Assembly: GCF_010093305.1 (NCBI RefSeq) | Contig: NZ_PDWS01000002.1 | Span: 1-64,000 of the forward strand | DNA: 64,000 bases | Direction of reading: 5' to 3' | Source of the DNA: Pseudoxanthomonas sacheonensis | Lineage (GTDB): Bacteria; Pseudomonadota; Gammaproteobacteria; Xanthomonadales; Xanthomonadaceae | Shown here: positions 1-64,000 of the stretch, in pieces | Layout: each line of letters begins with the position of its first letter | Numbering within the stretch: the first letter of the stretch is position 1 | Position numbers and translations under genes: made by a program | Notes under the pieces: generated by a model | The model's input: only the letters and a program-made list of their open reading frames with translations | The model's database searches: none | Told to the model about the DNA's origin: nothing

Positions 1-320
1 CCGACTCGATGGGCATGCTGGCGCTGGTGGCGGCCAACGTCTACGTGGTGTTCTTCAACATGTCCTGGGGTCCGGTGATGTGGGTGATGCTGGGCGAGAT
101 GTTCCCCAACCAGATCCGCGGTTCCGGGCTGGCGGTGGCGGGTGCGGCGCAGTGGACGTCGAACTTCCTCATCACCGTCACTTTCCCGATCCTGCTGACC
201 GGCATCGGTCTGGCCGGGGCCTACGGTATCTACACGGTGGCCGCGGTGGTCTCGGTATTCTTCGTGCTCAAGTACGTGTACGAAACCAAAGGTCGGGAGC
301 TGGAACAGATGCAGGGTTGA
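1..320 (+). CDS. MFS sugar porter, C-terminal part (gene starts before the window)
   Basis: The reading frame is open to the left edge and ends at TGA 318-320, leaving about the last 105 residues of an inner-membrane transporter. It has two to three hydrophobic helices and a central segment FPNQIRGSGLAVAG followed by QWTSNF, which fits the sugar-porter signature before the last helices (XylE/GalP type), then a short cytosolic tail YVYETKGRELEQM. By family it would be a proton-coupled monosaccharide symporter; its place at the head of a xylan locus suggests xylose or glucose, which is inference. It converges on the LacI-type gene with a 20-nt gap. Confidence 0.85.
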   Translation, partial: DSMGMLALVAANVYVVFFNMSWGPVMWVMLGEMFPNQIRGSGLAVAGAAQWTSNFLITVTFPILLTGIGLAGAYGIYTVAAVVSVFFVLKYVYETKGRELEQMQG

Positions 321-340
321 TGGCCATGCCGGTCGCCCGC

Positions 341-1435
341 TCAGCTTTTCGCCGGACGTTTGCGCTTGGCGATGGGCGCGACCGAATCGCGCGTGACCAG
401 TTGATGCGGGGCCACATGATCGACCACCACGCGCGTGCCGCGGTCCTTGCGCCGGATATTGCGCAGCAGGATGTCGATGGCCGAATCAGCCATCGAGGAG
501 ACCGGCTGGTGGACGGTGGTGAGCTCCGGCCAGACCGTGGTTGCGGCGGAAGTGTCGTCGAATCCCACGACCGAGAGGTCGCGCGGCACATCCATGCCTT
601 TGCGATGGGCGACCGAAACCACGGCAGCGGCCATGTCGTCGTTGCTGGCGAAGATCGCGGTGGGCGGCGGACGGTGGGCAAGCAGCTTTTCGCTCGCCTC
701 AAGACCCGACCGGTACGTGTAATAGCCTTGTTGCACCAGCGTTTGATCGTGGGCGATGCCCGCTTCCTTGAGCGCGTCCCGGAAGCCTTCGTAACGGTGG
801 GCGCTGGCGGTCTGGTTGGGATGGCCCTTGATGTAACCGATGCGCGTATGGCCCTGGGAAATCAAGTGCTCGGTCATCTCCTTGCTGGCGCGGAAATCAT
901 CGATGCGGACGCAGGAGATTTCGTTGCTGAAACGGCCCGAGGCGATCGCCACCACCGGGATGCCGGCGCCGACGAACTCCTTGATCACCGCCTTGGATTC
1001 GCACAGCGGCGGGGGCAGGATCACACCGGCCACGCTCTTGGCCAGGGTGCGCGCCGCACTGCGCTGCTCTTCCGCGTTGAGGTTGTCCCAGGTGTCGATG
1101 ACCAGCTGGGCGGCCGTGCGCGCTGCACCGCTCAATGCGCCCACCAGGAGTTCGCGCAGATAGGCCGAGCTTGGGTTGGTGTAGATCAGCGCGATGCGGG
1201 TGTGCTGCGCCGCGGCCAGCGAACTGGCCGCCAGGTTCGGCGTATAGCCCAGCTCGCGCACCGCGCGCATGACTTTTTCACGGGTGGATTCGCGCACCTT
1301 GCCCTGGCCGTTGACCACGCGCGACACGGTCATCGGCGATACGCCGGCCAGTGCCGCCACTTCATCGATGGTGACGGCGCGTCCTTTGCGTCGAACCGAT
1401 TTCTTGGGTTTTTCCAACGCTCGCACCTTTGCCAT
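341..1435 (-). CDS. LacI-family transcriptional repressor, probable xylan/xylose regulator
   Basis: A 364-residue LacI/GalR regulator. After a basic N-terminal extension (about 18 residues) comes the helix-turn-helix VTIDEVAALAGVSPMTVSRV and hinge-helix region (about 20-75), then a periplasmic-binding-protein-like effector domain (about 78-350) with FASNDDMAAAV and LSVVGFDDT segments typical of the family. It is divergent from the GH67 operon, and a LacI-type half-palindrome pair (1533-1546) lies between them, with a perfect version at 11728-11741. This makes it the likely local repressor of the xylan genes, with a xylose- or glucuronate-derived inducer. Family is certain; target and inducer are inferred. 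No strong ribosome binding site precedes the ATG at 1435. Confidence 0.93.
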   Translation of the reverse strand: MAKVRALEKPKKSVRRKGRAVTIDEVAALAGVSPMTVSRVVNGQGKVRESTREKVMRAVRELGYTPNLAASSLAAAQHTRIALIYTNPSSAYLRELLVGALSGAARTAAQLVIDTWDNLNAEEQRSAARTLAKSVAGVILPPPLCESKAVIKEFVGAGIPVVAIASGRFSNEISCVRIDDFRASKEMTEHLISQGHTRIGYIKGHPNQTASAHRYEGFRDALKEAGIAHDQTLVQQGYYTYRSGLEASEKLLAHRPPPTAIFASNDDMAAAVVSVAHRKGMDVPRDLSVVGFDDTSAATTVWPELTTVHQPVSSMADSAIDILLRNIRRKDRGTRVVVDHVAPHQLVTRDSVAPIAKRKRPAKS

Positions 1436-1531
1436 GCTGGCGGTTATGGAGGTCTCTGCATGCGTGCGAGCATTCGATGGCCCTGAAAAAAACCTTCAAT
1501 TGCGAATCAAGACAGGCACGGAGCTGCCCGC

Positions 1532-3793
1532 ATGGTAACGCTAACCGATAGGCACGGCGAGAACCGCGATCGGCCCGGGGGATGTGCGGAGCACCCGGGG
1601 TCCGCGCTGCGCCGCCGGACGCTTTCCTTGCCTTTCCGGTCGCGGATTGCCGCGTTCCTGTGCGCGGTGGCCACCGTGCTGTGCGCCTCCGCTGCGCAGG
1701 CCGAAGACGGCCATGAACTGTGGTTGCGCCATGGACGACTCGCGGCCGGCCAGGCCGATGCCTACCGCGCACATGCCTCGCAACTGATCGCTGGGCAGGG
1801 CACGCCGACCCAGGTCGCGGCGCGTGCGGAGTTGCTGCGGGGCTTGAGCGGCCTGCTGGGAGCGCCGTTGTCCGTGTCGCAAACGGTGACCCGCGATGGC
1901 GCCATTGTCGTGGGTACGGCCGCCTCTTCACCGCTGGTGGCGCGTCTTGGCCTGGACCTGTCGGGTCTGGGCGGCGAGGGGTATCTGATACGCACACTCG
2001 CAATCGATGGCCATGCCGCCACGGTGATTGCGGCGCAGGAGGATATCGGCGCGTTGTACGGCGCTTTCCATTTTTTGCGCCTGGTGCAGACCGGACAGTC
2101 GCTCGAGCGGCTCGACGTGCGCGAATCGCCGCGCCTGAAGCTGCGCGTGCTCAACCACTGGGACAACCTGGATGGACATGTGGAGCGCGGCTATGCGGGC
2201 GCTTCGATCTGGGACTGGCACAAGCTGCCCGATTACCTGGACCCGCGCTATGCCGACTATGCGCGCGCCAACGCGTCGCTGGGCATCAACGGCGCCGTGC
2301 TCAACAACGTCAACGCCGACGCGCGCAGCCTGACGCCGGCCTATCTGGACAAGACCGCGGCGCTGGCGCGCGTGTTCCGCGCTTATGGCATCCGCGTCTT
2401 CCTCAGCGCCCGCTTCAGCGCGCCTATCGAGATCGGCGGGCTCGGGACGGCCGACCCGCTGGATCCCGCAGTGCGGCGCTGGTGGCGTTCGAAGGCCGAT
2501 GAGATCTACCGGATCATTCCCGATTTCGGCGGCTTCCTGGTCAAGGCCAATTCGGAAAGACAGCCGGGTCCGCAGGACTACGGCCGCTCGCATGCCGGGG
2601 GCGCCAACATGCTGGCCGATGCGCTGGCGCCGCATGGCGGTACGGTGATGTGGCGCGCCTTCGTCTATTCGCACGAACAGCCGGACGACCGCGCCAAGCA
2701 GGCTTACACGGAGTTCGTGCCGCTGGACGGAAAGTTCCGCAGCAACGTGCTGCTGCAGGTCAAGAACGGCGCGGTCGACTTCCAGCCGCGCGAACCTTTT
2801 CATCCGCTGTTCGGCGCGATGCCGAAGACTCCGTTGATGATGGAGTTCCAGATCACCAAGGAATACCTGGGGTTCGCCACCCATCTGGTTTATCTGGGTC
2901 CGCTGTACGAGGAAACATTGCGGTCGGACACCTACGCACGCGGCAAAGGCTCGACCGTAGCCAAAGTTATCGACGGCTCGCTGGACGGCCATACGCTGAC
3001 CGGTATCGCCGGGGTGGCCAACATCGGCGCGGACCGCAACTGGAGCGGATCGCATTTCGACCAGGCCAACTGGTACGCCTATGGCCGCATGGCCTGGAAT
3101 CCTGATCTGCCGTCGCGTGCGATCGCCGAAGAGTGGGTGCGGATGACGTTCTCCAACGATGAGCGATTGGTGGCGCCGGTGGTGGAGATGATGATGGGCT
3201 CGCGGCAGGCGGCGGTGGACTACATGACCCCGCTGGGCCTGCATCACGTCATGGCGCGCGGCCATCACTATGGTCCCGCTCCCTGGGTGGAAGGCGGTCC
3301 GCGCGCCGACTGGACATCGGTGTATTACCACCGCGCCGGCAAGGACGGCATCGGTTTCGATCGCTCGGCGCATGGCAGCAATGCGGTCGCGCAGTATTTC
3401 CCGCCGGTGGCGCGCGAGTTCGGCGATGTGCATCGCGTGCCCGAGGATTTGCTGCTCTGGTTCCACCACGTTCCCTGGGACTACAAGACCCGCTCGGGCC
3501 GTCCGTTGTGGGACGAACTGGCGTACCGGTACGAGCGCGGGGTGGACTACGTGCGCACGATGCGGAACACCTGGGATGGTCTGGAGCCATACGTGGATGC
3601 CGAGCGCTACGCGCAGGTGGCTGCGTTTCTGGGCATCCAGGAGCGGGAAGCGCAATGGTGGCGGGACGCCAGCATCGCGTATTTCCAGACGTTCTCGGAG
3701 CGGCCGCTGCCGCCCGGGATCGCGCCGCCGGCGCATTCGCTCGATTACTACAAGTCGCTGGATTTTCCGTACGCCCCGGGAGATGGCCGATGA
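1532..3793 (+). CDS. aguA: GH67 alpha-glucuronidase, exported
   Basis: Removes (4-O-methyl-)glucuronic acid from the non-reducing end of xylo-oligosaccharides. The 753-residue length and segments such as [20 protein letters not shown] and [17 protein letters not shown] are characteristic of GH67. The expected catalytic acids are present (numbered from this start): Glu342 in NSERQPGP, Asp416 in VDFQPREPF and Glu438 in [10 protein letters not shown]; the usual NSEG reads NSER. A good signal peptide begins at residue 33 (hydrophobic core [16 protein letters not shown]). TTG at 1628 would therefore give an ideal 25-residue signal peptide, while the ATG at 1532 has a GGAG 8 nt upstream but sits on the candidate operator. 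First gene of a four-gene operon; its TGA overlaps the next ATG. Confidence 0.95.
1533..1546. promoter_or_regulatory. Candidate LacI-type operator overlapping the annotated GH67 start
   Basis: TGGTAACGCTAACC is an imperfect palindrome with the central CG typical of LacI-family operators. It matches the perfect palindrome at 11728-11741 at 11 of 14 positions, and, as I remember it, the Xanthomonas xyl-box TGGTAGCGCTAACA at 12 of 14. It lies between the divergent LacI-type gene and the GH67 operon. It starts one base after the A of the ATG at 1532, which argues either for repressor binding across the start or for a later true start. Confidence 0.55.
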
Positions 3794-5787
3794 AGCCGGT
3801 TGCATCATCGGCGCACCTGCTTCCGCGTCGCGCCGGCGGTTTGCTGGCGGCAGTGGCTTTCGGCTTCGCCGCCTGGGCTGCAAAGGCGGAAGAGCCGGCC
3901 AAGGCCCCGTTGTTTCATGCGATGTTCCAGGACCACGCGGTGTTGCAGCGGGACAAGCCGATCCGGGTCTGGGGCCGTGCGAAACCTGCGCAACGGGTGC
4001 ACGTCGCGTTGGCTGGAAAGAAGACGCATGCGAACGCGGACGGGCAGGGTTACTGGGAAGCGCGGCTGCCGGCGTTGAAGGCGGGCGGCCCCTACACCTT
4101 GACCGCGACGGCGGGCGGCGCCTCGCAGACGGTCGGCGATGTGCTGGTCGGAGATGTGTGGTTGTGTTCCGGCCAATCGAACATGGAATTGCAGGTCTGG
4201 CGTTCGTTGGATGCGCGAGCCGAGATCGAAGGCGCGCACGGCGAAACGATTCGCCTGTTGACGGTTCCGCAGACGGGCAGTGTGGTTCCGCTGGAAACTT
4301 TTCCGACGCCCACGCAATGGCGAAAGGTCACTCCCGACACGCTGCGCGATTTCTCAGCGGCCTGCTTCTACTTCGCTCGCGAACTGCAGAAAACCGTCGA
4401 CGTGCCCATGGGACTGGTCAATGCGGCCTGGGGCGGTTCGCGCATCGAAGCCTGGACCAGCGGCCAGGGGCTGCGCACAAGCGGCGGATACGACGACGAT
4501 CTGGACGTGCTGGAGAAATACGCAGTCGATCCAGCCGAAGCGACCGGACGCTGGGGCGAGTTATGGGGCCGGTGGTGGTCGAACCGCGTCGGCACCAAGC
4601 ACGGCGACGAACCCTGGAGTCCTGCGTACTCCACCGGCAACGAATGGCGCAGCGCACCGCGTGATCTGGGCGCCTGGGAGCGCTGGGGCGTGCCAGAACT
4701 GGCGGACTACAACGGCATGGTCTGGTATCGCACCAAGGTCCGTCTTACCGCAGAACAGGCTGAGCAGAGGGCAGTGTTGTTGCTGGGTTCAATCGACGAG
4801 ATCGACATGACCTGGGTAAACGGACGCGCCGTAGGCAGTACCTACGGGCCGGGTTCGAGCCGCGAATACCCGCTTCCGGAAAACCTGTTGCATGCCGGCG
4901 ACAACGTGGTTGTCGTCAATGCGCTGGATACCTATCGCGACGGAGGAATGAACGGTCCTGCCTCCGCTTACGCGCTGCAGTTGCAGGATGGAACGCGAAT
5001 CCCCCTGGATGGCGGATGGCAATACCGGATGGCACCGGGCGAAGACCTGCCGCCAAGTGCGCCATGGCAGACGGCGGGCGGGCTATCGACTCTGTACAAC
5101 GGAATGATCGCGCCCATCGGCCGTTACGGCTTGCGCGGCTTGTTGTGGTACCAGGGAGAATCAAACATCACGCAGGCGGGACGCTACCACGTGCGCCTGC
5201 AGGACCTGCGGAACGACTGGCGTGCGCGCTTCGGTGCGGATATCCCCCTGCTGATCGTGCAACTGGCCGGCTATGGCATGCCTGATACGAAACCTGCCGA
5301 AAGCGGTTGGGCCGAGTTGCGGGAGGCGCAGCGGAAAGCGGCCGCCGGCGATCCGCATACGGGACTGGCCGTCACCATCGACATCGGCGACCGTTACGAC
5401 ATCCATCCGCCAAACAAGCAGGAGCTCGGACGCAGGCTGGCGCGTGTGGCGCGCCATCTGGTGTATGGGGAAAAGCTGCCGCCTTCCGGTCCGGTACCGC
5501 TGTCGGCCCGGCGCGACGGCGATTCGGTGGTGGTGGATTTCGGCGACGTAAGCGGACCATTGGTCGCCTATGGATCCCATACCCCGATCGGCTTCGAACT
5601 CTGCGGCGCCGAGCCCGCTTCGTGCCGTTATGCCGATGCGGAGATTCGTGGCCACGATGTGATCCTGCGCGCGCCGGCGGCACGAGTGTCCACACGCGTG
5701 CGCTATGGCTGGGCTGACAACCCCGTAGTCACCTTGTTCGACGGCGCGGGCTTGCCCGCGGGGCCGTTCGAAATCCATATCCCTTGA
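3790..5787 (+). CDS. Exported sialate-O-acetylesterase-family carbohydrate esterase (probable acetylxylan esterase)
   Basis: A 665-residue SGNH-superfamily esterase with a signal peptide (about 34 residues, ending AAWAAKA). Block [11 protein letters not shown] carries the probable nucleophile Ser130, block III is WYQGESN (457 region), and the acid/base pair lies in DIHPP (Asp537, His539). A beta-sandwich-like insert lies between about 290 and 400 ([11 protein letters not shown] to [10 protein letters not shown]). Family members remove O-acetyl groups from sugars. Between an alpha-glucuronidase and a xylosidase the natural substrate is acetylated glucuronoxylan, which is inference; sialate is unlikely because no sialate genes are near. 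The ATG overlaps the GH67 stop (ATGA), so the two are translationally coupled. Confidence 0.88.
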
Positions 5788-5929
5788 TGCTCGATTTGAC
5801 GGACGACACCCCGATGAACCCGCAATCCGACACCGAAGCCAACGCACGCAGCTTTCCGTACGACCGTCGCCGCGGTCGATGTCGCGCTGTGGGATCGGTG
5901 AGCATGGCCGGACAATGGGAGCAATAGCG

Positions 5930-7615
5930 ATGAAATGGATGAAAGCCGCAATGGGGCTGGTATGCGCGATGCTTGCGATGCCGGTCTGCGCGCAGCAGCC
6001 GATTCTGTTCGACTGGTTCGAGTACCGCGGAAAGGACGCTGTCTTCGAGACGCCGCTGCCGGAAAGCAGCTACCGCAATCCGGTGCTGGCCGGCTTCCAT
6101 CCCGATCCCAGCATCGTGCGGGCGGGCGATCGCTACTATCTGGTGAATTCCAGCTTCACCTATTTCCCCGGGATTCCCGTGTTCGAGAGCACGGACCTGG
6201 TGCACTGGCGTCAGATCGGCAATGTCATCGACCGGACATCGCAACTGGACTTCGACGGATTGGGGATGTCGCGTGGCGTGTTCGCGCCGGCCATCGAGTA
6301 TCACGACGGCACGTTCTACGTAGTCAATACGGCCGTGGACAGCGGCGGCAACTTCATCGCTACGGCCACCAACCCGGCCGGTCCGTGGTCCGATCTCCAC
6401 TGGCTGCCGACCATCGGCGGAATCGATCCTTCGTTGTTCTTCGACGACGATGGGCGCGCGTATCTGCTCAACAACGATGCGCCGGCGGGACAACCGCGCT
6501 ACGACGGCCACCGCGCGATCTGGATGCAGGAATTCGACCTCGCCAGAATGCAGCCGTTCGGTCCGCGCAAGGTGCTGATCGATGGCGGCGTGGATCCTTC
6601 CAGAAATCCGATCTGGATCGAAGGGCCGCACATATTCAAGCGCGACGGCTGGTACTACCTCAACTGCGCCGAGGGCGGTACAGGCCCGCAGCATTCGCAG
6701 GTCATCCTGCGCAGCCGCCAGGTGTGGGGGCCGTACGAACCCTATGAAAAGAATCCCATCCTGACCCAGCGCGATCTCCCGGCCGACCGTGCCCATCCCA
6801 TCACCAATGCCGGCCATGCCGATCTGGTGGAAGGACCGGATGGCCGCTGGTGGGCCACCTTCCTGGCCAGTCGCAACTATGGCGGAGTGCACTACAACAC
6901 CGGCCGCGAAACCTTCCTGCTGCCGGTGGAATGGAAAGACGCCTGGCCGGTGATTCTGGAACCGGGCCGCGAGATTCCTTACGTGGCCCCGGGTCCGGGT
7001 TACATGTCGCAAACGGGGACGCAGGCACCGTTGACCGGCAATTTCACCTGGCGCGACGAATTCGACGAACCGGCACTGGATCGCGCCTGGATGTATGTGC
7101 GTGTGCCCAAGCAGTCCTGGGCCGACTTGGCCGGCCATGCTGGCCAACTCGCCATGCGGCCCCTGGCGGAAGGGCTGGACACGCTGCGCAACCCGGCGTT
7201 TCTGGCGCGCCGCCAGCAACACACGGCGTTCGAAGCCAGCACCGCATTGCAGGTGCCGGTCGAGGCCGGTACCGAGGCGGGCATTGCGGCATTCCAGAAC
7301 GAAACGCACTGGTACTTCCTTGGCGTGCGCCGCAAGGGGCAGGGCATGGAACTGTTCCTGGAAAAGAGCGGTAGCGAAGGCAGGCGCATTGTCGCCGTTA
7401 AAACGCTGCCCGCTCCGGATTCGCTGAAACTCAAGATCGCAGGCGACGCCGCCGATTATTCCTTCGGCTTCGATGCAGGCAAGGGCTGGCAATGGCTGAA
7501 GCAGAACGAGGACGGCACGTTGCTCAGTACCGACGTGGCCGGCGGCTTCGTCGGCGCCGTAGTGGGACCGCACGCGCGAATAGCGCCGAACGAACAGAAC
7601 GGAGCAGGCAAATGA
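5930..7615 (+). CDS. Exported GH43 beta-xylosidase / arabinofuranosidase with C-terminal concanavalin-like domain
   Basis: A 561-residue protein with a 21-residue signal peptide ending PVCA. The five-bladed GH43 domain spans about 45-350 with the expected triad: Asp59 (HPDPS), Asp166 (GGIDPSLFF) and Glu231 (IEGPHIF). A beta-sandwich domain (about 375-555, starting FTWRDEFDEP) matches the accessory domain of GH43 beta-xylosidases. By family it cleaves terminal xylose or arabinose from xylo-oligosaccharides in the periplasm. A GGAG lies 9 nt before this ATG, and upstream in-frame codons lack a signal sequence. A 142-nt gap separates it from the esterase, and its stop overlaps the next start. 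Confidence 0.92.
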   Translation: MKWMKAAMGLVCAMLAMPVCAQQPILFDWFEYRGKDAVFETPLPESSYRNPVLAGFHPDPSIVRAGDRYYLVNSSFTYFPGIPVFESTDLVHWRQIGNVIDRTSQLDFDGLGMSRGVFAPAIEYHDGTFYVVNTAVDSGGNFIATATNPAGPWSDLHWLPTIGGIDPSLFFDDDGRAYLLNNDAPAGQPRYDGHRAIWMQEFDLARMQPFGPRKVLIDGGVDPSRNPIWIEGPHIFKRDGWYYLNCAEGGTGPQHSQVILRSRQVWGPYEPYEKNPILTQRDLPADRAHPITNAGHADLVEGPDGRWWATFLASRNYGGVHYNTGRETFLLPVEWKDAWPVILEPGREIPYVAPGPGYMSQTGTQAPLTGNFTWRDEFDEPALDRAWMYVRVPKQSWADLAGHAGQLAMRPLAEGLDTLRNPAFLARRQQHTAFEASTALQVPVEAGTEAGIAAFQNETHWYFLGVRRKGQGMELFLEKSGSEGRRIVAVKTLPAPDSLKLKIAGDAADYSFGFDAGKGWQWLKQNEDGTLLSTDVAGGFVGAVVGPHARIAPNEQNGAGK

Positions 7616-10311
7616 TCAGCAAAAATACATGGTTGCGGATGTCGGTACGCGGCGGCCTGCTTGCCGGGCTGGCGATGGTCGCGTGGCACACCCAGGATCT
7701 CCGTGCCGCGGAGGCGCAGAGCGCGCCAGCGGCCTATCAGGACACGGGGCGCAGTTTCGAAGAACGCGCGGCCGATCTGGTGTCGCGAATGACCCTTGAG
7801 GAAAAGGCCGCCCAGATGCAGAACGCGGCGCCGGCGATCGAGCGCCTGGGAGTGCCCGCGTACGACTGGTGGAACGAGGCGCTGCACGGCGTGGCGCGCG
7901 CAGGAGGCGCGACGGTGTTCCCGCAGGCCATCGGCATGGCCGCGACCTTCGACGTGCCGTTGATGGACCAGGTGTCGCGGACGATCAGCGATGAAGCGCG
8001 CGCCAAGCACCATGAGGCTATCCGGCGCGGCGAACACGGCCGCTACCAGGGCCTGACCTTCTGGTCGCCGAACATCAATATCTTCCGCGATCCGCGCTGG
8101 GGGCGCGGGCAGGAAACCTATGGCGAAGATCCGTTCCTGACCGCGCGCATGGGCGTGAGCTTCGTGCGCGGCTTGCAGGGCGACGATCCCAAGTACCGCA
8201 AGCTGGACGCAACCGCCAAACATTTTGCCGTGCATAGCGGGCCGGAGGCGGATCGGCATCACTTCGATGCACGCCCCAGTACGCGGGACCTGTACGAGAC
8301 CTACCTGCCGGCGTTCGAGGCGCTGGTGAAAGAAGGCCAGGTGGATGCGGTCATGGGCGCGTACAACAGGGTCTACGGAGAATCGGCCAGCGCCAGCCAG
8401 TTCCTGCTGCGCGATGTGCTGCGCCGCGATTGGGGATTCAAGGGTTATGTGGTGTCGGATTGCTGGGCGATCGTGGACATCTGGAAGAACCACAAGATCG
8501 TGGCCACGCGCGAGCAAGCGGCTGCGCTGGCAGTCAAGAACGGCACCGAGCTGGAGTGCGGCGAGGAATATTCCACTTTGCCCGAAGCCGTGCGCAAAGG
8601 CTTCATCGCCGAAGCGGAGATCGACGCCGCGCTGACTCAGTTGTTCACGGCGCGCATGCGGCTCGGCATGTTCGATCCGCCCGAGATGGTGCGCTGGGCG
8701 CGCATCCCCGCTTCAGTCAACCAGTCGCCGGAGCACGACGCATTGTCGCGCAAGGCCGCGCAGGCTTCGATGGTGCTGCTGAAGAACGACGGCATGCTGC
8801 CGTTGTCGCGCAAGTTGCGCCGCATCGCGGTGATCGGTCCCACCGCCGACGACACCATGGCCCTGTTGGGGAACTACTACGGTACGCCGGCGGCGCCTGT
8901 GACCATCCTGCAGGGCATCCGCGATGCCGCGCCGCAGGTGGAGGTGGTTCATGCACGCGGCGTCGATCTGGTCGAAGGGCGCGAAGATCCCGCCGCAACG
9001 CCGCTGATCGAAGCGCAGTACCTGCGCCCGGCTACGGGCAGCAGCGAAAGAGGACTGCGCGGCGAGTATTTCCGCAGCATCGACCTGTCGGGCAAACCGG
9101 CACTGGTGCGCGTGGATGCGCAGATCGGATTCCGCTGGGATCGCGGTTCGCCTACCGACAATCTGATGGCGCGCGGAGAAGCAGGCCCGGGGCAGGGGGT
9201 GCCTTCCGACAACTTCAGCATTCGCTGGAGCGGACAGTTGCTGCCGCCGGTGTCGGGCAGCTACCGGATAGAGGCCGCGGCCAACGATGGGTACCGCCTG
9301 TACCTGGACGGACGGTTGTTGCTCGACCACTGGCAGTCCAGCGACCGCCTGCGTGCCGACAGCGTCAGTGTGGAACTGGAGGCAGGCCGCGCCTACGACG
9401 TGAAAATGGAGTACTACGACGGCGAGCGCGACGCCGGAGTCCGCCTGGCCTGGAACATGCCGGGCGCCAAGCCTCCATTCGAGGAAGCGGTGGAAGCGGC
9501 GCGCGGCGCCGATGCGGTGGTGTTCGTCGGTGGACTCACCGGCGATGTGGAAGGCGAGGAGATGACGGTCAATTACCCGGGTTTCGCCGGCGGAGACCGC
9601 ACCGATATGCGCCTGCCCTCCACGCAGCAAAAGTTGCTTGAGGCGCTGCACGCCACCGGCAAGCCGGTGGTGCTGGTGCTGACCACCGGTTCGGCGCTCG
9701 CCGTCGATTGGGCCAAGCAGAACCTGCCGGCGATCCTGGTGGCTTGGTATCCCGGTCAGCGTGGCGGCAATGCGGTGGCCGACGTTCTGTTCGGCGATGC
9801 CAATCCTGCCGGGCGTTTGCCAGTGACGTTCTACAAGGCGGACGAGAAATTGCCCGCGTTCGACGATTACGCCATGAAGGGACGTACCTATCGTTACTTC
9901 GACGGAGAGCCGTTGTATGCGTTCGGCCATGGCCTTTCCTACACGCGCTTCGCCTATTCGGACCTGAAGCTGGACCACGAAAGCGCTGCGGCTACGCAAA
10001 CGGTGAATGTGAAGGTGAAAGTGCGCAACAGCGGCGAACGTGCCGGCGAGGAGGTGGTCCAGTTGTATCTGCGCCCGAAGCATCCGCAACGCGAGCGGGC
10101 GCGCAAGGAACTGCGCGGCTTCCAACGGGTCACGCTGCAGCCAGGCGAGGAACGCACCTTGACGTTCGCTTTCACTCCGCAGGCCGATCTCAAATATTAC
10201 GACGATCAGGCTAAGGCCTACGCGGTCGACCCGGGCGACTACGAGGTGCAGGTCGGGGCATCGAGCGCCGATATCCGCCTGATTCGACCGTTCACGGTGA
10301 AGACTCGCTGA
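7612..10311 (+). CDS. Exported GH3 glycosidase with inserted PA14 domain (beta-xylosidase/beta-glucosidase)
   Basis: An 899-residue protein. An export signal covers about the first 33 residues; then come the GH3 TIM-barrel (about 48-370) with nucleophile Asp283 in GYVVSDCWAIVD, the second GH3 domain interrupted by a PA14 domain at about 481-614 (from LRGEYFRSIDL), and a C-terminal fibronectin-III-like domain ending at GDYEVQVG. The architecture is that of the large beta-xylosidase/beta-glucosidase GH3 group, and in this operon beta-xylosidase is the most likely activity. Its ATG overlaps the stop of the GH43 gene. A paralogue with the same architecture lies at 38660-41386 in the N-glycan locus. 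REP arms follow the stop. Confidence 0.92.
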   Translation: MISKNTWLRMSVRGGLLAGLAMVAWHTQDLRAAEAQSAPAAYQDTGRSFEERAADLVSRMTLEEKAAQMQNAAPAIERLGVPAYDWWNEALHGVARAGGATVFPQAIGMAATFDVPLMDQVSRTISDEARAKHHEAIRRGEHGRYQGLTFWSPNINIFRDPRWGRGQETYGEDPFLTARMGVSFVRGLQGDDPKYRKLDATAKHFAVHSGPEADRHHFDARPSTRDLYETYLPAFEALVKEGQVDAVMGAYNRVYGESASASQFLLRDVLRRDWGFKGYVVSDCWAIVDIWKNHKIVATREQAAALAVKNGTELECGEEYSTLPEAVRKGFIAEAEIDAALTQLFTARMRLGMFDPPEMVRWARIPASVNQSPEHDALSRKAAQASMVLLKNDGMLPLSRKLRRIAVIGPTADDTMALLGNYYGTPAAPVTILQGIRDAAPQVEVVHARGVDLVEGREDPAATPLIEAQYLRPATGSSERGLRGEYFRSIDLSGKPALVRVDAQIGFRWDRGSPTDNLMARGEAGPGQGVPSDNFSIRWSGQLLPPVSGSYRIEAAANDGYRLYLDGRLLLDHWQSSDRLRADSVSVELEAGRAYDVKMEYYDGERDAGVRLAWNMPGAKPPFEEAVEAARGADAVVFVGGLTGDVEGEEMTVNYPGFAGGDRTDMRLPSTQQKLLEALHATGKPVVLVLTTGSALAVDWAKQNLPAILVAWYPGQRGGNAVADVLFGDANPAGRLPVTFYKADEKLPAFDDYAMKGRTYRYFDGEPLYAFGHGLSYTRFAYSDLKLDHESAAATQTVNVKVKVRNSGERAGEEVVQLYLRPKHPQRERARKELRGFQRVTLQPGEERTLTFAFTPQADLKYYDDQAKAYAVDPGDYEVQVGASSADIRLIRPFTVKTR

Positions 10312-10382
10312 GGGTCGGTGTTTACCACTCGACGGCGTGCTGACAGCCAGGAGTGGGCTTGAGGGACTAAATACGTATGGCT

Positions 10383-10475
10383 CGTCATCCCAGCGAAAGC
10401 TGGGATCCATTTTGATCTTGCTTCCAGCAAGGAACTTTAAAGTCAACATGGATCCCAGCTTTCGCTGGGATGACG
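10383..10475. repeat. Inverted pair of REP-like elements (type 1)
   Basis: Two perfectly complementary 28-bp arms (10383-10410 and 10448-10475), each with an internal palindrome around CCAGCGAAAGCTGG, are separated by 37 nt. They lie between the ends of the convergent GH3 and SMP-30 genes. The outer sequence CGTCATCCC and general form are shared with the pair at 38673-38758. As RNA the pair would fold into a long hairpin and could act as a transcription barrier for both genes. Confidence 0.85.
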
Positions 10476-10535
10476 GGTCTATTTATACTTTTTGCGGGAA
10501 GGATAAAAAGACAGGTTCCGGTTGTGCAGGCCTTC

Positions 10536-11570
10536 CTATCGATGGAATTGCAGACCATTGGCTTTCAAGCGTACCCGCGCCACCAGGGTATGCGAACTCA
10601 TGTAGAGCGTATGTCCGTCGTCGCCGAAAGCGCAGTTGGAGATCGCCGTGCCGGTCTCGATACGGCCGAGACGCTTGCCATCGGGGTCGAACACCAGCAC
10701 ACCACCCGGCCCGGTAGCGAACAGACGTCCGTCTTCGGCAACGGCCATGCCGTCCGGCAATCCCGGAACGCCTTCCCCCAGCAGGTCGGTAGCATCGGCG
10801 AACACGAGTTTGCTCGTGACATCGCCTTGCGCGTCCAGTGAGTAAGCCATCCAAATCGGTCGCTTCGGATCCGAGTTGGAGACGTATAGCGTCCGCTCGT
10901 CCGGCGACAGCGCGATGCCGTTCGGGAAACTCAGCCCGTCGTCCAACAGATGGACGCTGCCGTCGGTATCGACGCGATACACGCCATTGAACTTCAGCTC
11001 CTTGACCGGGGACTCGTCCAATCCTTTCAGCCCGTAGGGAGGGTCGGTGAAGAACACCGCACCGTCGCTGCGCCTGACGACATCGTTCGGACTGTTGAAT
11101 TTCTTCCCTTGGTACGTCGCTGCGAGTGTGGTTTTCAGTTTCGTTTCCGGATCCAGCCTCGCCACGACACGGGTTCCGGAGTCGGCCAGTACGACCGTTC
11201 CGGCCGGTTCCGCATACAAGCCGTTGGCACCTGCCTCACGCAGCGTGCCCGGGTTCGGTCCGGCAAGGCCGGACGGCTTCAGGAAAACGGAGATGCCGTC
11301 GCGCTCGCTCCAGCGATATAGTGTGTTTTCCGGCACGTCGGTAAAAAGCAGGTAGTTGCCTTGGCGAACCCAGGCCGGGCCTTCGGCCCAGGTGAAACCC
11401 TCGGCTATCTTCTCGATCCTGACATCGGGCGCGACCACGTCGTGGAACGACTCGTCGAATACGGTCAAGCGCCCGAGGGTGGGGAAGGATTGTCGGGAAG
11501 CGCCCGCCGCCGCGAAGGCCGCCAACACGACAGTGAGCACTGTTGCAAGAGCGAAGCGGAATGAAGGCAT
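10536..11570 (-). CDS. Exported SMP-30/gluconolactonase-family lactonase
   Basis: A 344-residue six-bladed propeller of the SMP-30/gluconolaconase/LRE family with a signal peptide (about 24 residues). Metal-ligand segments are visible: Glu in FTWAEGPAW, Asn in NSPNDVV and in FPNGIALS, and Asp in LPDGMAV. Members hydrolyse sugar lactones; in this locus xylono- or glucono-lactone is plausible but unproven. ATG 11570 was chosen over 11603 because AGGGAA lies about 9 nt before it and the signal peptide starts there. It is divergent from the GPH symporter gene, with the perfect operator palindrome between them. Confidence 0.88.
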   Translation of the reverse strand: MPSFRFALATVLTVVLAAFAAAGASRQSFPTLGRLTVFDESFHDVVAPDVRIEKIAEGFTWAEGPAWVRQGNYLLFTDVPENTLYRWSERDGISVFLKPSGLAGPNPGTLREAGANGLYAEPAGTVVLADSGTRVVARLDPETKLKTTLAATYQGKKFNSPNDVVRRSDGAVFFTDPPYGLKGLDESPVKELKFNGVYRVDTDGSVHLLDDGLSFPNGIALSPDERTLYVSNSDPKRPIWMAYSLDAQGDVTSKLVFADATDLLGEGVPGLPDGMAVAEDGRLFATGPGGVLVFDPDGKRLGRIETGTAISNCAFGDDGHTLYMSSHTLVARVRLKANGLQFHR

Positions 11571-11727
11571 GCTGGTTTCCCTGATGTTGTTATGTACGTC
11601 CAAGTGTGAAGCAGGAAATCATCACCTTCAGACGCATGCGAGAAAGACAGTGCAGGTTAATGGCCTTGTTGCAATGCGATATGCCGGTGCCGCAATCCAT
11701 GCTGCTTTGCAGCGTGCGGACGGTTAA

Positions 11728-11741
11728 TGGTAGCGCTACCA
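11728..11741. promoter_or_regulatory. Perfect 14-bp palindrome TGGTAGCGCTACCA, probable LacI-type operator
   Basis: TGGTAGCGCTACCA reads the same on both strands and has the central CG of LacI-family operators. It lies in the 314-nt divergent region between the SMP-30 lactonase (start 11570) and the GPH symporter (start 11885), so one bound repressor could control both. A related site lies at the GH67 start (1533-1546). The LacI-type regulator at 341-1435 is the likely ligand. Confidence 0.7.
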
Positions 11742-11884
11742 TCCGGCATCTTACAGATATCACGCGGCCCGAACCAAAACAATCGGAAGTGGTTTGCTGC
11801 AGCGAACCGAATCATCGTCTCCTACATGCGGCCGAAAGGCCGGTCGGCTTAACCAACGCAGCTGCAGCAGAGCAACCGGTGACC

Positions 11885-13369
11885 ATGGACAAGCCCGCGG
11901 AAACTCTTTCGGTCAAGGAGAAGATTGGATACAGCCTGGGCGATCTGGCTGCCAACCTCATCTTCCAGACCCTGATCACCTACCTGGCGTTCTTCTACAC
12001 CGATGTCTACCGGATGCCGGCGGCCACGGCGGCCAAGGTCATCTTCGTAGTGGGGTTGTTGGGCGCCTTCGTGTTCACGCCGCTGATCGGCCTGATCGCC
12101 GACCGCACCACGACCCGGTGGGGGAAGTTCAGGCCCTGGATCCTGTGGACGTCGATTCCGTTCGGCGTGCTGTCCCTGCTGGCTTTCAGTACTCCCGATC
12201 TGGGCGAGCACGGCAAGGTCGTCTATGCGCTGGTCACCTACACCTTGCTGATACTGGTCTATGCCGCCAACAACCTGCCTTACTCCGCACTCAGTGGAGT
12301 GCTGACTGGCAACATGGATCAGAGGAACAGTCTTTCGTCGTATCGTTTCGTAGCGGTCATGGTGGCGCAGTTCATCATCCAGGTGCTGTTGCTGCCTCTG
12401 GTGCTGATCCTTGGCAATGGCGACAAGGTGGAAGGCTTCAAGAACACCATGACGGTGTTCGCCATCGTCGGCACTGCGTGTTTCCTCATCACCTTCTTCA
12501 CCACGCGCGAGCGCATCGTGCCGGTGCCCGAACAGAAATCCGGCGTGATGCAGGATCTGCGCGATCTGACCCACAACGGACCCTGGCTGGTGATGCTGGC
12601 GCTCACCATTCTGGTGTTCGTCAACCTGGCCTTGAAAGGCGGGACCTATATCTACTATTTCCAGTATTACCTGAGCGAGCCGGCGCTGGCGGCGTTCCTG
12701 CAGGACATCGGCTTCAACGGCTTCATCGAAGGGTTGAACTCGCTGCTGACCGGTGCAGGACTGGCCGCATTCGCCTGGCCCAAGGACGCACCGACTTCCG
12801 CCTTCAGTCTGTTCAATGCCGGCGGCATCATCTTCATGATCGTGGGCATCGGGTTTTCGCGGTGCCTGGCCGACCGCTTCGGCAAGCGCGACGTTTTCGG
12901 CGCCGCGCTGCTGGTTTCCACATTGTTCCTGCTGGCGTTCTACTTTTATTCGCCCGAGTCCATCTGGCTGGTATTCGTCAGCTATATCCTGCATGGCTTC
13001 TCTTACGGCATCACCATTCCCTTGCTATGGGCCATGATCGCCGATGTGGCCGATTATTCGGAATGGAGGAACAACCGTCGCGCTACCGCCATCATCTTTT
13101 CGGCCATGCTTTGCGGGTTGAAGATAGGGTTGAGCATCGGCGGCGCGCTGGTGGCCGGCATTCTGGCGTTCTATGGCTATGACGCCGATGCCGGCGTGCA
13201 GCCGCCGCAAACGGTCAATGGCATTCGTCTGGCGATCAGCGTGTTCTGCTCCATTCCGTTCCTGGTGGCCGTGGCCATGCTGTTTCTCTACAAGATCGAC
13301 AAGCGCATGGAGTCGCGTATCGAAAGCGAGCTGGGTGCGCGCAGATTGCAGAGCGCGGCCGTCTCCTGA
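11885..13369 (+). CDS. GPH-family (glycoside-pentoside-hexuronide) cation symporter
   Basis: A 494-residue inner-membrane protein with about 12 hydrophobic helices and the family signature DRTTTRWGKFRPW after helix 2. Relatives (XylP, XynT, MelB type) import xylosides or other oligosaccharides with Na+ or H+. A loop of about 60 residues before helix 8 (from LSEPALAAFLQD) is longer than in MelB. The ATG was chosen because MDKPAETLSVKEKIGYSLGD is the normal family N-terminus; the frame is open further upstream but that stretch is not conserved-looking and runs through the operator. It heads an operon with a cytoplasmic GH43 and an epimerase, so it probably imports xylo-oligosaccharides for intracellular cleavage. 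Confidence 0.92.
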   Translation: MDKPAETLSVKEKIGYSLGDLAANLIFQTLITYLAFFYTDVYRMPAATAAKVIFVVGLLGAFVFTPLIGLIADRTTTRWGKFRPWILWTSIPFGVLSLLAFSTPDLGEHGKVVYALVTYTLLILVYAANNLPYSALSGVLTGNMDQRNSLSSYRFVAVMVAQFIIQVLLLPLVLILGNGDKVEGFKNTMTVFAIVGTACFLITFFTTRERIVPVPEQKSGVMQDLRDLTHNGPWLVMLALTILVFVNLALKGGTYIYYFQYYLSEPALAAFLQDIGFNGFIEGLNSLLTGAGLAAFAWPKDAPTSAFSLFNAGGIIFMIVGIGFSRCLADRFGKRDVFGAALLVSTLFLLAFYFYSPESIWLVFVSYILHGFSYGITIPLLWAMIADVADYSEWRNNRRATAIIFSAMLCGLKIGLSIGGALVAGILAFYGYDADAGVQPPQTVNGIRLAISVFCSIPFLVAVAMLFLYKIDKRMESRIESELGARRLQSAAVS

Positions 13370-13402
13370 ACACTTCAGCATCCATATGGGACCTGTCCTG
13401 CC

Positions 13403-14419
13403 ATGCCCGATGAATCGGCCTTCGTCGATCTGCAAGCGCTAGCCGCCAAGGCCATTTCGCAGCCGCTGGTGAGCCACATCTACACGGCCGATCCGTCGGC
13501 GCACGTGTTCGATGGCCGTCTCTATATCTATCCGTCCCACGACATCGACGCGGGCATCCCGTTCAATGACGATGGCGATCATTTCGGCATGCAGGACTAT
13601 CACGTACTGCGCATGGAGTCGCCCGAGGGCGAGGCGGTCGATTGCGGCGTCGCTCTGCATATCAGGGATGTGCCCTGGGCCGAGCGGCAGATGTGGGCGC
13701 CGGATGTGGCGTACCGCGACGGCAACTACTATCTCTATTTTCCTGCGAAGCGCGCGGACGGCATTTTCCAGATCGGCGTGGCGGTAAGCGATAACCCGGC
13801 GGGACCTTTTGTGGCCGAGCCGCAGGCGATCGAAGGCAGCTATTCGATAGACCCTGCCGCCTTCACCGACGACGATGGAACCTGCTATCTGTATTTCGGC
13901 GGACTTTGGGGCGGGCAACTGCAGAAGTACCGCGACAACGCGTACGACGCCTCGCACGAAGAGCCTATGGCCGGTCAGCCGGCGCTGGGTCCCCGCGTAG
14001 CGCGGCTGGAGGCGGACATGAAACGCTTCGCCGAAGCGCCGCGCGAGGTGCTGATAGTGGACGAAGCGGGGCAGCCATTACGCGCCGACGACCATGCGCG
14101 CCGATATTTCGAAGGCCCGTGGATGCACAAGCATCTGGGCAAGTACTACCTCTCGTATTCGACAGGCAATACCCATCTGCTGTGTTATGCGTTGAGCGAC
14201 AACCCTTATGGGCCTTTCGTCTATCAGGGCGTAATCCTGCAACCGGTGGTGGGCTGGACGACCCATCATTCGATCTGTCAGTTCCAGGGTCGCTGGTATT
14301 TGTTCTATCACGACTCCTTGCTTTCCGGCGGCGTGACTCACCTGCGTTCGGTCAAGGTGACAGAACTCCATTACGACGGGCAGGGCAGGATCCGGACCAT
14401 CGACCCCTATGGCGGTTGA
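13403..14419 (+). CDS. Cytoplasmic GH43 glycosidase (beta-xylosidase / alpha-L-arabinofuranosidase)
   Basis: 338 residues with no signal peptide, so intracellular. The GH43 propeller shows the catalytic set Asp30 (YTADPSAHVF), Asp150 (YSIDPAAF) and Glu237 (YFEGPWMHK). The substrate is likely the short xyloside brought in by the upstream GPH symporter. It follows that gene by 33 nt and overlaps the epimerase by 11 nt. The exact subfamily (xylose versus arabinose release) cannot be settled by eye. Confidence 0.9.
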   Translation: MPDESAFVDLQALAAKAISQPLVSHIYTADPSAHVFDGRLYIYPSHDIDAGIPFNDDGDHFGMQDYHVLRMESPEGEAVDCGVALHIRDVPWAERQMWAPDVAYRDGNYYLYFPAKRADGIFQIGVAVSDNPAGPFVAEPQAIEGSYSIDPAAFTDDDGTCYLYFGGLWGGQLQKYRDNAYDASHEEPMAGQPALGPRVARLEADMKRFAEAPREVLIVDEAGQPLRADDHARRYFEGPWMHKHLGKYYLSYSTGNTHLLCYALSDNPYGPFVYQGVILQPVVGWTTHHSICQFQGRWYLFYHDSLLSGGVTHLRSVKVTELHYDGQGRIRTIDPYGG

Positions 14420-15254
14420 TCCTCGCCATCTGCCAGCACTGGACGCAATGGCGCCCATGCAGCCGGGGCCGCTGATCGCGATCGGCAACGCAGGGCTACG
14501 CGTGACTATCGCGCCGCAGGCCGGTGGGCGCATTGCGCAGATCCATTGCGACGGCATCGATCATCTCGTTGGCTACGATGATGCCAATCAGGCGATGATC
14601 GCCTGGGGAAGTTATCCGATGGTGCCGTGGGCAGGCCGCATTCGCCAGGGTCGATTCGACTTCCAGGGCCGGGAATACCAGCTGCCGCTGAACCTGGACG
14701 CGCACGCCATTCATGGCGTTGGCTTCACGATGGCCTGGCAGGTGGAAGCGCATGAAACCCATGCCGTAGAGCTTTCGCTGGCACTGCCCGAAGACGAACG
14801 CTGGCCGTTCGGCGGAACCGCGCATCAGCGGATCGAGGTGGGCGAGGGCCGGTTGAAGATGGAGTTGTCGGTGCGCGCTGGTGCGGCTCCGATGCCGGCC
14901 GTCATCGGCTGGCATCCGTGGTTCCGCAAACCGGAGCAACTGCTGTTCTCGCCCAGCGGCATGTATCCCCGCGACCAGCAGGGAATCGCGATACTGCCAT
15001 TGGTGGAGCCGCTGCCGGGTCCATGGGACGACTGCTTCATCAACCAGGCGCCGGTCGTGCTGCAACGCGCGGGCCAACGCCTGCAGTTGAGTTCGGACTG
15101 CACACATTGGGTGGTCTACGACCAAACCGCCCACGCCACCTGTATAGAGCCTCAAAGCGGCCCGCCCGATGCGTTCAATCTGGAGCCGACGATAATTCTG
15201 CCTGGGGAAACGCTGCGGAAGAGATTCTTGATCGAATGGCTGGAGCCTCGATAG
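14409..15254 (+). CDS. Aldose 1-epimerase (mutarotase) family protein
   Basis: A 281-residue protein of the galactose-mutarotase fold with the catalytic His region AHAIHGVGF and the Glu region TCIEPQSGPPDAFN, plus GWHPWFRK. It would speed interconversion of the alpha and beta anomers of the sugar released by the GH43 enzyme and is presumably cytoplasmic, since no signal peptide is seen. It overlaps the GH43 coding end by 11 nt; a later ATG at 14448 would avoid the overlap. Last gene of the symporter operon. Confidence 0.9.
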   Translation: MAVDPRHLPALDAMAPMQPGPLIAIGNAGLRVTIAPQAGGRIAQIHCDGIDHLVGYDDANQAMIAWGSYPMVPWAGRIRQGRFDFQGREYQLPLNLDAHAIHGVGFTMAWQVEAHETHAVELSLALPEDERWPFGGTAHQRIEVGEGRLKMELSVRAGAAPMPAVIGWHPWFRKPEQLLFSPSGMYPRDQQGIAILPLVEPLPGPWDDCFINQAPVVLQRAGQRLQLSSDCTHWVVYDQTAHATCIEPQSGPPDAFNLEPTIILPGETLRKRFLIEWLEPR

Positions 15255-15559
15255 GGGTGAGGCCTTCCGAGCGGCTTTGCCGCGCCGACCCAGCTATGGG
15301 CGTACAAGATCCAGTCAGCGCCCTGTGTATTTTACATAATATAGATTATGCGAAATTAGATATTGGAGCTGCTTGCCCTGGCGACTGCTCGGTTCTGGCT
15401 TCGAGGCTGTTTCTGCACACGCCGCCAGCCAGGATCTGAGCTCTGCCATGCTCAGGATCAAGCCACTGTCATGCTTAGGCGTGTACTACTCGACTTGATG
15501 GTCTTGGACGGAACTAGACGATTGCCAGTAACGCCACGAACAGATGGAGCGCGAAACAG
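15255..15559. other. Intergenic region before the arginase-like gene
   Basis: 305 nt without a convincing gene. A short AT-rich stretch (15326-15362, TATTTTACATAATATAG region) may hold the promoter of the arginase-like gene; no hairpin with a U-tract, operator-like palindrome or repeat was seen. Confidence 0.5.
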
Positions 15560-16366
15560 ATGCAGTCTTTGCAGAAACAATTCGACCTCAGCCTCGCTTA
15601 TCCGCAATGGCAAGGATCGGGTCGGCACGAGAATCTCCCGCGTGGCGCTGCAGCGGCAGCTGCGGTGTGCGGGCGGTACGCGCCACTGGTACGGGTGCCC
15701 TTGGACGACGGCAACGTGGAAGCCGCTTACGGCGTACGGCGTTGGGAAGCGGTCTTTGCGCAGTTCCGCAGCGCTCAGGATATCCTCGCACGCTCCGGTG
15801 CCAGGCGTGTGCTGACCGCTGGCGGAGATTGCGCAGTGGATGTCGCAGTGATCGATTATCTAAGCGGAATACATCCTGGCCTGCGCGTAATCTGGGTCGA
15901 TGCCCACCTGGATGCGAACACACCCGAGACTTCCCCCAGCGGCAACTTCCATGGCATGCCGGTGAGCGCCATTCTGGGGCGCGCACCCGAACCGATGCGG
16001 CCCTTCCTGCGCGCTCCGCTCGACCCGGCCCGCTTCCACTACTTCGGCATCAGGGTCGGGGACGACGGCGACTGGGCGTTGCAGCGTGAACTGGATTTGA
16101 AGTTGCTGGATCCGGAAGTGTCCATCGACGGGCCGGTCCATATCCATTTCGACCTGGACGCGCTCGATCCGCGCGAATTTCCTTACGTCGCTTATCCCGA
16201 AGGCGGCCTCGGGATCGAAGACGCAATCGCCCTGGTCGGCCGCATAGCACGCGAGTCGGACTTGGTCGGCCTCACGGTGACCGAATTCGCCCCTGCCGAT
16301 GAAGATGAAGCCCGCGAAGGCAGCAAGACGATTGCGAGGCTCTGCGAGGCAGCCCTCGATCCATGA
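15560..16366 (+). CDS. Arginase/agmatinase (ureohydrolase) superfamily protein with an altered metal ligand
   Basis: A 268-residue protein of the ureohydrolase fold. Metal-binding motifs are WVDAHLDANTP (Asp114, His116, Asp118) and HFDLDALDP (Asp198, Asp200), and the late VTEFAP Glu is kept. The first motif reads LTAGGDCAVD: Cys91 stands where arginases have the manganese-binding His of GGDH. Family members hydrolyse guanidino compounds to urea, but this change means the substrate, or even catalysis, is open. It stands alone, between a sugar operon and a convergent surface-protein gene, with no other arginine or polyamine genes nearby. Confidence 0.85.
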   Translation: MQSLQKQFDLSLAYPQWQGSGRHENLPRGAAAAAAVCGRYAPLVRVPLDDGNVEAAYGVRRWEAVFAQFRSAQDILARSGARRVLTAGGDCAVDVAVIDYLSGIHPGLRVIWVDAHLDANTPETSPSGNFHGMPVSAILGRAPEPMRPFLRAPLDPARFHYFGIRVGDDGDWALQRELDLKLLDPEVSIDGPVHIHFDLDALDPREFPYVAYPEGGLGIEDAIALVGRIARESDLVGLTVTEFAPADEDEAREGSKTIARLCEAALDP

Positions 16367-16368
16367 AG

Positions 16369-16412
16369 CCGCAACCGGTGCCCGTGCGTTTCGCACGATG
16401 ATCCGGTTGCGG
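16369..16412. terminator. Double hairpin between convergent genes (possible bidirectional terminator)
   Basis: A perfect 10-bp stem CCGCAACCGG / CCGGTTGCGG (16369-16378 and 16403-16412) encloses a second perfect 6-bp hairpin CGTGCG-TTT-CGCACG (16383-16397). It lies directly after the arginase-like stop and before the end of the convergent surface-protein gene. No U-tract follows, so Rho-independent action is uncertain. Confidence 0.5.
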
Positions 16413-16453
16413 ATGCATGGACAGCACCACTCCCCTGCCCTCTGTATCGGGCT

Positions 16454-18490
16454 CTAGGGCGACACGCTGCACGACAGCGTGAAGGTCACGCTCCCGTTCG
16501 CAGGCAGCGTTGGAATGCCGATTCCGGCGGCGGATTGCATCGCGGTGGCCAGCGCGGACCCGGTCTCGGCAGGGCACGTTGCACCATTGCTTGAACCGCA
16601 AGTCGCAGTGGCGCAGGTCAGTCCTGTCAACGGAGTATCGCGTACTACAGCGCCGTCGGCTGCGCCCGGCCCCAGATTCGTGGCCACGATGGTGTAGTCG
16701 ACATTCGATCCGGCAGGTACCGTATCGTTGCCGCCGTCCGTGCTGCCGCTCGCCGGGGTGTTGGTCTTGGTGATCTGCAGGTTCGCGATGGCGCTATTGG
16801 TGAATGTGCAGGTGATGTTGGCATCCGCCGCCGTCGCTGCGGCATCGAGAAGGACAGTGCGCGCGGCCAGATCCGGCGTGGCCGTGCCGCCCGCGCCGAG
16901 TCCCGTGCACACGATGCCCGTCAAGGCGAAGCCGGTTGCCGCATCTTCGGTGAGGGTGACGGGCGCGCCCGCCGCGGTCAGCGATTGCGCTGCGCCGCTG
17001 ACCGCGGTGTTCGGCGCCGTCGTGGTCAGGCTTTGCGCGGCGATGCCGTTGTCGCCGCTGAAGGAGAACGTACCCACGCCACCGGTGCTGATTTTGGCGA
17101 TGGTCACGGTCGGCGCTATTTGCGGCAAGGCCAACCGATAATCTTCCGCCTCGCCGTTAACGGCTACGCCGGCGGGATTGGCTATGCTCGCTTCATCGGG
17201 CGACAAGCGCAGGCGCATGTAGCTCGTCGCCTGCGTCGTATAGTCGGCCGGAATAGTCCAGGTCAGCGAGACCGTGCCGCTGCCGCTCGGACAGGTCGCC
17301 GTCGCCGAACGGTCGTCGGCATCGAAGCTGCCGTTGCCGTCGAAGTCGATCCAGCCCGCTACGAAAGCCGGCCCGGTGCAGGCGATATTCGAAATCGTGT
17401 AACTCGCGCCGGATGGACCGCTTGGCGGCGGCACGGCGGCATAGCCGCTTCCCAGCGGGCCCGTGGTCTTGGGCAGAGCGTCGACGTCGGAGCCGCCGAC
17501 CGCACCGGCAGCATCGGGATCCGGCTCGATCGTCGCGCCGAGGCGCGCGCCGGGCACCACCGTCGCCAGATTGGCGCGGTCGTTGTAGTCGCCGCCGGTG
17601 ACCGCGACGCCCCCGCTCCAGTTGGTATTGAGCACGTGCGCAGCGGCGCTGCCGTACGAGGCGGGAATGGCCTCGGAGAATTCGAGATCGATCACCGCGC
17701 CCACTGCGACTGCGGAAACGCCGCCGCCCTGCGCGATGACCCTGGCCGACAAGGCGCCGTCGATGAAACCGACGAGCGCCGGGCCCGCGCGCAGCGAAGG
17801 CGTGGCGTTGCCCTCGCAGCTGGTCGCCGGCGCCGTCGGTCCGGCGAACCTGACTTCATTTCCGCTCACGGTGACCGTGGAGCGGATATTGGTGTTGCCG
17901 CCGCGGCATTGGGCGATTTCGTCGATCACCCGCAGCGTGCCGCCGCTGGTCAGGCGTGCCGCGACGAACTCGCTGCCGCCGCTGGCTTCTGCATCCGCGA
18001 ACACCAGGCCGCTGAGTCCGAAAGGCACTCCTCCCAAAGTGGCGCTGCACGAGAAGTCGAACTCGATCGTCGTGCTCCCCGGCGTCGCCAGACCCACGCT
18101 CAGCGTATTGGGGTTGGCGCCCTGCCCCGGATGATTGCCGCCGATGTTGTAGAGATCATCGAGGCCGTCGCCCTGCCAACTGCCGGGGGTGTAGACGGTC
18201 AAACCGTTCACGGTTCCGCGCGTGCGTGCCGCGTTGCTCAGCGTGCAGGTGATATCGAGACGGTTGGCGCTCGACGCCGGCGTGCCGATATTGAAGCCGC
18301 GGGTGATCGTCTTGCCGGCGAAGACATTTTCGCCGTTGTTGCCCCAGTCCACCCAGAAGATGCGCCCGCGATGCAAGCCGCTGCCGCCCGTGGCGAATTG
18401 CGCCTGCGCCGGAGACGCCACTGCCAGCAGCGCGCAGAAGGCAATGCCGAGTGCGCCCTTCGAGGCCCAGAATTTCACTTGTGATCGCAT
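16454..18490 (-). CDS. Secreted surface protein with CshA-like, GEVED and DUF11 domains
   Basis: A 678-residue extracellular protein with a signal peptide (about 31 residues, ending ASPAQAQ). The N-terminal 300 residues resemble a CshA-type adhesin head (GRIFWVDWGNNGENVFAGK). A GEVED-type domain follows (about 370-455, GWIDFDGNGSFDADDRSA to NGEAEDYRLAL), then a prealbumin-like beta domain (TVTIAKISTGG) and one DUF11 domain (LQITKTNTPASG to LTGLTC). There is no sorting signal or autotransporter barrel, so the mode of surface attachment is unknown. ATG 18490 was chosen because AAGGAA lies 8 nt upstream; 18514 is possible. Adhesion or matrix function is inferred from domains only. Confidence 0.82.
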   Translation of the reverse strand: MRSQVKFWASKGALGIAFCALLAVASPAQAQFATGGSGLHRGRIFWVDWGNNGENVFAGKTITRGFNIGTPASSANRLDITCTLSNAARTRGTVNGLTVYTPGSWQGDGLDDLYNIGGNHPGQGANPNTLSVGLATPGSTTIEFDFSCSATLGGVPFGLSGLVFADAEASGGSEFVAARLTSGGTLRVIDEIAQCRGGNTNIRSTVTVSGNEVRFAGPTAPATSCEGNATPSLRAGPALVGFIDGALSARVIAQGGGVSAVAVGAVIDLEFSEAIPASYGSAAAHVLNTNWSGGVAVTGGDYNDRANLATVVPGARLGATIEPDPDAAGAVGGSDVDALPKTTGPLGSGYAAVPPPSGPSGASYTISNIACTGPAFVAGWIDFDGNGSFDADDRSATATCPSGSGTVSLTWTIPADYTTQATSYMRLRLSPDEASIANPAGVAVNGEAEDYRLALPQIAPTVTIAKISTGGVGTFSFSGDNGIAAQSLTTTAPNTAVSGAAQSLTAAGAPVTLTEDAATGFALTGIVCTGLGAGGTATPDLAARTVLLDAAATAADANITCTFTNSAIANLQITKTNTPASGSTDGGNDTVPAGSNVDYTIVATNLGPGAADGAVVRDTPLTGLTCATATCGSSNGATCPAETGSALATAMQSAAGIGIPTLPANGSVTFTLSCSVSP

Positions 18491-19035
18491 GCGTCTATTC
18501 CTTTTGGCCGACATCCGGCTTGTATGGTCGTAATCGACGGATCGTCGATCCTGCTGGGGAAGCAATGGCGACAGCGGTTAACCGCATCCTGGGAGATCGC
18601 CGTTCGGCTTACGCCAAGCGCGAAATGCGGGCACGGATAGGCCACGGCCCACAGCCGCGCGCAGACTGCCTGGATTCATGACCACCCGACCGCTCCCCTT
18701 CAAACGCAGCCGCTGATGGCCTGCGCTCTTTCACGTTCAATGGCTCTCGTACAGCGCCGCTGCACCGAGCTCCCCCTGTTTCAGACCGAAATTCCAGCGC
18801 AAGGAGCGATGGAATTGTGATCCGAATCATGAAAATGGTAAGGCAAAATACACTTTACGCCAAGCGGATTTCGCTCCTGTGGCGCTTCGGGACGGGCGTT
18901 TTTTTGTCCTGTCGAGACATTGCAGGATGAAATTCGGACGGAACTGCGCTTGTAGCGCTCAACGAGTGGTGGCGCCTTGGTGGTACGCGGTGCGGCCCCT
19001 GGCTGTGGCTCGCCCGGGAGAATAACGCATTCCGT
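18491..19035. other. 545-nt intergenic region
   Basis: No coding region is convincing. It presumably holds the promoter of the surface-protein gene. A T7 run at 18898-18905 follows GGACGGGCG but I see no good stem before it. A small perfect hairpin GCGCT-TGT-AGCGC lies at 18946-18958. A small RNA cannot be excluded. Confidence 0.4.
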
Positions 19036-19818
19036 TCAAACAGCCTCGATACTTCGCGGCGGACGATACATAAGCGCCTGCGATATCTCATCGGCCGCTT
19101 CGCGCAGCGAGTTCAGGGCTTCCTGCACGTTGATCTGCTGCGGACGGCGTTCGATGAAGGGTACCGTGAGCGTGTAAGTGGCGTGCTCCTGCTGCAGGAT
19201 CGGCGCCGTAAGGTCGATGACGCCGACCACCGCCTCGCTGGGGTGCATCGCATAACCGTGCTCGCGCACTTCGCGCGCGGCTTTCAGGAATTGCGCGCGC
19301 TCGTAAGGCACTTCGCTCTCATCGATCAATTTCAGCCAGCGCGCCTGGACGTCTTCCTGTTGGAATGCGAACAACACCAGACCCGAGGTCGAGTGCGCCA
19401 ACGGCCGCCGATGGCCGGGGCGCACCACCAGGCCCAGATCGCTGGGCGCATCGATCTGGGCGATGACCACGATCTGGTCGTCGGAGGGCGCGACCAGATG
19501 GCAGGGTTGGCGGATTCTGTCGGCCAGATGCCGCATCACCGGCAGCGCCACTTCGGTGACGTTCTGCACCTGCGGCTGCTGCATGCCGAGCATGAACAGA
19601 CGGTTGGTGAGCATATAGTCCCCGTTGCCGGCTACTTTGGTCAGGTAGCCGCGCTCTTCGAGCACCTGCAGCATGCGGAAGATTTCGCTGCGCGAACGCC
19701 CCACGCCTTCCGAGATTTCGCCCATGGATCGGGGGCCGGCGTTCTGGGCCAGCAGCTCCAGGATGTCCAGGCCCTTGTCCAGAGCGGGCGCGCGATACTT
19801 GGGGGTCTTGGCAGTCAT
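19036..19818 (-). CDS. IclR-family regulator of L-fucose genes
   Basis: 260 residues. An N-terminal winged helix (about 12-75) reads ALDKGLDILELLAQN, MGEISEGVGRSRSEIFRML and LEERGYLTK; an effector-binding GAF-like domain follows (about 85-250; HSTSGLVLFAF). It is divergent from the fucP-like symporter and sits next to the whole fucose pathway, so it likely controls both arms with a fucose-derived effector; that is inference. Start 19818 (MTAKTPKYRAP) was chosen over 19830; neither has a strong ribosome binding site. Confidence 0.88.
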   Translation of the reverse strand: MTAKTPKYRAPALDKGLDILELLAQNAGPRSMGEISEGVGRSRSEIFRMLQVLEERGYLTKVAGNGDYMLTNRLFMLGMQQPQVQNVTEVALPVMRHLADRIRQPCHLVAPSDDQIVVIAQIDAPSDLGLVVRPGHRRPLAHSTSGLVLFAFQQEDVQARWLKLIDESEVPYERAQFLKAAREVREHGYAMHPSEAVVGVIDLTAPILQQEHATYTLTVPFIERRPQQINVQEALNSLREAADEISQALMYRPPRSIEAV

Positions 19819-19899
19819 GCTGAACAGCATAAGGGAACAAGGTGAGTGCCGGCATGGGTGCCGGAGACCGAAGCTTGCAGTTCGGCGGCCAGCATTGCA

Positions 19900-19927
19900 T
19901 TCATATATAAATATTATTTTTATATTT
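19900..19927. promoter_or_regulatory. AT-rich candidate regulatory site upstream of fucP
   Basis: In the 179-nt divergent region, a 28-nt AT-only-like stretch begins TTCATATA and ends ATATTT. It matches the stretch at 27981-28008 before the other fucose operon at 20 of 28 positions, including both ends. It may be the IclR-regulator site shared by the two arms. AT-rich sequence matches easily by chance, so support is moderate. Confidence 0.4.
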
Positions 19928-19997
19928 GCATAATAACGTCGGTCGCAGTAGGCTCCAAAAGACGCCAGCGCAGCAAGCCTTGGGAGGGGTAAGCGGC

Positions 19998-21299
19998 ATG
20001 CACTTCGAAGACGCCACCACGGTTGCGCCGAACTCTTTGGTCCGGACCGCCATTCTGCCTCTGGTCCTGATTGTCAGTCTGTTCTTCCTGTGGGGAATGG
20101 CCAACAACCTCAACGACATCCTGATCAAGCAGTTCAAGAAAGCCTTCGAGCTTTCGGATTTCCAGGCCGGTCTGGTGCAGAGCGCGTTCTATCTGGGCTA
20201 CTTCGTGTTCGCCATCCCCGCCGGCATGTTCATGCGGCGCTACAGCTACAAGGCGGCGATAGTCCTTGGGCTGTTGCTGTACGCCACCGGCGCGTTCCTG
20301 TTCTATCCGGCGGCGCAAGCGCATACCTACAATCTCTTCCTGCTGGCGCTGTTCGTGATCGCCAGCGGCCTGGCGTTTCTGGAAACCACGGCCAACCCGC
20401 TCGTCACCGTCCTGGGTCCGGCCGAAGGCGCAGCGAGGCGCTTGAACCTGGCGCAGGCATTCAACCCATTGGGCTCGATCACCGGCATCCAGATCGGGCA
20501 GCATTTCATTTTTTCGGGCATCGAACATTCGGCGGCCGATCTGGCGGCGATGAGTCCTGCGGCGCGCCAAGCGTTCCATGCGGCCGAATCTTCGGCCGTG
20601 CAGACCCCGTACCTGGTCATCGGCGGAATCGTGGTGCTCTGGGCGTTGTTGATCGCGCTGACCCGCTTTCCCGCAACCTCGAGCGCAGCCGAACCGGCAG
20701 GTCAGCGCCACGGCATTTTCGGCCGCCTTTTGCGCAAGCGGCGCTTCGTCCTGGCCATCGTGGCCCAGTTCTTCTACGTGGGCGCGCAGGTCGGCATCTG
20801 GAGTTTCCTGATTCGATACATCCAGGACGGTTTGCCGGGAACGCCCGAAAAGTCGGCCGCGGCGTATCTCACCGTTTCTCTCGTGCTGTTCATGCTTGGG
20901 CGGTTCGTGGGCACGGCGCTTTTGCGCTATCTGTCCCCTGCCCGTCTGCTGGCGATATTCGCGCTGATCAATCTGGCGCTTTGCGCGATGGCGGTGGCGA
21001 CGCCGCATTCGATCGGCGTGTACGCGCTGGTGGCCAGCAGTATTTTCATGTCGGTCATGTTCCCGACCATCTTCGCGTTGGGCCTGGAAGGATTGGGCGA
21101 TGACGAGCGAAAGCTGGGGTCCTCGCTGATCGTCATGGCGATCATCGGCGGCGCCATCCTGACCGCGCTGATGGGGGCGGTTTCGGACCAGGCGGGCATC
21201 CATTGGGCAATGGCGGTCCCGGCCCTGTGCTTTGCGGTGATCTTGTGGTTCGCCTTGGCCTCTGTCGGCCAAAGCCGGCCTGCGGCCGGGAGGGCTTGA
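19998..21299 (+). CDS. fucP: FucP-like L-fucose:H+ symporter
   Basis: A 433-residue MFS protein with about 12 helices. FFLWGMANNLNDILIKQFKK at the end of helix 1 and the segment GLAFLETTANPLVT are hallmarks of the FucP/GluP group. It would import fucose set free by the two GH29 fucosidases elsewhere in this window. The start was chosen because GGAGGGG lies about 9 nt upstream of ATG 19998 and the N-terminus then fits the family. The mutarotase gene follows after 3 nt. Confidence 0.92.
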   Translation: MHFEDATTVAPNSLVRTAILPLVLIVSLFFLWGMANNLNDILIKQFKKAFELSDFQAGLVQSAFYLGYFVFAIPAGMFMRRYSYKAAIVLGLLLYATGAFLFYPAAQAHTYNLFLLALFVIASGLAFLETTANPLVTVLGPAEGAARRLNLAQAFNPLGSITGIQIGQHFIFSGIEHSAADLAAMSPAARQAFHAAESSAVQTPYLVIGGIVVLWALLIALTRFPATSSAAEPAGQRHGIFGRLLRKRRFVLAIVAQFFYVGAQVGIWSFLIRYIQDGLPGTPEKSAAAYLTVSLVLFMLGRFVGTALLRYLSPARLLAIFALINLALCAMAVATPHSIGVYALVASSIFMSVMFPTIFALGLEGLGDDERKLGSSLIVMAIIGGAILTALMGAVSDQAGIHWAMAVPALCFAVILWFALASVGQSRPAAGRA

Positions 21300-21302
21300 G
21301 CA

Positions 21303-21659
21303 ATGCCGCGGCTTTATTACGCGCTGGATCTGCACAACGATCCGGCGCTGATCGCCGAATACGAGCGCTGGCATAGCCCACAGGCGATCTGGCCCGAGAT
21401 CGTCGATTCCATCGTCGCAGCTGGAATACGCGACATGGAGATACACCGTATCGGCGACCGCCTGGTGCTGACCATGGACGTGGACGAGGACTATTCGCCC
21501 GAAGCCAAAGCCACCGCCGATGCCGCCGACCCTAGGGTACAGGCGTGGGAGGCCCTGATGTCGTCGTTCCAGAAACCGCTGCCCGGATCCGCGCCGGGCG
21601 AGAAGTGGCGGCTTATGACGCGTATTTTCTCGCTGTCCGAATCCCGCAGGGACAAGTAA
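21303..21659 (+). CDS. L-rhamnose-mutarotase-family protein, probable L-fucose mutarotase
   Basis: 118 residues, the usual length of the RhaM-type mutarotase family; YYALDLHNDP, the His in YERWHSPQ and MEIHRIGDRLV fit its active-site pattern. It would convert imported alpha- to beta-L-fucose for the dehydrogenase. Directly downstream of the fucP-like gene (3 nt), so co-transcribed. The family name points to rhamnose; fucose is inferred from the neighbours. Confidence 0.88.
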   Translation: MPRLYYALDLHNDPALIAEYERWHSPQAIWPEIVDSIVAAGIRDMEIHRIGDRLVLTMDVDEDYSPEAKATADAADPRVQAWEALMSSFQKPLPGSAPGEKWRLMTRIFSLSESRRDK

Positions 21660-21701
21660 GGGCCTTCCCCGCTGCCCTGCTCTGCTTCGCTCGCCGGCCG
21701 A

Positions 21702-22841
21702 TCAAAGCGCAAGCAAGTCGCGGCCGGCCTTGTTCAAGTCGGTGCAGCCGGTCAGCGACATGGCCACTTCCAGCTCGGCCTTGAAGGTCGCCAGCATTTC
21801 GCTCACGCCCTGCCCGCCGCCTGCGCCCAGCGCATAGGCCCAGGCTTTTCCCACCAGGCAGCCTTGCGCGCCTGTGGCCAGCACGCGCAGGACGTCCAGG
21901 CCGGAGCGGACGCCGCCGTCCATCAGGACCGGGACCCGTCCCCCCACTTCATCCAGTATCGCCGGCAAAGCCGCTATGCCAGACAGTACGCCGTCCAGCT
22001 GGCGACCGCCGTGGTTGGACACCACGATGCCGTCGGCGCCGGCGGCCAATGCATCGCGCGCATCCACGGGATCCAACAGGCCCTTGATCACGATGGGGCC
22101 ATCCCAGTGGCTGCGCACCCACTCCAGGTCTTTCCAGGTAACGGTGGGATCGAAGTTGTTTTTGATCCAGCCCGCGAACGCGCCCAGCCCCGCTTCGCCG
22201 ATCACTTCCGGCGGGATATTGCCGAAACGGTGCGGTCCTCCGCGCAGCTGCACGTTCCATAGCCAGCGTGGATGGGTAGCGCCCTGCCAGGCGCGCATGC
22301 ATGCGCCCTTCATGCCGGTAGGCCCCGACATGCCGGAACGCAGGTCGCGGTAACGCGCACCGGCGATCGGCAAGTCCACGGTCAGCAGCAACACCGGGCA
22401 TCCGGCGGCCTTGGCCCGTTCGATCAGGTTTTTGCAAAAGCCGCGGTCGCGCACCATGTAAAGCTGGAACCAGACCGGCGCCCCGCTGCCGCCAACCACC
22501 TCCTCCAATCCGCAGATGCTCAGCGTGGACAGGCAGAACGGAACCTGGGCCGCCTGCGCGGCGCGCGCCGCCTGCACTTCGCCGCGCCGCGCGTACATGC
22601 CGGCGAAACCGACCGGCGCCAGCGCCAGCGGCATGCTCATCTCCTGGCCGAACAGCGTGGTCGCCATCGACAGTCCGGAAATGTCGGTCATCACGCGCTG
22701 GCGCAGTGCGATCGCCTTCAGGTCGTCGACATTCCGCCGCAGCGTGATTTCGTCGTACGAGCCGCCGTCGATATAGTCGAACAGCAAGCGCGGCAACCGC
22801 CGTCGTGCGGCGGCGCGCAGCTCTGAAACGGGCCTGGCCAT
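21702..22841 (-). CDS. lldD: L-lactate dehydrogenase (FMN-dependent)
   Basis: A 379-residue alpha-hydroxy-acid oxidase with the FMN site and catalytic His in VVSNHGGRQLDG, SMPLALAPVGFAG near the N-terminus, and LMDGGVRSGLDVLR for phosphate binding. It oxidises L-lactate to pyruvate with electrons passing to the quinone pool at the membrane. As last gene of the fucose operon it would consume the lactate produced by the diketo acid hydrolase. It converges with the mutarotase gene. Confidence 0.93.
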   Translation of the reverse strand: MARPVSELRAAARRRLPRLLFDYIDGGSYDEITLRRNVDDLKAIALRQRVMTDISGLSMATTLFGQEMSMPLALAPVGFAGMYARRGEVQAARAAQAAQVPFCLSTLSICGLEEVVGGSGAPVWFQLYMVRDRGFCKNLIERAKAAGCPVLLLTVDLPIAGARYRDLRSGMSGPTGMKGACMRAWQGATHPRWLWNVQLRGGPHRFGNIPPEVIGEAGLGAFAGWIKNNFDPTVTWKDLEWVRSHWDGPIVIKGLLDPVDARDALAAGADGIVVSNHGGRQLDGVLSGIAALPAILDEVGGRVPVLMDGGVRSGLDVLRVLATGAQGCLVGKAWAYALGAGGGQGVSEMLATFKAELEVAMSLTGCTDLNKAGRDLLAL

Positions 22842-22881
22842 GGTTCGACTCCGACTCTAGGTAGAGCGTTGATGCGGAATG

Positions 22882-24228
22882 TTATCCCGCCGCCTGCGCA
22901 TTGAGGCCTTGCGACGCAAGCGCAAGCGCTTCTTCGCTCCATACCGGGCCGCTTGGATAAAGATGCCGCCGCACGGAGTCGACATGCATCTCCGCCGAGA
23001 ATCCCGGAAGCGCCGGCGCCAGGTAGCGGCCATGCCGGATGGTCACCGGTTCGACGAAATGCTCGTGCAGGTGATCGACGAACTCGATGGCGCGATCCTC
23101 CATGCTGCCGCTGATGGCGATGAAATCCGCCATGGCCAGGTGCTGGACCAGTTCGCACAGGCCCACGCCGCCGGCATGCGGAAACACGCGTATGCCGAAC
23201 TTGGCCGCCAGCAGCAGGATGGCCAGGTTTTCGTTGACCCCGCCCACGCGCGCCGCGTCTATCTGGATCAGGTCCACCGCCTGCGCCTGCAGCAGCTGCT
23301 TGAAGACGACACGGTTCTGCGTGTGCTCGCCGGTGGAAACCGGCACCGGCGCTATGCCGCGACGGATGGCGGCATGGGCCAGGATGTCGTCCGGACTGGT
23401 CGGCTCTTCGATCCAGGCGATGCCGAAGGGCGCAAGCTGTTTCATCCAGGCGATGGCAGGACCGACATCCCAGCGCTGATTGGCGTCCACCGCCATCGCG
23501 ACCTCCGGGCCGATGGCTTCGCGCGCCAGACGGCAGCGGCGCATGTCGTCTTCGATACTGAGTCCGACCTTGAGCTTGATGGTGCGGAAGCCGTCCTCCA
23601 CCGCTTCCCTGGCCAGACGCGTCAGCTTTTCGTCGGAATAGCCGAGCCAGCCGGGCGAAGTGGTATAGGCGGGATAGCCGTCCTGCAGTAGCGACGCCAT
23701 CCGTTGCGCCTTGCCCGGTTCGGCGGCGCGCAACAGATCCAGCGCCTGCTCGGGCGTGAGCGCATCGGAGAGATAGCGGAAATCGATGGTGCGCACCAGT
23801 TCTTCCGGCGTCATGTCGGCGATGTAGCGCCACAACGGCTTGCGCGCGCGACGGGCGGCCATGTCCCACACGGCATTGATCACCCCGCCGATGGCCATGT
23901 GCATCACGCCCTTCTCCGGGCCCAGCCAGCGCAGCTGCGAATCGTCGGTCAGGGTGCGTGCGAACGAACCCAGGTCGTCGAGCACCGCATCCACGTCGCG
24001 CCCCACCACCAGATGCGAGAGAGCGGAGATCGCAGCGGTCTGCACGTCATTGCCGCGCCCGATCGTGAAGACCAGCCCATGGCCGGCCAGCCCATCGGGA
24101 TCGTCGGTGCGCAGGATGAGATAGGCGGCCGAATAATCGGGATCCGGATTCATCGCGTCGGAACCGTCCAGCTCGCGCGAAGTGGGAAAACGGACGTCGT
24201 AGGTGTCTATTGCGGTGAATTTGCTCAT
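22882..24228 (-). CDS. L-fuconate dehydratase (enolase superfamily)
   Basis: A 448-residue mandelate-racemase-type dehydratase. The KxK base is in [13 protein letters not shown], metal ligands in [12 protein letters not shown] and [10 protein letters not shown], and a His-bearing loop is [16 protein letters not shown]. Length and motifs fit the L-fuconate dehydratase characterised from Xanthomonas campestris. It makes 2-keto-3-deoxy-L-fuconate from L-fuconate. It lies between the lactate dehydrogenase and the hydrolase genes in one minus-strand operon. Confidence 0.93.
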
Positions 24229-24280
24229 GCCCTTTCCTCAGGCTTCCTTATGCTGTTCGATGCGGCGGTCGGCGGACATG

Positions 24281-25132
24281 TCAATGCTTGCCATAGGCAA
24301 CGACCTGCTGCCGTTGCTGGCCCAGTCCCTGGATACCCAGCTCCATGACGTCTCCGGGCTTGAGGTAAACCGGCGGCTTCTGGCCGAGGCCCACGCCCGG
24401 CGGCGTGCCGGTACTGATCACATCGCCCGGCATGAGGGTCATGTAGCGGCTGATGTAGCTGACCAGCTTCGCGACCGTGAACACCATGGTCCGGGTATTG
24501 CCGTTCTGGTAACGGTGGCCGTTCACTTCCAGCCACAACGCCAGGCTCTGCGGGTCCGGAATTTCGTCGCGGGTGACCAGCCAGGGGCCGATGGGGCCGA
24601 AGGTGTCGCAGCTCTTGCCCTTGACCCACTGTCCGCCGTGCTCGAGTTGGAACTCGCGCTCGGACAAGTCGTTGATGACCGCGTAGCCGGCCACATGGTC
24701 CAACGCCGTTTCGACCGGTACGTCATGGGCCCGGTCGCCGATCACCACGCCCAGTTCGACCTCCCAATCGGTCTTGTGCGAATCGCGCGGGATCACCACC
24801 GTGTCGTCGGGTCCGATCACCGCGCTGGTCGCTTTCATGAACAGCACCGGCTGATCGGGCACGGCCATGCCCGATTCGGCGGCATGGTCGGCGTAGTTCA
24901 GGCCCACGCAGATGAACTTGCCGATCCGCCCTACCGCCGCGCCGACCCGTACGCCTTCGGCCACCAGAGGCAAGGAAGCGGTGTCCAGCGCGCGGAGCTT
25001 GTCCAAGCCGGCCGCTGTGAGACTCTCGCCGGCGATGTCGTCGACGACACCTCCCAGGTCGCGTATCCGTCCTTGCTCATCCAGCAATCCGGGACGTTCC
25101 TGCCCGACAGGTCCGTAACGCAGCAACTTCAT
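24281..25132 (-). CDS. Fumarylacetoacetate-hydrolase-family enzyme, probable 2,4-diketo-3-deoxy-L-fuconate hydrolase
   Basis: 283 residues with the FAH core: FICVGLNYADHAAESG, WEVELGVVIG (metal-binding Glu residues), GYAVINDLSERE and STGTPPGVGLG. In the oxidative fucose pathway this enzyme splits the diketo acid into pyruvate and L-lactate. The start at 25132 (MKLLRYGPVGQ) has an excellent AAGGAG 8 nt upstream. The frame is open further back only as a shadow of the dehydrogenase gene. Confidence 0.92.
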   Translation of the reverse strand: MKLLRYGPVGQERPGLLDEQGRIRDLGGVVDDIAGESLTAAGLDKLRALDTASLPLVAEGVRVGAAVGRIGKFICVGLNYADHAAESGMAVPDQPVLFMKATSAVIGPDDTVVIPRDSHKTDWEVELGVVIGDRAHDVPVETALDHVAGYAVINDLSEREFQLEHGGQWVKGKSCDTFGPIGPWLVTRDEIPDPQSLALWLEVNGHRYQNGNTRTMVFTVAKLVSYISRYMTLMPGDVISTGTPPGVGLGQKPPVYLKPGDVMELGIQGLGQQRQQVVAYGKH

Positions 25133-25158
25133 CGCAGTATCTCCTTCTTTTCCATTCT

Positions 25159-25905
25159 TCAGTTCGACCAGCCGCCGTCGATGATGTGGGTTTGTCCGGT
25201 AGTGAAAGAGGACTCGTCCGATGCCAGATAGACCACCAGCGCCGCGATTTCCCGCGGCTCGCCCAGCCGGCCCATCGGTTGGCGATCGATGAAGCTTTTC
25301 CATACCGCTTCCTGATCGCCGCCCAGCGCGGCGACGCGCATGGAAAGCGAAGGGGTCTTGATGGTTCCAGGGCAGATCGCGTTGCAGCGCACGCCCTGGG
25401 TGACGAAGTCGGCGGCAATCGCTTTGCTCAAGCCGATCACCGCCGCCTTGGTGGTGGAATAGGCGAACCGGTTGGGAACGCCCTTGATGCTCGAGGCGAC
25501 CGAGGACATGTTGATGATGCTTCCCCGGCGCTGAGCCAGCATGCCCGGCAGCACCGCACGGCACAGCGAGTACATGGCGTCCACATTGATCGCGAACGAG
25601 CGCCGCCATGCCTCCGGGTCGCAATCGAGGATGCTGCCCTGGTGCACGTATCCGGCGCAGTTGAACAGCACATCGAAAGCGTCCTGCGTGGACACGAACG
25701 CATCGATATCCGCCGCACGGGTGACGTCCAGCACCCGCGTTTCGATCGATCCGGACTCCGCAGAAAGCGAGGCCAGGGCCTGCGCGTCGATATCGGTGGC
25801 CAGCACCCGCGCCCCTTCACGCGCGCATGCCAGCGCGCTTTCGCGGCCGATGCCGGCGCCGGCTGCAGTGATGAGGCAGCGTTTCCCGTGCAGACGGCCG
25901 CTCAT
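25159..25905 (-). CDS. SDR dehydrogenase, probable 2-keto-3-deoxy-L-fuconate dehydrogenase
   Basis: 248 residues, classical short-chain dehydrogenase. The nucleotide site is TAAGAGIGRESALA, with a catalytic Ser in SSVASSIKGV and the YxxxK pair in FAYSTTKAAVIG. It would oxidise the C4 hydroxyl of ketodeoxyfuconate with NAD+. Its ATG overlaps the stop of a 13-codon leader ORF (25902-25943) that has a strong ribosome binding site, so translation is probably coupled to it. Confidence 0.92.
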   Translation of the reverse strand: MSGRLHGKRCLITAAGAGIGRESALACAREGARVLATDIDAQALASLSAESGSIETRVLDVTRAADIDAFVSTQDAFDVLFNCAGYVHQGSILDCDPEAWRRSFAINVDAMYSLCRAVLPGMLAQRRGSIINMSSVASSIKGVPNRFAYSTTKAAVIGLSKAIAADFVTQGVRCNAICPGTIKTPSLSMRVAALGGDQEAVWKSFIDRQPMGRLGEPREIAALVVYLASDESSFTTGQTHIIDGGWSN

Positions 25906-25943
25906 CGCGCGACCGCCTGGGGATCGTTGGACAGTCTAGACAT
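25902..25943 (-). CDS. Possible 13-residue leader peptide coupled to the SDR gene
   Basis: The frame encodes MSRLSNDPQAVAR and ends in TGA inside the ATGA that starts the dehydrogenase. AGGAG lies 7 nt before its ATG, while the dehydrogenase ATG itself has no good site. MSRL also resembles the start of related dehydrogenases, so this may instead be a shifted remnant of an older N-terminus. Too short to confirm by composition. Confidence 0.4.
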   Translation of the reverse strand: MSRLSNDPQAVAR

Positions 25944-25960
25944 CGCTTTTCTCCTGCGGT

Positions 25961-26812
25961 TCACAAGTACGGTTTCCGCTCCAGGCGATAAAAGCGCTGG
26001 GCGTTGTTGGCGAAGACGTCTTCCAGGTGGCCTGCGGCCAGGCGTCCGACCAGCGCTTTGGCCATGTCGAACCAATGCGTGTAGCCGGCAGTGGCGGTCA
26101 GCACGGGCCAGTCGCTGCCCCACATGATCCGTTCGGGTCCGAAACTGGCGAACAGATGCGCCACGTAAGGTTCGATATCCGCCGCCGAAGCCGAAGGCCC
26201 GGCTTCGGACAGCAAGCCGGACAACTTGCACGACAAGTTCCCTTGGCCGGCCAGGCGAACGATCTGCCGTGCCCAATCGTCGAACCCGCCGCCGGCGATA
26301 TCGGGTTTCCCAGCGTGGTCGAGTACGGCCCTCAACTGGGGATGACGATCCAACCGCTCCGCAAGCGCCGGCAAGTGCTTGGGCGCCACCAGGGCATCGA
26401 ACGACAAATCGTTGGCTATCAGCGTATCGAAAGCCGGGTCCAGCGCAGATCTCGACAGCCACCGCTCGTCCGGAATGTCCTGGACCATCGGCCGCAGTCC
26501 TTTCAGACGGCCCTGCGCGGCGCGGCAAAGCGCGGCTACTCTCTGCGGCGCGTCTTCGGCTTCGAAGTCGGTCCACCCGACCACACCGGCGATGAAAGGA
26601 TGCTCGCGCGCCAGTTCAAGGAGATAGTGGGTTTCGGCTTCGGTGGCGGCGGCCTGCACCACCACCACCGACCCGACCCCGCACGCCCCCAAAGTAGCGT
26701 TGATGTCGTTCGGCGAGAAATCTCGATACAGCGCGGAAAATTCCGGCGTCAGCCACAGATAGTCGCCGCGCGATAGCCGCCAGAAGTGCAGATGCGAGTC
26801 GACAAGCATCAT
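25961..26812 (-). CDS. Amidohydrolase-family lactonase, probable L-fucono-1,5-lactonase
   Basis: 283 residues of the amidohydrolase_2 (cog3618) type. The metal-site start is MLVDSHLHFW; KGLRPMVQDIP, VLDHAGKPDI and MWGSDWPVLTA are the later family motifs. It would open L-fuconolactone to L-fuconate. The ATG at 26812 overlaps the stop of the aldo/keto reductase; 26809 is a second ATG directly after it. Cytoplasmic. Confidence 0.92.
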   Translation of the reverse strand: MMLVDSHLHFWRLSRGDYLWLTPEFSALYRDFSPNDINATLGACGVGSVVVVQAAATEAETHYLLELAREHPFIAGVVGWTDFEAEDAPQRVAALCRAAQGRLKGLRPMVQDIPDERWLSRSALDPAFDTLIANDLSFDALVAPKHLPALAERLDRHPQLRAVLDHAGKPDIAGGGFDDWARQIVRLAGQGNLSCKLSGLLSEAGPSASAADIEPYVAHLFASFGPERIMWGSDWPVLTATAGYTHWFDMAKALVGRLAAGHLEDVFANNAQRFYRLERKPYL

Positions 26813-27840
26813 GGCGTCCTCGCCCAGTCCTGCGCCAGTCCTTCGGCGCGGAGCTGTTGCCAGAACTCTGCGGGGACTTCCGCGCGGTACCGCAGCGACG
26901 CGCTTATCGCTTCTTCCGCGTTGCGCATTCCGGCCACCACGCTGGCCACTGCCGGATGGGCCAGGGGAAACCGCAAAGCGGCTGCGCCCACGTCCACGCC
27001 ATGTTCGGCGCATATCGCGTAGATCCGCCGAGCGCGCTGCAGGACTTCCGGCGCCACCGGCGCGTAGTCGTAGGTGCTGCCCGGCGCCCGCGCATCGCCC
27101 ATCAAGCCTGAGCTGTACGGACCCGCTGCCAGGATGCCGATGTTCCGCGCTTGCGCTTCCTGCATGATCCGCTGCGAGGCGTGCTGTTCCAGCAAGGTGT
27201 AGCGGCCGGCCAGCATCACGCAGTCCAACGGGAACAACGGCATAAGTTCGACTGCGATGTCTTCTTCGTTGACGCCGATGCCGATGGCGCCGCACGCGCC
27301 GGAGGATTTCAGTTCGGCCATCGCCGGCAACGCCTCGTCCAGCGCCTGCCGCAGCATGACCGGATGGTTGTCGCCATGGGTAAGGCGGCCTATATCGTGC
27401 AGCAGCAGGATATCGACACGGTCGGTTCCCAAGCGCCGCAAACTGGACTCGAACGAGCGCATCACGCCATCGCGGCTGTAGTCGAACTCCGCTTTGTAGC
27501 CGGCTACGGCGAAGCCTTCCTGGCCGGGTTTGCGGCTCGCATCTTCGTAGATCCGTCGCCCTACCTTGGTGGAAATGCGGACGGTTTCGCGGGGCACGCC
27601 CTTGAGTCCCTGCCCCAGGCGGGACTCGCTCAAGCCATAACCGTAGTACGGCGCGGTATCGAAATAGCGGATGCCCTTTTCGAGTGCGGCGCCTATCGCA
27701 CGCATCGCTTCGTCGTTGGTCACCTCGGTGTACAGATTGCCGATGGGCGCGGCGCCGAAGCCCAGTACAGGCAGCCTGATGCCGGTGGCACCCAGGCGTC
27801 GCTCTGCGATGTCGGTGGCTGAAGGCATCGTTCGCTTCAT
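26809..27840 (-). CDS. Aldo/keto reductase-family L-fucose dehydrogenase
   Basis: A 343-residue AKR barrel with catalytic Asp and Tyr in FDTAPYYGYGLSES, Lys in ISTKVGRR and His in LLLHDIGR. Family members of this type are annotated as D-threo-aldose or L-fucose dehydrogenases. It would oxidise L-fucose to L-fuconolactone with NAD(P)+, the first pathway step, and is the first gene of the six-gene operon. A second ATG lies at 27828. Confidence 0.9.
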   Translation of the reverse strand: MKRTMPSATDIAERRLGATGIRLPVLGFGAAPIGNLYTEVTNDEAMRAIGAALEKGIRYFDTAPYYGYGLSESRLGQGLKGVPRETVRISTKVGRRIYEDASRKPGQEGFAVAGYKAEFDYSRDGVMRSFESSLRRLGTDRVDILLLHDIGRLTHGDNHPVMLRQALDEALPAMAELKSSGACGAIGIGVNEEDIAVELMPLFPLDCVMLAGRYTLLEQHASQRIMQEAQARNIGILAAGPYSSGLMGDARAPGSTYDYAPVAPEVLQRARRIYAICAEHGVDVGAAALRFPLAHPAVASVVAGMRNAEEAISASLRYRAEVPAEFWQQLRAEGLAQDWARTP

Positions 27841-28161
27841 CCCCTGATGAGTCGCGATTGCAGCGGCAAGGGTTGCCGGTTACCGCCCATGGATCTGTGC
27901 ATGGCGTCCCCTCCCAGGGAGTTGGAACCGTGTAGCTGCGCTTGGACAGATAGCTTGATCTACTCTGCAAACACTATCATTTCATATACGAAGTTTCATC
28001 TCATATTTAAACCAAATACTTCAATGCATCAAATACAATAAAAACAATTTTCAATGCATTGATATCTATACATTTACCTTCACAAGCCTGAGTTGATCGT
28101 CAGCAGCATGTAACCCGTGGCCATATCCAATGTCCTGCCCTCCAAGACGGCAGGCGTCCGG
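27841..28161. promoter_or_regulatory. AT-rich promoter region of the fucose catabolic operon
   Basis: A 321-nt gap. About 27960-28080 is strikingly AT-rich against the GC-rich surroundings. It contains a stretch at 27981-28008 similar to the one before fucP (TTCATATA start, ATATTT end). Two exact copies of TTCAATGCAT lie at 28020-28029 and 28050-28059, 30 bp apart, which is about three helical turns and so on the same DNA face. No gene is seen here. Confidence 0.5.
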
Positions 28162-29262
28162 TTACTGATTGCCCTTGCTGGACGATGGGCGTAACTGCGG
28201 CGGCGCGGTCGACCCGCGCACCACCAGTTGCGGCATGAAGCCCTGATTGCGCGTGGTCATCGGGTGATCGGCATAAGCATGATGCCGGCGCAGGCTGGCG
28301 ATCAGCAGCCGTGCAGCCTGTCTGGCGATTCCGTCGGTGGCCTGCTTGGCGGTGGTCAGCGGCGGCCACGACTGGCGCGAGAACGGGCTGTCCTCGAAGC
28401 CGGCGATGGAAAGTTCGTACGGCACGCCGATGCCGGTGGACTTCGCCGCGGCCAGCACGCCGGCCGCGATTTCGTCGTTGCTGCCGAAGATCGCGGTCGG
28501 CGGCTCGCGCAGTGCCAGCAGGCATCGCGCCCCACGGAAGCCGTCGTCGAAGGTGTAGTCGCCGGAAACCACCAGGCCGGCGTCGACGGCCATGCCGTAA
28601 TCCTGCAATGCCTTTTCGTAACCTGCGTAGCGCTCGCCGCTGGAGCGGTGCTGAGGGCCGCCCCACAGGAAACCGATGCGCCGGTGACCGAGCTGGATCA
28701 GGTGTTCGGTGATCTCGTAGGCGGCGTTGCGGTCGTCGACATAGACGCACGGCAGGCCGTCGTCCGGGTCTTCGGTCGCGGCGATGATGCGCACCAGTGC
28801 GACTCCCCGCGCTGCCAGCGCGTCGACCAGATCCTTGCGTTCGGACATCGGTGCGGTCAGCACCAGGCCGGCCAGACGGGAGCGCTGTACGAAATCGACC
28901 AGTTCGTCGGCCAGCGACGGCGACGTTGAGTCAACCGGCTGGATCTGCAGGCCGAAGCCGTTTTCGCGGCAAGCGGCCAGCACGCCCTTCTGCATCGCGA
29001 TGATGTGGTACGGGTTGGGATTGTCGTAGACCAGACCGATAACGAACGACAGACCATTGCGCAAATTGCGTGCGGACGGATCGGGTTCGTATCCGAGTTC
29101 GGCGATCGCCTGCGCTACGCGCGCGCGCGTGGCCGACGCTACCGACGGTTCGTTGTTGATCACCCGGGACACGGTCTTCAGCGACACCTCGGCGCGTTCG
29201 GCGACGTCCTTGATGGTGGACCTGCGCATGGTGGCTTGCGTTGTCATGGTTTCCTGGTTCAT
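28162..29262 (-). CDS. LacI-family regulator, probable N-glycan locus regulator
   Basis: A 366-residue LacI/GalR protein. The HTH is STIKDVAERAEVSLKTVSRV (about 14-33) with hinge ELGYEPDPSARNLR, then an effector domain with FGSNDEIAAGV and LSIAGFEDSPFS. ATG 29262 was chosen for GGAAGG about 8 nt upstream; 29247 is possible. It is divergent from the kinase and TonB receptor genes. Palindromes at 29359-29372 and 29491-29506 in the shared upstream region are candidate operators. A sugar effector such as GlcNAc or mannose is inference. Confidence 0.9.
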   Translation of the reverse strand: MNQETMTTQATMRRSTIKDVAERAEVSLKTVSRVINNEPSVASATRARVAQAIAELGYEPDPSARNLRNGLSFVIGLVYDNPNPYHIIAMQKGVLAACRENGFGLQIQPVDSTSPSLADELVDFVQRSRLAGLVLTAPMSERKDLVDALAARGVALVRIIAATEDPDDGLPCVYVDDRNAAYEITEHLIQLGHRRIGFLWGGPQHRSSGERYAGYEKALQDYGMAVDAGLVVSGDYTFDDGFRGARCLLALREPPTAIFGSNDEIAAGVLAAAKSTGIGVPYELSIAGFEDSPFSRQSWPPLTTAKQATDGIARQAARLLIASLRRHHAYADHPMTTRNQGFMPQLVVRGSTAPPQLRPSSSKGNQ

Positions 29263-29358
29263 CCGCTTCGCCTTCCGTTCTGCATCCCGTCTCAGGCCGC
29301 CGGCCGGGCTCCGACAAGCGCCCTTTCGGCTGCCCAATTTGCTTGGTGATTCGGCGCA

Positions 29359-29372
29359 TTAGAACGTTCTAA
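29359..29372. promoter_or_regulatory. Perfect palindrome TTAGAACGTTCTAA
   Basis: A 14-bp perfect palindrome with central CG, 97 bp upstream of the LacI-type start, a position suited to autoregulation. A second perfect palindrome, TTCATATATGAA, lies at 29414-29425. No second copy of either was noticed near the other genes of the locus. Confidence 0.5.
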
Positions 29373-29490
29373 AACCTCAAAATATCAACAAATTTGAGAT
29401 CAATCCAGGACTTTTCATATATGAACAGGCGTTTCTATCGCTTATCCGACACCATTATCAGAAACCGATGACAGGCCATTGACATCGTTG

Positions 29491-29506
29491 TTTAGATCGA
29501 TCCAAA
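29491..29506. promoter_or_regulatory. Near-palindrome shared with the PfkB-kinase upstream region
   Basis: TTTAGATCGATCCAAA centred on GATCGATC lies 68 bp before the hexokinase-type gene. The reverse complement of its first 15 bases occurs exactly at 50246-50260 upstream of the PfkB kinase, and the 9-bp core AGATCGATC recurs at 30696-30704 just before the TonB receptor. It is a candidate operator tying the two ends of the N-glycan locus together. Confidence 0.5.
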
Positions 29507-29573
29507 CTCGAGCCATAGTCAGGTGCTAGTCGGGCGCCATGACGGAATGCGAGGCATGGGAGATGTGTTCGCA

Positions 29574-30578
29574 ATGATCGATCCACCCACAATGGGTTCA
29601 CTGGTGAACGGCACGCCGTTCCTCGCCGCAGATGTCGGCGGCACCCATGCGCGCCTGGCCCTTGTGCGCGCCGGAGCCGCCGCCGGCCGGCCGGTCGAAG
29701 TGCTGGCGTTCCAGAAATACGATTGCAGCGACCACGCCTCGCTCGTCGACTTCATCTCCGAATTCCTGGCCGCGCATGGCGCCAGCGGAGTGGACCGCGG
29801 AGTGGTCGCCAGCGCCGGCTACGCGCTGGACGACGAGACAGTCATCACCACCAACCTGCCGTGGCCGCTGTCGATCCGTGAGACCCGCGAACGCCTCGGC
29901 TTCGCCGACCTGCGTCTGGTCAACGACTTCGAAGCCGTGGCCTACGCCGCAGCCACCCTCCCCACCGTGGAGACCACCCACATCACCGGGCCATACGAGG
30001 CTTTGGTGCGCGGCCCCGTGCTGGTGCTGGGCCCTGGTACCGGCCTGGGTGCGGCGTTGTGGATTCCCAACGGCGAACGTCCCTTCGTTTTGGCCACCGA
30101 GGCCGGGCATGCGGCATTGGCGGCCAACAACGAACTGGAACTGGCGCTGCTGGCGCAACTGTTGAAGCAGCACCGGCACGTGACGATCGAACAGGTGCTG
30201 TCCGGCCCCGGCATCCTCAATCTGTACAACGCGCTGGCGGTGCTGCGCGGCGCGAAACCCGTGCTGTCCACGCCGAACCAGATCACCGCGGCGGCGCAGA
30301 CCGGCGACGACGCGCTTGCGCGCGAAGCTCTGGAAGCTTTCTGCGGCTTCCTGGGCAGCGTGGTCGGCGATATGGCGTTGACCTACGGCGCGCAGGGCGG
30401 CATCCGCCTGGCTGGCGGCGTTCTGCCGCAGATCCGCGATTTCCTTTTGCGCAGCGACTTCGTCGCCCGCTACCTCAACAAAGGGCCGATGTGCGCGGCG
30501 CTGGAGCGCATTCCCGTGCGCCTGGTCGAGCACGGGCAACTTGGCGTGGTCGGCGCAGCGCACTGGTACCTGCACTAG
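29574..30578 (+). CDS. glk: Glucokinase-family (ROK-independent Glk) sugar kinase
   Basis: 334 residues of the Glk family: the phosphate-1 loop is FLAADVGGTHARLAL, followed by LVNDFEAVAYAA (catalytic Asp region), LVLGPGTGLGAAL and GGIRLAGGV. It phosphorylates glucose or, as in some xanthomonad homologues of this fold, possibly N-acetylglucosamine; the latter would fit an N-glycan locus. Start uncertain: ATGs at 29523, 29547, 29556 and 29574 are in frame, and 29574 was chosen for family length with a GGGAG upstream. Confidence 0.87.
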   Translation: MIDPPTMGSLVNGTPFLAADVGGTHARLALVRAGAAAGRPVEVLAFQKYDCSDHASLVDFISEFLAAHGASGVDRGVVASAGYALDDETVITTNLPWPLSIRETRERLGFADLRLVNDFEAVAYAAATLPTVETTHITGPYEALVRGPVLVLGPGTGLGAALWIPNGERPFVLATEAGHAALAANNELELALLAQLLKQHRHVTIEQVLSGPGILNLYNALAVLRGAKPVLSTPNQITAAAQTGDDALAREALEAFCGFLGSVVGDMALTYGAQGGIRLAGGVLPQIRDFLLRSDFVARYLNKGPMCAALERIPVRLVEHGQLGVVGAAHWYLH

Positions 30579-30715
30579 GAAACGCAAGCTTTCGCAACTG
30601 CAACACCACAGACACGGAGGGGGCGCATCAGGCGCCCAGACGGAAATCACGGAGCAACACGGCTCGGCAACTACACAACCACCGCAGCATCCAACAGATC
30701 GATCGGGAGAGTGGC

Positions 30716-33295
30716 ATGAATTACCGCAAGTCAGCACTATCGTCAGCCATCGTCGCTTGCATAGCGTTCAGCGCCCACGCGCAGGATGCCGCCAGCCAAG
30801 CGCCTAGTTCCAACGAGCAGGCCACGCAGTTGGACACCGTCACCGTTACCGGCTATCGCCTCTCCCTGGAAAAGAGCCAGGCGGTCAAGCGTTCGGCCAA
30901 TTCCATCGTCGATGCGATCAGCGCCGAAGACATCGGCAAATTCCCCGACACCAACGCCGCCGAATCGCTGTCGCACTTGCCCGGCATCACCGTCGACCGC
31001 CAGTTCGGCGAAGGCGAAAAGGTCAGCATCAACGGTACCGACCCGGCGTTGAACCGCGTACTGGTCAACGGCCAGACCATCGCTTCCGGCGATTGGGGCG
31101 GCAATCCCACCGACACCAGCGGCCGCACCTTCAATTACACCCTGCTCTCGCCGGAAATCATCGGCCTGATGGAGGTGTACAAGACCCCGGAAGCCCGCAT
31201 CGACGAAGGCTCGATCGGCGGCACCGTGATCGTGCACACCCGCAAGCCGCTGGACCTGCCCAGCAACACCATCCGCGGTTCGCTCGGCTACAACTACAAC
31301 GACCGCTCGGAAAAAGGCAATCCACGCGGTTCGGTACTCTGGAGCTGGAAGAACGACGCCGAGGACTTCGGCTTCCTGGTCTCGGGCACGCACGACGAGC
31401 AGAGCATTTCCCGCGCCGGTATCGAGTACTGGGGCTACGTCACGGGACTGCCCGCCACCGCCACGATCACCGGCGAAGGCGATCCTGCGGCGGCCAAGCT
31501 TCCGGTCGGCATCAGCAGTTCGTACTTCCAGCAGGACCGCAAGCGCGACGGCCTGCAGGCGGCGCTGCAGTGGAAGCCCAATGAGCGCAACGAGTTCAAC
31601 CTGACCGGCCTCTACGTCAAGGGCAAGTACGACAACTTCAGCCAGGCGCGCTACGTCTGCCCGGCCTGCAGCCTGAGCCAGATCACCAGCGCCACCATCG
31701 AGGACGGTTACGTGGTGGCGGCCGACGTCGACGGCGACGCTTACGCGCAGCACGATTTCAACCTGCGCAAGAGCCAGGTGGAGACCAACAGCCTGAACCT
31801 GCGCCACGATTACTATGGCGACAACTGGGTGTTCACTACCCAGGGCGGCACCACCAGCGCCAAGGGCGGCAAGGATCCGGAGTACCTGATGAAGACGCTG
31901 CTGCTCAGCGGCGGCTTCGACTTCGAATACGACGCCAATCACACCATCGTCAATTACGACAACAACGATGCGTCCAACTGGGGCCTGGCGCCCGGCCAGC
32001 AGTACGGCGGCCAGTACTACGAGACCAGCCGCGACAAGGAGCGCTACTTCCAGTTCGACGCCGAGCGCAACGTGGAATGGGGCCCGATCAACAAGGTCCA
32101 GATGGGCTACAAGTACACCAACCACGACAACAGCGTTTCTTCGCGCGGAAATGCGGTGGACGTGGTCTCGGCATTGAACCTGACCGAGATTCTCGGCGGC
32201 ATGGCGCCGAGCGGCCTCTACGACGGACTCGGGGCGAGCGGAGATTTGACGAGTTGGCCGACGGCCGACCTGGGCGCGGCCATCGCCTACTTCAATACGC
32301 TGACGCCGCGCGGCCCGTACAACTACAACTACGGTCCTTCGTTCGCGGTCAAGGAGATCACCAACGCCTTCTACGCGCAGGCGAACTTCGAGTCGGGCAA
32401 GTGGCGCGGCAACCTGGGCGTGCGCTACGTGGATACTTCGGACAAGTCGCTGTACTGGGTCAGCAACGGCTCGGGCGGCTACGATCGGGCGCTGGCGAAC
32501 CGCAGCTACTACAAGCCGCTGCCCAGCTTCAATCTGGCCTACGAAATCAATGACGACATGGTGGCGCGCTTCTCAGCGGCCAAGGTGATGGCCCGCCCAC
32601 GCTACGGCCAACTGGCGGGAACGTTGGATCTCGACGACACGAACTTCACCGGCGGTGGCGGCAACGTCGACCTGAAGCCCTACGAGGCCAACAACTACGA
32701 CCTGGCGTTCGAGTGGTACTTCGCCCCGAGCAGCATGCTGGCGGCCGAAGTGTTCCGTCGCGACATCAGCAACTATGTCGTGACCAACACCACCGAGCAG
32801 CAACTGACCAATCCGATCTCCGGCGTGTCCGGCGTCTATTCCATCAGCCGTCCGATCAATGTCGCCGATGCCACGGCCACCGGCGTTGCGCTGATCTACC
32901 AGCACGCGTTCGACAATGGTTTCGGCATCAACGCGAACTACACGTATACCGACACCAGCACCAGCACCGATCTGTTCCTTCCCTATGTCTCGAAGAATGC
33001 CTACACGCTGACGCCGTATTTCGAGAAAGGTCCGTTCAGCGTGCGCGTGAACTACAGCTACCGCTCGGAATACTTCAACCAGATCGGGCGCCAGCAGTCC
33101 ACCGTGTTCGCCGATGCGTACAAGCAGCTCGACCTGATCGCCGGCTACGAGATCAACGACATGTTCGGCGTCACCTTCAGCGCCACCAACCTGCTTGACG
33201 AAACCTACTACTGGTACGACACCCAGAAGCGCACCCCGCTCGGCGTGTACAAGAGCGGACGTAACTACCAGCTGGCCTTCAACGTCAAGTTCTGA
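30716..33295 (+). CDS. TonB-dependent outer-membrane receptor
   Basis: 859 residues. Signal peptide (about 22 residues, ending SAHA), a TonB-box-like segment LDTVTVTGYR, a plug domain (about 50-170: SANSIVDAISAEDIGKFPDT, PGITVDRQFGEGE, RIDEGSIGGTVIV) and a 22-strand-type barrel ending in Phe. It belongs to the oligosaccharide-uptake (Caulobacter-type) group and would bring N-glycan fragments across the outer membrane. A CxxC pair (YVCPACSL) sits in an extracellular loop. GGGAGAG lies 6 nt before the ATG. A perfect hairpin GGGCGC-ATCAG-GCGCCC lies in the 137-nt gap after the kinase gene. Confidence 0.93.
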   Translation: MNYRKSALSSAIVACIAFSAHAQDAASQAPSSNEQATQLDTVTVTGYRLSLEKSQAVKRSANSIVDAISAEDIGKFPDTNAAESLSHLPGITVDRQFGEGEKVSINGTDPALNRVLVNGQTIASGDWGGNPTDTSGRTFNYTLLSPEIIGLMEVYKTPEARIDEGSIGGTVIVHTRKPLDLPSNTIRGSLGYNYNDRSEKGNPRGSVLWSWKNDAEDFGFLVSGTHDEQSISRAGIEYWGYVTGLPATATITGEGDPAAAKLPVGISSSYFQQDRKRDGLQAALQWKPNERNEFNLTGLYVKGKYDNFSQARYVCPACSLSQITSATIEDGYVVAADVDGDAYAQHDFNLRKSQVETNSLNLRHDYYGDNWVFTTQGGTTSAKGGKDPEYLMKTLLLSGGFDFEYDANHTIVNYDNNDASNWGLAPGQQYGGQYYETSRDKERYFQFDAERNVEWGPINKVQMGYKYTNHDNSVSSRGNAVDVVSALNLTEILGGMAPSGLYDGLGASGDLTSWPTADLGAAIAYFNTLTPRGPYNYNYGPSFAVKEITNAFYAQANFESGKWRGNLGVRYVDTSDKSLYWVSNGSGGYDRALANRSYYKPLPSFNLAYEINDDMVARFSAAKVMARPRYGQLAGTLDLDDTNFTGGGGNVDLKPYEANNYDLAFEWYFAPSSMLAAEVFRRDISNYVVTNTTEQQLTNPISGVSGVYSISRPINVADATATGVALIYQHAFDNGFGINANYTYTDTSTSTDLFLPYVSKNAYTLTPYFEKGPFSVRVNYSYRSEYFNQIGRQQSTVFADAYKQLDLIAGYEINDMFGVTFSATNLLDETYYWYDTQKRTPLGVYKSGRNYQLAFNVKF

Positions 33296-33305
33296 TGCGG
33301 TACGG

Positions 33306-33347
33306 GCGGCGCCATCGTTCCCTCCACGATGGCGCCGCTCTTTTTTT
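33306..33347 (+). terminator. Rho-independent terminator after the TonB receptor
   Basis: A 13-bp perfect stem (33306-33318 with 33326-33338) with a 7-nt loop TCCCTCC is followed by TCTTTTTTT, 10 nt after the receptor stop. It separates the kinase-receptor operon from the glycosidase genes. Confidence 0.95.
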
Positions 33348-33560
33348 GGGGCGCTACCAGCTCCGCGACTTTCCATGAGTGCCGGTTCCCATGAAGCCCG
33401 ATAGCCAGCTGCCACACAGCGGCCCATTCCGACGCCTCGTTTGCACTGCCGCTCGCACTTATCCCCTTTCCATCGCCGACGCCTGTTGCGCAAGACCGAT
33501 GTCGGCATGCATGGTTGTCGTGAGGCCCACTTCGACAGAAACCATGAAGAAGGCGACCGA

Positions 33561-35975
33561 ATGACCACGATACCCACCCGTTCCGCACGCATCGGTACAA
33601 CGGTGCGCGTATTCGTCTTGTTATTGGCCGTCGGCATGTTGCTGCTTGGTTGCAGCGGGCGCACGGCTCCGGCGCCTGTCGCGGCACGCGCCGGAGTGCT
33701 GCCGTTGATCCCCGCGCCCGCCCAGGTCCAACGCGGCGATGGCAGTTTCGAAATCACTGGCGGAACCGTCGTCTCTGTCGCACAGGGCGATGCTCCCGCA
33801 CGCGATGCGGCAAACCATCTGGTCCGACTGCTGCGAGATACGCGCGGCTTGGACCTTCCCGTACGCGAGGAATCCACACCCTCCCCCGCCAGCATTCGCC
33901 TGCAGCTGGATACCAAGTCGCCGGTAGCCCAGGCCGAGGGATACGCGCTGGACGTCGATGCGCAGGGCTTGCGCATCAGCGCACGCGACGCCGCTGGCCT
34001 GTTCTATGGTGCGATCAGCGCATGGCAACTGGCGAGCGCCGACGCCGGTCGCGGCCCCATCGAGATCCCGGCGGTGAGGATCAGAGATTGGCCGCGCTTC
34101 GGCTGGCGCGGCCAGTTGCTGGACGTGGCCCGCCACTTCCACGACGTGGACACGGTCAAGCGCATGATCGACGCGATGGCCCAGCACAAACTCAATGTGC
34201 TGCATCTGCATCTGACCGACGACCAGGGCTGGCGCATCGAGATAAAGCGCTATCCCAAACTCACCGAGATCGGCGCATGGCGCACGCCGCCGGGCGCGGG
34301 CCGCCACGGCACGCCGCAGCGCTACGGCGGCTATTACACGCAGGAACAGATCCGCGACCTGGTCGCCTATGCCGCCGCGCGCCACATCACCATCCTGCCC
34401 GAAATCGACATGCCCGGCCACGCGCAGGCGGCGGTGGCGGCTTATCCGGAAGAAGTCGGCGTGACCGGCGAACATCCGTCGGTTTCGGTGGATTGGGGCG
34501 TCAATCCTTATCTTTTCGACACCGACGAACGCAGCATGAAGTTCATCGAGGGCGTGCTCGACGAAGTGTTGGAACTGTTTCCCTCGCCTTTCATCCACAT
34601 CGGCGGCGACGAAGCGGTCAAGGACCAGTGGGAAGCGTCGCCAGCGGTCCGCGCGCAAATGCGAAAACTGGGAGTGAAGGACGCGCACGCGATGCAGGGC
34701 TGGTTCAATGCGCAACTCGCCAAGTACCTGACCGGCAAGGGCCGGCGCCTGATCGGTTGGGACGAGATCCTGGAAGGCGGCCTCCCGGAAAGCGCCTCGG
34801 TGATGTCCTGGCGCGGCGTGGAAGGCGCCGTGGCCGCCGCCAAGCTAGGCCACGACGTGGTGCTGGCCCCTGCCGGCTGGATGTATCTGGACAACCTGCA
34901 GACCGAGCGCAGCGACGAGCCCAACGGCCGCCTGGCGGTGCTGCCGCTGTCGCGCGTCTACGAACTGGATCCGGTGCCGCCGGGACTGACTGCCGCCCAG
35001 GCCCGGCATGTGCTGGGCGCGCAGGGCGCGTTGTGGAGCGAATACATTCCCTCGCGCCGCCATGTCGAACACGCGCTGTTCCCGCGCATGGCGGCGGTGG
35101 CCGAAGTGGCCTGGTCGCCGATGGCCGCACGCGACTGGAACGGCTTCCTCTCACGCTTGCCGGCGCAGCTGCAGCGCTACCGTGCGCTGGGTATCGGTTA
35201 CAGCGACGGCGCCTTCGCCGCCGATATCAAGATCGACGGCGGCCTCGACACGGTATCGAACGGCGGGCAGGCCAGGATCGCGCTGGGCAACCAGACCGGC
35301 TTCGGCCAGATCCGCTACACCATCGATGGCAGCGAGCCTACGCAGGAATCCCCGCGCTACAGCGCGCCCTTCGCGGCGACGCTGCCGGTTACGGTGAAAG
35401 CCGCGGTGTTCACCGAGGACGGCAGGCCGCTGGCCGCCGCGCGTAGCCGGCGCTTCGACCGCGAAACGCTGTTGAGCGTCGATACCCAGGGCCTGCGCAA
35501 CTGCCACGATGGAGGTCCGCTGGGCCTGCGCGTACCGCTGCTGCCGGACATGCCGGGCATGGACACGCCGGTCTACAACGTGGACCTGTTCTACGCTTGC
35601 TGGACCTATCCGCAGGCGCGGCTGGACGGTATTGCGGGAATCCGCGTCGACGCCGCACGGCTGGCGCGCAACTATGGCTTGGCGCACGATCAGTCCAAGG
35701 TGCATCAGTATCCTTCGAGTGCGCCGCAGGGCGGGCGTGCTCATGGCGAACTCGAAGTGCTGGACGGTTGCGGCGGCAAGACGCTGGCGAAAATGGCGTT
35801 GCCGGCCGGAGCTGCCCTGGGCGAACAGTTCACGCTGGAAGCGCCGTTGCCGCCGCAAAAGGGCGTTCACGAGCTGTGCCTGCGCTTCACCGCATCCATC
35901 ACGGGTCCGTTGTATGCGATAGGAGCGGTTCAGCTGATCGAGGCCACCGCGCAGTCGCCACCCGCCATGCATTGA
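33561..35975 (+). CDS. GH20 beta-N-acetylhexosaminidase lipoprotein
   Basis: 804 residues. The lipobox LLLGC (Cys about residue 31) marks a lipoprotein. A GH20b-like domain is followed by the GH20 barrel with the catalytic pair Asp350-Glu351 in HIGGDEAVKDQW, and HLHLTDDQGWRIEI. The C-terminus has a chitobiase-type Ig domain (IRYTIDGSEPTQESPRY) and a carbohydrate-binding-like beta domain. It removes terminal beta-GlcNAc from N-glycan arms. It starts the glycosidase block, 214 nt after the terminator; the GH2 gene follows after 12 nt. Confidence 0.92.
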   Translation: MTTIPTRSARIGTTVRVFVLLLAVGMLLLGCSGRTAPAPVAARAGVLPLIPAPAQVQRGDGSFEITGGTVVSVAQGDAPARDAANHLVRLLRDTRGLDLPVREESTPSPASIRLQLDTKSPVAQAEGYALDVDAQGLRISARDAAGLFYGAISAWQLASADAGRGPIEIPAVRIRDWPRFGWRGQLLDVARHFHDVDTVKRMIDAMAQHKLNVLHLHLTDDQGWRIEIKRYPKLTEIGAWRTPPGAGRHGTPQRYGGYYTQEQIRDLVAYAAARHITILPEIDMPGHAQAAVAAYPEEVGVTGEHPSVSVDWGVNPYLFDTDERSMKFIEGVLDEVLELFPSPFIHIGGDEAVKDQWEASPAVRAQMRKLGVKDAHAMQGWFNAQLAKYLTGKGRRLIGWDEILEGGLPESASVMSWRGVEGAVAAAKLGHDVVLAPAGWMYLDNLQTERSDEPNGRLAVLPLSRVYELDPVPPGLTAAQARHVLGAQGALWSEYIPSRRHVEHALFPRMAAVAEVAWSPMAARDWNGFLSRLPAQLQRYRALGIGYSDGAFAADIKIDGGLDTVSNGGQARIALGNQTGFGQIRYTIDGSEPTQESPRYSAPFAATLPVTVKAAVFTEDGRPLAAARSRRFDRETLLSVDTQGLRNCHDGGPLGLRVPLLPDMPGMDTPVYNVDLFYACWTYPQARLDGIAGIRVDAARLARNYGLAHDQSKVHQYPSSAPQGGRAHGELEVLDGCGGKTLAKMALPAGAALGEQFTLEAPLPPQKGVHELCLRFTASITGPLYAIGAVQLIEATAQSPPAMH

Positions 35976-35987
35976 AAGGAGCTCCGC

Positions 35988-38663
35988 ATGTTCCCGCTAC
36001 ACCACCGTTTTCGCCGGCCGCATTGGGTCGCGCTGCTGTGCCTGGCCCTGGCAACGCCGGCTTGGGCCGCGCCGCCCACCTCGTTGAATCTCGACGAAGG
36101 TTGGCAGGTCCGGCTGCTGCCGGGACAGGCACAGGCGAAGGAGCATCCGAAAGCGGCGGCGTGGTTGCCGGCGCGTGTGCCGGGCACCGTGCAGACCGAC
36201 CTGATGGCTGCCGAGTTGGTGCCCGATCCGTTCATGGGCGACAACGAAGGAGCGATCCAATGGGTCGGCCTGAGCGACTGGCAGTACCGCAGCCGTTTCA
36301 AGGTCGATGCGGCGACCCTGGCGCGCGGACATGTCGAACTGGTGTTCGACGGACTGGACACGCTGGCCGAAGTACGGCTCAACGGCAAGCCTGTGCTGGA
36401 TGCGGACAACATGTTCCGGCGCTGGCGGGTGGATGCCAAACCGCTGCTCAAGCGCGGCGAGAACGTGCTTGAAGTGACCCTGCGCTCGCCGATCAAGAAG
36501 ATCCAGCCCTGGCTGGCGCAACAGCCGTATGCCCTGCCCGGCGGCTACGACTCGGCCTTCGGCGACGAACCGAAGGCGCGGCTCAGTTCCACTTACGTGC
36601 GCAAGGCGCCCTACCATTTCGGCTGGGACTGGGGACCGCGCATCGTCACCGCCGGCATCTGGAAGAACGTGCGCCTGGAAGCCTGGGACGCGATGCGTGT
36701 GGAAAGCATGCACATCGCCCAGCAACGGGTCGACGCACGGGCGGCGCAGCTCGAGGCGCAAATTGAGCTGGAGGCCGGCGCCAGCGGGCCGGTGCAGGTC
36801 GTGCTGGAAGTGCGCGGCCCGGATGGCGCCACGGTAACGCGGATCGAACGCGATGCGGTGGCCGATCCCGGCAGCAACCGCATCGATCTGCCGCTGCGCA
36901 TCACCGATCCGAAGCGCTGGTTCCCGTTCGGCTACGGCGCCCAGGATCGCTACATCTTTTCCGCGACGCTGCGCGACGCCAGTGGCGACCAGCATGCTAT
37001 CCAGCGCACCACCGGCCTGCGCACCGTCGAGCTGCGCCGCCAGAAGGACCAGTGGGGCAAGAGCATGGAATTCGTGGTCAACGGCATTCCGGTCTTCGCC
37101 AAGGGCGCCAACCTGATTCCGCTGGACAGCTTCCCTACCCGCGTCGATGAGGCGCGCATGCGTCGCACCCTGCTCGACGCGCGCGAAGCCAACATGAATA
37201 TGCTGCGCATGTGGGGCGGCGGCCACTACCAGGAAGACCGTTTCTACGAAATGGCCGACGAACTGGGCGTAATGATCTGGCAGGACTTCATGTTCGGCGG
37301 CGCGATTCCTCCCTACGACGTGGAATTCCGCGAGAACACCCGGCAGGAGGCGATCGAACAAGTCAAACGACTGCGCGACCATCCCAGCATCGTGATGTGG
37401 TGCGGCAACAACGAGGTGCAGACCGGCTGGGACCACTGGGGCGACCGGGTCAAGTTCAAGCAATCGATCGATCCCGAGGAACGCAGCCGCATCGAGCGCG
37501 GCATGACCACGCTGTTCGGTACGGTGTTCCGCGAAGTTGTCGCCGTGCACGATCCGGACGTGCCGTACTGGGCGACTTCACCCGGTACCGATTTCGATGG
37601 TGCCGCGGACGTAAGCGACGACGGCGACATGCACTACTGGCAGGTCTGGGGCGGCGAAGCCAAACCGGCCGAGGCCTACCTGGACGTCGAAACCCGCTTC
37701 CTGTCCGAGTACGGCCTCCAATCGTTCCCTGACATGCGCACTATCCGCGCCTTCGCCGGCAAGCAGGACATGGATCCGGAATCGCCGGTGATGCGCGCGC
37801 ACCAGAAGTTCGACAGCGGCAACGGCAACCAGCGCCTGCTTCTTTACATCCGCCGCGAGTTCGGCGAGCCGAAGGATTTCGAAAGTTTCGTCTACCTGAG
37901 CCAGCTGATGCAGGCCGAGGGCATCGGCCTGGCCGCCTCGCACCTGCGCGCATCGCGTCCGCGGACTATGGGTTCGCTGTACTGGCAACTCAACGATGTG
38001 TGGCCGGGCGCATCGTGGTCCAGCGTGGACTACTACGGACGCTGGAAAGCGCTGAACTACCACGCCCGCCGCTTCTACGCGCCGGAGCTGACTGCCGCGC
38101 TGCGCAAGGACGGCAAGACGACGCTTTCTCTGATTTCCGACCGCACCGCACCGCTCGCCGCACGCTGGCGGCTGCGCGTAATGGATTTCGACGGCAAGGA
38201 ACTGAGCCGACGCGAGAAGACAGCGACGCTGCCGCCACTGAGCAGCACCCGCATTGGCCAGTTCAGCGATGCGCAACTGCTCGGCCGCGCCGATCGCAAA
38301 CGGAGCTTTGCGGTGTTCGAACTGCTCGACGGCGAGCGCGTACTGTCGCGCCAACTGGTGTTCTTCGATGCCGCCAAGCATCTCGCGCTGCCTGCCGTAC
38401 AGGTCCGCAGCGATTGGAAGGCCGATGGCGATGGCTTCGCGCTGACCTTGTCCAGCGACGCGTTGGCGCGCGATGTCTGGCTGTCGTTCGGCGATCTCGA
38501 CGCGCATGTCTCGGATAACGCTTTCGATTTGCTGCCGGGCGAACCGCTGACGGTGCGTGTGCATGGCCAGGCAACGTTGGAGCAACTGCGTACGGCGTTG
38601 CAGGTGCGCGAACTGGGCGGCACGCTGGCCGGCGCTCCGGCTGAACCTAAAGAGGCGAAATGA
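35988..38663 (+). CDS. GH2 beta-mannosidase, exported
   Basis: 891 residues with a signal peptide (about 27 residues, ending PAWA). A GH2 sugar-binding domain (from LNLDEGWQV), an Ig-like domain and a barrel hold acid/base Glu476 in WCGNNEVQTGW and nucleophile Glu574 in FLSEYGLQSFP, the beta-mannosidase pattern (RMWGGGHYQEDRFYE). It cleaves the core Man-beta-1,4-GlcNAc bond. AAAGGAG lies 7 nt before the ATG. Its TGA overlaps an ATG of the GH3 gene. Confidence 0.93.
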   Translation: MFPLHHRFRRPHWVALLCLALATPAWAAPPTSLNLDEGWQVRLLPGQAQAKEHPKAAAWLPARVPGTVQTDLMAAELVPDPFMGDNEGAIQWVGLSDWQYRSRFKVDAATLARGHVELVFDGLDTLAEVRLNGKPVLDADNMFRRWRVDAKPLLKRGENVLEVTLRSPIKKIQPWLAQQPYALPGGYDSAFGDEPKARLSSTYVRKAPYHFGWDWGPRIVTAGIWKNVRLEAWDAMRVESMHIAQQRVDARAAQLEAQIELEAGASGPVQVVLEVRGPDGATVTRIERDAVADPGSNRIDLPLRITDPKRWFPFGYGAQDRYIFSATLRDASGDQHAIQRTTGLRTVELRRQKDQWGKSMEFVVNGIPVFAKGANLIPLDSFPTRVDEARMRRTLLDAREANMNMLRMWGGGHYQEDRFYEMADELGVMIWQDFMFGGAIPPYDVEFRENTRQEAIEQVKRLRDHPSIVMWCGNNEVQTGWDHWGDRVKFKQSIDPEERSRIERGMTTLFGTVFREVVAVHDPDVPYWATSPGTDFDGAADVSDDGDMHYWQVWGGEAKPAEAYLDVETRFLSEYGLQSFPDMRTIRAFAGKQDMDPESPVMRAHQKFDSGNGNQRLLLYIRREFGEPKDFESFVYLSQLMQAEGIGLAASHLRASRPRTMGSLYWQLNDVWPGASWSSVDYYGRWKALNYHARRFYAPELTAALRKDGKTTLSLISDRTAPLAARWRLRVMDFDGKELSRREKTATLPPLSSTRIGQFSDAQLLGRADRKRSFAVFELLDGERVLSRQLVFFDAAKHLALPAVQVRSDWKADGDGFALTLSSDALARDVWLSFGDLDAHVSDNAFDLLPGEPLTVRVHGQATLEQLRTALQVRELGGTLAGAPAEPKEAK

Positions 38664-41386
38664 TGAGTAATTCGTCATCCCCGCGCAGGCGGGGACCCAG
38701 CGACTTTGGGTCCGGGAAGAACAAAAGGCACTGGATCCCCGCCTGCGCAGGGATGACGATGCTGGCTGCCTTGCTTGCCATCGCATCCGCTCCCCTCCGC
38801 GCCGACGAAGCCGAGGACCGCGCGGCCGCACTGGTGGCGAAGATGACCCGCGAGGAGAAGATCGCCCAGACGATGAACGCCGCTCCAGCGATTCCACGTT
38901 TGCAGGTGCCGGCTTATGAATGGTGGAACGAGGGTTTGCATGGTGTCGCCCGCAGCGGCCATGCCACGGTGTTTCCGCAGGCGATCGGGCTGGCGGCGAC
39001 TTGGAATACCGGTCTGCTCGAACAGGTCGGCACCGCGACCTCCACCGAGGCGCGCGCCAAGTTCAATCTGGCCGGCGGTCCGGGCAGCGACCACAAGCGT
39101 TACCAAGGCCTGACCATCTGGTCGCCGAACATCAACATCTTCCGCGACCCGCGCTGGGGCCGCGGCATGGAAACCTATGGCGAAGATCCCTACCTCACCG
39201 GGCAACTCGCTATCGGTTTCATCCGCGGCCTGCAGGGCGACGACCCGCAGCACCCGCGCACGATCGCCACCCCCAAGCACCTGGCCGTGCACAGCGGCCC
39301 GGAACCGGGCCGCCACGGCTTCGATGTCGATGTCTCGCCGCGCGATCTGGAAGCCACGTATCTGCCCGCATTCCGCGCTGCGCTGGTAGAAGGCGGCGCC
39401 GGTGCGGTGATGTGCGCCTACAACTCGCTGCACGGCACACCGGCCTGCGCCGCCGACTGGCTGCTCGATGGCCGCTTGCGCAAGGATTGGGGCTTCAAGG
39501 GTTTCGTGGTGTCCGACTGCGATGCGCTATACGACATGACCTGGTTCCACTACTTTCGCGCCGACGAAGCCGGCTCGGCCGCTGCTGCGTTGAAGGCCGG
39601 GCACGATCTCAACTGCGGCAATACCTATCGCACGCTGGGCCAGGCGCTGGATCGCGGCGAAGCCGACGAAGCGCAGCTGGACCAGTCGCTGGTGCGCCTG
39701 TTCGCCGCACGCTACCGCTTGGGCGAATTGGAACGACCGCGACGGGATCCTTACGCACGGCTGGGCGCCGACGATATCGACACGCCAGCCAACCGCAAGT
39801 TGGCGCTCGAGGCGGCGCAGCAATCATTGGTGCTGCTGAAGAACCGGAACGCGACGCTGCCGTTGAAGCCGGAAACCCGGCTGGCGGTGATCGGCCCCAA
39901 TGCCGATGCCCTCGCCGCGTTGGAGGCCAACTATCAAGGCACTTCGGTCGATCCGGTGACGCCTTTGCTGGGCCTGCGGCAGCGCTTCGGCAACCGGCGC
40001 GTGAGCTACGCGCAAGGCGCGCCGCTGTCGGCCGGAGTGCCGGTGATGGTCCCGGAAACCGCACTGCGCAACGGCGCGCAAACGGGCCTGAAGGGCGAGT
40101 ACTTCGACAATCCGGATCTGGCCGGCACTCCACGCCTGATCCGTCAGGATCGCGTGGTCAGCTTCAACTGGGATCAGGTGGCGCCTGCGCCTGGTGTGGA
40201 CAAGGATCGCTATTCGGTGCGCTGGACCGGCGAACTGCTGCCGCCCGGTCCCGGCGACTACACCTTGGCGGTGCGCGTGGCGCGCTGCTTCGCTTGCACC
40301 CGCCACGACCCGGTGCGCCTGTACGTGGACGACAAGCTGGTGATCGCCGGCAACGCCGAAGACAAGCGCGTCGCCACCGGCATGCACAACGCCGATGGCC
40401 GGAACGTTGAAGCGCAACTGCACTTCGAAGACGCACAGCCGCGGCGCATCCGCCTGGAGATCGAACACCAGGGCGAGGATCAAGGGCTGCGCCTGGAGTG
40501 GCTGGCACCTGCGGACGCGCAACTGGCCGAAGCCGAACGCGCCGTGGCGCAGGCCGACGCGGTGGTGGCCTTCGTCGGCCTGTCGCCGGATGTGGAGGGC
40601 GAAGAGCTGAAGGTCGATGTGCTCGGCTTCGACGGCGGCGACCGCAACGCGATCGGTCTTCCGGCGGTGCAGCAGACATTGCTCGAACGCGCCAAGGCCG
40701 GCGGCAAGCCGCTGATCGCGGTATTGATGAGCGGCAGTGCGGTGGCGTTGAACTGGGCGCAACAACACGCCGATGCGATTCTCGCCGCATGGTATCCCGG
40801 CCAGTCCGGCGGCACCGCCATCGCGCAGGCGCTGGCCGGCGATTCCAATCCCGGCGGCCGGTTGCCGGTGACCTTCTACCGCTCGACCAAGGATCTGCCG
40901 GCCTATGTCAGCTACGACATGAAGGGCCGCACGTACCGCTATTTCACCGGCACGCCGCTATACCCCTTCGGCCACGGCCTGAGCTACACCACCTTCGCCT
41001 ACGACGCGCCTCGGCTGTCGACGCCGACACTGAAGGCTGGCGAGCCGCTGCGCGCAAGCGTGCGGGTGCGAAACAGCGGCGAGCGTACTGGCGACGAGGT
41101 GGTGCAGGTCTATCTCGAGCGTGTCCATTCGGAGCCGCAACAACGGCTTCAATCGCCGATCCGCAGCCTGGCCGGTTTCGAACGGGTGACGCTGCAACCT
41201 GGCGAGTCGCGCGAAGTGAGCTTCGAACTGGACGCGCGCGCGCTCAGCGAGGTCGACCGCGCTGGCCAGCGCGCAGTCGAGGCCGGCGACTACCGCGTAT
41301 TCGTCGGCGGTGGCCAGCCCGGCACCGGCGCGCCGGGTGGTGGTGCGACGTTCTCTATCCAGGGCCGGATGCCGTTACCCAAGTGA
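38660..41386 (+). CDS. nixI: GH3 glycosidase with PA14 domain, probable beta-1,2-xylosidase of N-glycans
   Basis: GH3 barrel with nucleophile Asp286 in GFVVSDCDALYDM, a split second domain with PA14 at about 477-614, and a fibronectin-III-like C-terminus. From this start there are 908 residues, but residues about 7-32 are read from a REP element, giving RRRGPS and HWIPACAGMT. A clean signal peptide (MLAALLAIASAPLRA) begins at ATG 38759, which has AGGG upstream, so the working start may be 38753 or 38759; 38660 is kept because it overlaps the GH2 stop. The order GH3-GH125-GH92 matches nixI-J-K of X. campestris (from memory), where this enzyme removes core xylose. Confidence 0.88.
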   Translation: MMSNSSSPRRRGPSDFGSGKNKRHWIPACAGMTMLAALLAIASAPLRADEAEDRAAALVAKMTREEKIAQTMNAAPAIPRLQVPAYEWWNEGLHGVARSGHATVFPQAIGLAATWNTGLLEQVGTATSTEARAKFNLAGGPGSDHKRYQGLTIWSPNINIFRDPRWGRGMETYGEDPYLTGQLAIGFIRGLQGDDPQHPRTIATPKHLAVHSGPEPGRHGFDVDVSPRDLEATYLPAFRAALVEGGAGAVMCAYNSLHGTPACAADWLLDGRLRKDWGFKGFVVSDCDALYDMTWFHYFRADEAGSAAAALKAGHDLNCGNTYRTLGQALDRGEADEAQLDQSLVRLFAARYRLGELERPRRDPYARLGADDIDTPANRKLALEAAQQSLVLLKNRNATLPLKPETRLAVIGPNADALAALEANYQGTSVDPVTPLLGLRQRFGNRRVSYAQGAPLSAGVPVMVPETALRNGAQTGLKGEYFDNPDLAGTPRLIRQDRVVSFNWDQVAPAPGVDKDRYSVRWTGELLPPGPGDYTLAVRVARCFACTRHDPVRLYVDDKLVIAGNAEDKRVATGMHNADGRNVEAQLHFEDAQPRRIRLEIEHQGEDQGLRLEWLAPADAQLAEAERAVAQADAVVAFVGLSPDVEGEELKVDVLGFDGGDRNAIGLPAVQQTLLERAKAGGKPLIAVLMSGSAVALNWAQQHADAILAAWYPGQSGGTAIAQALAGDSNPGGRLPVTFYRSTKDLPAYVSYDMKGRTYRYFTGTPLYPFGHGLSYTTFAYDAPRLSTPTLKAGEPLRASVRVRNSGERTGDEVVQVYLERVHSEPQQRLQSPIRSLAGFERVTLQPGESREVSFELDARALSEVDRAGQRAVEAGDYRVFVGGGQPGTGAPGGGATFSIQGRMPLPK
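38673..38758. repeat. REP-like inverted pair inside the 5' end of the GH3 gene
   Basis: Two 28-bp arms (38673-38700 and 38731-38758) are complementary at 26 positions. They belong to the same general type as 10383-10475 but have GCGCAGGC in the centre. The pair begins 13 nt after the ATG that overlaps the GH2 stop and ends at the next in-frame ATG, so it interrupts or extends the GH3 N-terminus. Confidence 0.85.
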
Positions 41387-41398
41387 ACGGCATCCCCT

Positions 41399-41470
41399 TG
41401 TAGAGCCGAGCTTGCTCGGCTGGGGCCTTCCCGGCAACGGCAACGGCAGCCGAGCAAGCTCGGCTCTACA
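41399..41470. repeat. Inverted pair of GTAG-type REP elements (first copy)
   Basis: Each arm (41399-41421, 41448-41470) has GTAG at its outer end and a perfect 8-bp palindrome AGCCGAGC-TT-GCTCGGCT. The form matches the GTAG (SMAG) repeats of Stenotrophomonas. It lies between the GH3 stop and the GH125 gene and may moderate transcription in the operon. Confidence 0.9.
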
Positions 41471-41512
41471 AAAAAGCGCAAGCGCACAGCAACACGACAA
41501 GGAGATTCCGAT

Positions 41513-42964
41513 ATGCCCAGCCGCCGCGACATCCTGCAGTTCCTCGGCGCTGGTGCCGGCGCCAGCCTGCTCCTTGGCGCGCTGCCCGCTTTGGCCGCCG
41601 CTACGCAGGCTGCGAAGGGCGGCGCGTTCGCCAGCCTGCGGCCGCCGAAGGGCGAACGCCGCTTCGTCAGTGCTGCGGTAGAACGTCAACTGACGCGGAT
41701 CAAGGCGCGGATAGGCGATCCCGAACTGGCCTGGCTGTTCGAGAACTGCTATCCGAACACGCTCGACACCACTGTGCAGACCGGCACCCGCGACGGCAAG
41801 CCGGATACCTTCGTCATCACCGGCGATATCGAAGCGATGTGGCTGCGCGATTCTTCCGCGCAGGTCCATCCCTACGTTCCGCTGGCGAAACAGGACCCGG
41901 CATTGCGCCGGATGCTGCATGGTCTGATCCGACGCCAGTCGCACTGCATTCGGCTGGACCCCTACGCCAACGCCTTCCTGCCAGACGGCACGACCCAACG
42001 CCTGAAGTGGTCGGTGAACGATCTCACCGAGATGAAGCCCGGGGTGGGAGAACGCAAATGGGAAGTCGATTCGCTGTGCTATCCGATCCGGTTGGCGCAC
42101 GAATACTGGCGCGCCACCGGCGACACCGCGCCGTTCGACGATGGCTGGCGCGAGGCGATGCGTGTCGTGTTGCGCACGTTCCGCGAGCAGCAGCGCCTGC
42201 ATGACCATGGACCCTACACTTTTCAGCGGCCCTCCTCGCTTGCGACCGAGACGCTGGTGCTGGGAGGCTATGGCCAGCCGACCCGTCCCAACGGCATGAT
42301 CCATTCGATGTTCCGGCCGTCCGACGACGCCTGCGTGTATCCGCTGTTCGTGCCGGCCAATCTGTTCGCGGTAACGGTGTTGCGGCAGCTGGCGCAGATG
42401 AGCCAGACCATCCACCACGACCGTGAGTTCGCTTCCGATTGCAACGCGCTTGCCGATGAAGTGGAAAAGGCGACGCGCCAGCACGGCATGATGCGCGACG
42501 CCGACGGCCAGTCATTCTGGGCCTACGAGGTGGACGGATACGGCAACCAGTTGTTCATCGACGACGCCAACGCACCCGGCCTGTTGAGCTTGGCCTATCT
42601 GGGCTGTTGCGAGCGCGACGATCCGGTGTTCCGGCGATCTCGCCAGCTGGCCTGGAGCGAACGCAATCCCTACTTCTACCGCGGCCGCGCCGCCGAGGGC
42701 GTCGGCAGTCCGCACAGCGGCCTGCGCACGATCTGGCCGATGGCGATCATCCAGTACGCGCTGGCCAGCGACGACGATGCGCAGATCCGCCAGTGCCTGC
42801 ACTGGCTCAAGACCACCCATGCCGGTACCGGTTTCATGCACGAGGCCTTCGATCAGGACGATCCGGCGAAATTCACCCGCGATTGGTTCGCGTGGGCCAA
42901 CACCCTGTTCGGAGAACTGATCCTCGATCTGGCGCGACGCAAGCCGCATCTGCTGAGCGGCTGA
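41513..42964 (+). CDS. nixJ: GH125 exo-alpha-1,6-mannosidase, Tat-exported
   Basis: 483 residues. The N-terminus PSRRDILQFLGAGAG is a twin-arginine signal. The rest matches the metal-independent GH125 alpha-mannosidase family (DGKPDTFVITGDIEAMWLRD, KWEVDSLCYPIRLAHEYWR, GLRTIWPMAIIQYAL). In X. campestris the GH125 enzyme of the N-glycan set removes the alpha-1,6-mannose. AAGGAG lies 9 nt upstream of the ATG. Confidence 0.93.
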   Translation: MPSRRDILQFLGAGAGASLLLGALPALAAATQAAKGGAFASLRPPKGERRFVSAAVERQLTRIKARIGDPELAWLFENCYPNTLDTTVQTGTRDGKPDTFVITGDIEAMWLRDSSAQVHPYVPLAKQDPALRRMLHGLIRRQSHCIRLDPYANAFLPDGTTQRLKWSVNDLTEMKPGVGERKWEVDSLCYPIRLAHEYWRATGDTAPFDDGWREAMRVVLRTFREQQRLHDHGPYTFQRPSSLATETLVLGGYGQPTRPNGMIHSMFRPSDDACVYPLFVPANLFAVTVLRQLAQMSQTIHHDREFASDCNALADEVEKATRQHGMMRDADGQSFWAYEVDGYGNQLFIDDANAPGLLSLAYLGCCERDDPVFRRSRQLAWSERNPYFYRGRAAEGVGSPHSGLRTIWPMAIIQYALASDDDAQIRQCLHWLKTTHAGTGFMHEAFDQDDPAKFTRDWFAWANTLFGELILDLARRKPHLLSG

Positions 42965-42974
42965 CGCGAAGTCT

Positions 42975-43045
42975 TGTAGAGCCGAGCTTGCTCGGCTGCT
43001 TTTTGCGACAGCCTTCCAAAGCAGCCGAGCAAGCTCGGCTCTACA
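42975..43045. repeat. Inverted pair of GTAG-type REP elements (second copy)
   Basis: The same 23-bp unit as 41399-41470, here with complementary arms of 25 bp (42975-42999 and 43021-43045). It fills the gap between the GH125 and GH92 genes, so the GH125 gene is bracketed by REP pairs. Confidence 0.9.
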
Positions 43046-43085
43046 AATCTACGGAACACATCCAATGCATCACGGAGAACACCCA

Positions 43086-45428
43086 ATGACAACTCGACGC
43101 GGATTCCTGCAGAGCGCCATCGCACTGGCCTTGTTCGGCGGCAGCGGGTTGTCCGGCTATGCGTTCGCCCGCGCCGGCCACTATGCGCTGCCTGCCGACG
43201 CCCGCGTGCAGGCGGACCTGACCCGCCACGTCGATGTCTTCATCGGCAGCGGCGGCCACGGCCACACCTTTCCGGGCGCCACGCTGCCGTTCGGCATGGT
43301 GCAGCTCAGCCCGGACACCTACAACGCGGGCTGGGATGCGTGCAGCGGCTATCACGAGTCCGACGGCTCGATCATGGGCTTCTCGCATACCCATCTGTCC
43401 GGCACCGGCATCGGCGACATGCTCGACTTCCTGGTCGTGCCACGAACCGGCGAGGTCAGACTGCAACCCGGTGCGCTGGACGCGCCGGAAACCGGCTACC
43501 GCTCGCGCTACGACCACGCCGACGAAGCCGCCTCCCCTGGCTACTACCGGGTGCTGTTGAAGGACACCGGCATCCATGCCGAACTGACCGCCACCGCGCG
43601 CGCCGGCCTGCATCGCTATCACTTCCCCAAGGGCCGGGCCGGCCACTTGCTGCTCGATCTGTCGCACGGCTTCCAGGACAACGCCTCCACTCCGACGCGG
43701 ATTACCGATGCGCAGTTGCGCATCGTCGACGAAAGCACCGTCACTGGCGGCCGTCGCGTCCATCAATGGGCGAAGGGCCGCTACCTCTTCTTCGCGATGC
43801 GGCTGTCGCGCCCGTTCGCGCGGGCGCGCTTGTACAGCGATGATCAGCCGCTGGTTGAAGAGGCGCGCCAGGCCGATGGCACGCGGCTGAAGGCCGCCCT
43901 GCACTTCCCCGACGCCGACGCTGCGCCGCTGCTGGTCAAGGTCGGTATCTCCGCGGTCAGCGCCGAGAACGCGTTGGCGAACCTCGATGCCGAAGTGGCG
44001 GATTTCGATTTCGCCCGCGTGCACGCCGAGGCGATCGCTGCCTGGGAGAAGGAACTGGCGCGCGTGCGCATCGATACCGGCGACGATGCGCAGCGGCGCA
44101 TCTTCTACACCGGCCTGTACCACTCACTGCTCGCGCCGACGTTGTTCAGCGATGTGGATGGGCGTTACCGCGGCATGGATCTGCAGGTGCACACGCTGCC
44201 CGAGGGCTACCGCAACTACAGCACCTACTCGCTGTGGGACACCTACCGCGCACTGCATCCGCTGCTGACCCTGGTGCAGCCCGAGCGCGTTCCCGATCTG
44301 ATCCAGGGCCTGGTGCGCGGCGCGGCGGAATGCCCGGACGGCGTCGGCATCTGGCCGTTGCAAGGCGTGGAAACCGGCACCATGATCGGCTACCACTCGG
44401 CGGTGGCGCTGGCCGAAGCGCATGCCAAGGGTTTCGATGGCATCGACTACGCCGCGGCCTGGCCGTTGTTCCGCAAGCGCGCGATGGACGACGACTTCCA
44501 TGGCCTGCCCTACTACCGCCGGCTCGGCTACATCCCCAGCGACAGGATCAGCGAAGCGGCCAGCCGCACCCTGGAATACGCCTACGACGATTGGGCATGC
44601 GCGCACTTGGCGCGCGCGGCCGGCGCCGAGGACGACTACCGCGCCCTCGTGGCCCGCTCGCGCAACTACAGCAATCTGTTCAACCGCGACAGCGGCTTCA
44701 TCCAGCCGCGATTGGAGGACGGCAGCTGGGCCGCACCGTTCGACCCGCGCGCGCTTGGCCACATGGAGCGTTGGCACGACTTCACCGAATCCAACGCCTG
44801 GCAGGCCACTTTCCTCAACCAGCACGACCTGTACGGTTATATGGAACAGTTCGGCGGCCGCGACGGCTTCGTGCGCAAGCTCGACGAACTGTTCAGCACA
44901 AGCTCCGAACTGCCGGCCGGCGCCCCGCCGGACATCGACGGCATGGTCGGCCAGTACGCGCACGGCAACGAGCCCAGTCACCACGTCGCCTATCTCTACC
45001 CTTACGCCGGGCAACCGTGGAAGACCCAGGCCATGGTGCGCCGGTTGCTGCACGAACAATACCGCGGCGCGCGCGATGGCCTGTCCGGCAACGAAGACTG
45101 CGGGCAGATGAGCGCCTGGTTCGTACTCAGCGCGCTGGGCTTCTACCCGGTAGATCCGGTCAGCGGCAATTACGTGATCGGTAGTCCCCTGTTCCGCCAC
45201 GCCGAACTGGATGTCGGCGGCGGCCGCGTCCTGCGCATCGTCGCTCGCCGCAACAGCGCGAAAAACATCTACGTGCAACGCCTGCGCTGGAACGGAAAAC
45301 CGTATACGCGCAGCTGGCTGCGCCACGCCGATCTGGCCGCGGGCGGCACTTTGGAATTCGAGATGGGGCCTGAGCCCAATCGGGATTTCGGCAGCCATCC
45401 GGAAGACCTGCCGCCGTCGTTTGTTTGA
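43086..45428 (+). CDS. nixK: GH92 alpha-mannosidase, Tat-exported
   Basis: 780 residues. TTRRGFLQSAIALALFGG is a twin-arginine signal; the following GH92 fold has the typical HVDVFIGSGGHGHTFPGATL, HTHLSGTGIGD, YSLWDTYRALHPL and GNEDCGQMSAWFVLSALGFY (base Glu/Asp region) segments. GH92 enzymes are calcium-dependent exo-alpha-mannosidases; the Xanthomonas homologue in this position removes alpha-1,3-mannose first. ATG 43086 was chosen for the Tat motif and GGAGA about 9 nt upstream; 43065 adds seven residues. Confidence 0.93.
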   Translation: MTTRRGFLQSAIALALFGGSGLSGYAFARAGHYALPADARVQADLTRHVDVFIGSGGHGHTFPGATLPFGMVQLSPDTYNAGWDACSGYHESDGSIMGFSHTHLSGTGIGDMLDFLVVPRTGEVRLQPGALDAPETGYRSRYDHADEAASPGYYRVLLKDTGIHAELTATARAGLHRYHFPKGRAGHLLLDLSHGFQDNASTPTRITDAQLRIVDESTVTGGRRVHQWAKGRYLFFAMRLSRPFARARLYSDDQPLVEEARQADGTRLKAALHFPDADAAPLLVKVGISAVSAENALANLDAEVADFDFARVHAEAIAAWEKELARVRIDTGDDAQRRIFYTGLYHSLLAPTLFSDVDGRYRGMDLQVHTLPEGYRNYSTYSLWDTYRALHPLLTLVQPERVPDLIQGLVRGAAECPDGVGIWPLQGVETGTMIGYHSAVALAEAHAKGFDGIDYAAAWPLFRKRAMDDDFHGLPYYRRLGYIPSDRISEAASRTLEYAYDDWACAHLARAAGAEDDYRALVARSRNYSNLFNRDSGFIQPRLEDGSWAAPFDPRALGHMERWHDFTESNAWQATFLNQHDLYGYMEQFGGRDGFVRKLDELFSTSSELPAGAPPDIDGMVGQYAHGNEPSHHVAYLYPYAGQPWKTQAMVRRLLHEQYRGARDGLSGNEDCGQMSAWFVLSALGFYPVDPVSGNYVIGSPLFRHAELDVGGGRVLRIVARRNSAKNIYVQRLRWNGKPYTRSWLRHADLAAGGTLEFEMGPEPNRDFGSHPEDLPPSFV

Positions 45429-45432
45429 AGCT

Positions 45433-45460
45433 GGGAATCGGGAATCGGGAATCGGGAATC
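45433..45460. repeat. Tandem repeat of GGGAATC, four copies
   Basis: Four exact 7-bp units follow the GH92 stop by 4 nt, in the 122-nt gap before the GH35 gene. A hairpin-capable stretch CCCTTCTCCCAGAAGGGG follows at 45479-45496. Such GGGAATC runs are common between genes in this bacterial family. Confidence 0.9.
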
Positions 45461-45550
45461 GCCAGAGCATTGGCTTCTCCCTTCTCCCAGAAGGGGAAAA
45501 GGCCCCGGGCGAACAATCCATCATCAATGGAACACATTAAAGAGACCTCC

Positions 45551-47389
45551 ATGCTGCGCAATCTCCTCGCATCGCTTGCCATGACGCTCGCACTTACGGC
45601 GCCAGTCGCAGGCATGGCCGCAGACGCTTGGCCTGTATTCTCGACCGAGGCCGCCCACTTCACCCGCGATGGCAAGCCTTACCAGATCGTCTCCGGCGCG
45701 ATCCATTTCCAACGCATCCCGCGCGAGTACTGGAAAGACCGTTTGCAGAAGGCTCGCGCGCTCGGCCTGAACACGGTGGAGACCTACGTATTCTGGAACC
45801 TGGTGGAACCGCGGCGCGGCGCGTTCGACTTCAACGGCGACAACGATATCGCCGCCTTCGTTAGCGAGGCCGCTGCGCAAGGTCTGAACGTGATCCTGCG
45901 CCCCGGCCCCTACGCCTGCGCCGAATGGGAGGCCGGCGGCTATCCGGCCTGGCTGTTCGCCGAGCCTGGCATGCGCGTACGCAGCCGCGATCCGCGTTTC
46001 CTGGCTGCCAGCGCTGCGTACCTGGAAGCCGTGGCCGATCAAGTGCGCCCGCTGCTGAACGGCAACGGCGGCCCGATCATCGCGGTGCAGGTCGAGAACG
46101 AATACGGCTCCTACGACGACGACCACGCCTACATGCGGGCCAACCGCGACTTGTTCGTGCAGGCCGGCTTCGACAAGGCGTTGCTGTTCACTTCCGACGG
46201 CGCCGACATGCTCGCCAACGGCACGCTGCCCGGTACGCTGGCTGTGGTGAATTTCGCCCCCGGCGAAGCCAGGAGCGCATTCGGGAAACTGGAGAAGTTC
46301 CAGCCCGGCCGGCCGCGCATGGTCGGCGAATACTGGGCGGGCTGGTTCGACCATTGGGGCAAACCGCACGCCAGTACCAATGCGAAGCAACAGGCGAAGG
46401 AACTGGAATGGATGTTGCGGCAGGGCCATTCGGTGAATCTGTACATGTTCGTCGGCGGCACCAGCTTCGGCTTCATGAACGGCGCCAACTTCCAAGGCAA
46501 CTCCAGCGACCACTACGCGCCGCAGACCACCAGCTACGACTACGACGCAGCCCTGGACGAGGCCGGACGGCCAACGCCGAAGTTCGCGCTGTTCCGCAAC
46601 GCCATTGCACGCGCGACCGGGGTGCAGCCGCCTCCGTTGCCGGCACCGGTACGCTTGGCCGACTTGCCGCAGACCGAGCTGCGCGAATCGGCTTCGCTGT
46701 GGGACAACCTGCCCGAACCGGTCGCCAGCGAAACTCCGTTGCCGATGGAAGCCTATGGCCAGGACTACGGGTACATCCTCTATCGCACCACCGTAGTCGG
46801 TCCACGCAAAGGCGATCTGTATCTGGGCGAAGTGCGCGATTACGCACGCGTCTACCTCGACCGCAAGCCGGTCGGCGACGTCGAGCGCCGCTTGCAGCAA
46901 GTGTCGGTGGCGCTGGACGTACCGGCCGGAGAACACACTCTGGATGTGCTGGTGGAGAACAGCGGACGCATCAACTACGGCCCGCGCATGGCCGATGGCC
47001 GCGCTGGACTGGTCGATCCGGTGCTGCTGGGCGGCGAACGGCTATTGGGCTGGCAGGTGTTCCCGCTGCCGATGCGGTCGCCCGACACCCTGCGCGGTTG
47101 GACCATGGCCAAGGTGGAAGGTCCGGCGTTCCACCGCGGCGCCTTGCGCATTGCCGCGCCTGCCGACGTATGGCTGGACATGGGCGCGTTCGGCAAGGGC
47201 TTCACCTGGGCCAACGGCCGCAATCTGGGCCGCCACTGGAACATCGGCCCGCAGCGCACGTTGTATTTCCCTGCTCCGTGGCAACGGCAAGGCGACAATC
47301 AGGTGATGGTGTTCGATCTGGATGGCACCGACGCCGCCCGTGTTCGCGGCGTGTCTGAGCCCTTGTGGAGCAGCCGCGGACATGACTGA
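45551..47389 (+). CDS. nixL: GH35 beta-galactosidase, exported
   Basis: 612 residues with a signal peptide (about 23 residues, ending VAGMA). The GH35 barrel opens with FTRDGKPYQIVSGAIHFQRI; acid/base Glu125 lies in CAEWEAGGYPAW and nucleophile Glu260 in MVGEYWAGWFDHWG. Two C-terminal jelly-roll domains follow (GRNLGRHWNIGPQ). It should release beta-1,3/1,4-galactose, for example from Lewis-a arms of plant N-glycans. Upstream in-frame codons run through the tandem repeat and were not used. The symbol rests on gene order from memory. Confidence 0.9.
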   Translation: MLRNLLASLAMTLALTAPVAGMAADAWPVFSTEAAHFTRDGKPYQIVSGAIHFQRIPREYWKDRLQKARALGLNTVETYVFWNLVEPRRGAFDFNGDNDIAAFVSEAAAQGLNVILRPGPYACAEWEAGGYPAWLFAEPGMRVRSRDPRFLAASAAYLEAVADQVRPLLNGNGGPIIAVQVENEYGSYDDDHAYMRANRDLFVQAGFDKALLFTSDGADMLANGTLPGTLAVVNFAPGEARSAFGKLEKFQPGRPRMVGEYWAGWFDHWGKPHASTNAKQQAKELEWMLRQGHSVNLYMFVGGTSFGFMNGANFQGNSSDHYAPQTTSYDYDAALDEAGRPTPKFALFRNAIARATGVQPPPLPAPVRLADLPQTELRESASLWDNLPEPVASETPLPMEAYGQDYGYILYRTTVVGPRKGDLYLGEVRDYARVYLDRKPVGDVERRLQQVSVALDVPAGEHTLDVLVENSGRINYGPRMADGRAGLVDPVLLGGERLLGWQVFPLPMRSPDTLRGWTMAKVEGPAFHRGALRIAAPADVWLDMGAFGKGFTWANGRNLGRHWNIGPQRTLYFPAPWQRQGDNQVMVFDLDGTDAARVRGVSEPLWSSRGHD

Positions 47390-47519
47390 GACCGACATGA
47401 CCGATATCCGATACGCGCCCTCTGCGTCGGCGGCATCATCTCCACACGATCGCACTTTCCCAATCACCGTTGCCCGCGCGAGCCGGCAAAGGTGGTTCCG
47501 TCGCCTGCGAGGTATTCCG

Positions 47520-48902
47520 ATGTCCTGCTCCTTCCGTTCGCCGATCCGCCGACTGGCCGCCATCGGCCTGTCCCTCTTGGCCCTGCCGCTTGCCGCCGCG
47601 CAGAACTTTTCCGAAGTGCGGCCGTCGCCACAGCAGGTGGCCTGGCAGGATCTGGAATTCGGCGTGATCGTCCACTTCAATCCCAACACCTGGCTGGACC
47701 AGGAATGGGGCGACGGCACCGCCAGTCCATCGGTGTTCAATCCCGACCAGGTCGATCCCGGGCAATGGGCACGGGCGGCCAAAGCGGCTGGTGCGAAGTA
47801 TCTGATTCTGGTCGCCAAGCACCATGACGGTTTCGCGCTCTGGCCAACCGGGCAAAGCAAGTACTCGGTCAAGAGCAGTCCCTGGCTGGGAGGCAAAGGC
47901 GATCTCGTCGGAATGACCAGCGAAGCGGTCCGCAAGGAAGGCATGGGCTTCGGCATCTACCTGTCGCCCTGGGACCGGCACGAACCCAAATACGCCGACG
48001 CCAAGGCCTACGACAAATTCTATGCGGCGCAGTTGGTGGAACTGGCGCTTCACTACGGACCGATCACCGAATGGTGGCTGGACGGCGCCGGCAGCGCCGG
48101 CCATGTCTACGACTTCGACAAATACATCGAGGAACTGCGCACCTACCAGCCGAACGCGATGGTGTTCGCCGACACGGCGCTGTTCGAGTACGGCGACATC
48201 CGCTGGGTCGGCAACGAAGACGGATTCATCGTGGGCGAAAACTGGAACGTGATAGACCGTCACGGCTTCCTGCGCTGGCGGCCGGTGGAAGTGGATACGC
48301 CGCTGCATCGCTTCCAGTGGTTCTGGCATCCCAACAGCGATCAGACTCTCAAGAGCGTGGACGAGCTGGTGGAGATCTGGGAGAAGAGCGTGGGCCTGGG
48401 CGGACAGCTGGTGCTGGGTATCGCTCCGGATACCCGCGGCCTGCTGCCGGACGCCGACGTGCAGCGGCTACGCGAGCTGGGTGAAGCGATCCAGGCGTTG
48501 TACGGACCAGCCAAGAACCTGGTAGCTGGCAATCTGAAAAGCGCAGGTGCCGCCACTGCGGCTGTCGATGGCGACCGCGACACCTTCTGGAGCGCGCCGG
48601 AAGGCTCGCACCATGCGACTCTGGAACTGAACTTCAAGCAGCCGGTGACGTTCGACAGCGCCCTGAGCATGGAATGGATCAATGCTGGCCAGCGCGTGCA
48701 GAAATACGCGGTAGAGGCGTGGCAGGACGGTAGATGGGTACGGCTGGCGCAGGCGCAGGCGATCGGGCGTATGAAGATCGATCGTTTCGCTCCGGTCACC
48801 GCCTCGCGCGTACGCCTGAACATCCTGTCCAGTTCCGATCCGGTGCGCATCCGCGAATTCCAACTGTTCGACACCGACAGAGGCGCCGCCGGGAAACAGT
48901 GA
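47520..48902 (+). CDS. GH29 alpha-L-fucosidase with C-terminal F5/8-type C domain
   Basis: 460 residues with a signal peptide (about 27 residues, ending LAAA). The GH29 barrel shows VIVHFNPNTWLDQEWGDG, VAKHHDGFALWP and nucleophile Asp188 in EWWLDGAGS. A discoidin/CBM32-like domain covers about 335-455 (AAVDGDRDTFWSAPEG). This short-barrel plus CBM32 form is usual for alpha-1,3/1,4-fucosidases (subfamily B), which would suit core alpha-1,3 or Lewis-a fucose. GAGGT lies 7 nt before the ATG; a 130-nt gap follows the GH35 gene. Confidence 0.92.
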   Translation: MSCSFRSPIRRLAAIGLSLLALPLAAAQNFSEVRPSPQQVAWQDLEFGVIVHFNPNTWLDQEWGDGTASPSVFNPDQVDPGQWARAAKAAGAKYLILVAKHHDGFALWPTGQSKYSVKSSPWLGGKGDLVGMTSEAVRKEGMGFGIYLSPWDRHEPKYADAKAYDKFYAAQLVELALHYGPITEWWLDGAGSAGHVYDFDKYIEELRTYQPNAMVFADTALFEYGDIRWVGNEDGFIVGENWNVIDRHGFLRWRPVEVDTPLHRFQWFWHPNSDQTLKSVDELVEIWEKSVGLGGQLVLGIAPDTRGLLPDADVQRLRELGEAIQALYGPAKNLVAGNLKSAGAATAAVDGDRDTFWSAPEGSHHATLELNFKQPVTFDSALSMEWINAGQRVQKYAVEAWQDGRWVRLAQAQAIGRMKIDRFAPVTASRVRLNILSSSDPVRIREFQLFDTDRGAAGKQ

Positions 48903-48922
48903 GCGCACCACGAAACCTCTCC

Positions 48923-50017
48923 ATGCATCTTCAACGCAGCAACGCTCTCGCCTTTCTGTTGCTTATCGCTACAGCCCTGACATCGTGCGGTACCCAGCCC
49001 GTGCCTTCGCCCTCGCCAATCGTGCTGGAGGAATTCATCGCCACGCAGCCACCAACGCCGCAAAGCCATGCTTCCACCCTGGTCGAAACCCGCGACGGCA
49101 CCCTGCTCGCCGCCTGGTTCGGTGGCGAGCACGAAGGTGCGGCCGATGTGGGCATATGGCTGGCCCGCAGAGGCGCCGATGGCTGGTTGCCGCCGCAACG
49201 CGTGGCTGACGGCGCACAGGACAACGGCCATCCGCAGCCGGCGTGGAATCCGGTGCTGTTCCAGCCTGCGCAGGGTCCCTTGCAGCTGTACTACAAGGCC
49301 GGCCCGAACCCGCGGCAATGGTGGGGAATGCTCGCGGTTTCCTCCGACGGCGGCGCGCATTGGTCGGCGCCCGGACGCTTGCCCGATGGCATCCTCGGCC
49401 CGATAAAGAACAAGCCGCTGCAGTTGCCCAGCGGCCGCATCCTCGCCCCGGGCAGCAGCGAGGACGAGGCCGGCGGTTGGCGCGCGCACATCGAAACCAG
49501 CGACGACAACGGGCTGCATTGGCGGCGTGGCGGCGCGCTCAACGATCCGGCGCGTATCGGCGCCATCCAGCCCAGCCTGCTGCGTTACCGCAACGGCCGT
49601 CTGCAGGCGCTGGGTCGCAGCAAGCAGAACCGTGTGTTCAGCGTCTTCTCCGATGACGCAGGCGACACCTGGGGGCCGATGACCTTGCTGGATATCGAAA
49701 ACCCCAACTCCGGCACCGATGCGGCGATGCTGCGCGACGGCCGCGCGTTGCTGGTCTACAACCCGGCCCGCGCGGGCAAGGAATGGTGGGACGGCCGCGG
49801 CGTGCTGGCGGTGGCGCTGTCCGACGACGGCGTGCATTGGCGACGCGCGCTGACGCTGGAGAACGGCACCAGGGAGGAGTTTTCCTATCCGGCGGTCATC
49901 CAGACCCGCGACGGATTGGTGCATGTCGTCTACACCTGGAAACGCCGGCGCATCAAACACGTGGTGCTCGATCCGCAGTTGCTGCCGTCTCCAACGCAGG
50001 GGGCGGATCATGGGTAG
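48923..50017 (+). CDS. Sialidase-fold (BNR repeat) lipoprotein of unknown specificity
   Basis: 364 residues. Lipobox ALTSC at about residue 20 marks a lipoprotein. A six-bladed sialidase-type propeller follows with Asp-box motifs SSDGGAHW, SDDNGLHW and SDDAGDTW and a shortened SDDGVHW. It resembles GH33-like proteins found in polysaccharide loci. No sialate uptake or catabolic gene is present, so its sugar is open: a 2-keto-3-deoxy acid or another acidic sugar is possible. It follows the GH29 gene by 20 nt. Confidence 0.8.
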   Translation: MHLQRSNALAFLLLIATALTSCGTQPVPSPSPIVLEEFIATQPPTPQSHASTLVETRDGTLLAAWFGGEHEGAADVGIWLARRGADGWLPPQRVADGAQDNGHPQPAWNPVLFQPAQGPLQLYYKAGPNPRQWWGMLAVSSDGGAHWSAPGRLPDGILGPIKNKPLQLPSGRILAPGSSEDEAGGWRAHIETSDDNGLHWRRGGALNDPARIGAIQPSLLRYRNGRLQALGRSKQNRVFSVFSDDAGDTWGPMTLLDIENPNSGTDAAMLRDGRALLVYNPARAGKEWWDGRGVLAVALSDDGVHWRRALTLENGTREEFSYPAVIQTRDGLVHVVYTWKRRRIKHVVLDPQLLPSPTQGADHG

Positions 50018-50401
50018 CGCCCGTCACGATGTGCTTGCGCGACGATCTGTGACGAAGGCCCACAAATCGCCGCTGGCGCACTCGCAGCGGTCCGCGAACC
50101 ACGCCTATGCTTGGATCGCCAAAGCGCAGCCACGCACGCCCGATTCCGATCCATGGCGTACGCCCGGCAGGCAGCTGGCGCGCAAATGCGGCAGACAGGA
50201 GGATACGACTTGCAGGCATGTCCGGTTTCCCGCAGGATACGAGAGTTGGATCGATCTAAATCGAATGGGTGACGCCTTGGAAAAACCGCGCAGGATCGCC
50301 CCGAACGACATCGTGCGTCCGTACTGCCGGCCGAATGAGAGAACACCCTGCATGCACTCGACGCCCAGGTCCTGCGACCGGCAATCAGCGGCCGCCGATC
50401 G
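50018..50401. other. 384-nt intergenic region with candidate operator
   Basis: No gene is convincing here. It holds TTGGATCGATCTAAA (50246-50260), identical in 15 of 15 bases to the reverse complement of the site before the kinase at 29491-29506, and presumably the promoter of the PfkB kinase gene. Confidence 0.5.
50246..50260. promoter_or_regulatory. Candidate operator TTGGATCGATCTAAA
   Basis: Near-palindrome around GATCGATC, 141 bp before the PfkB kinase start. It is an exact inverted match to part of 29491-29506 some 20 kb away, upstream of the other sugar kinase of this locus. Confidence 0.5.
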
Positions 50402-51400
50402 ATGAGCGTCGCCAACGACACCATCCTCTGCTTCGGCGAGGCGCTGATCGACTTCCTCGCCAGCGAACCCGCCGAGGGCCAAGCCCGCACGTTCCGTCAG
50501 TTCGCCGGCGGCGCCCCGGCCAACGCCGCGGTCGCTGTGGCGAAATTGGGCGGCCGGTGCGAATTCGTCGGCATGCTCGGCCATGACATGTTCGGCGACT
50601 TCCTGCTGCACAGTCTGCGCGAAGCCGGCGCCGGGGTACGTTACGTACGCCGCACCGCCGCGGCCAAGACCGCACTGGCCTTCGTCTCGCTGGACGCCCA
50701 CGGCGAACGCAGCTTCAGCTTCTACCGCCCGCCCGCCGCCGACTTGCTGTTCCGCGACGCGGATTTCGACGACAGTTGCTTCGCCGCCGCCGGCATCTTC
50801 CATGTCTGCAGCAACAGCCTGACCGATACCGACATCGCCGCGGTCACACTGTCGGGCATGGCCCGCGCGCGCGCCGCGGGGGCGCTGGTCAGCCTGGACC
50901 TCAATCTGCGCCCCGCCCTGTGGCCGGATGCGGCGCCGGCGCTGCCGGTGCTGTGGCGCGCGCTCGAAGCCGCCGACATGGTCAAGCTGGCGCGCGAGGA
51001 GTTCGAGTACCTGAAGGAAGGCCGCCATGGCGACGACTTCATGATCGCCCGCCTGCTGCGTACCGCGCGCCTGGTGCTGGTCACCGACGGCGCTGCGCCG
51101 ATGCGCTGGTTCGTGCGCGGAGGCAGCGGCGAACTGTCCACGTTCGAAGTCAAGGCGGTCGACACCACCGCCGCTGGCGATGCCTTCATCGGCGGCCTGC
51201 TGTCGCAGTTCCAGCGCGAGGGCATCGACACGGGCGCGTTCGACGCATTCCTTTCCCAGCCGGCGGAACTCGAGCGCTGCCTGCGTTACGCCTCGGCCTG
51301 CGGCGCGCTGGCCGTGACCCGGCATGGCGCCTTCGCCGCGCTGCCAACGCACGCGGAAGCTATCGCCCTGCTGGATGCTTCGGCTGCGGTGGAAGCCTGA
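50402..51400 (+). CDS. PfkB-family carbohydrate kinase (fructokinase/mannokinase type)
   Basis: 332 residues, cytoplasmic ribokinase fold. Substrate-side signature is FAGGAPANAAVAVAKLGG and the ATP/anion-hole signature DTTAAGDAFIGGLLSQF carries the catalytic Asp. Xanthomonad relatives are annotated fructokinase. In this locus it may phosphorylate mannose released from N-glycans, or fructose; inference. No close ribosome binding site is obvious. Confidence 0.9.
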   Translation: MSVANDTILCFGEALIDFLASEPAEGQARTFRQFAGGAPANAAVAVAKLGGRCEFVGMLGHDMFGDFLLHSLREAGAGVRYVRRTAAAKTALAFVSLDAHGERSFSFYRPPAADLLFRDADFDDSCFAAAGIFHVCSNSLTDTDIAAVTLSGMARARAAGALVSLDLNLRPALWPDAAPALPVLWRALEAADMVKLAREEFEYLKEGRHGDDFMIARLLRTARLVLVTDGAAPMRWFVRGGSGELSTFEVKAVDTTAAGDAFIGGLLSQFQREGIDTGAFDAFLSQPAELERCLRYASACGALAVTRHGAFAALPTHAEAIALLDASAAVEA

Positions 51401-51530
51401 GAATGGAATCGGCCATGCCGCCGCCTGCGTCCGGCGACGCATCAGCGCGGCAGGCCGTCGCCGGGTCCGCTACACGCAGTGCGTCGCACGCCGGCACCGC
51501 GGCAGGTGCAGGCGGCAAGCCGATTCCGGC

Positions 51531-52319
51531 TTACCCTCTTCCTGCTGATGCGGCATCGCGCAGCGCTTCGGCGAGGCGGCGCACTTCGACGGCATCGCTA
51601 CGGGTTTCGCCGCCCGCCATGCCCAATGCGGCCGGCGGAGCGAACCGCATCCGCGAGGGCAAGCTGCGCTTTGCCGAGGCATGGAATTCGCGTGCGCCGG
51701 TCGCGGCCATGAGCGCGGCGATATTGCCGGCGTCGATGCCTGCGCCAGGCATGATCTCTATGCGGCCGGCGGCCTGTTCCATCAGCCGTCGCAGGTTGGC
51801 GCTGCCCTCCATCGCGCTGGCCGCGCCGCCGGAACTGAGCACGCGCCTGAAACCGAGGCCGATGGCGGCCTCCAGCGCCGCTGCCGGGTCGCGACACACA
51901 TCGATGGCGCGGTGGAAGGTGAGATCGAGCCGGCCGGCGGCGGAGACCAGTTCCCGGCAACGCGCCACGTCGAGGTCGCCATCGGCGGTCAATGCGCCGA
52001 TCACCACGCCGTCGCAACCGGCGGCGGCGCAGTATTCGATGTCGGCGAGCATGGTCGCATGCTCCTCGTCCGCATACGCGAAATCCCCGGCGCGCGGCCG
52101 CACCAGCACATGCACCGGAATCGACAACCTTTCCCGCACCAATGCGATCTGCGCCGGCGATGGGGTCAGACCGCCCAGCTCGAGCGCCGCGCACAGCTCG
52201 ATGCGCGAAGCGCCTCCCTCCTGCGCGGCCAGCGCCGAGGCGAGCGAGTTCGCGGCGATCTCGAGGACGCATGCCGCGCCGGACCCGGCGCGCTCCTGTT
52301 CCGCTGGCTTTGCTTTCAT
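51531..52319 (-). CDS. cutC: CutC-family protein
   Basis: 262 residues with the CutC barrel pattern: LEIAANSLASALAAQEGGAS, RIELCAALELGGLTPS, VHVLVRPRAGDF, VVIGALTADGDLD, LTFHRAIDV and RVLSSGGAASA. The family was named for copper homeostasis but its true biochemical role is unclear. No copper genes are near; it sits head-to-head with the second fucosidase gene. ATG 52319 was chosen because residues before it are not CutC-like. Confidence 0.88.
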   Translation of the reverse strand: MKAKPAEQERAGSGAACVLEIAANSLASALAAQEGGASRIELCAALELGGLTPSPAQIALVRERLSIPVHVLVRPRAGDFAYADEEHATMLADIEYCAAAGCDGVVIGALTADGDLDVARCRELVSAAGRLDLTFHRAIDVCRDPAAALEAAIGLGFRRVLSSGGAASAMEGSANLRRLMEQAAGRIEIMPGAGIDAGNIAALMAATGAREFHASAKRSLPSRMRFAPPAALGMAGGETRSDAVEVRRLAEALRDAASAGRG

Positions 52320-52466
52320 TGCGTGCCGGTTTCCTGTTCTGGTCCGTATCGCGACGATGCCATTGCCCACGGCATTCGCCCGCGAAGACGCGCACGTTAA
52401 CACCGCCGCCGCTGCCGGGCCAATCGGACCGCGCGGCGATAACAATCCACCCACCGAGAACGACGA

Positions 52467-53912
52467 ATGAAACCGCTACGACTCGCATTGGCTGCGCTGC
52501 TGTGCGCAGCACCGCTGTTCGCCGCGCACGCAGAAAGCGATGGCGACTACGTGCCGGAAACCGACCCGCTCGTACTGCGCAAGCTTGAGCAATGGCAGGA
52601 CTGGAAGTTCGGCTTCATGATGCACTGGGGGCCGTACAGCCAGTGGGGCGTGGTCGAATCGTGGTCCATCTGCTCCGAGGACGTGGACTGGTGCAAGCGC
52701 CCCGAAGGCGAAGCCTATGTCGACTACGTCAAGCGCTACGAGCGATTGCCGACCACGTTCAACCCGCTCAAGTTCGACCCTGCGCGGTGGGCAAGCATCG
52801 CGAAGGATGCCGGCACCAAATACGTGGTGTTCACCACCAAACACCACGACGGCTTCGCCATGTTCGATACACGGCAGAGCGACTACAGGATCACCGCGCC
52901 CGATGTTCCGTTCCACACCGACCCGCGCGCCAACATCACGAAAGAAGTATTCGACGCTTTCCGCGCGCAGGATTTCGGCATCGGCGCCTACTTCTCGAAA
53001 CCCGACTGGCACAGCGACGACTACTGGTCGCCGAAGTGGGCCACGCCCAACCGGCACAACAACTACGACACCCGCAAGCATCCGGATATCTGGAAGCGCT
53101 TCGTCGATTTCACCCATGCGCAGGTCGGCGAACTGACTTCCCAGTACGGCCCGCTCGACATCCTCTGGCTGGATGGCGGCTGGGTGCGCCCGACCAGCAC
53201 CATGGACGGCATCGCGGAAGGAAACGCCGGCGTGCCGTGGCCTCAGGACGTCGACATGCCCGGAATGGCCGCGATGGCACGCAAGAACCAGCCCGGCCTG
53301 ATCGTCGTCGATCGCGCGGTTGGCGGGCGCTACGAGAACTACCGCACGCCGGAGCAGAAAATCCCGGCCGAGCCGCTGCCGTACCCGTGGGAAACCTGCA
53401 TGACCCTGGGCGAATCGTGGTCGTACGTGCCGAACGACAAGTACAAATCCGCGCGCAGCGTGGTGCATATGCTGGTGGACGTGGTCGCCAAGGGCGGCAA
53501 CTACCTGCTCAACGTCGGTCCCGACGCCAACGGCGAAATTCCTCCGGTCGCGGCGCAGCGCCTGCACGAAATCGGCGCATGGATGAAGGTCAACGGCGAG
53601 GCGATCTACGCCAGCCGATCCGTCGCACCGTATCGCAACGGCAAGTTCCGTTACACGCGGTTGAAGGACGGCACCGTTTATGCGCTCTACCTTCCCGACA
53701 CGGATGAAAGCAAGCTGCCGAGGACGCTGCGGATTCCAGGCCCCGCCCCTGCTGACGGCGCCGAAGTGAAGCTGCTCGGCAGCGAGGCACGGCTGGCGTG
53801 GCACCGCGATGGCGACGTTACCGTGGTCGATATCCCGGCATCGCTGCGCAAACAGACGGCCAACGCCTACGCCTGGGCTATCCGTTTGCCGGGTGCGGTG
53901 CCGTCCCACTGA
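52467..53912 (+). CDS. GH29 alpha-L-fucosidase (second copy)
   Basis: 481 residues with a signal peptide (about 22 residues, ending FAAHA). GH29 barrel: FGFMMHWGPYSQWGVVESW, FTTKHHDGFAMFD, nucleophile Asp236 in ILWLDGGWV, and GGNYLLNVGPDANGEIP, then a C-terminal beta domain. The longer form without a CBM is typical of broad-specificity subfamily A enzymes, so it may complement the CBM-bearing fucosidase at 47520. Fucose released would feed the pathway at 19998-27840. Confidence 0.93.
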   Translation: MKPLRLALAALLCAAPLFAAHAESDGDYVPETDPLVLRKLEQWQDWKFGFMMHWGPYSQWGVVESWSICSEDVDWCKRPEGEAYVDYVKRYERLPTTFNPLKFDPARWASIAKDAGTKYVVFTTKHHDGFAMFDTRQSDYRITAPDVPFHTDPRANITKEVFDAFRAQDFGIGAYFSKPDWHSDDYWSPKWATPNRHNNYDTRKHPDIWKRFVDFTHAQVGELTSQYGPLDILWLDGGWVRPTSTMDGIAEGNAGVPWPQDVDMPGMAAMARKNQPGLIVVDRAVGGRYENYRTPEQKIPAEPLPYPWETCMTLGESWSYVPNDKYKSARSVVHMLVDVVAKGGNYLLNVGPDANGEIPPVAAQRLHEIGAWMKVNGEAIYASRSVAPYRNGKFRYTRLKDGTVYALYLPDTDESKLPRTLRIPGPAPADGAEVKLLGSEARLAWHRDGDVTVVDIPASLRKQTANAYAWAIRLPGAVPSH

Positions 53913-53958
53913 GGAGGCGGGCCGCAAAGGTCCCGGAGTCCGGAAAAGCGAGCGTGGC

Positions 53959-54366
53959 TCATCGCTTGCATGCCTCGTAAACGGCATCGTCGAGTTTGCG
54001 GAGCAGGTCGAACGTCCGCTTCAATCCCACCGCGGCCAACCTGGCTTCGCGGCGCGCTTTGGCGGCTTCGCAACGATTGGCGGCGGCGCTGATCGGCGAA
54101 GCCGCCCCGGCACGGCTCCAGGAACGCGTTCGACGTCTGCGTGAGGAATCCGTCCCGTCCTGTCTGCGTTCGACCTGGCGATGGCGAGGTGCGTCTGCGG
54201 ACGGCTCTGGCTCCGGCGCGGCTTCCCATTGCTTCACCAGGTTCTGGGTTCGGTCGCAAGGCGCGGACTGATAGCTCACGTCCCTGCCCTTGGCGCACTT
54301 GTACACCTGTTGCGCATTTCCGGGTGGTGCGATGAGAAGAATCAAAAGAAGAATCGCGATCCGCAT
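53959..54366 (-). CDS. Small exported DUF4124-like protein
   Basis: 135 residues. A signal peptide (MRIAILLLILLIAPPGNAQQ) is followed by VYKCAKGRDVSYQSAPC, the short Cys-bearing domain of DUF4124-type envelope proteins. The rest is charged and Arg-rich. AAGGAG lies 6 nt before ATG 54366. Function unknown; convergent with the fucosidase gene. Confidence 0.8.
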   Translation of the reverse strand: MRIAILLLILLIAPPGNAQQVYKCAKGRDVSYQSAPCDRTQNLVKQWEAAPEPEPSADAPRHRQVERRQDGTDSSRRRRTRSWSRAGAASPISAAANRCEAAKARREARLAAVGLKRTFDLLRKLDDAVYEACKR

Positions 54367-55050
54367 GCCCGCTCCTTGGTCCATATCGTCTTTCCGTAGA
54401 CACTTACTGAATATAGAGAGGAGTCGGACCGATCCGAATACGGCTTTCCCGCCTGCTTTTGTCGGAGGATTGCCCGTGTATCGGTAGGTTGCGTCCTATA
54501 GCGTGCCATCGCTCATCCTCGCGACCGTCCTGGCCAATGGAACCGGCGCGAGATGCGCTTTCACGGGAATGTGAAAGCGGATGGTCCCGCATACGCGGGG
54601 GTGCGGCCCAATTCACAGATTCGCTACCGTCGGTACTGTTACCGTTGGGATCGCTTTGGGGAGCGGCCATGGGGCTATTCAGCTACAGCGCACTGCGTCT
54701 TGCCAAAAACCCGTCCGACACTGCCAAACGGAGCTGCCGCATGAAGACGTGGCCAGTGCCGTGGGTTTTTCTGCGCGCGACGCTGGCGGTAGCGAAAACG
54801 CGCCGGGCCAGGCGCTCTCCACCCTGCCTTGCCGATCGAATCGATGGGAGGGTCTTCATCCAATAACCCTCCCCCTGGGCAGCCATGCCGGCTTGGCATT
54901 GATGCTGGCCTTCCCCGTATCGCCCGACCGGCACGCTTGGCGCGCAACGTGAGCGCTGCCCCCAAGATGCGGGACTACATGCCTGTTGCCGACGCACCAC
55001 CCGTTGCACCGCTTCCCCCGAAGCCTTGATAGACATCCCCTGGAGTACGC
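54367..55050. other. 684-nt region without a clear gene
   Basis: Several short open frames exist but none has a convincing start or recognisable protein. A hairpin GGGAGGGT / ACCCTCCC (54846-54853 with 54866-54873, 12-nt loop, no U-tract) is the only structure seen. The end should contain the promoter of the methyltransferase gene. Confidence 0.4.
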
Positions 55051-56127
55051 ATGTCAATAACGACCACCTCGCTTGCCGCCGATTCCGACAAAGAGAGCCT
55101 TGCCACCCGCTTGGCGGAATCCGGCCGGCTCCCCGACAATCTGCTGCGGATGGGCATTCGCCGCCAATGCGCGCAACGCCTGAAAGACGAACGCAAAGGC
55201 GGCGCGGATGAAGTGTTCGCTCGTCAGCAAGCCTGGCTGGAAGGCTTGCGCAACAGCGATATGGCAGTCCAGACGCAGACGACCAATCGCCAGCAGCACC
55301 ATGAGTTGCCGCCGGAGTTCTTCCAGTTGTGCCTGGGCAGGCAGCTCAAGTACAGCAGCTGTTATTGGGACGAGGCGACCACCAGCCTGAACATGGCCGA
55401 AGAGCATATGCTGCGCCTGTACGGAGAGCGCGCGGAGCTGGCCAACGGCCAGCGCATCCTGGAGCTCGGTTGCGGCTGGGGTTCGCTGACGTTGTGGATG
55501 GCGAAGCAGTATCCGGAATCGAGGATAACCGCGGTCTCGAATTCGAAAATGCAACGCGAATACATCGAGGCCCGCTGTCTGGAGCGCGCCATCTTCAATG
55601 TGGAAGTCGTTACCGCGGACGTGAACAGCCTGCGCATGCAGGACGGAAGCTACGACCGCGTGGTGTCGGTGGAGATGTTCGAACACATGCGCAATTACCA
55701 GGACCTTCTGTCGCGCATCGCCGGGTGGCTGGTGCCGGGCGGCAAGCTGTTCGTGCACCTCTTCTGCCATCGCGAACTGCTGTACCTGTTCGAAGCCAAG
55801 GGCGAAGGCAACTGGATGGGCCGGCATTTCTTCACCGGCGGGTTGATGCCGTCGGCCGATACCTTGCTGCACTTCCAGGACAGGATCGCCATCGAACAGC
55901 GCTGGCTGCTGTCCGGCACGCACTACGAAAAGACCGCCAATGCCTGGCTGCAGAACCAGGACAACAATCGCGAGCAGGTCATGCGCGTGCTGCAGGGCGT
56001 ATACGGCATGGCCGATGCGCCGGTGTGGTACCAGCGCTGGCGCATGTTCTGGATGGCGTGCGCGGAATTGTTCGGCTACGACAACGGCAACGAATGGATG
56101 GTGGCCCACTACCGTTTCAGGCGCTGA
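55051..56127 (+). CDS. Cyclopropane-fatty-acid-synthase-family SAM methyltransferase
   Basis: 358 residues with the SAM site LELGCGWGSLTLWMA and the family segments QHHELPPEFFQLCLG, KYSSCYWDE, TAVSNSKMQREYIE and SVEMFEHMRNY. Relatives methylate membrane fatty acids or are annotated as CFA-like proteins of unknown substrate; the core is shorter than typical CFA synthase. GGAG lies about 7 nt before the ATG. Its end overlaps the convergent LigD gene by 19 nt. Confidence 0.9.
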   Translation: MSITTTSLAADSDKESLATRLAESGRLPDNLLRMGIRRQCAQRLKDERKGGADEVFARQQAWLEGLRNSDMAVQTQTTNRQQHHELPPEFFQLCLGRQLKYSSCYWDEATTSLNMAEEHMLRLYGERAELANGQRILELGCGWGSLTLWMAKQYPESRITAVSNSKMQREYIEARCLERAIFNVEVVTADVNSLRMQDGSYDRVVSVEMFEHMRNYQDLLSRIAGWLVPGGKLFVHLFCHRELLYLFEAKGEGNWMGRHFFTGGLMPSADTLLHFQDRIAIEQRWLLSGTHYEKTANAWLQNQDNNREQVMRVLQGVYGMADAPVWYQRWRMFWMACAELFGYDNGNEWMVAHYRFRR

Positions 56128-58622
56128 CGGGCCGATGGCGCCGGGGCCGCCCGGGTTCCGGGCAGTTCCTGGCGCAGGTCCTCTATTCCTTGCCAGGGAT
56201 CGTTGCGCAACTTGCCGGCGCGCTGCAGGGCGCGAGCCATCGTATACATGCCCGGGGCGGTGACCTTGGCCAGTTCTTCCCACTGCAGCGGCATGGCCAC
56301 GGTCGCCTCTTCGCGGGCGCGCAGCGACCAGGAGCAGACGCTGGTCGCGCCGCGCGCGTTGCGCAGCCAGTCGATGAAGATAACTCCATCGCGCTTGGCC
56401 TTGCTCATGGTGGCGACGTATTTGTCCGGCGAATGCGCGGCCAGCGCTTCCGCGAAAGCGCCGCAGAAATCCTTGACCTGGTCCCAGTCGGGGCCGGGCG
56501 TTATCGGTACCACGACGTGCAGGCCCTTGCCGCCGGACAGGCGCAGGTAACTCTGCAATCCCGCCTGCTGCAGGCGTTTACGCACATCGCGCGCGGCCGC
56601 CTTCACTTTGGCCCAACCGACTCCAGGGCCCGGATCGAGGTCGAAAACCAGGCGGTCGGGCTTTCCCGGTGCCGTTATTTTCGACCCCCACGGATGGAAC
56701 TCCAGAGTATTCATCTGCACCAGTTCGAGCAGTCCGGCGGCATCCTGCAGATACAGATAGTCCTCGTTGCCGCTTTTCTGTTTCAGCGTTATGGCCTTGA
56801 CCGACTTTCCCAATGCGTCGCTGTAGTGCTTCTGGAAGAAGCATTGGCCATGCGCGCCGTCGGGACAGCGGACCAGCGACAAGGGGCGCTCCACCAGCTC
56901 CGGAAGCAACCAGCGCGCGACCTGCCGGTAGTAGCCGGCTACGTCGCCCTTGCTGATCTTCCCTTTCTTGTAGACGATGCGGTCGGGATGGGTGATGGTC
57001 ACTTCATCCGAATCGGATGGATCCAGATCCTGCATGCTCTTGTCCTCGCGCAAACGCTTGAAACTGGCTTGCCGCAATAGCCCTTCCTTCGCCCAGCCGC
57101 GGAAAGCCACCTCGGCGATCAGCACGGGCTTTACCCACCGCACGCCATGGACGGAGAACGGCACGTGGCTCGGCAGTTCCACGCTTGCCGTGCCGGTACG
57201 CAATCCGGCCAGCATGGTTTCCAGCGAATCCAGCGTGGAGTCGTCGAAACCCGTCCCCACCCTGCCCGCGTAGCGCAAGACGCCGTTCTGCGGAACCGCC
57301 ACCAACAACGATCCGAATCCGCTACGCGAGCCCTTGGGCGCGGTATAGCCGACGATCACGAATTCATCGGTGTCTTCGTGCTTGACCTTGGCCCAGGCGT
57401 TGGAGCGCGACTGACTGTAGCTGGAATCGATGCGCTTGCTGACGATGCCTTCCAGTCCTTTGGCCTTGCTGGCTTCGAAAACCTCCTTGCCATGGCCCAG
57501 CACATGTTCGCTGTAGGCGATCACGCCGGGCCGCTTGCCGACGAGGTCCTTGAGCAGCGACTTGCGGTCGATGAGCGCGGCATGGCTGAGATCGACGCCG
57601 GCGATGCCGGGCATATCGAAGACGACGTAGCGCAAGGGCTGTTTCGAAGTCCCGTCGATGGCCCGTTGCAAGGCGCTGAAATCGCTGCAGCCCTGCCGGT
57701 CGATCACCACCAGCTCGCCGTCCAGGCGCACGTCCTTCACCGGCAACGCTTCCACCGCCTGGGCCACCTCGGGAAAGGTCGCGGTCCAGTCCAGTTTTCC
57801 GCGTGAGCGCAGCTTGACCTTGCCGTCGACCAGGTCGGCCATCATCCGATAGCCATCCCATTTGATCTCGTGCAGCCAGCCGTCGCCGGCCGGTGCGGTT
57901 TCGCGGCTGCTGGCCAGTTGCGGGGAGAATCCCGCCGGATAGTCGCCCTTGCGCGCTCCTGCCATGGCCAGGGCGCGACGCTTCCAGGCATCGGATCCCA
58001 AGGGCATGCGCTGCTTGGCGCGCGTCGCGGATATCCCGCTTCCGGCCTTCTTCCGAGGCGAGTTCTTGCCCAGCAGATCGTCCGCCTCGGCATCGCCGGA
58101 ATGTTCATCCTCGCGCTTGATCAGCAGCCACTGCTTCTGTTTGCCCCGCATGCTGGTACGCACCAGTTTCCACGCACCGTTCAACTTGTCGCCGTGCAGT
58201 ACGAAATCCAGCTTGCCCGCGGCAATGGCTTCAAGGGGGTCGCCTTCGCTGGCCCAGGTGCCGTGGTCGAATACCTGCACGTGCCCGGCCCCGTAATTCC
58301 CTTCCGGAATATCGCCTTCGAAGGTGGCGTACGCCAAAGGGTGGTCTTCGACTTCGACGGCAAGCCTTTTCTCCCCTGTGCGCAAGGACGGACCTTTGGG
58401 AACCGCCCAGCTCTTGAGCACGCCATCGGCTTCCAGCCTGAAATCGTAGTGGCGGGCGGTGGCGTGGTGCAGTTGCACCACGAATATGGGGCGATGCCGT
58501 GCGCCGGAAACGACGGCCGCCCGTTTCCCTTCTGCCGCGCGCCGGGCAGCCGGACCCGCATCGGAATCCGGTTCCGGCGTTTCATCGAAGCGCCGCTTGC
58601 GCTTGTAGTCGCGCAACGACAT
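56109..58622 (-). CDS. ligD: Multidomain DNA ligase D (phosphoesterase, ligase, polymerase)
   Basis: 837 residues. Order of domains: 3'-phosphoesterase (about 45-165, VQLHHATARHYDFRLEADG), ATP-dependent ligase with adenylated Lys254 in HEIKWDGYRMM and SKRIDSSYSQSRSNAWAKVK, then a primase-polymerase domain (about 540-820, VFDLDPGPGVGW with the catalytic Asp pair). This is the full bacterial NHEJ ligase. It follows the Ku gene by 3 nt in one operon. Repairs double-strand breaks, mainly important in stationary cells. Confidence 0.95.
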   Translation of the reverse strand: MSLRDYKRKRRFDETPEPDSDAGPAARRAAEGKRAAVVSGARHRPIFVVQLHHATARHYDFRLEADGVLKSWAVPKGPSLRTGEKRLAVEVEDHPLAYATFEGDIPEGNYGAGHVQVFDHGTWASEGDPLEAIAAGKLDFVLHGDKLNGAWKLVRTSMRGKQKQWLLIKREDEHSGDAEADDLLGKNSPRKKAGSGISATRAKQRMPLGSDAWKRRALAMAGARKGDYPAGFSPQLASSRETAPAGDGWLHEIKWDGYRMMADLVDGKVKLRSRGKLDWTATFPEVAQAVEALPVKDVRLDGELVVIDRQGCSDFSALQRAIDGTSKQPLRYVVFDMPGIAGVDLSHAALIDRKSLLKDLVGKRPGVIAYSEHVLGHGKEVFEASKAKGLEGIVSKRIDSSYSQSRSNAWAKVKHEDTDEFVIVGYTAPKGSRSGFGSLLVAVPQNGVLRYAGRVGTGFDDSTLDSLETMLAGLRTGTASVELPSHVPFSVHGVRWVKPVLIAEVAFRGWAKEGLLRQASFKRLREDKSMQDLDPSDSDEVTITHPDRIVYKKGKISKGDVAGYYRQVARWLLPELVERPLSLVRCPDGAHGQCFFQKHYSDALGKSVKAITLKQKSGNEDYLYLQDAAGLLELVQMNTLEFHPWGSKITAPGKPDRLVFDLDPGPGVGWAKVKAAARDVRKRLQQAGLQSYLRLSGGKGLHVVVPITPGPDWDQVKDFCGAFAEALAAHSPDKYVATMSKAKRDGVIFIDWLRNARGATSVCSWSLRAREEATVAMPLQWEELAKVTAPGMYTMARALQRAGKLRNDPWQGIEDLRQELPGTRAAPAPSARQRLKR

Positions 58623-58625
58623 CGG

Positions 58626-59522
58626 TCAGCCCGCCTTGCGCTTGGCCGCCTTCTTGGCAGGCGCTTTGGCCGCCTTCTTCGTCGCTTTCCTGGCTTTGGG
58701 GGCAGTCTTCTTGGCCGGCGTTCGTTTCTTGCTGTCCAGGCTCTTCTGCAGCAGCGACATGAAGTCCACCACATTGGTGGCGGCATCTTCCGGTTCGGCG
58801 CTGGATTCGACGATCCTGGTGGTGGCGCCCTTGGACTTCACGCGCTTCTGGATGATGGCCTGGAGCCTTTCCCGGAACTCGTCGTGGTAGTCCTCCGGCG
58901 ACCATTTCCCCGACATGGAAGAGATCAGTTGCTTGGCCATCTCCATTTCCTTGGGCGTGATCCGGTAATCGGAAGACTTGCCGGAAGGAAGCTTGTAATC
59001 GGCCGGGTCCACCAGTTCCTGCGGATACCTCAACAGGATCAGGACAAGCGCATCGTCCTCGGGCATGACCGCGCAAAGGTATTCGCGGGTGCGGATGACC
59101 ACGCGCGCGATGCCGATCTTCTTGCCAGCCTTCAGGGTTTCGCGCAGCAGCACATAACCCTTCTCCGCTTTCTTGCCCGGCACCAGGATGTAGGGCTTCT
59201 CGAAGTAACGATGGTTGATGCTGCCTGCGTCGATGAAGGCTTCCACCTCGACGGATTCATGGCTTTCCGGCGCAGCGGACTGGATATCCTCCTTCTCCAC
59301 GGTGACGTAGTTGCCCTTGGAGTATTCGAAGGCCTTGACGATGTCTTTCCAGGGAACCTCCTCGCCGGTCTCGGCGTTGACCCGCTCGAAACGGATCGGA
59401 TTCTTGTCGCGGGAATCCAGCATGCGGAAATGCAGGTCCACCTTGCGTTCGCCCGACATCAGCGAGACGGGGACGTTCAGCAGGCCGAAGGAAAGCGAAC
59501 CGGTCCAGATGGGTCTTGCCAC
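58626..59522 (-). CDS. ku: Ku protein of bacterial non-homologous end joining
   Basis: 298 residues. The Ku core starts IWTGSLSFGLLNVPVSL and includes PYILVPGKKAEKGYVLLRE and MSGKWSPEDYHDEF. The C-terminal about 40 residues are Lys/Ala-rich (KKTAPKARKATKKAAKAPAK), a DNA-binding tail. It binds DNA ends as a ring and recruits LigD, whose gene follows directly. Confidence 0.96.
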   Translation of the reverse strand: MARPIWTGSLSFGLLNVPVSLMSGERKVDLHFRMLDSRDKNPIRFERVNAETGEEVPWKDIVKAFEYSKGNYVTVEKEDIQSAAPESHESVEVEAFIDAGSINHRYFEKPYILVPGKKAEKGYVLLRETLKAGKKIGIARVVIRTREYLCAVMPEDDALVLILLRYPQELVDPADYKLPSGKSSDYRITPKEMEMAKQLISSMSGKWSPEDYHDEFRERLQAIIQKRVKSKGATTRIVESSAEPEDAATNVVDFMSLLQKSLDSKKRTPAKKTAPKARKATKKAAKAPAKKAAKRKAG

Positions 59523-59679
59523 GGGGATCTCCTTCGATGGGCGACCCGAAGCCAGGGCCGAACGTGGGAACCGATACCGCCGCGGCCGTTATACAAGCGT
59601 GAGGAAGCGCTGCGGGGATTCACTTGCGGTTTCGCGCAACCGCGCATCATGCGACGCGTTCTTCCATGGAGACGCGCGG

Positions 59680-60090
59680 ATGAAACTCACGAAGACATTC
59701 AACAGATTGGCCCAGTCCACCGCCAAATTCACCGGCAATCCGCTTTGTTTCTGCCTTGCGGCCGTGATCGTGCTGATATGGGCGGCCACCGGACCCTACT
59801 TCGGCTTCAGCGAGGTCTGGCAACTGGTGATCAACACCGGAACGACTATCATCACTTTCCTGATGGTGTTCCTGATCCAGAATACGCAGAACCGCGATAC
59901 CGAAGCCATGCAGATCAAGCTGGACGAGCTGATCTTCGTCACCCGGCTGGCCAACAACGAACTGCTGGATCTGGAAGAACTGGAGGAAGCGGAGCTGGAC
60001 CGGTTGCGCCAGCGCTACGAGGACATGGCCAAACAGGCGAAGGCGGAACGTGCGCGCAAGCTTGCGGACGGCAAGTCCGGCGACCGGTGA
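59680..60090 (+). CDS. Low-affinity iron permease (Fet4-like) family membrane protein
   Basis: 136 residues with two hydrophobic helices (about 20-45 and 54-72) and the family stretch INTGTTIITFLMVFLIQNTQNRD, followed by a charged C-terminal helix (LDLEELEEAELDRLRQRYED). Related to yeast Fet4-type and bacterial DUF-like iron permeases; iron transport itself is not shown for most. GGAG lies about 8 nt before the ATG, 157 nt from the divergent Ku gene. Confidence 0.85.
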   Translation: MKLTKTFNRLAQSTAKFTGNPLCFCLAAVIVLIWAATGPYFGFSEVWQLVINTGTTIITFLMVFLIQNTQNRDTEAMQIKLDELIFVTRLANNELLDLEELEEAELDRLRQRYEDMAKQAKAERARKLADGKSGDR

Positions 60091-60109
60091 CGGGTGCGGA
60101 ACCGCACGG

Positions 60110-61441
60110 TCAGAACGTGACCGGGACGCGCACCGTGAAGCTTAGGTCCGGCGTATCGCGGGTCAGGCCGGCGCCCAGGGCGACGTTCAGCGATGCCTTG
60201 TCGTTGAAGCGGTAGGTACCGCCCAGCAACAGCGTGGCCAGGGTGACGCGCACCGCGCCGGCGACGTCCTGGCCGTTCTGCTTGGTCTTGCCGATGATGT
60301 TCTGGTCGTAGCCGATGCTGATGGCGGCCTTCTCATTGAGCGCCAGGCCCATGCCAAGGTTGAAACCGATGATGTCGCCGGCTTCGACATCGCCCAGGAA
60401 TTCTTTCTGTCCGCCTATGACGGTGCGCGAGACATCGCTGCGCTCGAAGTTGTGCAGGTAGCTCAGACTGCCGAAGAAGACCACGGGATCGGACGGAAAC
60501 AGCCAGGTGATGCCCGGCTGCAGGGCCTCGAAGCCGCTTCCAGTGGGCAGTTCCAGAGGAAGGCCGGTGCCGGTGGTGTTGCCTATGCAGCGAGTGACGC
60601 AATCGGTGGTCACCTCGAACAGATCGGTGCCGGTACGGCTCTTGTAGCGCAGCCAGGCCACGTAATAAGGCTTGTCCGGACCTCCCCGGTTGAGCTGGTA
60701 GCGGGCGGTCACTTCCACATCGCCCATGCCGCTTCCGTTGGCGTTGAACACCCGATCCACCGCCGAACCGGTGAAGATTTCGCGGCTGACCGTGTCGCTG
60801 TTGACGTAAACATAAGGCAGCCTGGCTTCCATCTCGAAGCGGTTGCCCATGCCGTAGCGCGCGGTCAACACGGCCGTGGCCGAGGTGGTCTTCACCTGGC
60901 GCACGTCGATCAGGCCGATCAACAGCGCGGGGATGATGGTGTAGCCGACCAGGGCGACGCGGTCGTTGGACGCGTATCCGTATTGCAAGCCGGGTTCCAG
61001 CACCAGCGTGCCGGATGGCGTCAGCACGCCGGGTTGATCGAAGATCTGGGCCACTTCCGGCGGCCTGTTCTGCGATTCGGGCGCCTGCCCCACCGGCTGT
61101 CGCGACGGCTCCTGTGCGGCGGCAGTCTGCGCATAAGCCGGTACCTGCATGCTGCCTGTGGTAAGCGCCGGCGCGGGCATGCCGCGGGCGCGCGCATTGG
61201 CCAGCAGCTCTTCGTTCAAGGCCTGCTGGAGTTGCGAGAGATTGCGTTCCTGCGTTTCCAGCGAGCTGCGCATGTCCTGCAACTGGCGCGATTGCTCGTT
61301 GATCTGCCGCTGCAGTCCGTCCAGCTTGGATTCTTCATTGGCGGAAACGGATTCCTGCGCATGCAGCGATCCGCATATCGCCAAGGTCAGACAGGCCACG
61401 GGTAGCAAAGCAAGCAAATGCGACGGTCCCTTTCGTTTCAT
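60110..61441 (-). CDS. FapF-like outer-membrane protein: coiled coil plus beta-barrel
   Basis: 443 residues. Signal peptide (about 28 residues), a coiled coil (about 38-83, LDGLQRQINEQSRQLQDM), a Pro/Gln-rich linker, and a beta-barrel of about 280 residues starting VLEPGLQYGYA and ending VRVPVTF with a terminal aromatic. This layout fits FapF, the trimeric outer-membrane exporter of Pseudomonas amyloid, and more loosely the phenol-degradation MetA-type barrels. It is last in a minus-strand operon in the position fapF holds. GGGGA lies 7 nt before the ATG. Confidence 0.75.
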   Translation of the reverse strand: MKRKGPSHLLALLPVACLTLAICGSLHAQESVSANEESKLDGLQRQINEQSRQLQDMRSSLETQERNLSQLQQALNEELLANARARGMPAPALTTGSMQVPAYAQTAAAQEPSRQPVGQAPESQNRPPEVAQIFDQPGVLTPSGTLVLEPGLQYGYASNDRVALVGYTIIPALLIGLIDVRQVKTTSATAVLTARYGMGNRFEMEARLPYVYVNSDTVSREIFTGSAVDRVFNANGSGMGDVEVTARYQLNRGGPDKPYYVAWLRYKSRTGTDLFEVTTDCVTRCIGNTTGTGLPLELPTGSGFEALQPGITWLFPSDPVVFFGSLSYLHNFERSDVSRTVIGGQKEFLGDVEAGDIIGFNLGMGLALNEKAAISIGYDQNIIGKTKQNGQDVAGAVRVTLATLLLGGTYRFNDKASLNVALGAGLTRDTPDLSFTVRVPVTF

Positions 61442-61463
61442 GCGTTGTCCCCGGTAGCCTGTT

Positions 61464-61976
61464 TCAAGGTGATCCTGGTGCAGCGATAAGCGCGTTGTGC
61501 AGCGCGCCGTAGGTGTTCATTTCCTGCAGCATGCCCAACGTGTCCACACCCACGTTCAATGTGGTCAGCGCGGTTATGGTCTGGCCGTCCAGCGTGTTCT
61601 GGATCACCAGCGCGTTGCCGCCGGCGCCGGGATCGATGCGATTGCCTTCGCCGATCTGCACCACTCTGCCCTCGTTGATGGCGGCCAGGGCGCTGGCCTG
61701 GTCGGCGGTCATGCGGCCCAGATCTGGAATCTGCAAGTTGGCGCTGGCGACGAGTTGCCCGTTGACGTAGACCAGCCGTTCGATTCCGAACGAGAGCACC
61801 ATTCCGGACGGCATCATCAACCCGCCCCTCATGTCGGCTAGTCGGGCCGGATCCACCGGCACCCATTCTTCGCCAAGAAGCGGTGGCGAACTTGCACCGT
61901 CCGCTCTGGCGGTAAGCGGCAGGCATGCGCCTGTCGCGAACATGCACAAGCAAGCGAAACCGGCTATGGCGTTCAT
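61464..61976 (-). CDS. Small secreted protein with internal RGG motif, in the fapE position
   Basis: 170 residues with a signal peptide (about 25 residues). It holds VPVDPARLADMRGG (residues 39-52), nearly identical in pattern to IPVDAGELDRLRGG of the protein at 62678-63211. The C-terminal part has the VIQNTLDGQTI segment shared with the other small proteins of this operon. A fibre-associated or fibre-minor-subunit role, with cleavage after Gly-Gly by the adjacent C39 peptidase, is inferred. It starts 3 nt after the peptidase gene ends. Confidence 0.72.
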   Translation of the reverse strand: MNAIAGFACLCMFATGACLPLTARADGASSPPLLGEEWVPVDPARLADMRGGLMMPSGMVLSFGIERLVYVNGQLVASANLQIPDLGRMTADQASALAAINEGRVVQIGEGNRIDPGAGGNALVIQNTLDGQTITALTTLNVGVDTLGMLQEMNTYGALHNALIAAPGSP

Positions 61977-61979
61977 GGC

Positions 61980-62681
61980 TCAGATATCTCCCGGTCCACG
62001 GCGCGGCATGGCTATATTGCGCAGCCCTTCGCGCTGGATGCCCATGTCCAGCGGGGCCGGCGGCGCGGTGCGCCAGTCGCGCGGATGATTGAAGCGTGCG
62101 ATCTCGCGCCGGTTATGGATCACGAACAGCACGCGGTTGTCCCACAACGCCTCGAAGCGCGCGCGCGACATCGCGCGGGTACCGCGCGCCGGGTCGCCCA
62201 GCAATACGCGGCCGTTGCGCAGGCCTTTGACCACGACGAAATGCCGATAGCCGCGATCGTTCAACAGCACGATCGCCGGCACGCCCTCTTCGGACAGCTT
62301 GTCCAGCGGCAGTTCGAAACCGTCGGCCTCGAAACCCCGCGACTGCAGATAGCGCCGCATGTCCAGCATCGAGAAGCCTTCCTTGCGGATCTTGGCCTGG
62401 TCGCCGTTGGTGTACATCCTCACGAAGACCTGTTCTTCGTTCACCGGCACGCCGTACTGGTAGCTCAGCAGCGTGGCCGTAGCCGCCGATCCGCAACTGA
62501 AATCGTAGCGCTGAGGTACGGTGGTCCTGAACCGCGCTTCCTTCAAACTGGTGATGCGCAAGCCGTAGCTGCCGCCGTACGGCGCGCGCACGTCGATTCC
62601 GCCCGCCCGCACCGGCATGGCCCATGCCAGTAGCGACAAAGCCAGACCGACGCCCACGATCAGGGATACGGCTCTGGTCAT
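61980..62681 (-). CDS. C39-type cysteine peptidase, FapD-like
   Basis: 233 residues with a signal peptide (about 26 residues), no ABC transporter attached. The C39 triad is visible: Cys63 in RYDFSCGSAATATLL, His147 in YRHFVVVKG and Asp163 in LLGDPARGTR. C39 peptidases cut after double glycine in bacteriocin leaders; FapD of the Pseudomonas Fap system is of this type and works in the periplasm. Its ATG overlaps the stop of the gene before it. Both neighbours carry an L..xRGG motif, so they are the likely substrates. Confidence 0.85.
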   Translation of the reverse strand: MTRAVSLIVGVGLALSLLAWAMPVRAGGIDVRAPYGGSYGLRITSLKEARFRTTVPQRYDFSCGSAATATLLSYQYGVPVNEEQVFVRMYTNGDQAKIRKEGFSMLDMRRYLQSRGFEADGFELPLDKLSEEGVPAIVLLNDRGYRHFVVVKGLRNGRVLLGDPARGTRAMSRARFEALWDNRVLFVIHNRREIARFNHPRDWRTAPPAPLDMGIQREGLRNIAMPRRGPGDI

Positions 62682-63211
62682 GGCGTCGGCGCCACGAACT
62701 GCACGTTTACCACCATTCCATTCTGGATCAGCACGTTGCTGCCGGTGTTCTGGATCACCGTGTTGATGCCGTTGCCGTTGGCGAAAGAGCCGTCGCTGAT
62801 GACATTGGCGCCGCTGACGATATGGTCGGCGGTATTGCCTTCGACGGTTCCGTCTATCAGCACGTCGTTGTCGACCGTGCTTTCCCCGCCGCGCAACCGG
62901 TCCAGTTCTCCGGCATCGACTGGAATGCCGATACTGGGGTTGCCGACTTCATCGGACGATACTGCGACCGGTGCCGCCGGTTGGATTTCCTTGCCGAAAA
63001 GCACACTGTCGGAGTGCATGCCGTCGAGGAGCAGACTGTCGGGGAGCTTGTCGCTGTCGGCAACGCCGTCGACAAGCACGAAGGCCGCAGTGCCGGCAGC
63101 AGGCAGTCCATCGGCGTCGTGCCCCTGTACAGACGCTTCGGTGGAGCCTGCCAGGCAGGGGCCGGTCGCTAGAACACAGGCCAGCGACAAAGTGATGCGA
63201 TTGATGCGCAT
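62678..63211 (-). CDS. Secreted Fap-like protein with double-glycine (ELDRLRGG) motif
   Basis: 177 residues with a signal peptide (MRINRITLSLACVLATGPCLAG). IPVDAGELDRLRGG ends at residue 109; it has Glu, Leu, Leu, Gly, Gly at the -8, -7, -4, -2, -1 positions of the classic C39 cleavage consensus. The 68 residues after it are Asn/Gly/Val-rich with VIQNTGSNVLIQNGMVVN, similar to the end of the protein at 63324. This C-terminal part looks like an amyloid or fibre subunit. AAGGAG 9 nt before ATG 63211. Confidence 0.75.
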   Translation of the reverse strand: MRINRITLSLACVLATGPCLAGSTEASVQGHDADGLPAAGTAAFVLVDGVADSDKLPDSLLLDGMHSDSVLFGKEIQPAAPVAVSSDEVGNPSIGIPVDAGELDRLRGGESTVDNDVLIDGTVEGNTADHIVSGANVISDGSFANGNGINTVIQNTGSNVLIQNGMVVNVQFVAPTP

Positions 63212-63277
63212 GGTGGTTTCTCCTTTTCCACGCGTTCCGCGCGCGCTCGCCGTCCGTTCCGGCACGATCGTGCGCGT

Positions 63278-63311
63278 GATGCACCGGGCCGCCGTAACGG
63301 ACCGGTGCATC
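63278..63311. other. Stem-loop between the Gly-rich gene and the next gene
   Basis: GATGCACCGG / CCGGTGCATC (63278-63287 with 63302-63311) forms a perfect 10-bp stem with a 14-nt loop in the 112-nt gap downstream of the Gly-rich gene. There is no U-tract. It could stabilise the upstream fibre message or attenuate the rest of the operon. Confidence 0.5.
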
Positions 63312-63323
63312 GTTGCGAACCGC

Positions 63324-64000
63324 TTACGGACCTACGGTCAGGTTGGCCTGCACGGTGATGCCCTGCTGGATCAGCGAGGCTGCGCCGCTGTTCTGGGCCG
63401 CTACCATGACGCCCGCTGCCGATTGGCCGACGCTGGTCATGTTGTTGGACATGTCGAAGGCGCCTGCATCGTTGGCCACTGAACCGCCGTTTCCGCCTGC
63501 TCCACCGACCGCTCCGTTGCCGACGCCGCCATTGCCGGTGCCGCCGTTGCCGTCGCCGCCCACACCGCCTTCGGCGCCCACCGCGCCCTCGGCGCCATCG
63601 CCGGCAGTCGCATCGCCATTGGTCGCGCTTGAGGAAGCGCCGCCGTTGGTGGCATCGCCATTGGTGGCCGAACCGCCATCGCCGCCGTTGCCTGCGGTGC
63701 TGGCCACGTCGCCGCTGTTGCCGCCCGTGCCGGAGCCCGCGCCGCCGGTGGAGGTCGCTGCACCCGAAGTGCCCGCGCCGCCACTGGCCGTGGCGGTGCC
63801 ACCGGTGCCGGTGCCGTCGCCGGAAGTGCCGGCGCCGCCGGTTCCGGTCGCATCGCCGCTGGTCGCGCTGCCTGCACCGCGTTCGCGCACGCGTCCGCTC
63901 TGGCCGTCGCCATCGCCGCCGCCGGCCGCACTCAAGCCGCCGCCGTCGCCGCCGCCGGCAAGACCGTCACCGCCGCCGGCCGCGCTAAGCGCGCCCGCAT
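63324..64000 (-). CDS. Very Gly/Ala/Thr-rich fibre-like protein, C-terminal part (gene starts beyond the window)
   Basis: The frame is open to the right edge, giving 225 residues of a longer protein. Most is Gly-rich, low-complexity sequence with blocks like SAAGGGDGDG, TSGDATGTGG and NGGDGGSATNG, recalling PGRS proteins. The last 40 residues are different: AAGVMVAAQNSGAASLIQQG then ITVQANLTVGP, which resembles VLIQNGMVVNVQF of the next gene. It occupies the fapB/fapC position of a Fap-like operon and is probably the main fibre subunit. No start codon or signal peptide is in the window. Confidence 0.7.
   Translation of the reverse strand, partial: AGALSAAGGGDGLAGGGDGGGLSAAGGGDGDGQSGRVRERGAGSATSGDATGTGGAGTSGDGTGTGGTATASGGAGTSGAATSTGGAGSGTGGNSGDVASTAGNGGDGGSATNGDATNGGASSSATNGDATAGDGAEGAVGAEGGVGGDGNGGTGNGGVGNGAVGGAGGNGGSVANDAGAFDMSNNMTSVGQSAAGVMVAAQNSGAASLIQQGITVQANLTVGP

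Follow-up and report, generated by a model that had tools for sequence, protein, structure and literature searches.

What does a C39 peptidase act on when it is predicted to be secreted, stands free of any ABC transporter, and is encoded between the genes for two small secreted proteins that share a leader-like motif? This question is raised by a minus-strand operon in the window, as we call the 64,000-nucleotide stretch of Pseudoxanthomonas sacheonensis DNA analyzed here (host genome of 4.04 Mb in 44 contigs). In 5' to 3' order on that strand, the operon encodes a Gly/Asn/Ser-rich secreted protein of 466 aa (63324 to 64000, continuing beyond the window to 64724), the 177-aa protein A (62678 to 63211), a FapD-like C39 peptidase with a Sec-like N-terminus as judged by eye (61980 to 62681), the 170-aa protein B (61464 to 61976), and a FapF-like outer-membrane transporter of 443 aa with a barrel (60110 to 61441). 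The first of these was called as an open reading frame, A and B as reading frames backed by alignments, and the peptidase and the barrel by profile matches (Pfam and NCBIfam for the peptidase, NCBIfam for the barrel). B thus takes up the position of FapE, between the fapD-like and fapF-like genes, bearing a leader-like element. The 466-aa protein is probably the large fiber subunit; its in-window part has no Pfam or NCBIfam match, and by eye it has no C39-like motif. Also by eye, it displays NSD repeats near the N-terminus, and its C-terminus, QNSGAASLIQQGITVQ, is similar to the end of A. Adjoining the operon are open reading frames of 837 and 298 aa (56109-59522) that by eye are LigD-like and Ku-like, a bacterial end-joining pair.

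The initial annotation had proposed that residues 39-52 of B and 96-109 of A share an internal double-glycine motif that fits the C39 cleavage consensus, and the alignments bear out these residue numbers. The motif of B, VPVDPARLADMRGG (61821 to 61862, minus strand), has Val at -12, Leu at -7, Met at -4, and a terminal RGG (L46, R50, G51, and G52), and that of A, IPVDAGELDRLRGG (62885 to 62926, minus strand), has Val at -12, Leu at -7, Leu at -4, and again RGG (L103, R107, G108, and G109). The consensus of Leu at -7, a hydrophobic residue at -4, and GG at -2/-1 is therefore present in both, and the hydrophobic -12 adds to it. The likeness had been described as extending over 14 positions; it is better captured by -12, -7, -4, -3, -2, and -1, with -8 being Glu in A and Arg in B. 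Both sites are internal, as had been stated: B consists of a Sec-like N-terminus (by eye), a short pro-peptide, the RGG, and a predicted mature domain of 118 aa, and A of a Sec-like N-terminus (by eye), a drifting pro-region, the leader-like motif ending in LDRLRGG (residues 103-109), and a further 68 aa.

The peptidase matches the Pfam C39 model (PF03412) with 79.1 bits against a cut-off of 22, in keeping with the annotation of a FapD-like C39 enzyme next to both proteins. Its nearest solved structure by sequence is LahT (6mpz; E 2e-8), and Gln57, Cys63, His147, and Asp163 align with Gln21, Cys27, His101, and Asp117 of LahT. It also matches NCBIfam FapD (NF058616; E 3.6e-41) with 140.9 bits, below the equivalog cut-off of 330, and the barrel matches NCBIfam FapF (NF058560; E 1.5e-49) with 169 bits, below the equivalog cut-off of 700. 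In comparison, two Pseudomonas loci with the element in FapE pass both models: their peptidases score 438.2 and 398.6 bits, over the FapD cut-off, and their FapE proteins 346.6 and 360.3 bits, over the FapE cut-off of 250. Neither Pfam nor NCBIfam matches A, and for B nothing rises above cut-off; against NCBIfam FapE (NF058559), B gives no match at E<=1 and its leader fragment none at E<=10. Thus, like Pseudomonas Fap (fapABCDEF), the window operon has the order substrate, fapD, fapE position, and fapF, a C39 peptidase with a Sec-like N-terminus, a FapF-like barrel, and a leader-like element in the FapE-position protein; unlike it, A and the 466-aa protein occupy the place of FapA, FapB, and FapC, and the FapD and FapF scores lie below the cut-offs. 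The Acinetobacter Fil operon (FilB and FilC) similarly combines a related C39 peptidase with a barrel, but both window proteins score far below the respective cut-offs (124.9 bits for FilB, whose cut-off is a curated one, and 41.1 bits for FilC). In two FilB-like loci (L090 and L092), which have the C39 and barrel genes side by side and which we read as Fil systems, the element is instead M.D..M..[VA].GQ, immediately after the signal peptide. According to the portions of the literature that touch on family breadth, FapD and FapF likely belong to larger families (PMC3792158), and fapD-fapF pairs are present in five further phyla (PMC6173800). The window operon belongs to this wider fapD-fapF kind.

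A C39 match is found in 56 of 149 genomes of the family (own included), and in 31 of these it is a close orthologue, with 65-100% identity. Profiles of A and of B each match 31 of the 149 genomes, the same 31 that have the orthologous peptidase, and the profile search found neither A nor B in any of the 149 family genomes that has no C39 gene. This linkage supports the earlier interpretation that the two proteins are matured by the FapD-like enzyme. In the 30 orthologous loci analyzed (type 1 loci, own included; 31 were found and G127 was left out), L-7, R-3, G-2, and G-1 are invariant in every A and every B, and a FapF-like gene comes next in all 30. The length following the GG is nearly constant, 64-77 residues in A and 115-120 in B in 29 of the 30 loci, with one merged reading frame of 335, and the pro-regions of both proteins drift. 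Only Met1, the Leu of the motif, and the RGG are invariant up to the site in the 11 A proteins aligned (of the two alignments, A2 includes 10 of the 30 loci and A3 includes 11). Five B proteins (L009 and L019-L022), and likewise L035, were read through stop-to-stop translation. Outside A and B, the core L..[LMIVYQ]RGG turns up by chance 32 times in 1,286,017 residues of other reading frames from the loci retrieved; this background rate, together with the conservation, rules out a chance match. Within the window, A and B use different codons for the invariant residues, and codon choice also varies among the orthologues, indicating that the likeness is kept at the protein level and ruling out a duplication of the motif at the DNA level. 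The codon survey, whose 34 B matches from 30 loci include four surplus ones, serves as a basis for codon variety only.

Beyond the orthologous loci, a FapE-position protein with the element is present in 19 of 20 type 2 loci (and, by eye, in L035), in 25 of 40 class-level loci, and in 78 of 80 named loci, mostly from Pseudomonas and Halomonadaceae. The type 2 loci were drawn from 33 weaker C39 matches in the family (34-50% identity), and the class-level loci from 57 matches in 369 genomes; two of the remaining matches are the window's own and that of its family orthologue in G010. True Pseudomonas FapE carries the element as ..ELKDQELATLRGR↓YVMP (the arrow marks the proposed cut), with Arg at -1, and in PIELKDQELATLRGR↓YVMPGR the site lies about 19 residues after the likely Sec site, placed by eye. 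In a FapD tree of 91 representatives from 150 labelled loci, -1 of the FapE-position protein is Gly in 34 and Arg or Lys in 57, and these form two clades separated by one change with 100/100 support, the window peptidase and Fap proper falling on opposite sides. L072, L082, and L114, in which the first pattern match lies elsewhere, were left out of the tree; by eye they end in RGK, RGG, and RGR, respectively. Five genomes have both operon types (G010, G021, G026, G072, and G083), with Gly in type 1 and Arg or Lys in type 2, and the FapD of a Pseudoxanthomonas (Lysobacteraceae) locus, L178, is the tree sister of one from the window's family. Hence, the expected conservation of RGG across homologues holds for all 30 A and all 30 B proteins of the type 1 loci, but the second Gly, which gives way to RGR or RGK outside the window's clade, is by its distribution in these sequences a lineage-specific feature; for this residue, the outcome that the initial annotation named as refuting its proposal, a lack of RGG conservation among homologues, does occur. 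The split between Gly and Arg/Lys fits a co-adaptation of peptidase and site; as there is a single change between the FapD clades, the way in which -1 follows them adds no independent proof. The two clades differ at 39 FapD positions (within residues 50-195), and no single position can therefore be assigned to the residue at -1.

An Arg or Lys at -1 resembles a trypsin-type site, suggesting the alternative that cleavage at the Arg of RGR or RGK is the work of a different protease of the periplasm, and that FapD cuts FapF or something else; the discussion of FapD targets in Rouse 2017 (PMC5557850) also suspects the FapF linker. However, all 34 representatives of the window clade in the tree have Gly at -1, with the peptidase encoded in the same operon, and a leader-like pattern in FapF occurs in single loci only (L062 and L036). 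We accordingly consider this explanation very improbable. The FapF linker was also rejected as a general site, with none seen by eye in the FapF starts inspected. The repeats of FapC were likewise tried as cut sites: L.GNAL.NATGN↓IGVN is similarly spaced, yet several of the repeats contain it and its last two residues are GN, and it was taken as structural.

Position -12, which lay outside the search pattern, is hydrophobic in all 116 proteins profiled (56/56 FapE of the R/K clade, 30/30 FapE-position proteins of the G clade, and 30/30 A proteins), compared with 28% of 122 chance matches to the core. The FapE-position part of this profile took in 86 of the 91 representatives; L009, L021, L022, and L035 have no automatic match, and that of L017 is in the wrong place. 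Automatic FapE-position matches were obtained for 147 loci, and in 144 of them -12 is L, I, V, or M. The three exceptions all fall among four matches in the wrong place (L017, L072, L082, and L114), and at the true motif of these loci -12 is again I, L, M, or V. Position -4 is hydrophobic in 83% of the A proteins of the 30 type 1 loci, and -8 is Glu or Asp in 77% of FapE from the R/K clade and 30% in the G clade. In the account of leader binding in PMC6363468, Val-4, Leu-7, and Leu-12 of the leader occupy pockets of LahT, the ComA leader has L-12, E-8, and L-7, and LahT cleaves after GG, GA, and GS and does not accept Lys or Asp at -4; these three are the only pairs named for -2/-1 in the portions of the C39 literature cited here. 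In sequence terms, the -12/-7/-4 pattern of A, B, and FapE thus fits the double-glycine peptidases LahT and ComA, and A and B of the window display the full signature of such a leader, with GG at -2/-1. Like the bacteriocin exporters LahT, PCAT1, and ComA, the window enzyme is of the C39 family with the same catalytic residues, and the candidate substrates have hydrophobic -12/-7/-4 and Gly at -2. Unlike them, it is free-standing and secreted, with no ABC transporter, and its leaders lie behind a Sec-like signal and have Arg at -3, with Arg or Lys at -1 in the sister clade.

Could the motif instead be the start of the FapE/B fold, with A being alike by descent or chance? Profile comparison of B with FapE aligns the motif and about 16 residues beyond it (95%, E 3.9e-8), meaning that a part of the conservation could be structural, and a low-confidence AlphaFold model of B places a strand across the RGG. 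On the other hand, profile comparison of A with B (E 1.1e-8) aligns the two mainly over the motif, so that A has the same element ahead of a different domain; past those 16 residues, mature B and mature FapE have no detectable likeness; and the -12/-7/-4 hydrophobic spacing equals that of the known C39 leader. A purely structural role hence seems improbable to us. Mature A is similar to the repeats of FapB and FapC in an iterated search in which drift is possible; by this repeat likeness, which is the only hint of amyloid, it resembles a small FapB/C-repeat-like subunit. The AlphaFold models (mean pLDDT of 47.3 for B and 47.8 for A) are of too low a quality to support structural claims; both show a short helix within the leader, spanning residues 43-47 in B and 100-106 in A, where no other helix is modelled, and this is a hint at most.

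The experimental literature on Pseudomonas Fap bears on whether such a leader would be cut. The sections of Rouse 2017 (PMC5557850) that deal with FapD describe it as periplasmic, with its Cys required for FapC secretion, which is blocked in the C38A mutant, and its target as unclear. The relevant parts of PMC5557850 and PMC6173800 leave its substrate and site open, and among the open-access PMC papers listed, none names such a site in its title or in the opening of its abstract. In the peptide map of PMC5557850, as described there, FapE alone has no peptides in the first ~70 residues, and FapA to FapD have peptides throughout, with no processing reported, which limits the earlier interpretation. 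We digested 11 FapE sequences other than that of UK4 in silico with trypsin. In five of the 11, the first tryptic peptide of 7-25 residues beyond the site does not come until residue 97 or further on; in the other six, a peptide of 13-23 residues starts 4-6 residues past the site, and the ~70-residue gap would need another cause there. In eight of the 11, the pro-region would yield a tryptic peptide of 8 to 11 residues (e.g., DQELATLR), whose absence from the map would fit removal of this region. A cut after Arg or Lys would itself look like an ordinary tryptic end in a peptide map. The proposed FapE cut is hence compatible with the map as described in Rouse 2017 (PMC5557850), which falls short of proof.

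C39-like domains have a chaperone-like role in hemolysin-type secretion. By analogy, the element might be a docking or export signal that is bound by the C39 protein (or by FapF) and stays uncut, with the peptidase acting partly as a chaperone. This would accommodate the variation at -1 (G, R, and K in FapE; G, T, M, R, K, and Q in A-position proteins) alongside the persistence of L-7 and, mostly, of -12 and -3. It would also accommodate Pseudomonas FapA, which has a similar pattern yet is given as unprocessed in the map of Rouse 2017 (PMC5557850). That the catalytic triad and the Gln are invariant in all 91 peptidase representatives counts, however, against this reading, as do the arrest of FapC secretion by FapD C38A and the lack of N-terminal FapE peptides, both from the same parts of PMC5557850; overall, we regard an uncut signal as unlikely, though the least unlikely of the alternatives to cleavage. 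The FapA element, of the LSDGDFAGVASG type, shares the -12/-8/-7/-4 spacing and is seen at L117:1414-1851 as well as in other Pseudomonas loci; the FapA of L117 passes the NCBIfam FapA cut-off. A reading frame with the FapA-like pattern LSD.[DE][FI]..[VI].SG, taken as one regular expression, occurs in 38 of 108 R/K-clade loci, and a second FapD contact through this element is possible.

Two further observations count against cleavage as the best explanation. First, 15 of the 40 class-level loci have no motif-bearing FapE-position protein. Over all the sets, the loci with no motif are L106, L121 (contig end), L081 (short C39 reading frame), and L088-L101; in eight of the 14 in this last series (L089-L094, L096, and L098), no more than about 120 bases separate the peptidase gene from the start of the FapF-like gene, too few for a FapE-position protein. 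Second, 13 other loci of the G clade have a protein in the A position upstream; 11 of these proteins match the A profile, and by eye 11 have a hydrophobic -12, L-7, and R or S at -3, but only two have a hydrophobic -4 and one (L079) the GG. The lack of a hydrophobic -4 in 11 of the 13 weighs against the proposal given the rejection of Lys and Asp at this position reported for LahT (PMC6363468), and the case for A, with GG kept in one of 13, is limited to the window's own lineage. A search for unlinked substrates in the same genome, using a codon-limited DNA pattern, gave 16 matches, none of which by eye resembles a secreted protein with the motif behind the signal; as the pattern misses even A and B, this negative carries little weight. 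In Halomonadaceae operons (L102, L104, and L108), an upstream reading frame has a FapE-like IRGR or IQGR element, and one genome (G193) has six FapD-like C39 matches.

Taking together the observed pattern, its conservation, its linkage to the peptidase, and the co-segregation of -1 with the peptidase clades, we propose that the window operon is a Fap-like amyloid or fiber secretion system, in a sister clade to Fap proper, whose C39 enzyme cleaves a post-Sec double-glycine leader of B and, here, also of A; we regard this as the probable explanation. Sec would first export A and B. The FapD-like peptidase, through Cys63, would then read the leader of the FapE-position protein B and, within the lineage of the window, that of A too, with a short helix putting the hydrophobic -12, -7, and -4 residues into its groove. 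The cut would fall after the residue behind the conserved Gly at -2 (after RGG here), freeing mature B and A for export via the FapF-like pore. The corresponding FapE element of Fap proper has RGR or RGK at its end, and there the predicted FapD cut lies behind the final Arg or Lys. Recognition of the B motif by the enzyme is well supported by the sequence comparisons, from which binding, cleavage, the position of the cut, and the role in export are predicted. Measured against this, what the initial annotation observed is confirmed and is stronger than first stated; its interpretation, right in kind and partly supported, has to be amended as regards the second Gly and A.

One possibility, on which we are evenly divided, is that the FapD family as a whole consists of periplasmic double-glycine-leader peptidases with a Gly-specific clade, that of the window, and an Arg/Lys-cutting clade, and that the target of FapD is FapE at ELxxLRGR↓Y. 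If so, the substrates would have another leader behind the Sec signal, as long as that of a bacteriocin (in Pseudomonas FapE, about 19 residues), and Arg or Lys at -1 would be a specificity not named for C39 peptidases in the cited parts of the literature. A cut of this kind would be invisible to trypsin-based proteomics, and the RGR or RGK ending would explain how both a search for GG and a tryptic map could miss the site. With FapD being essential for the secretion of the Fap amyloid, the motif provides a residue-exact prediction for Pseudomonas FapE and for B and A of the window, and it may serve as a sequence handle on the substrates of other free-standing C39 peptidases.
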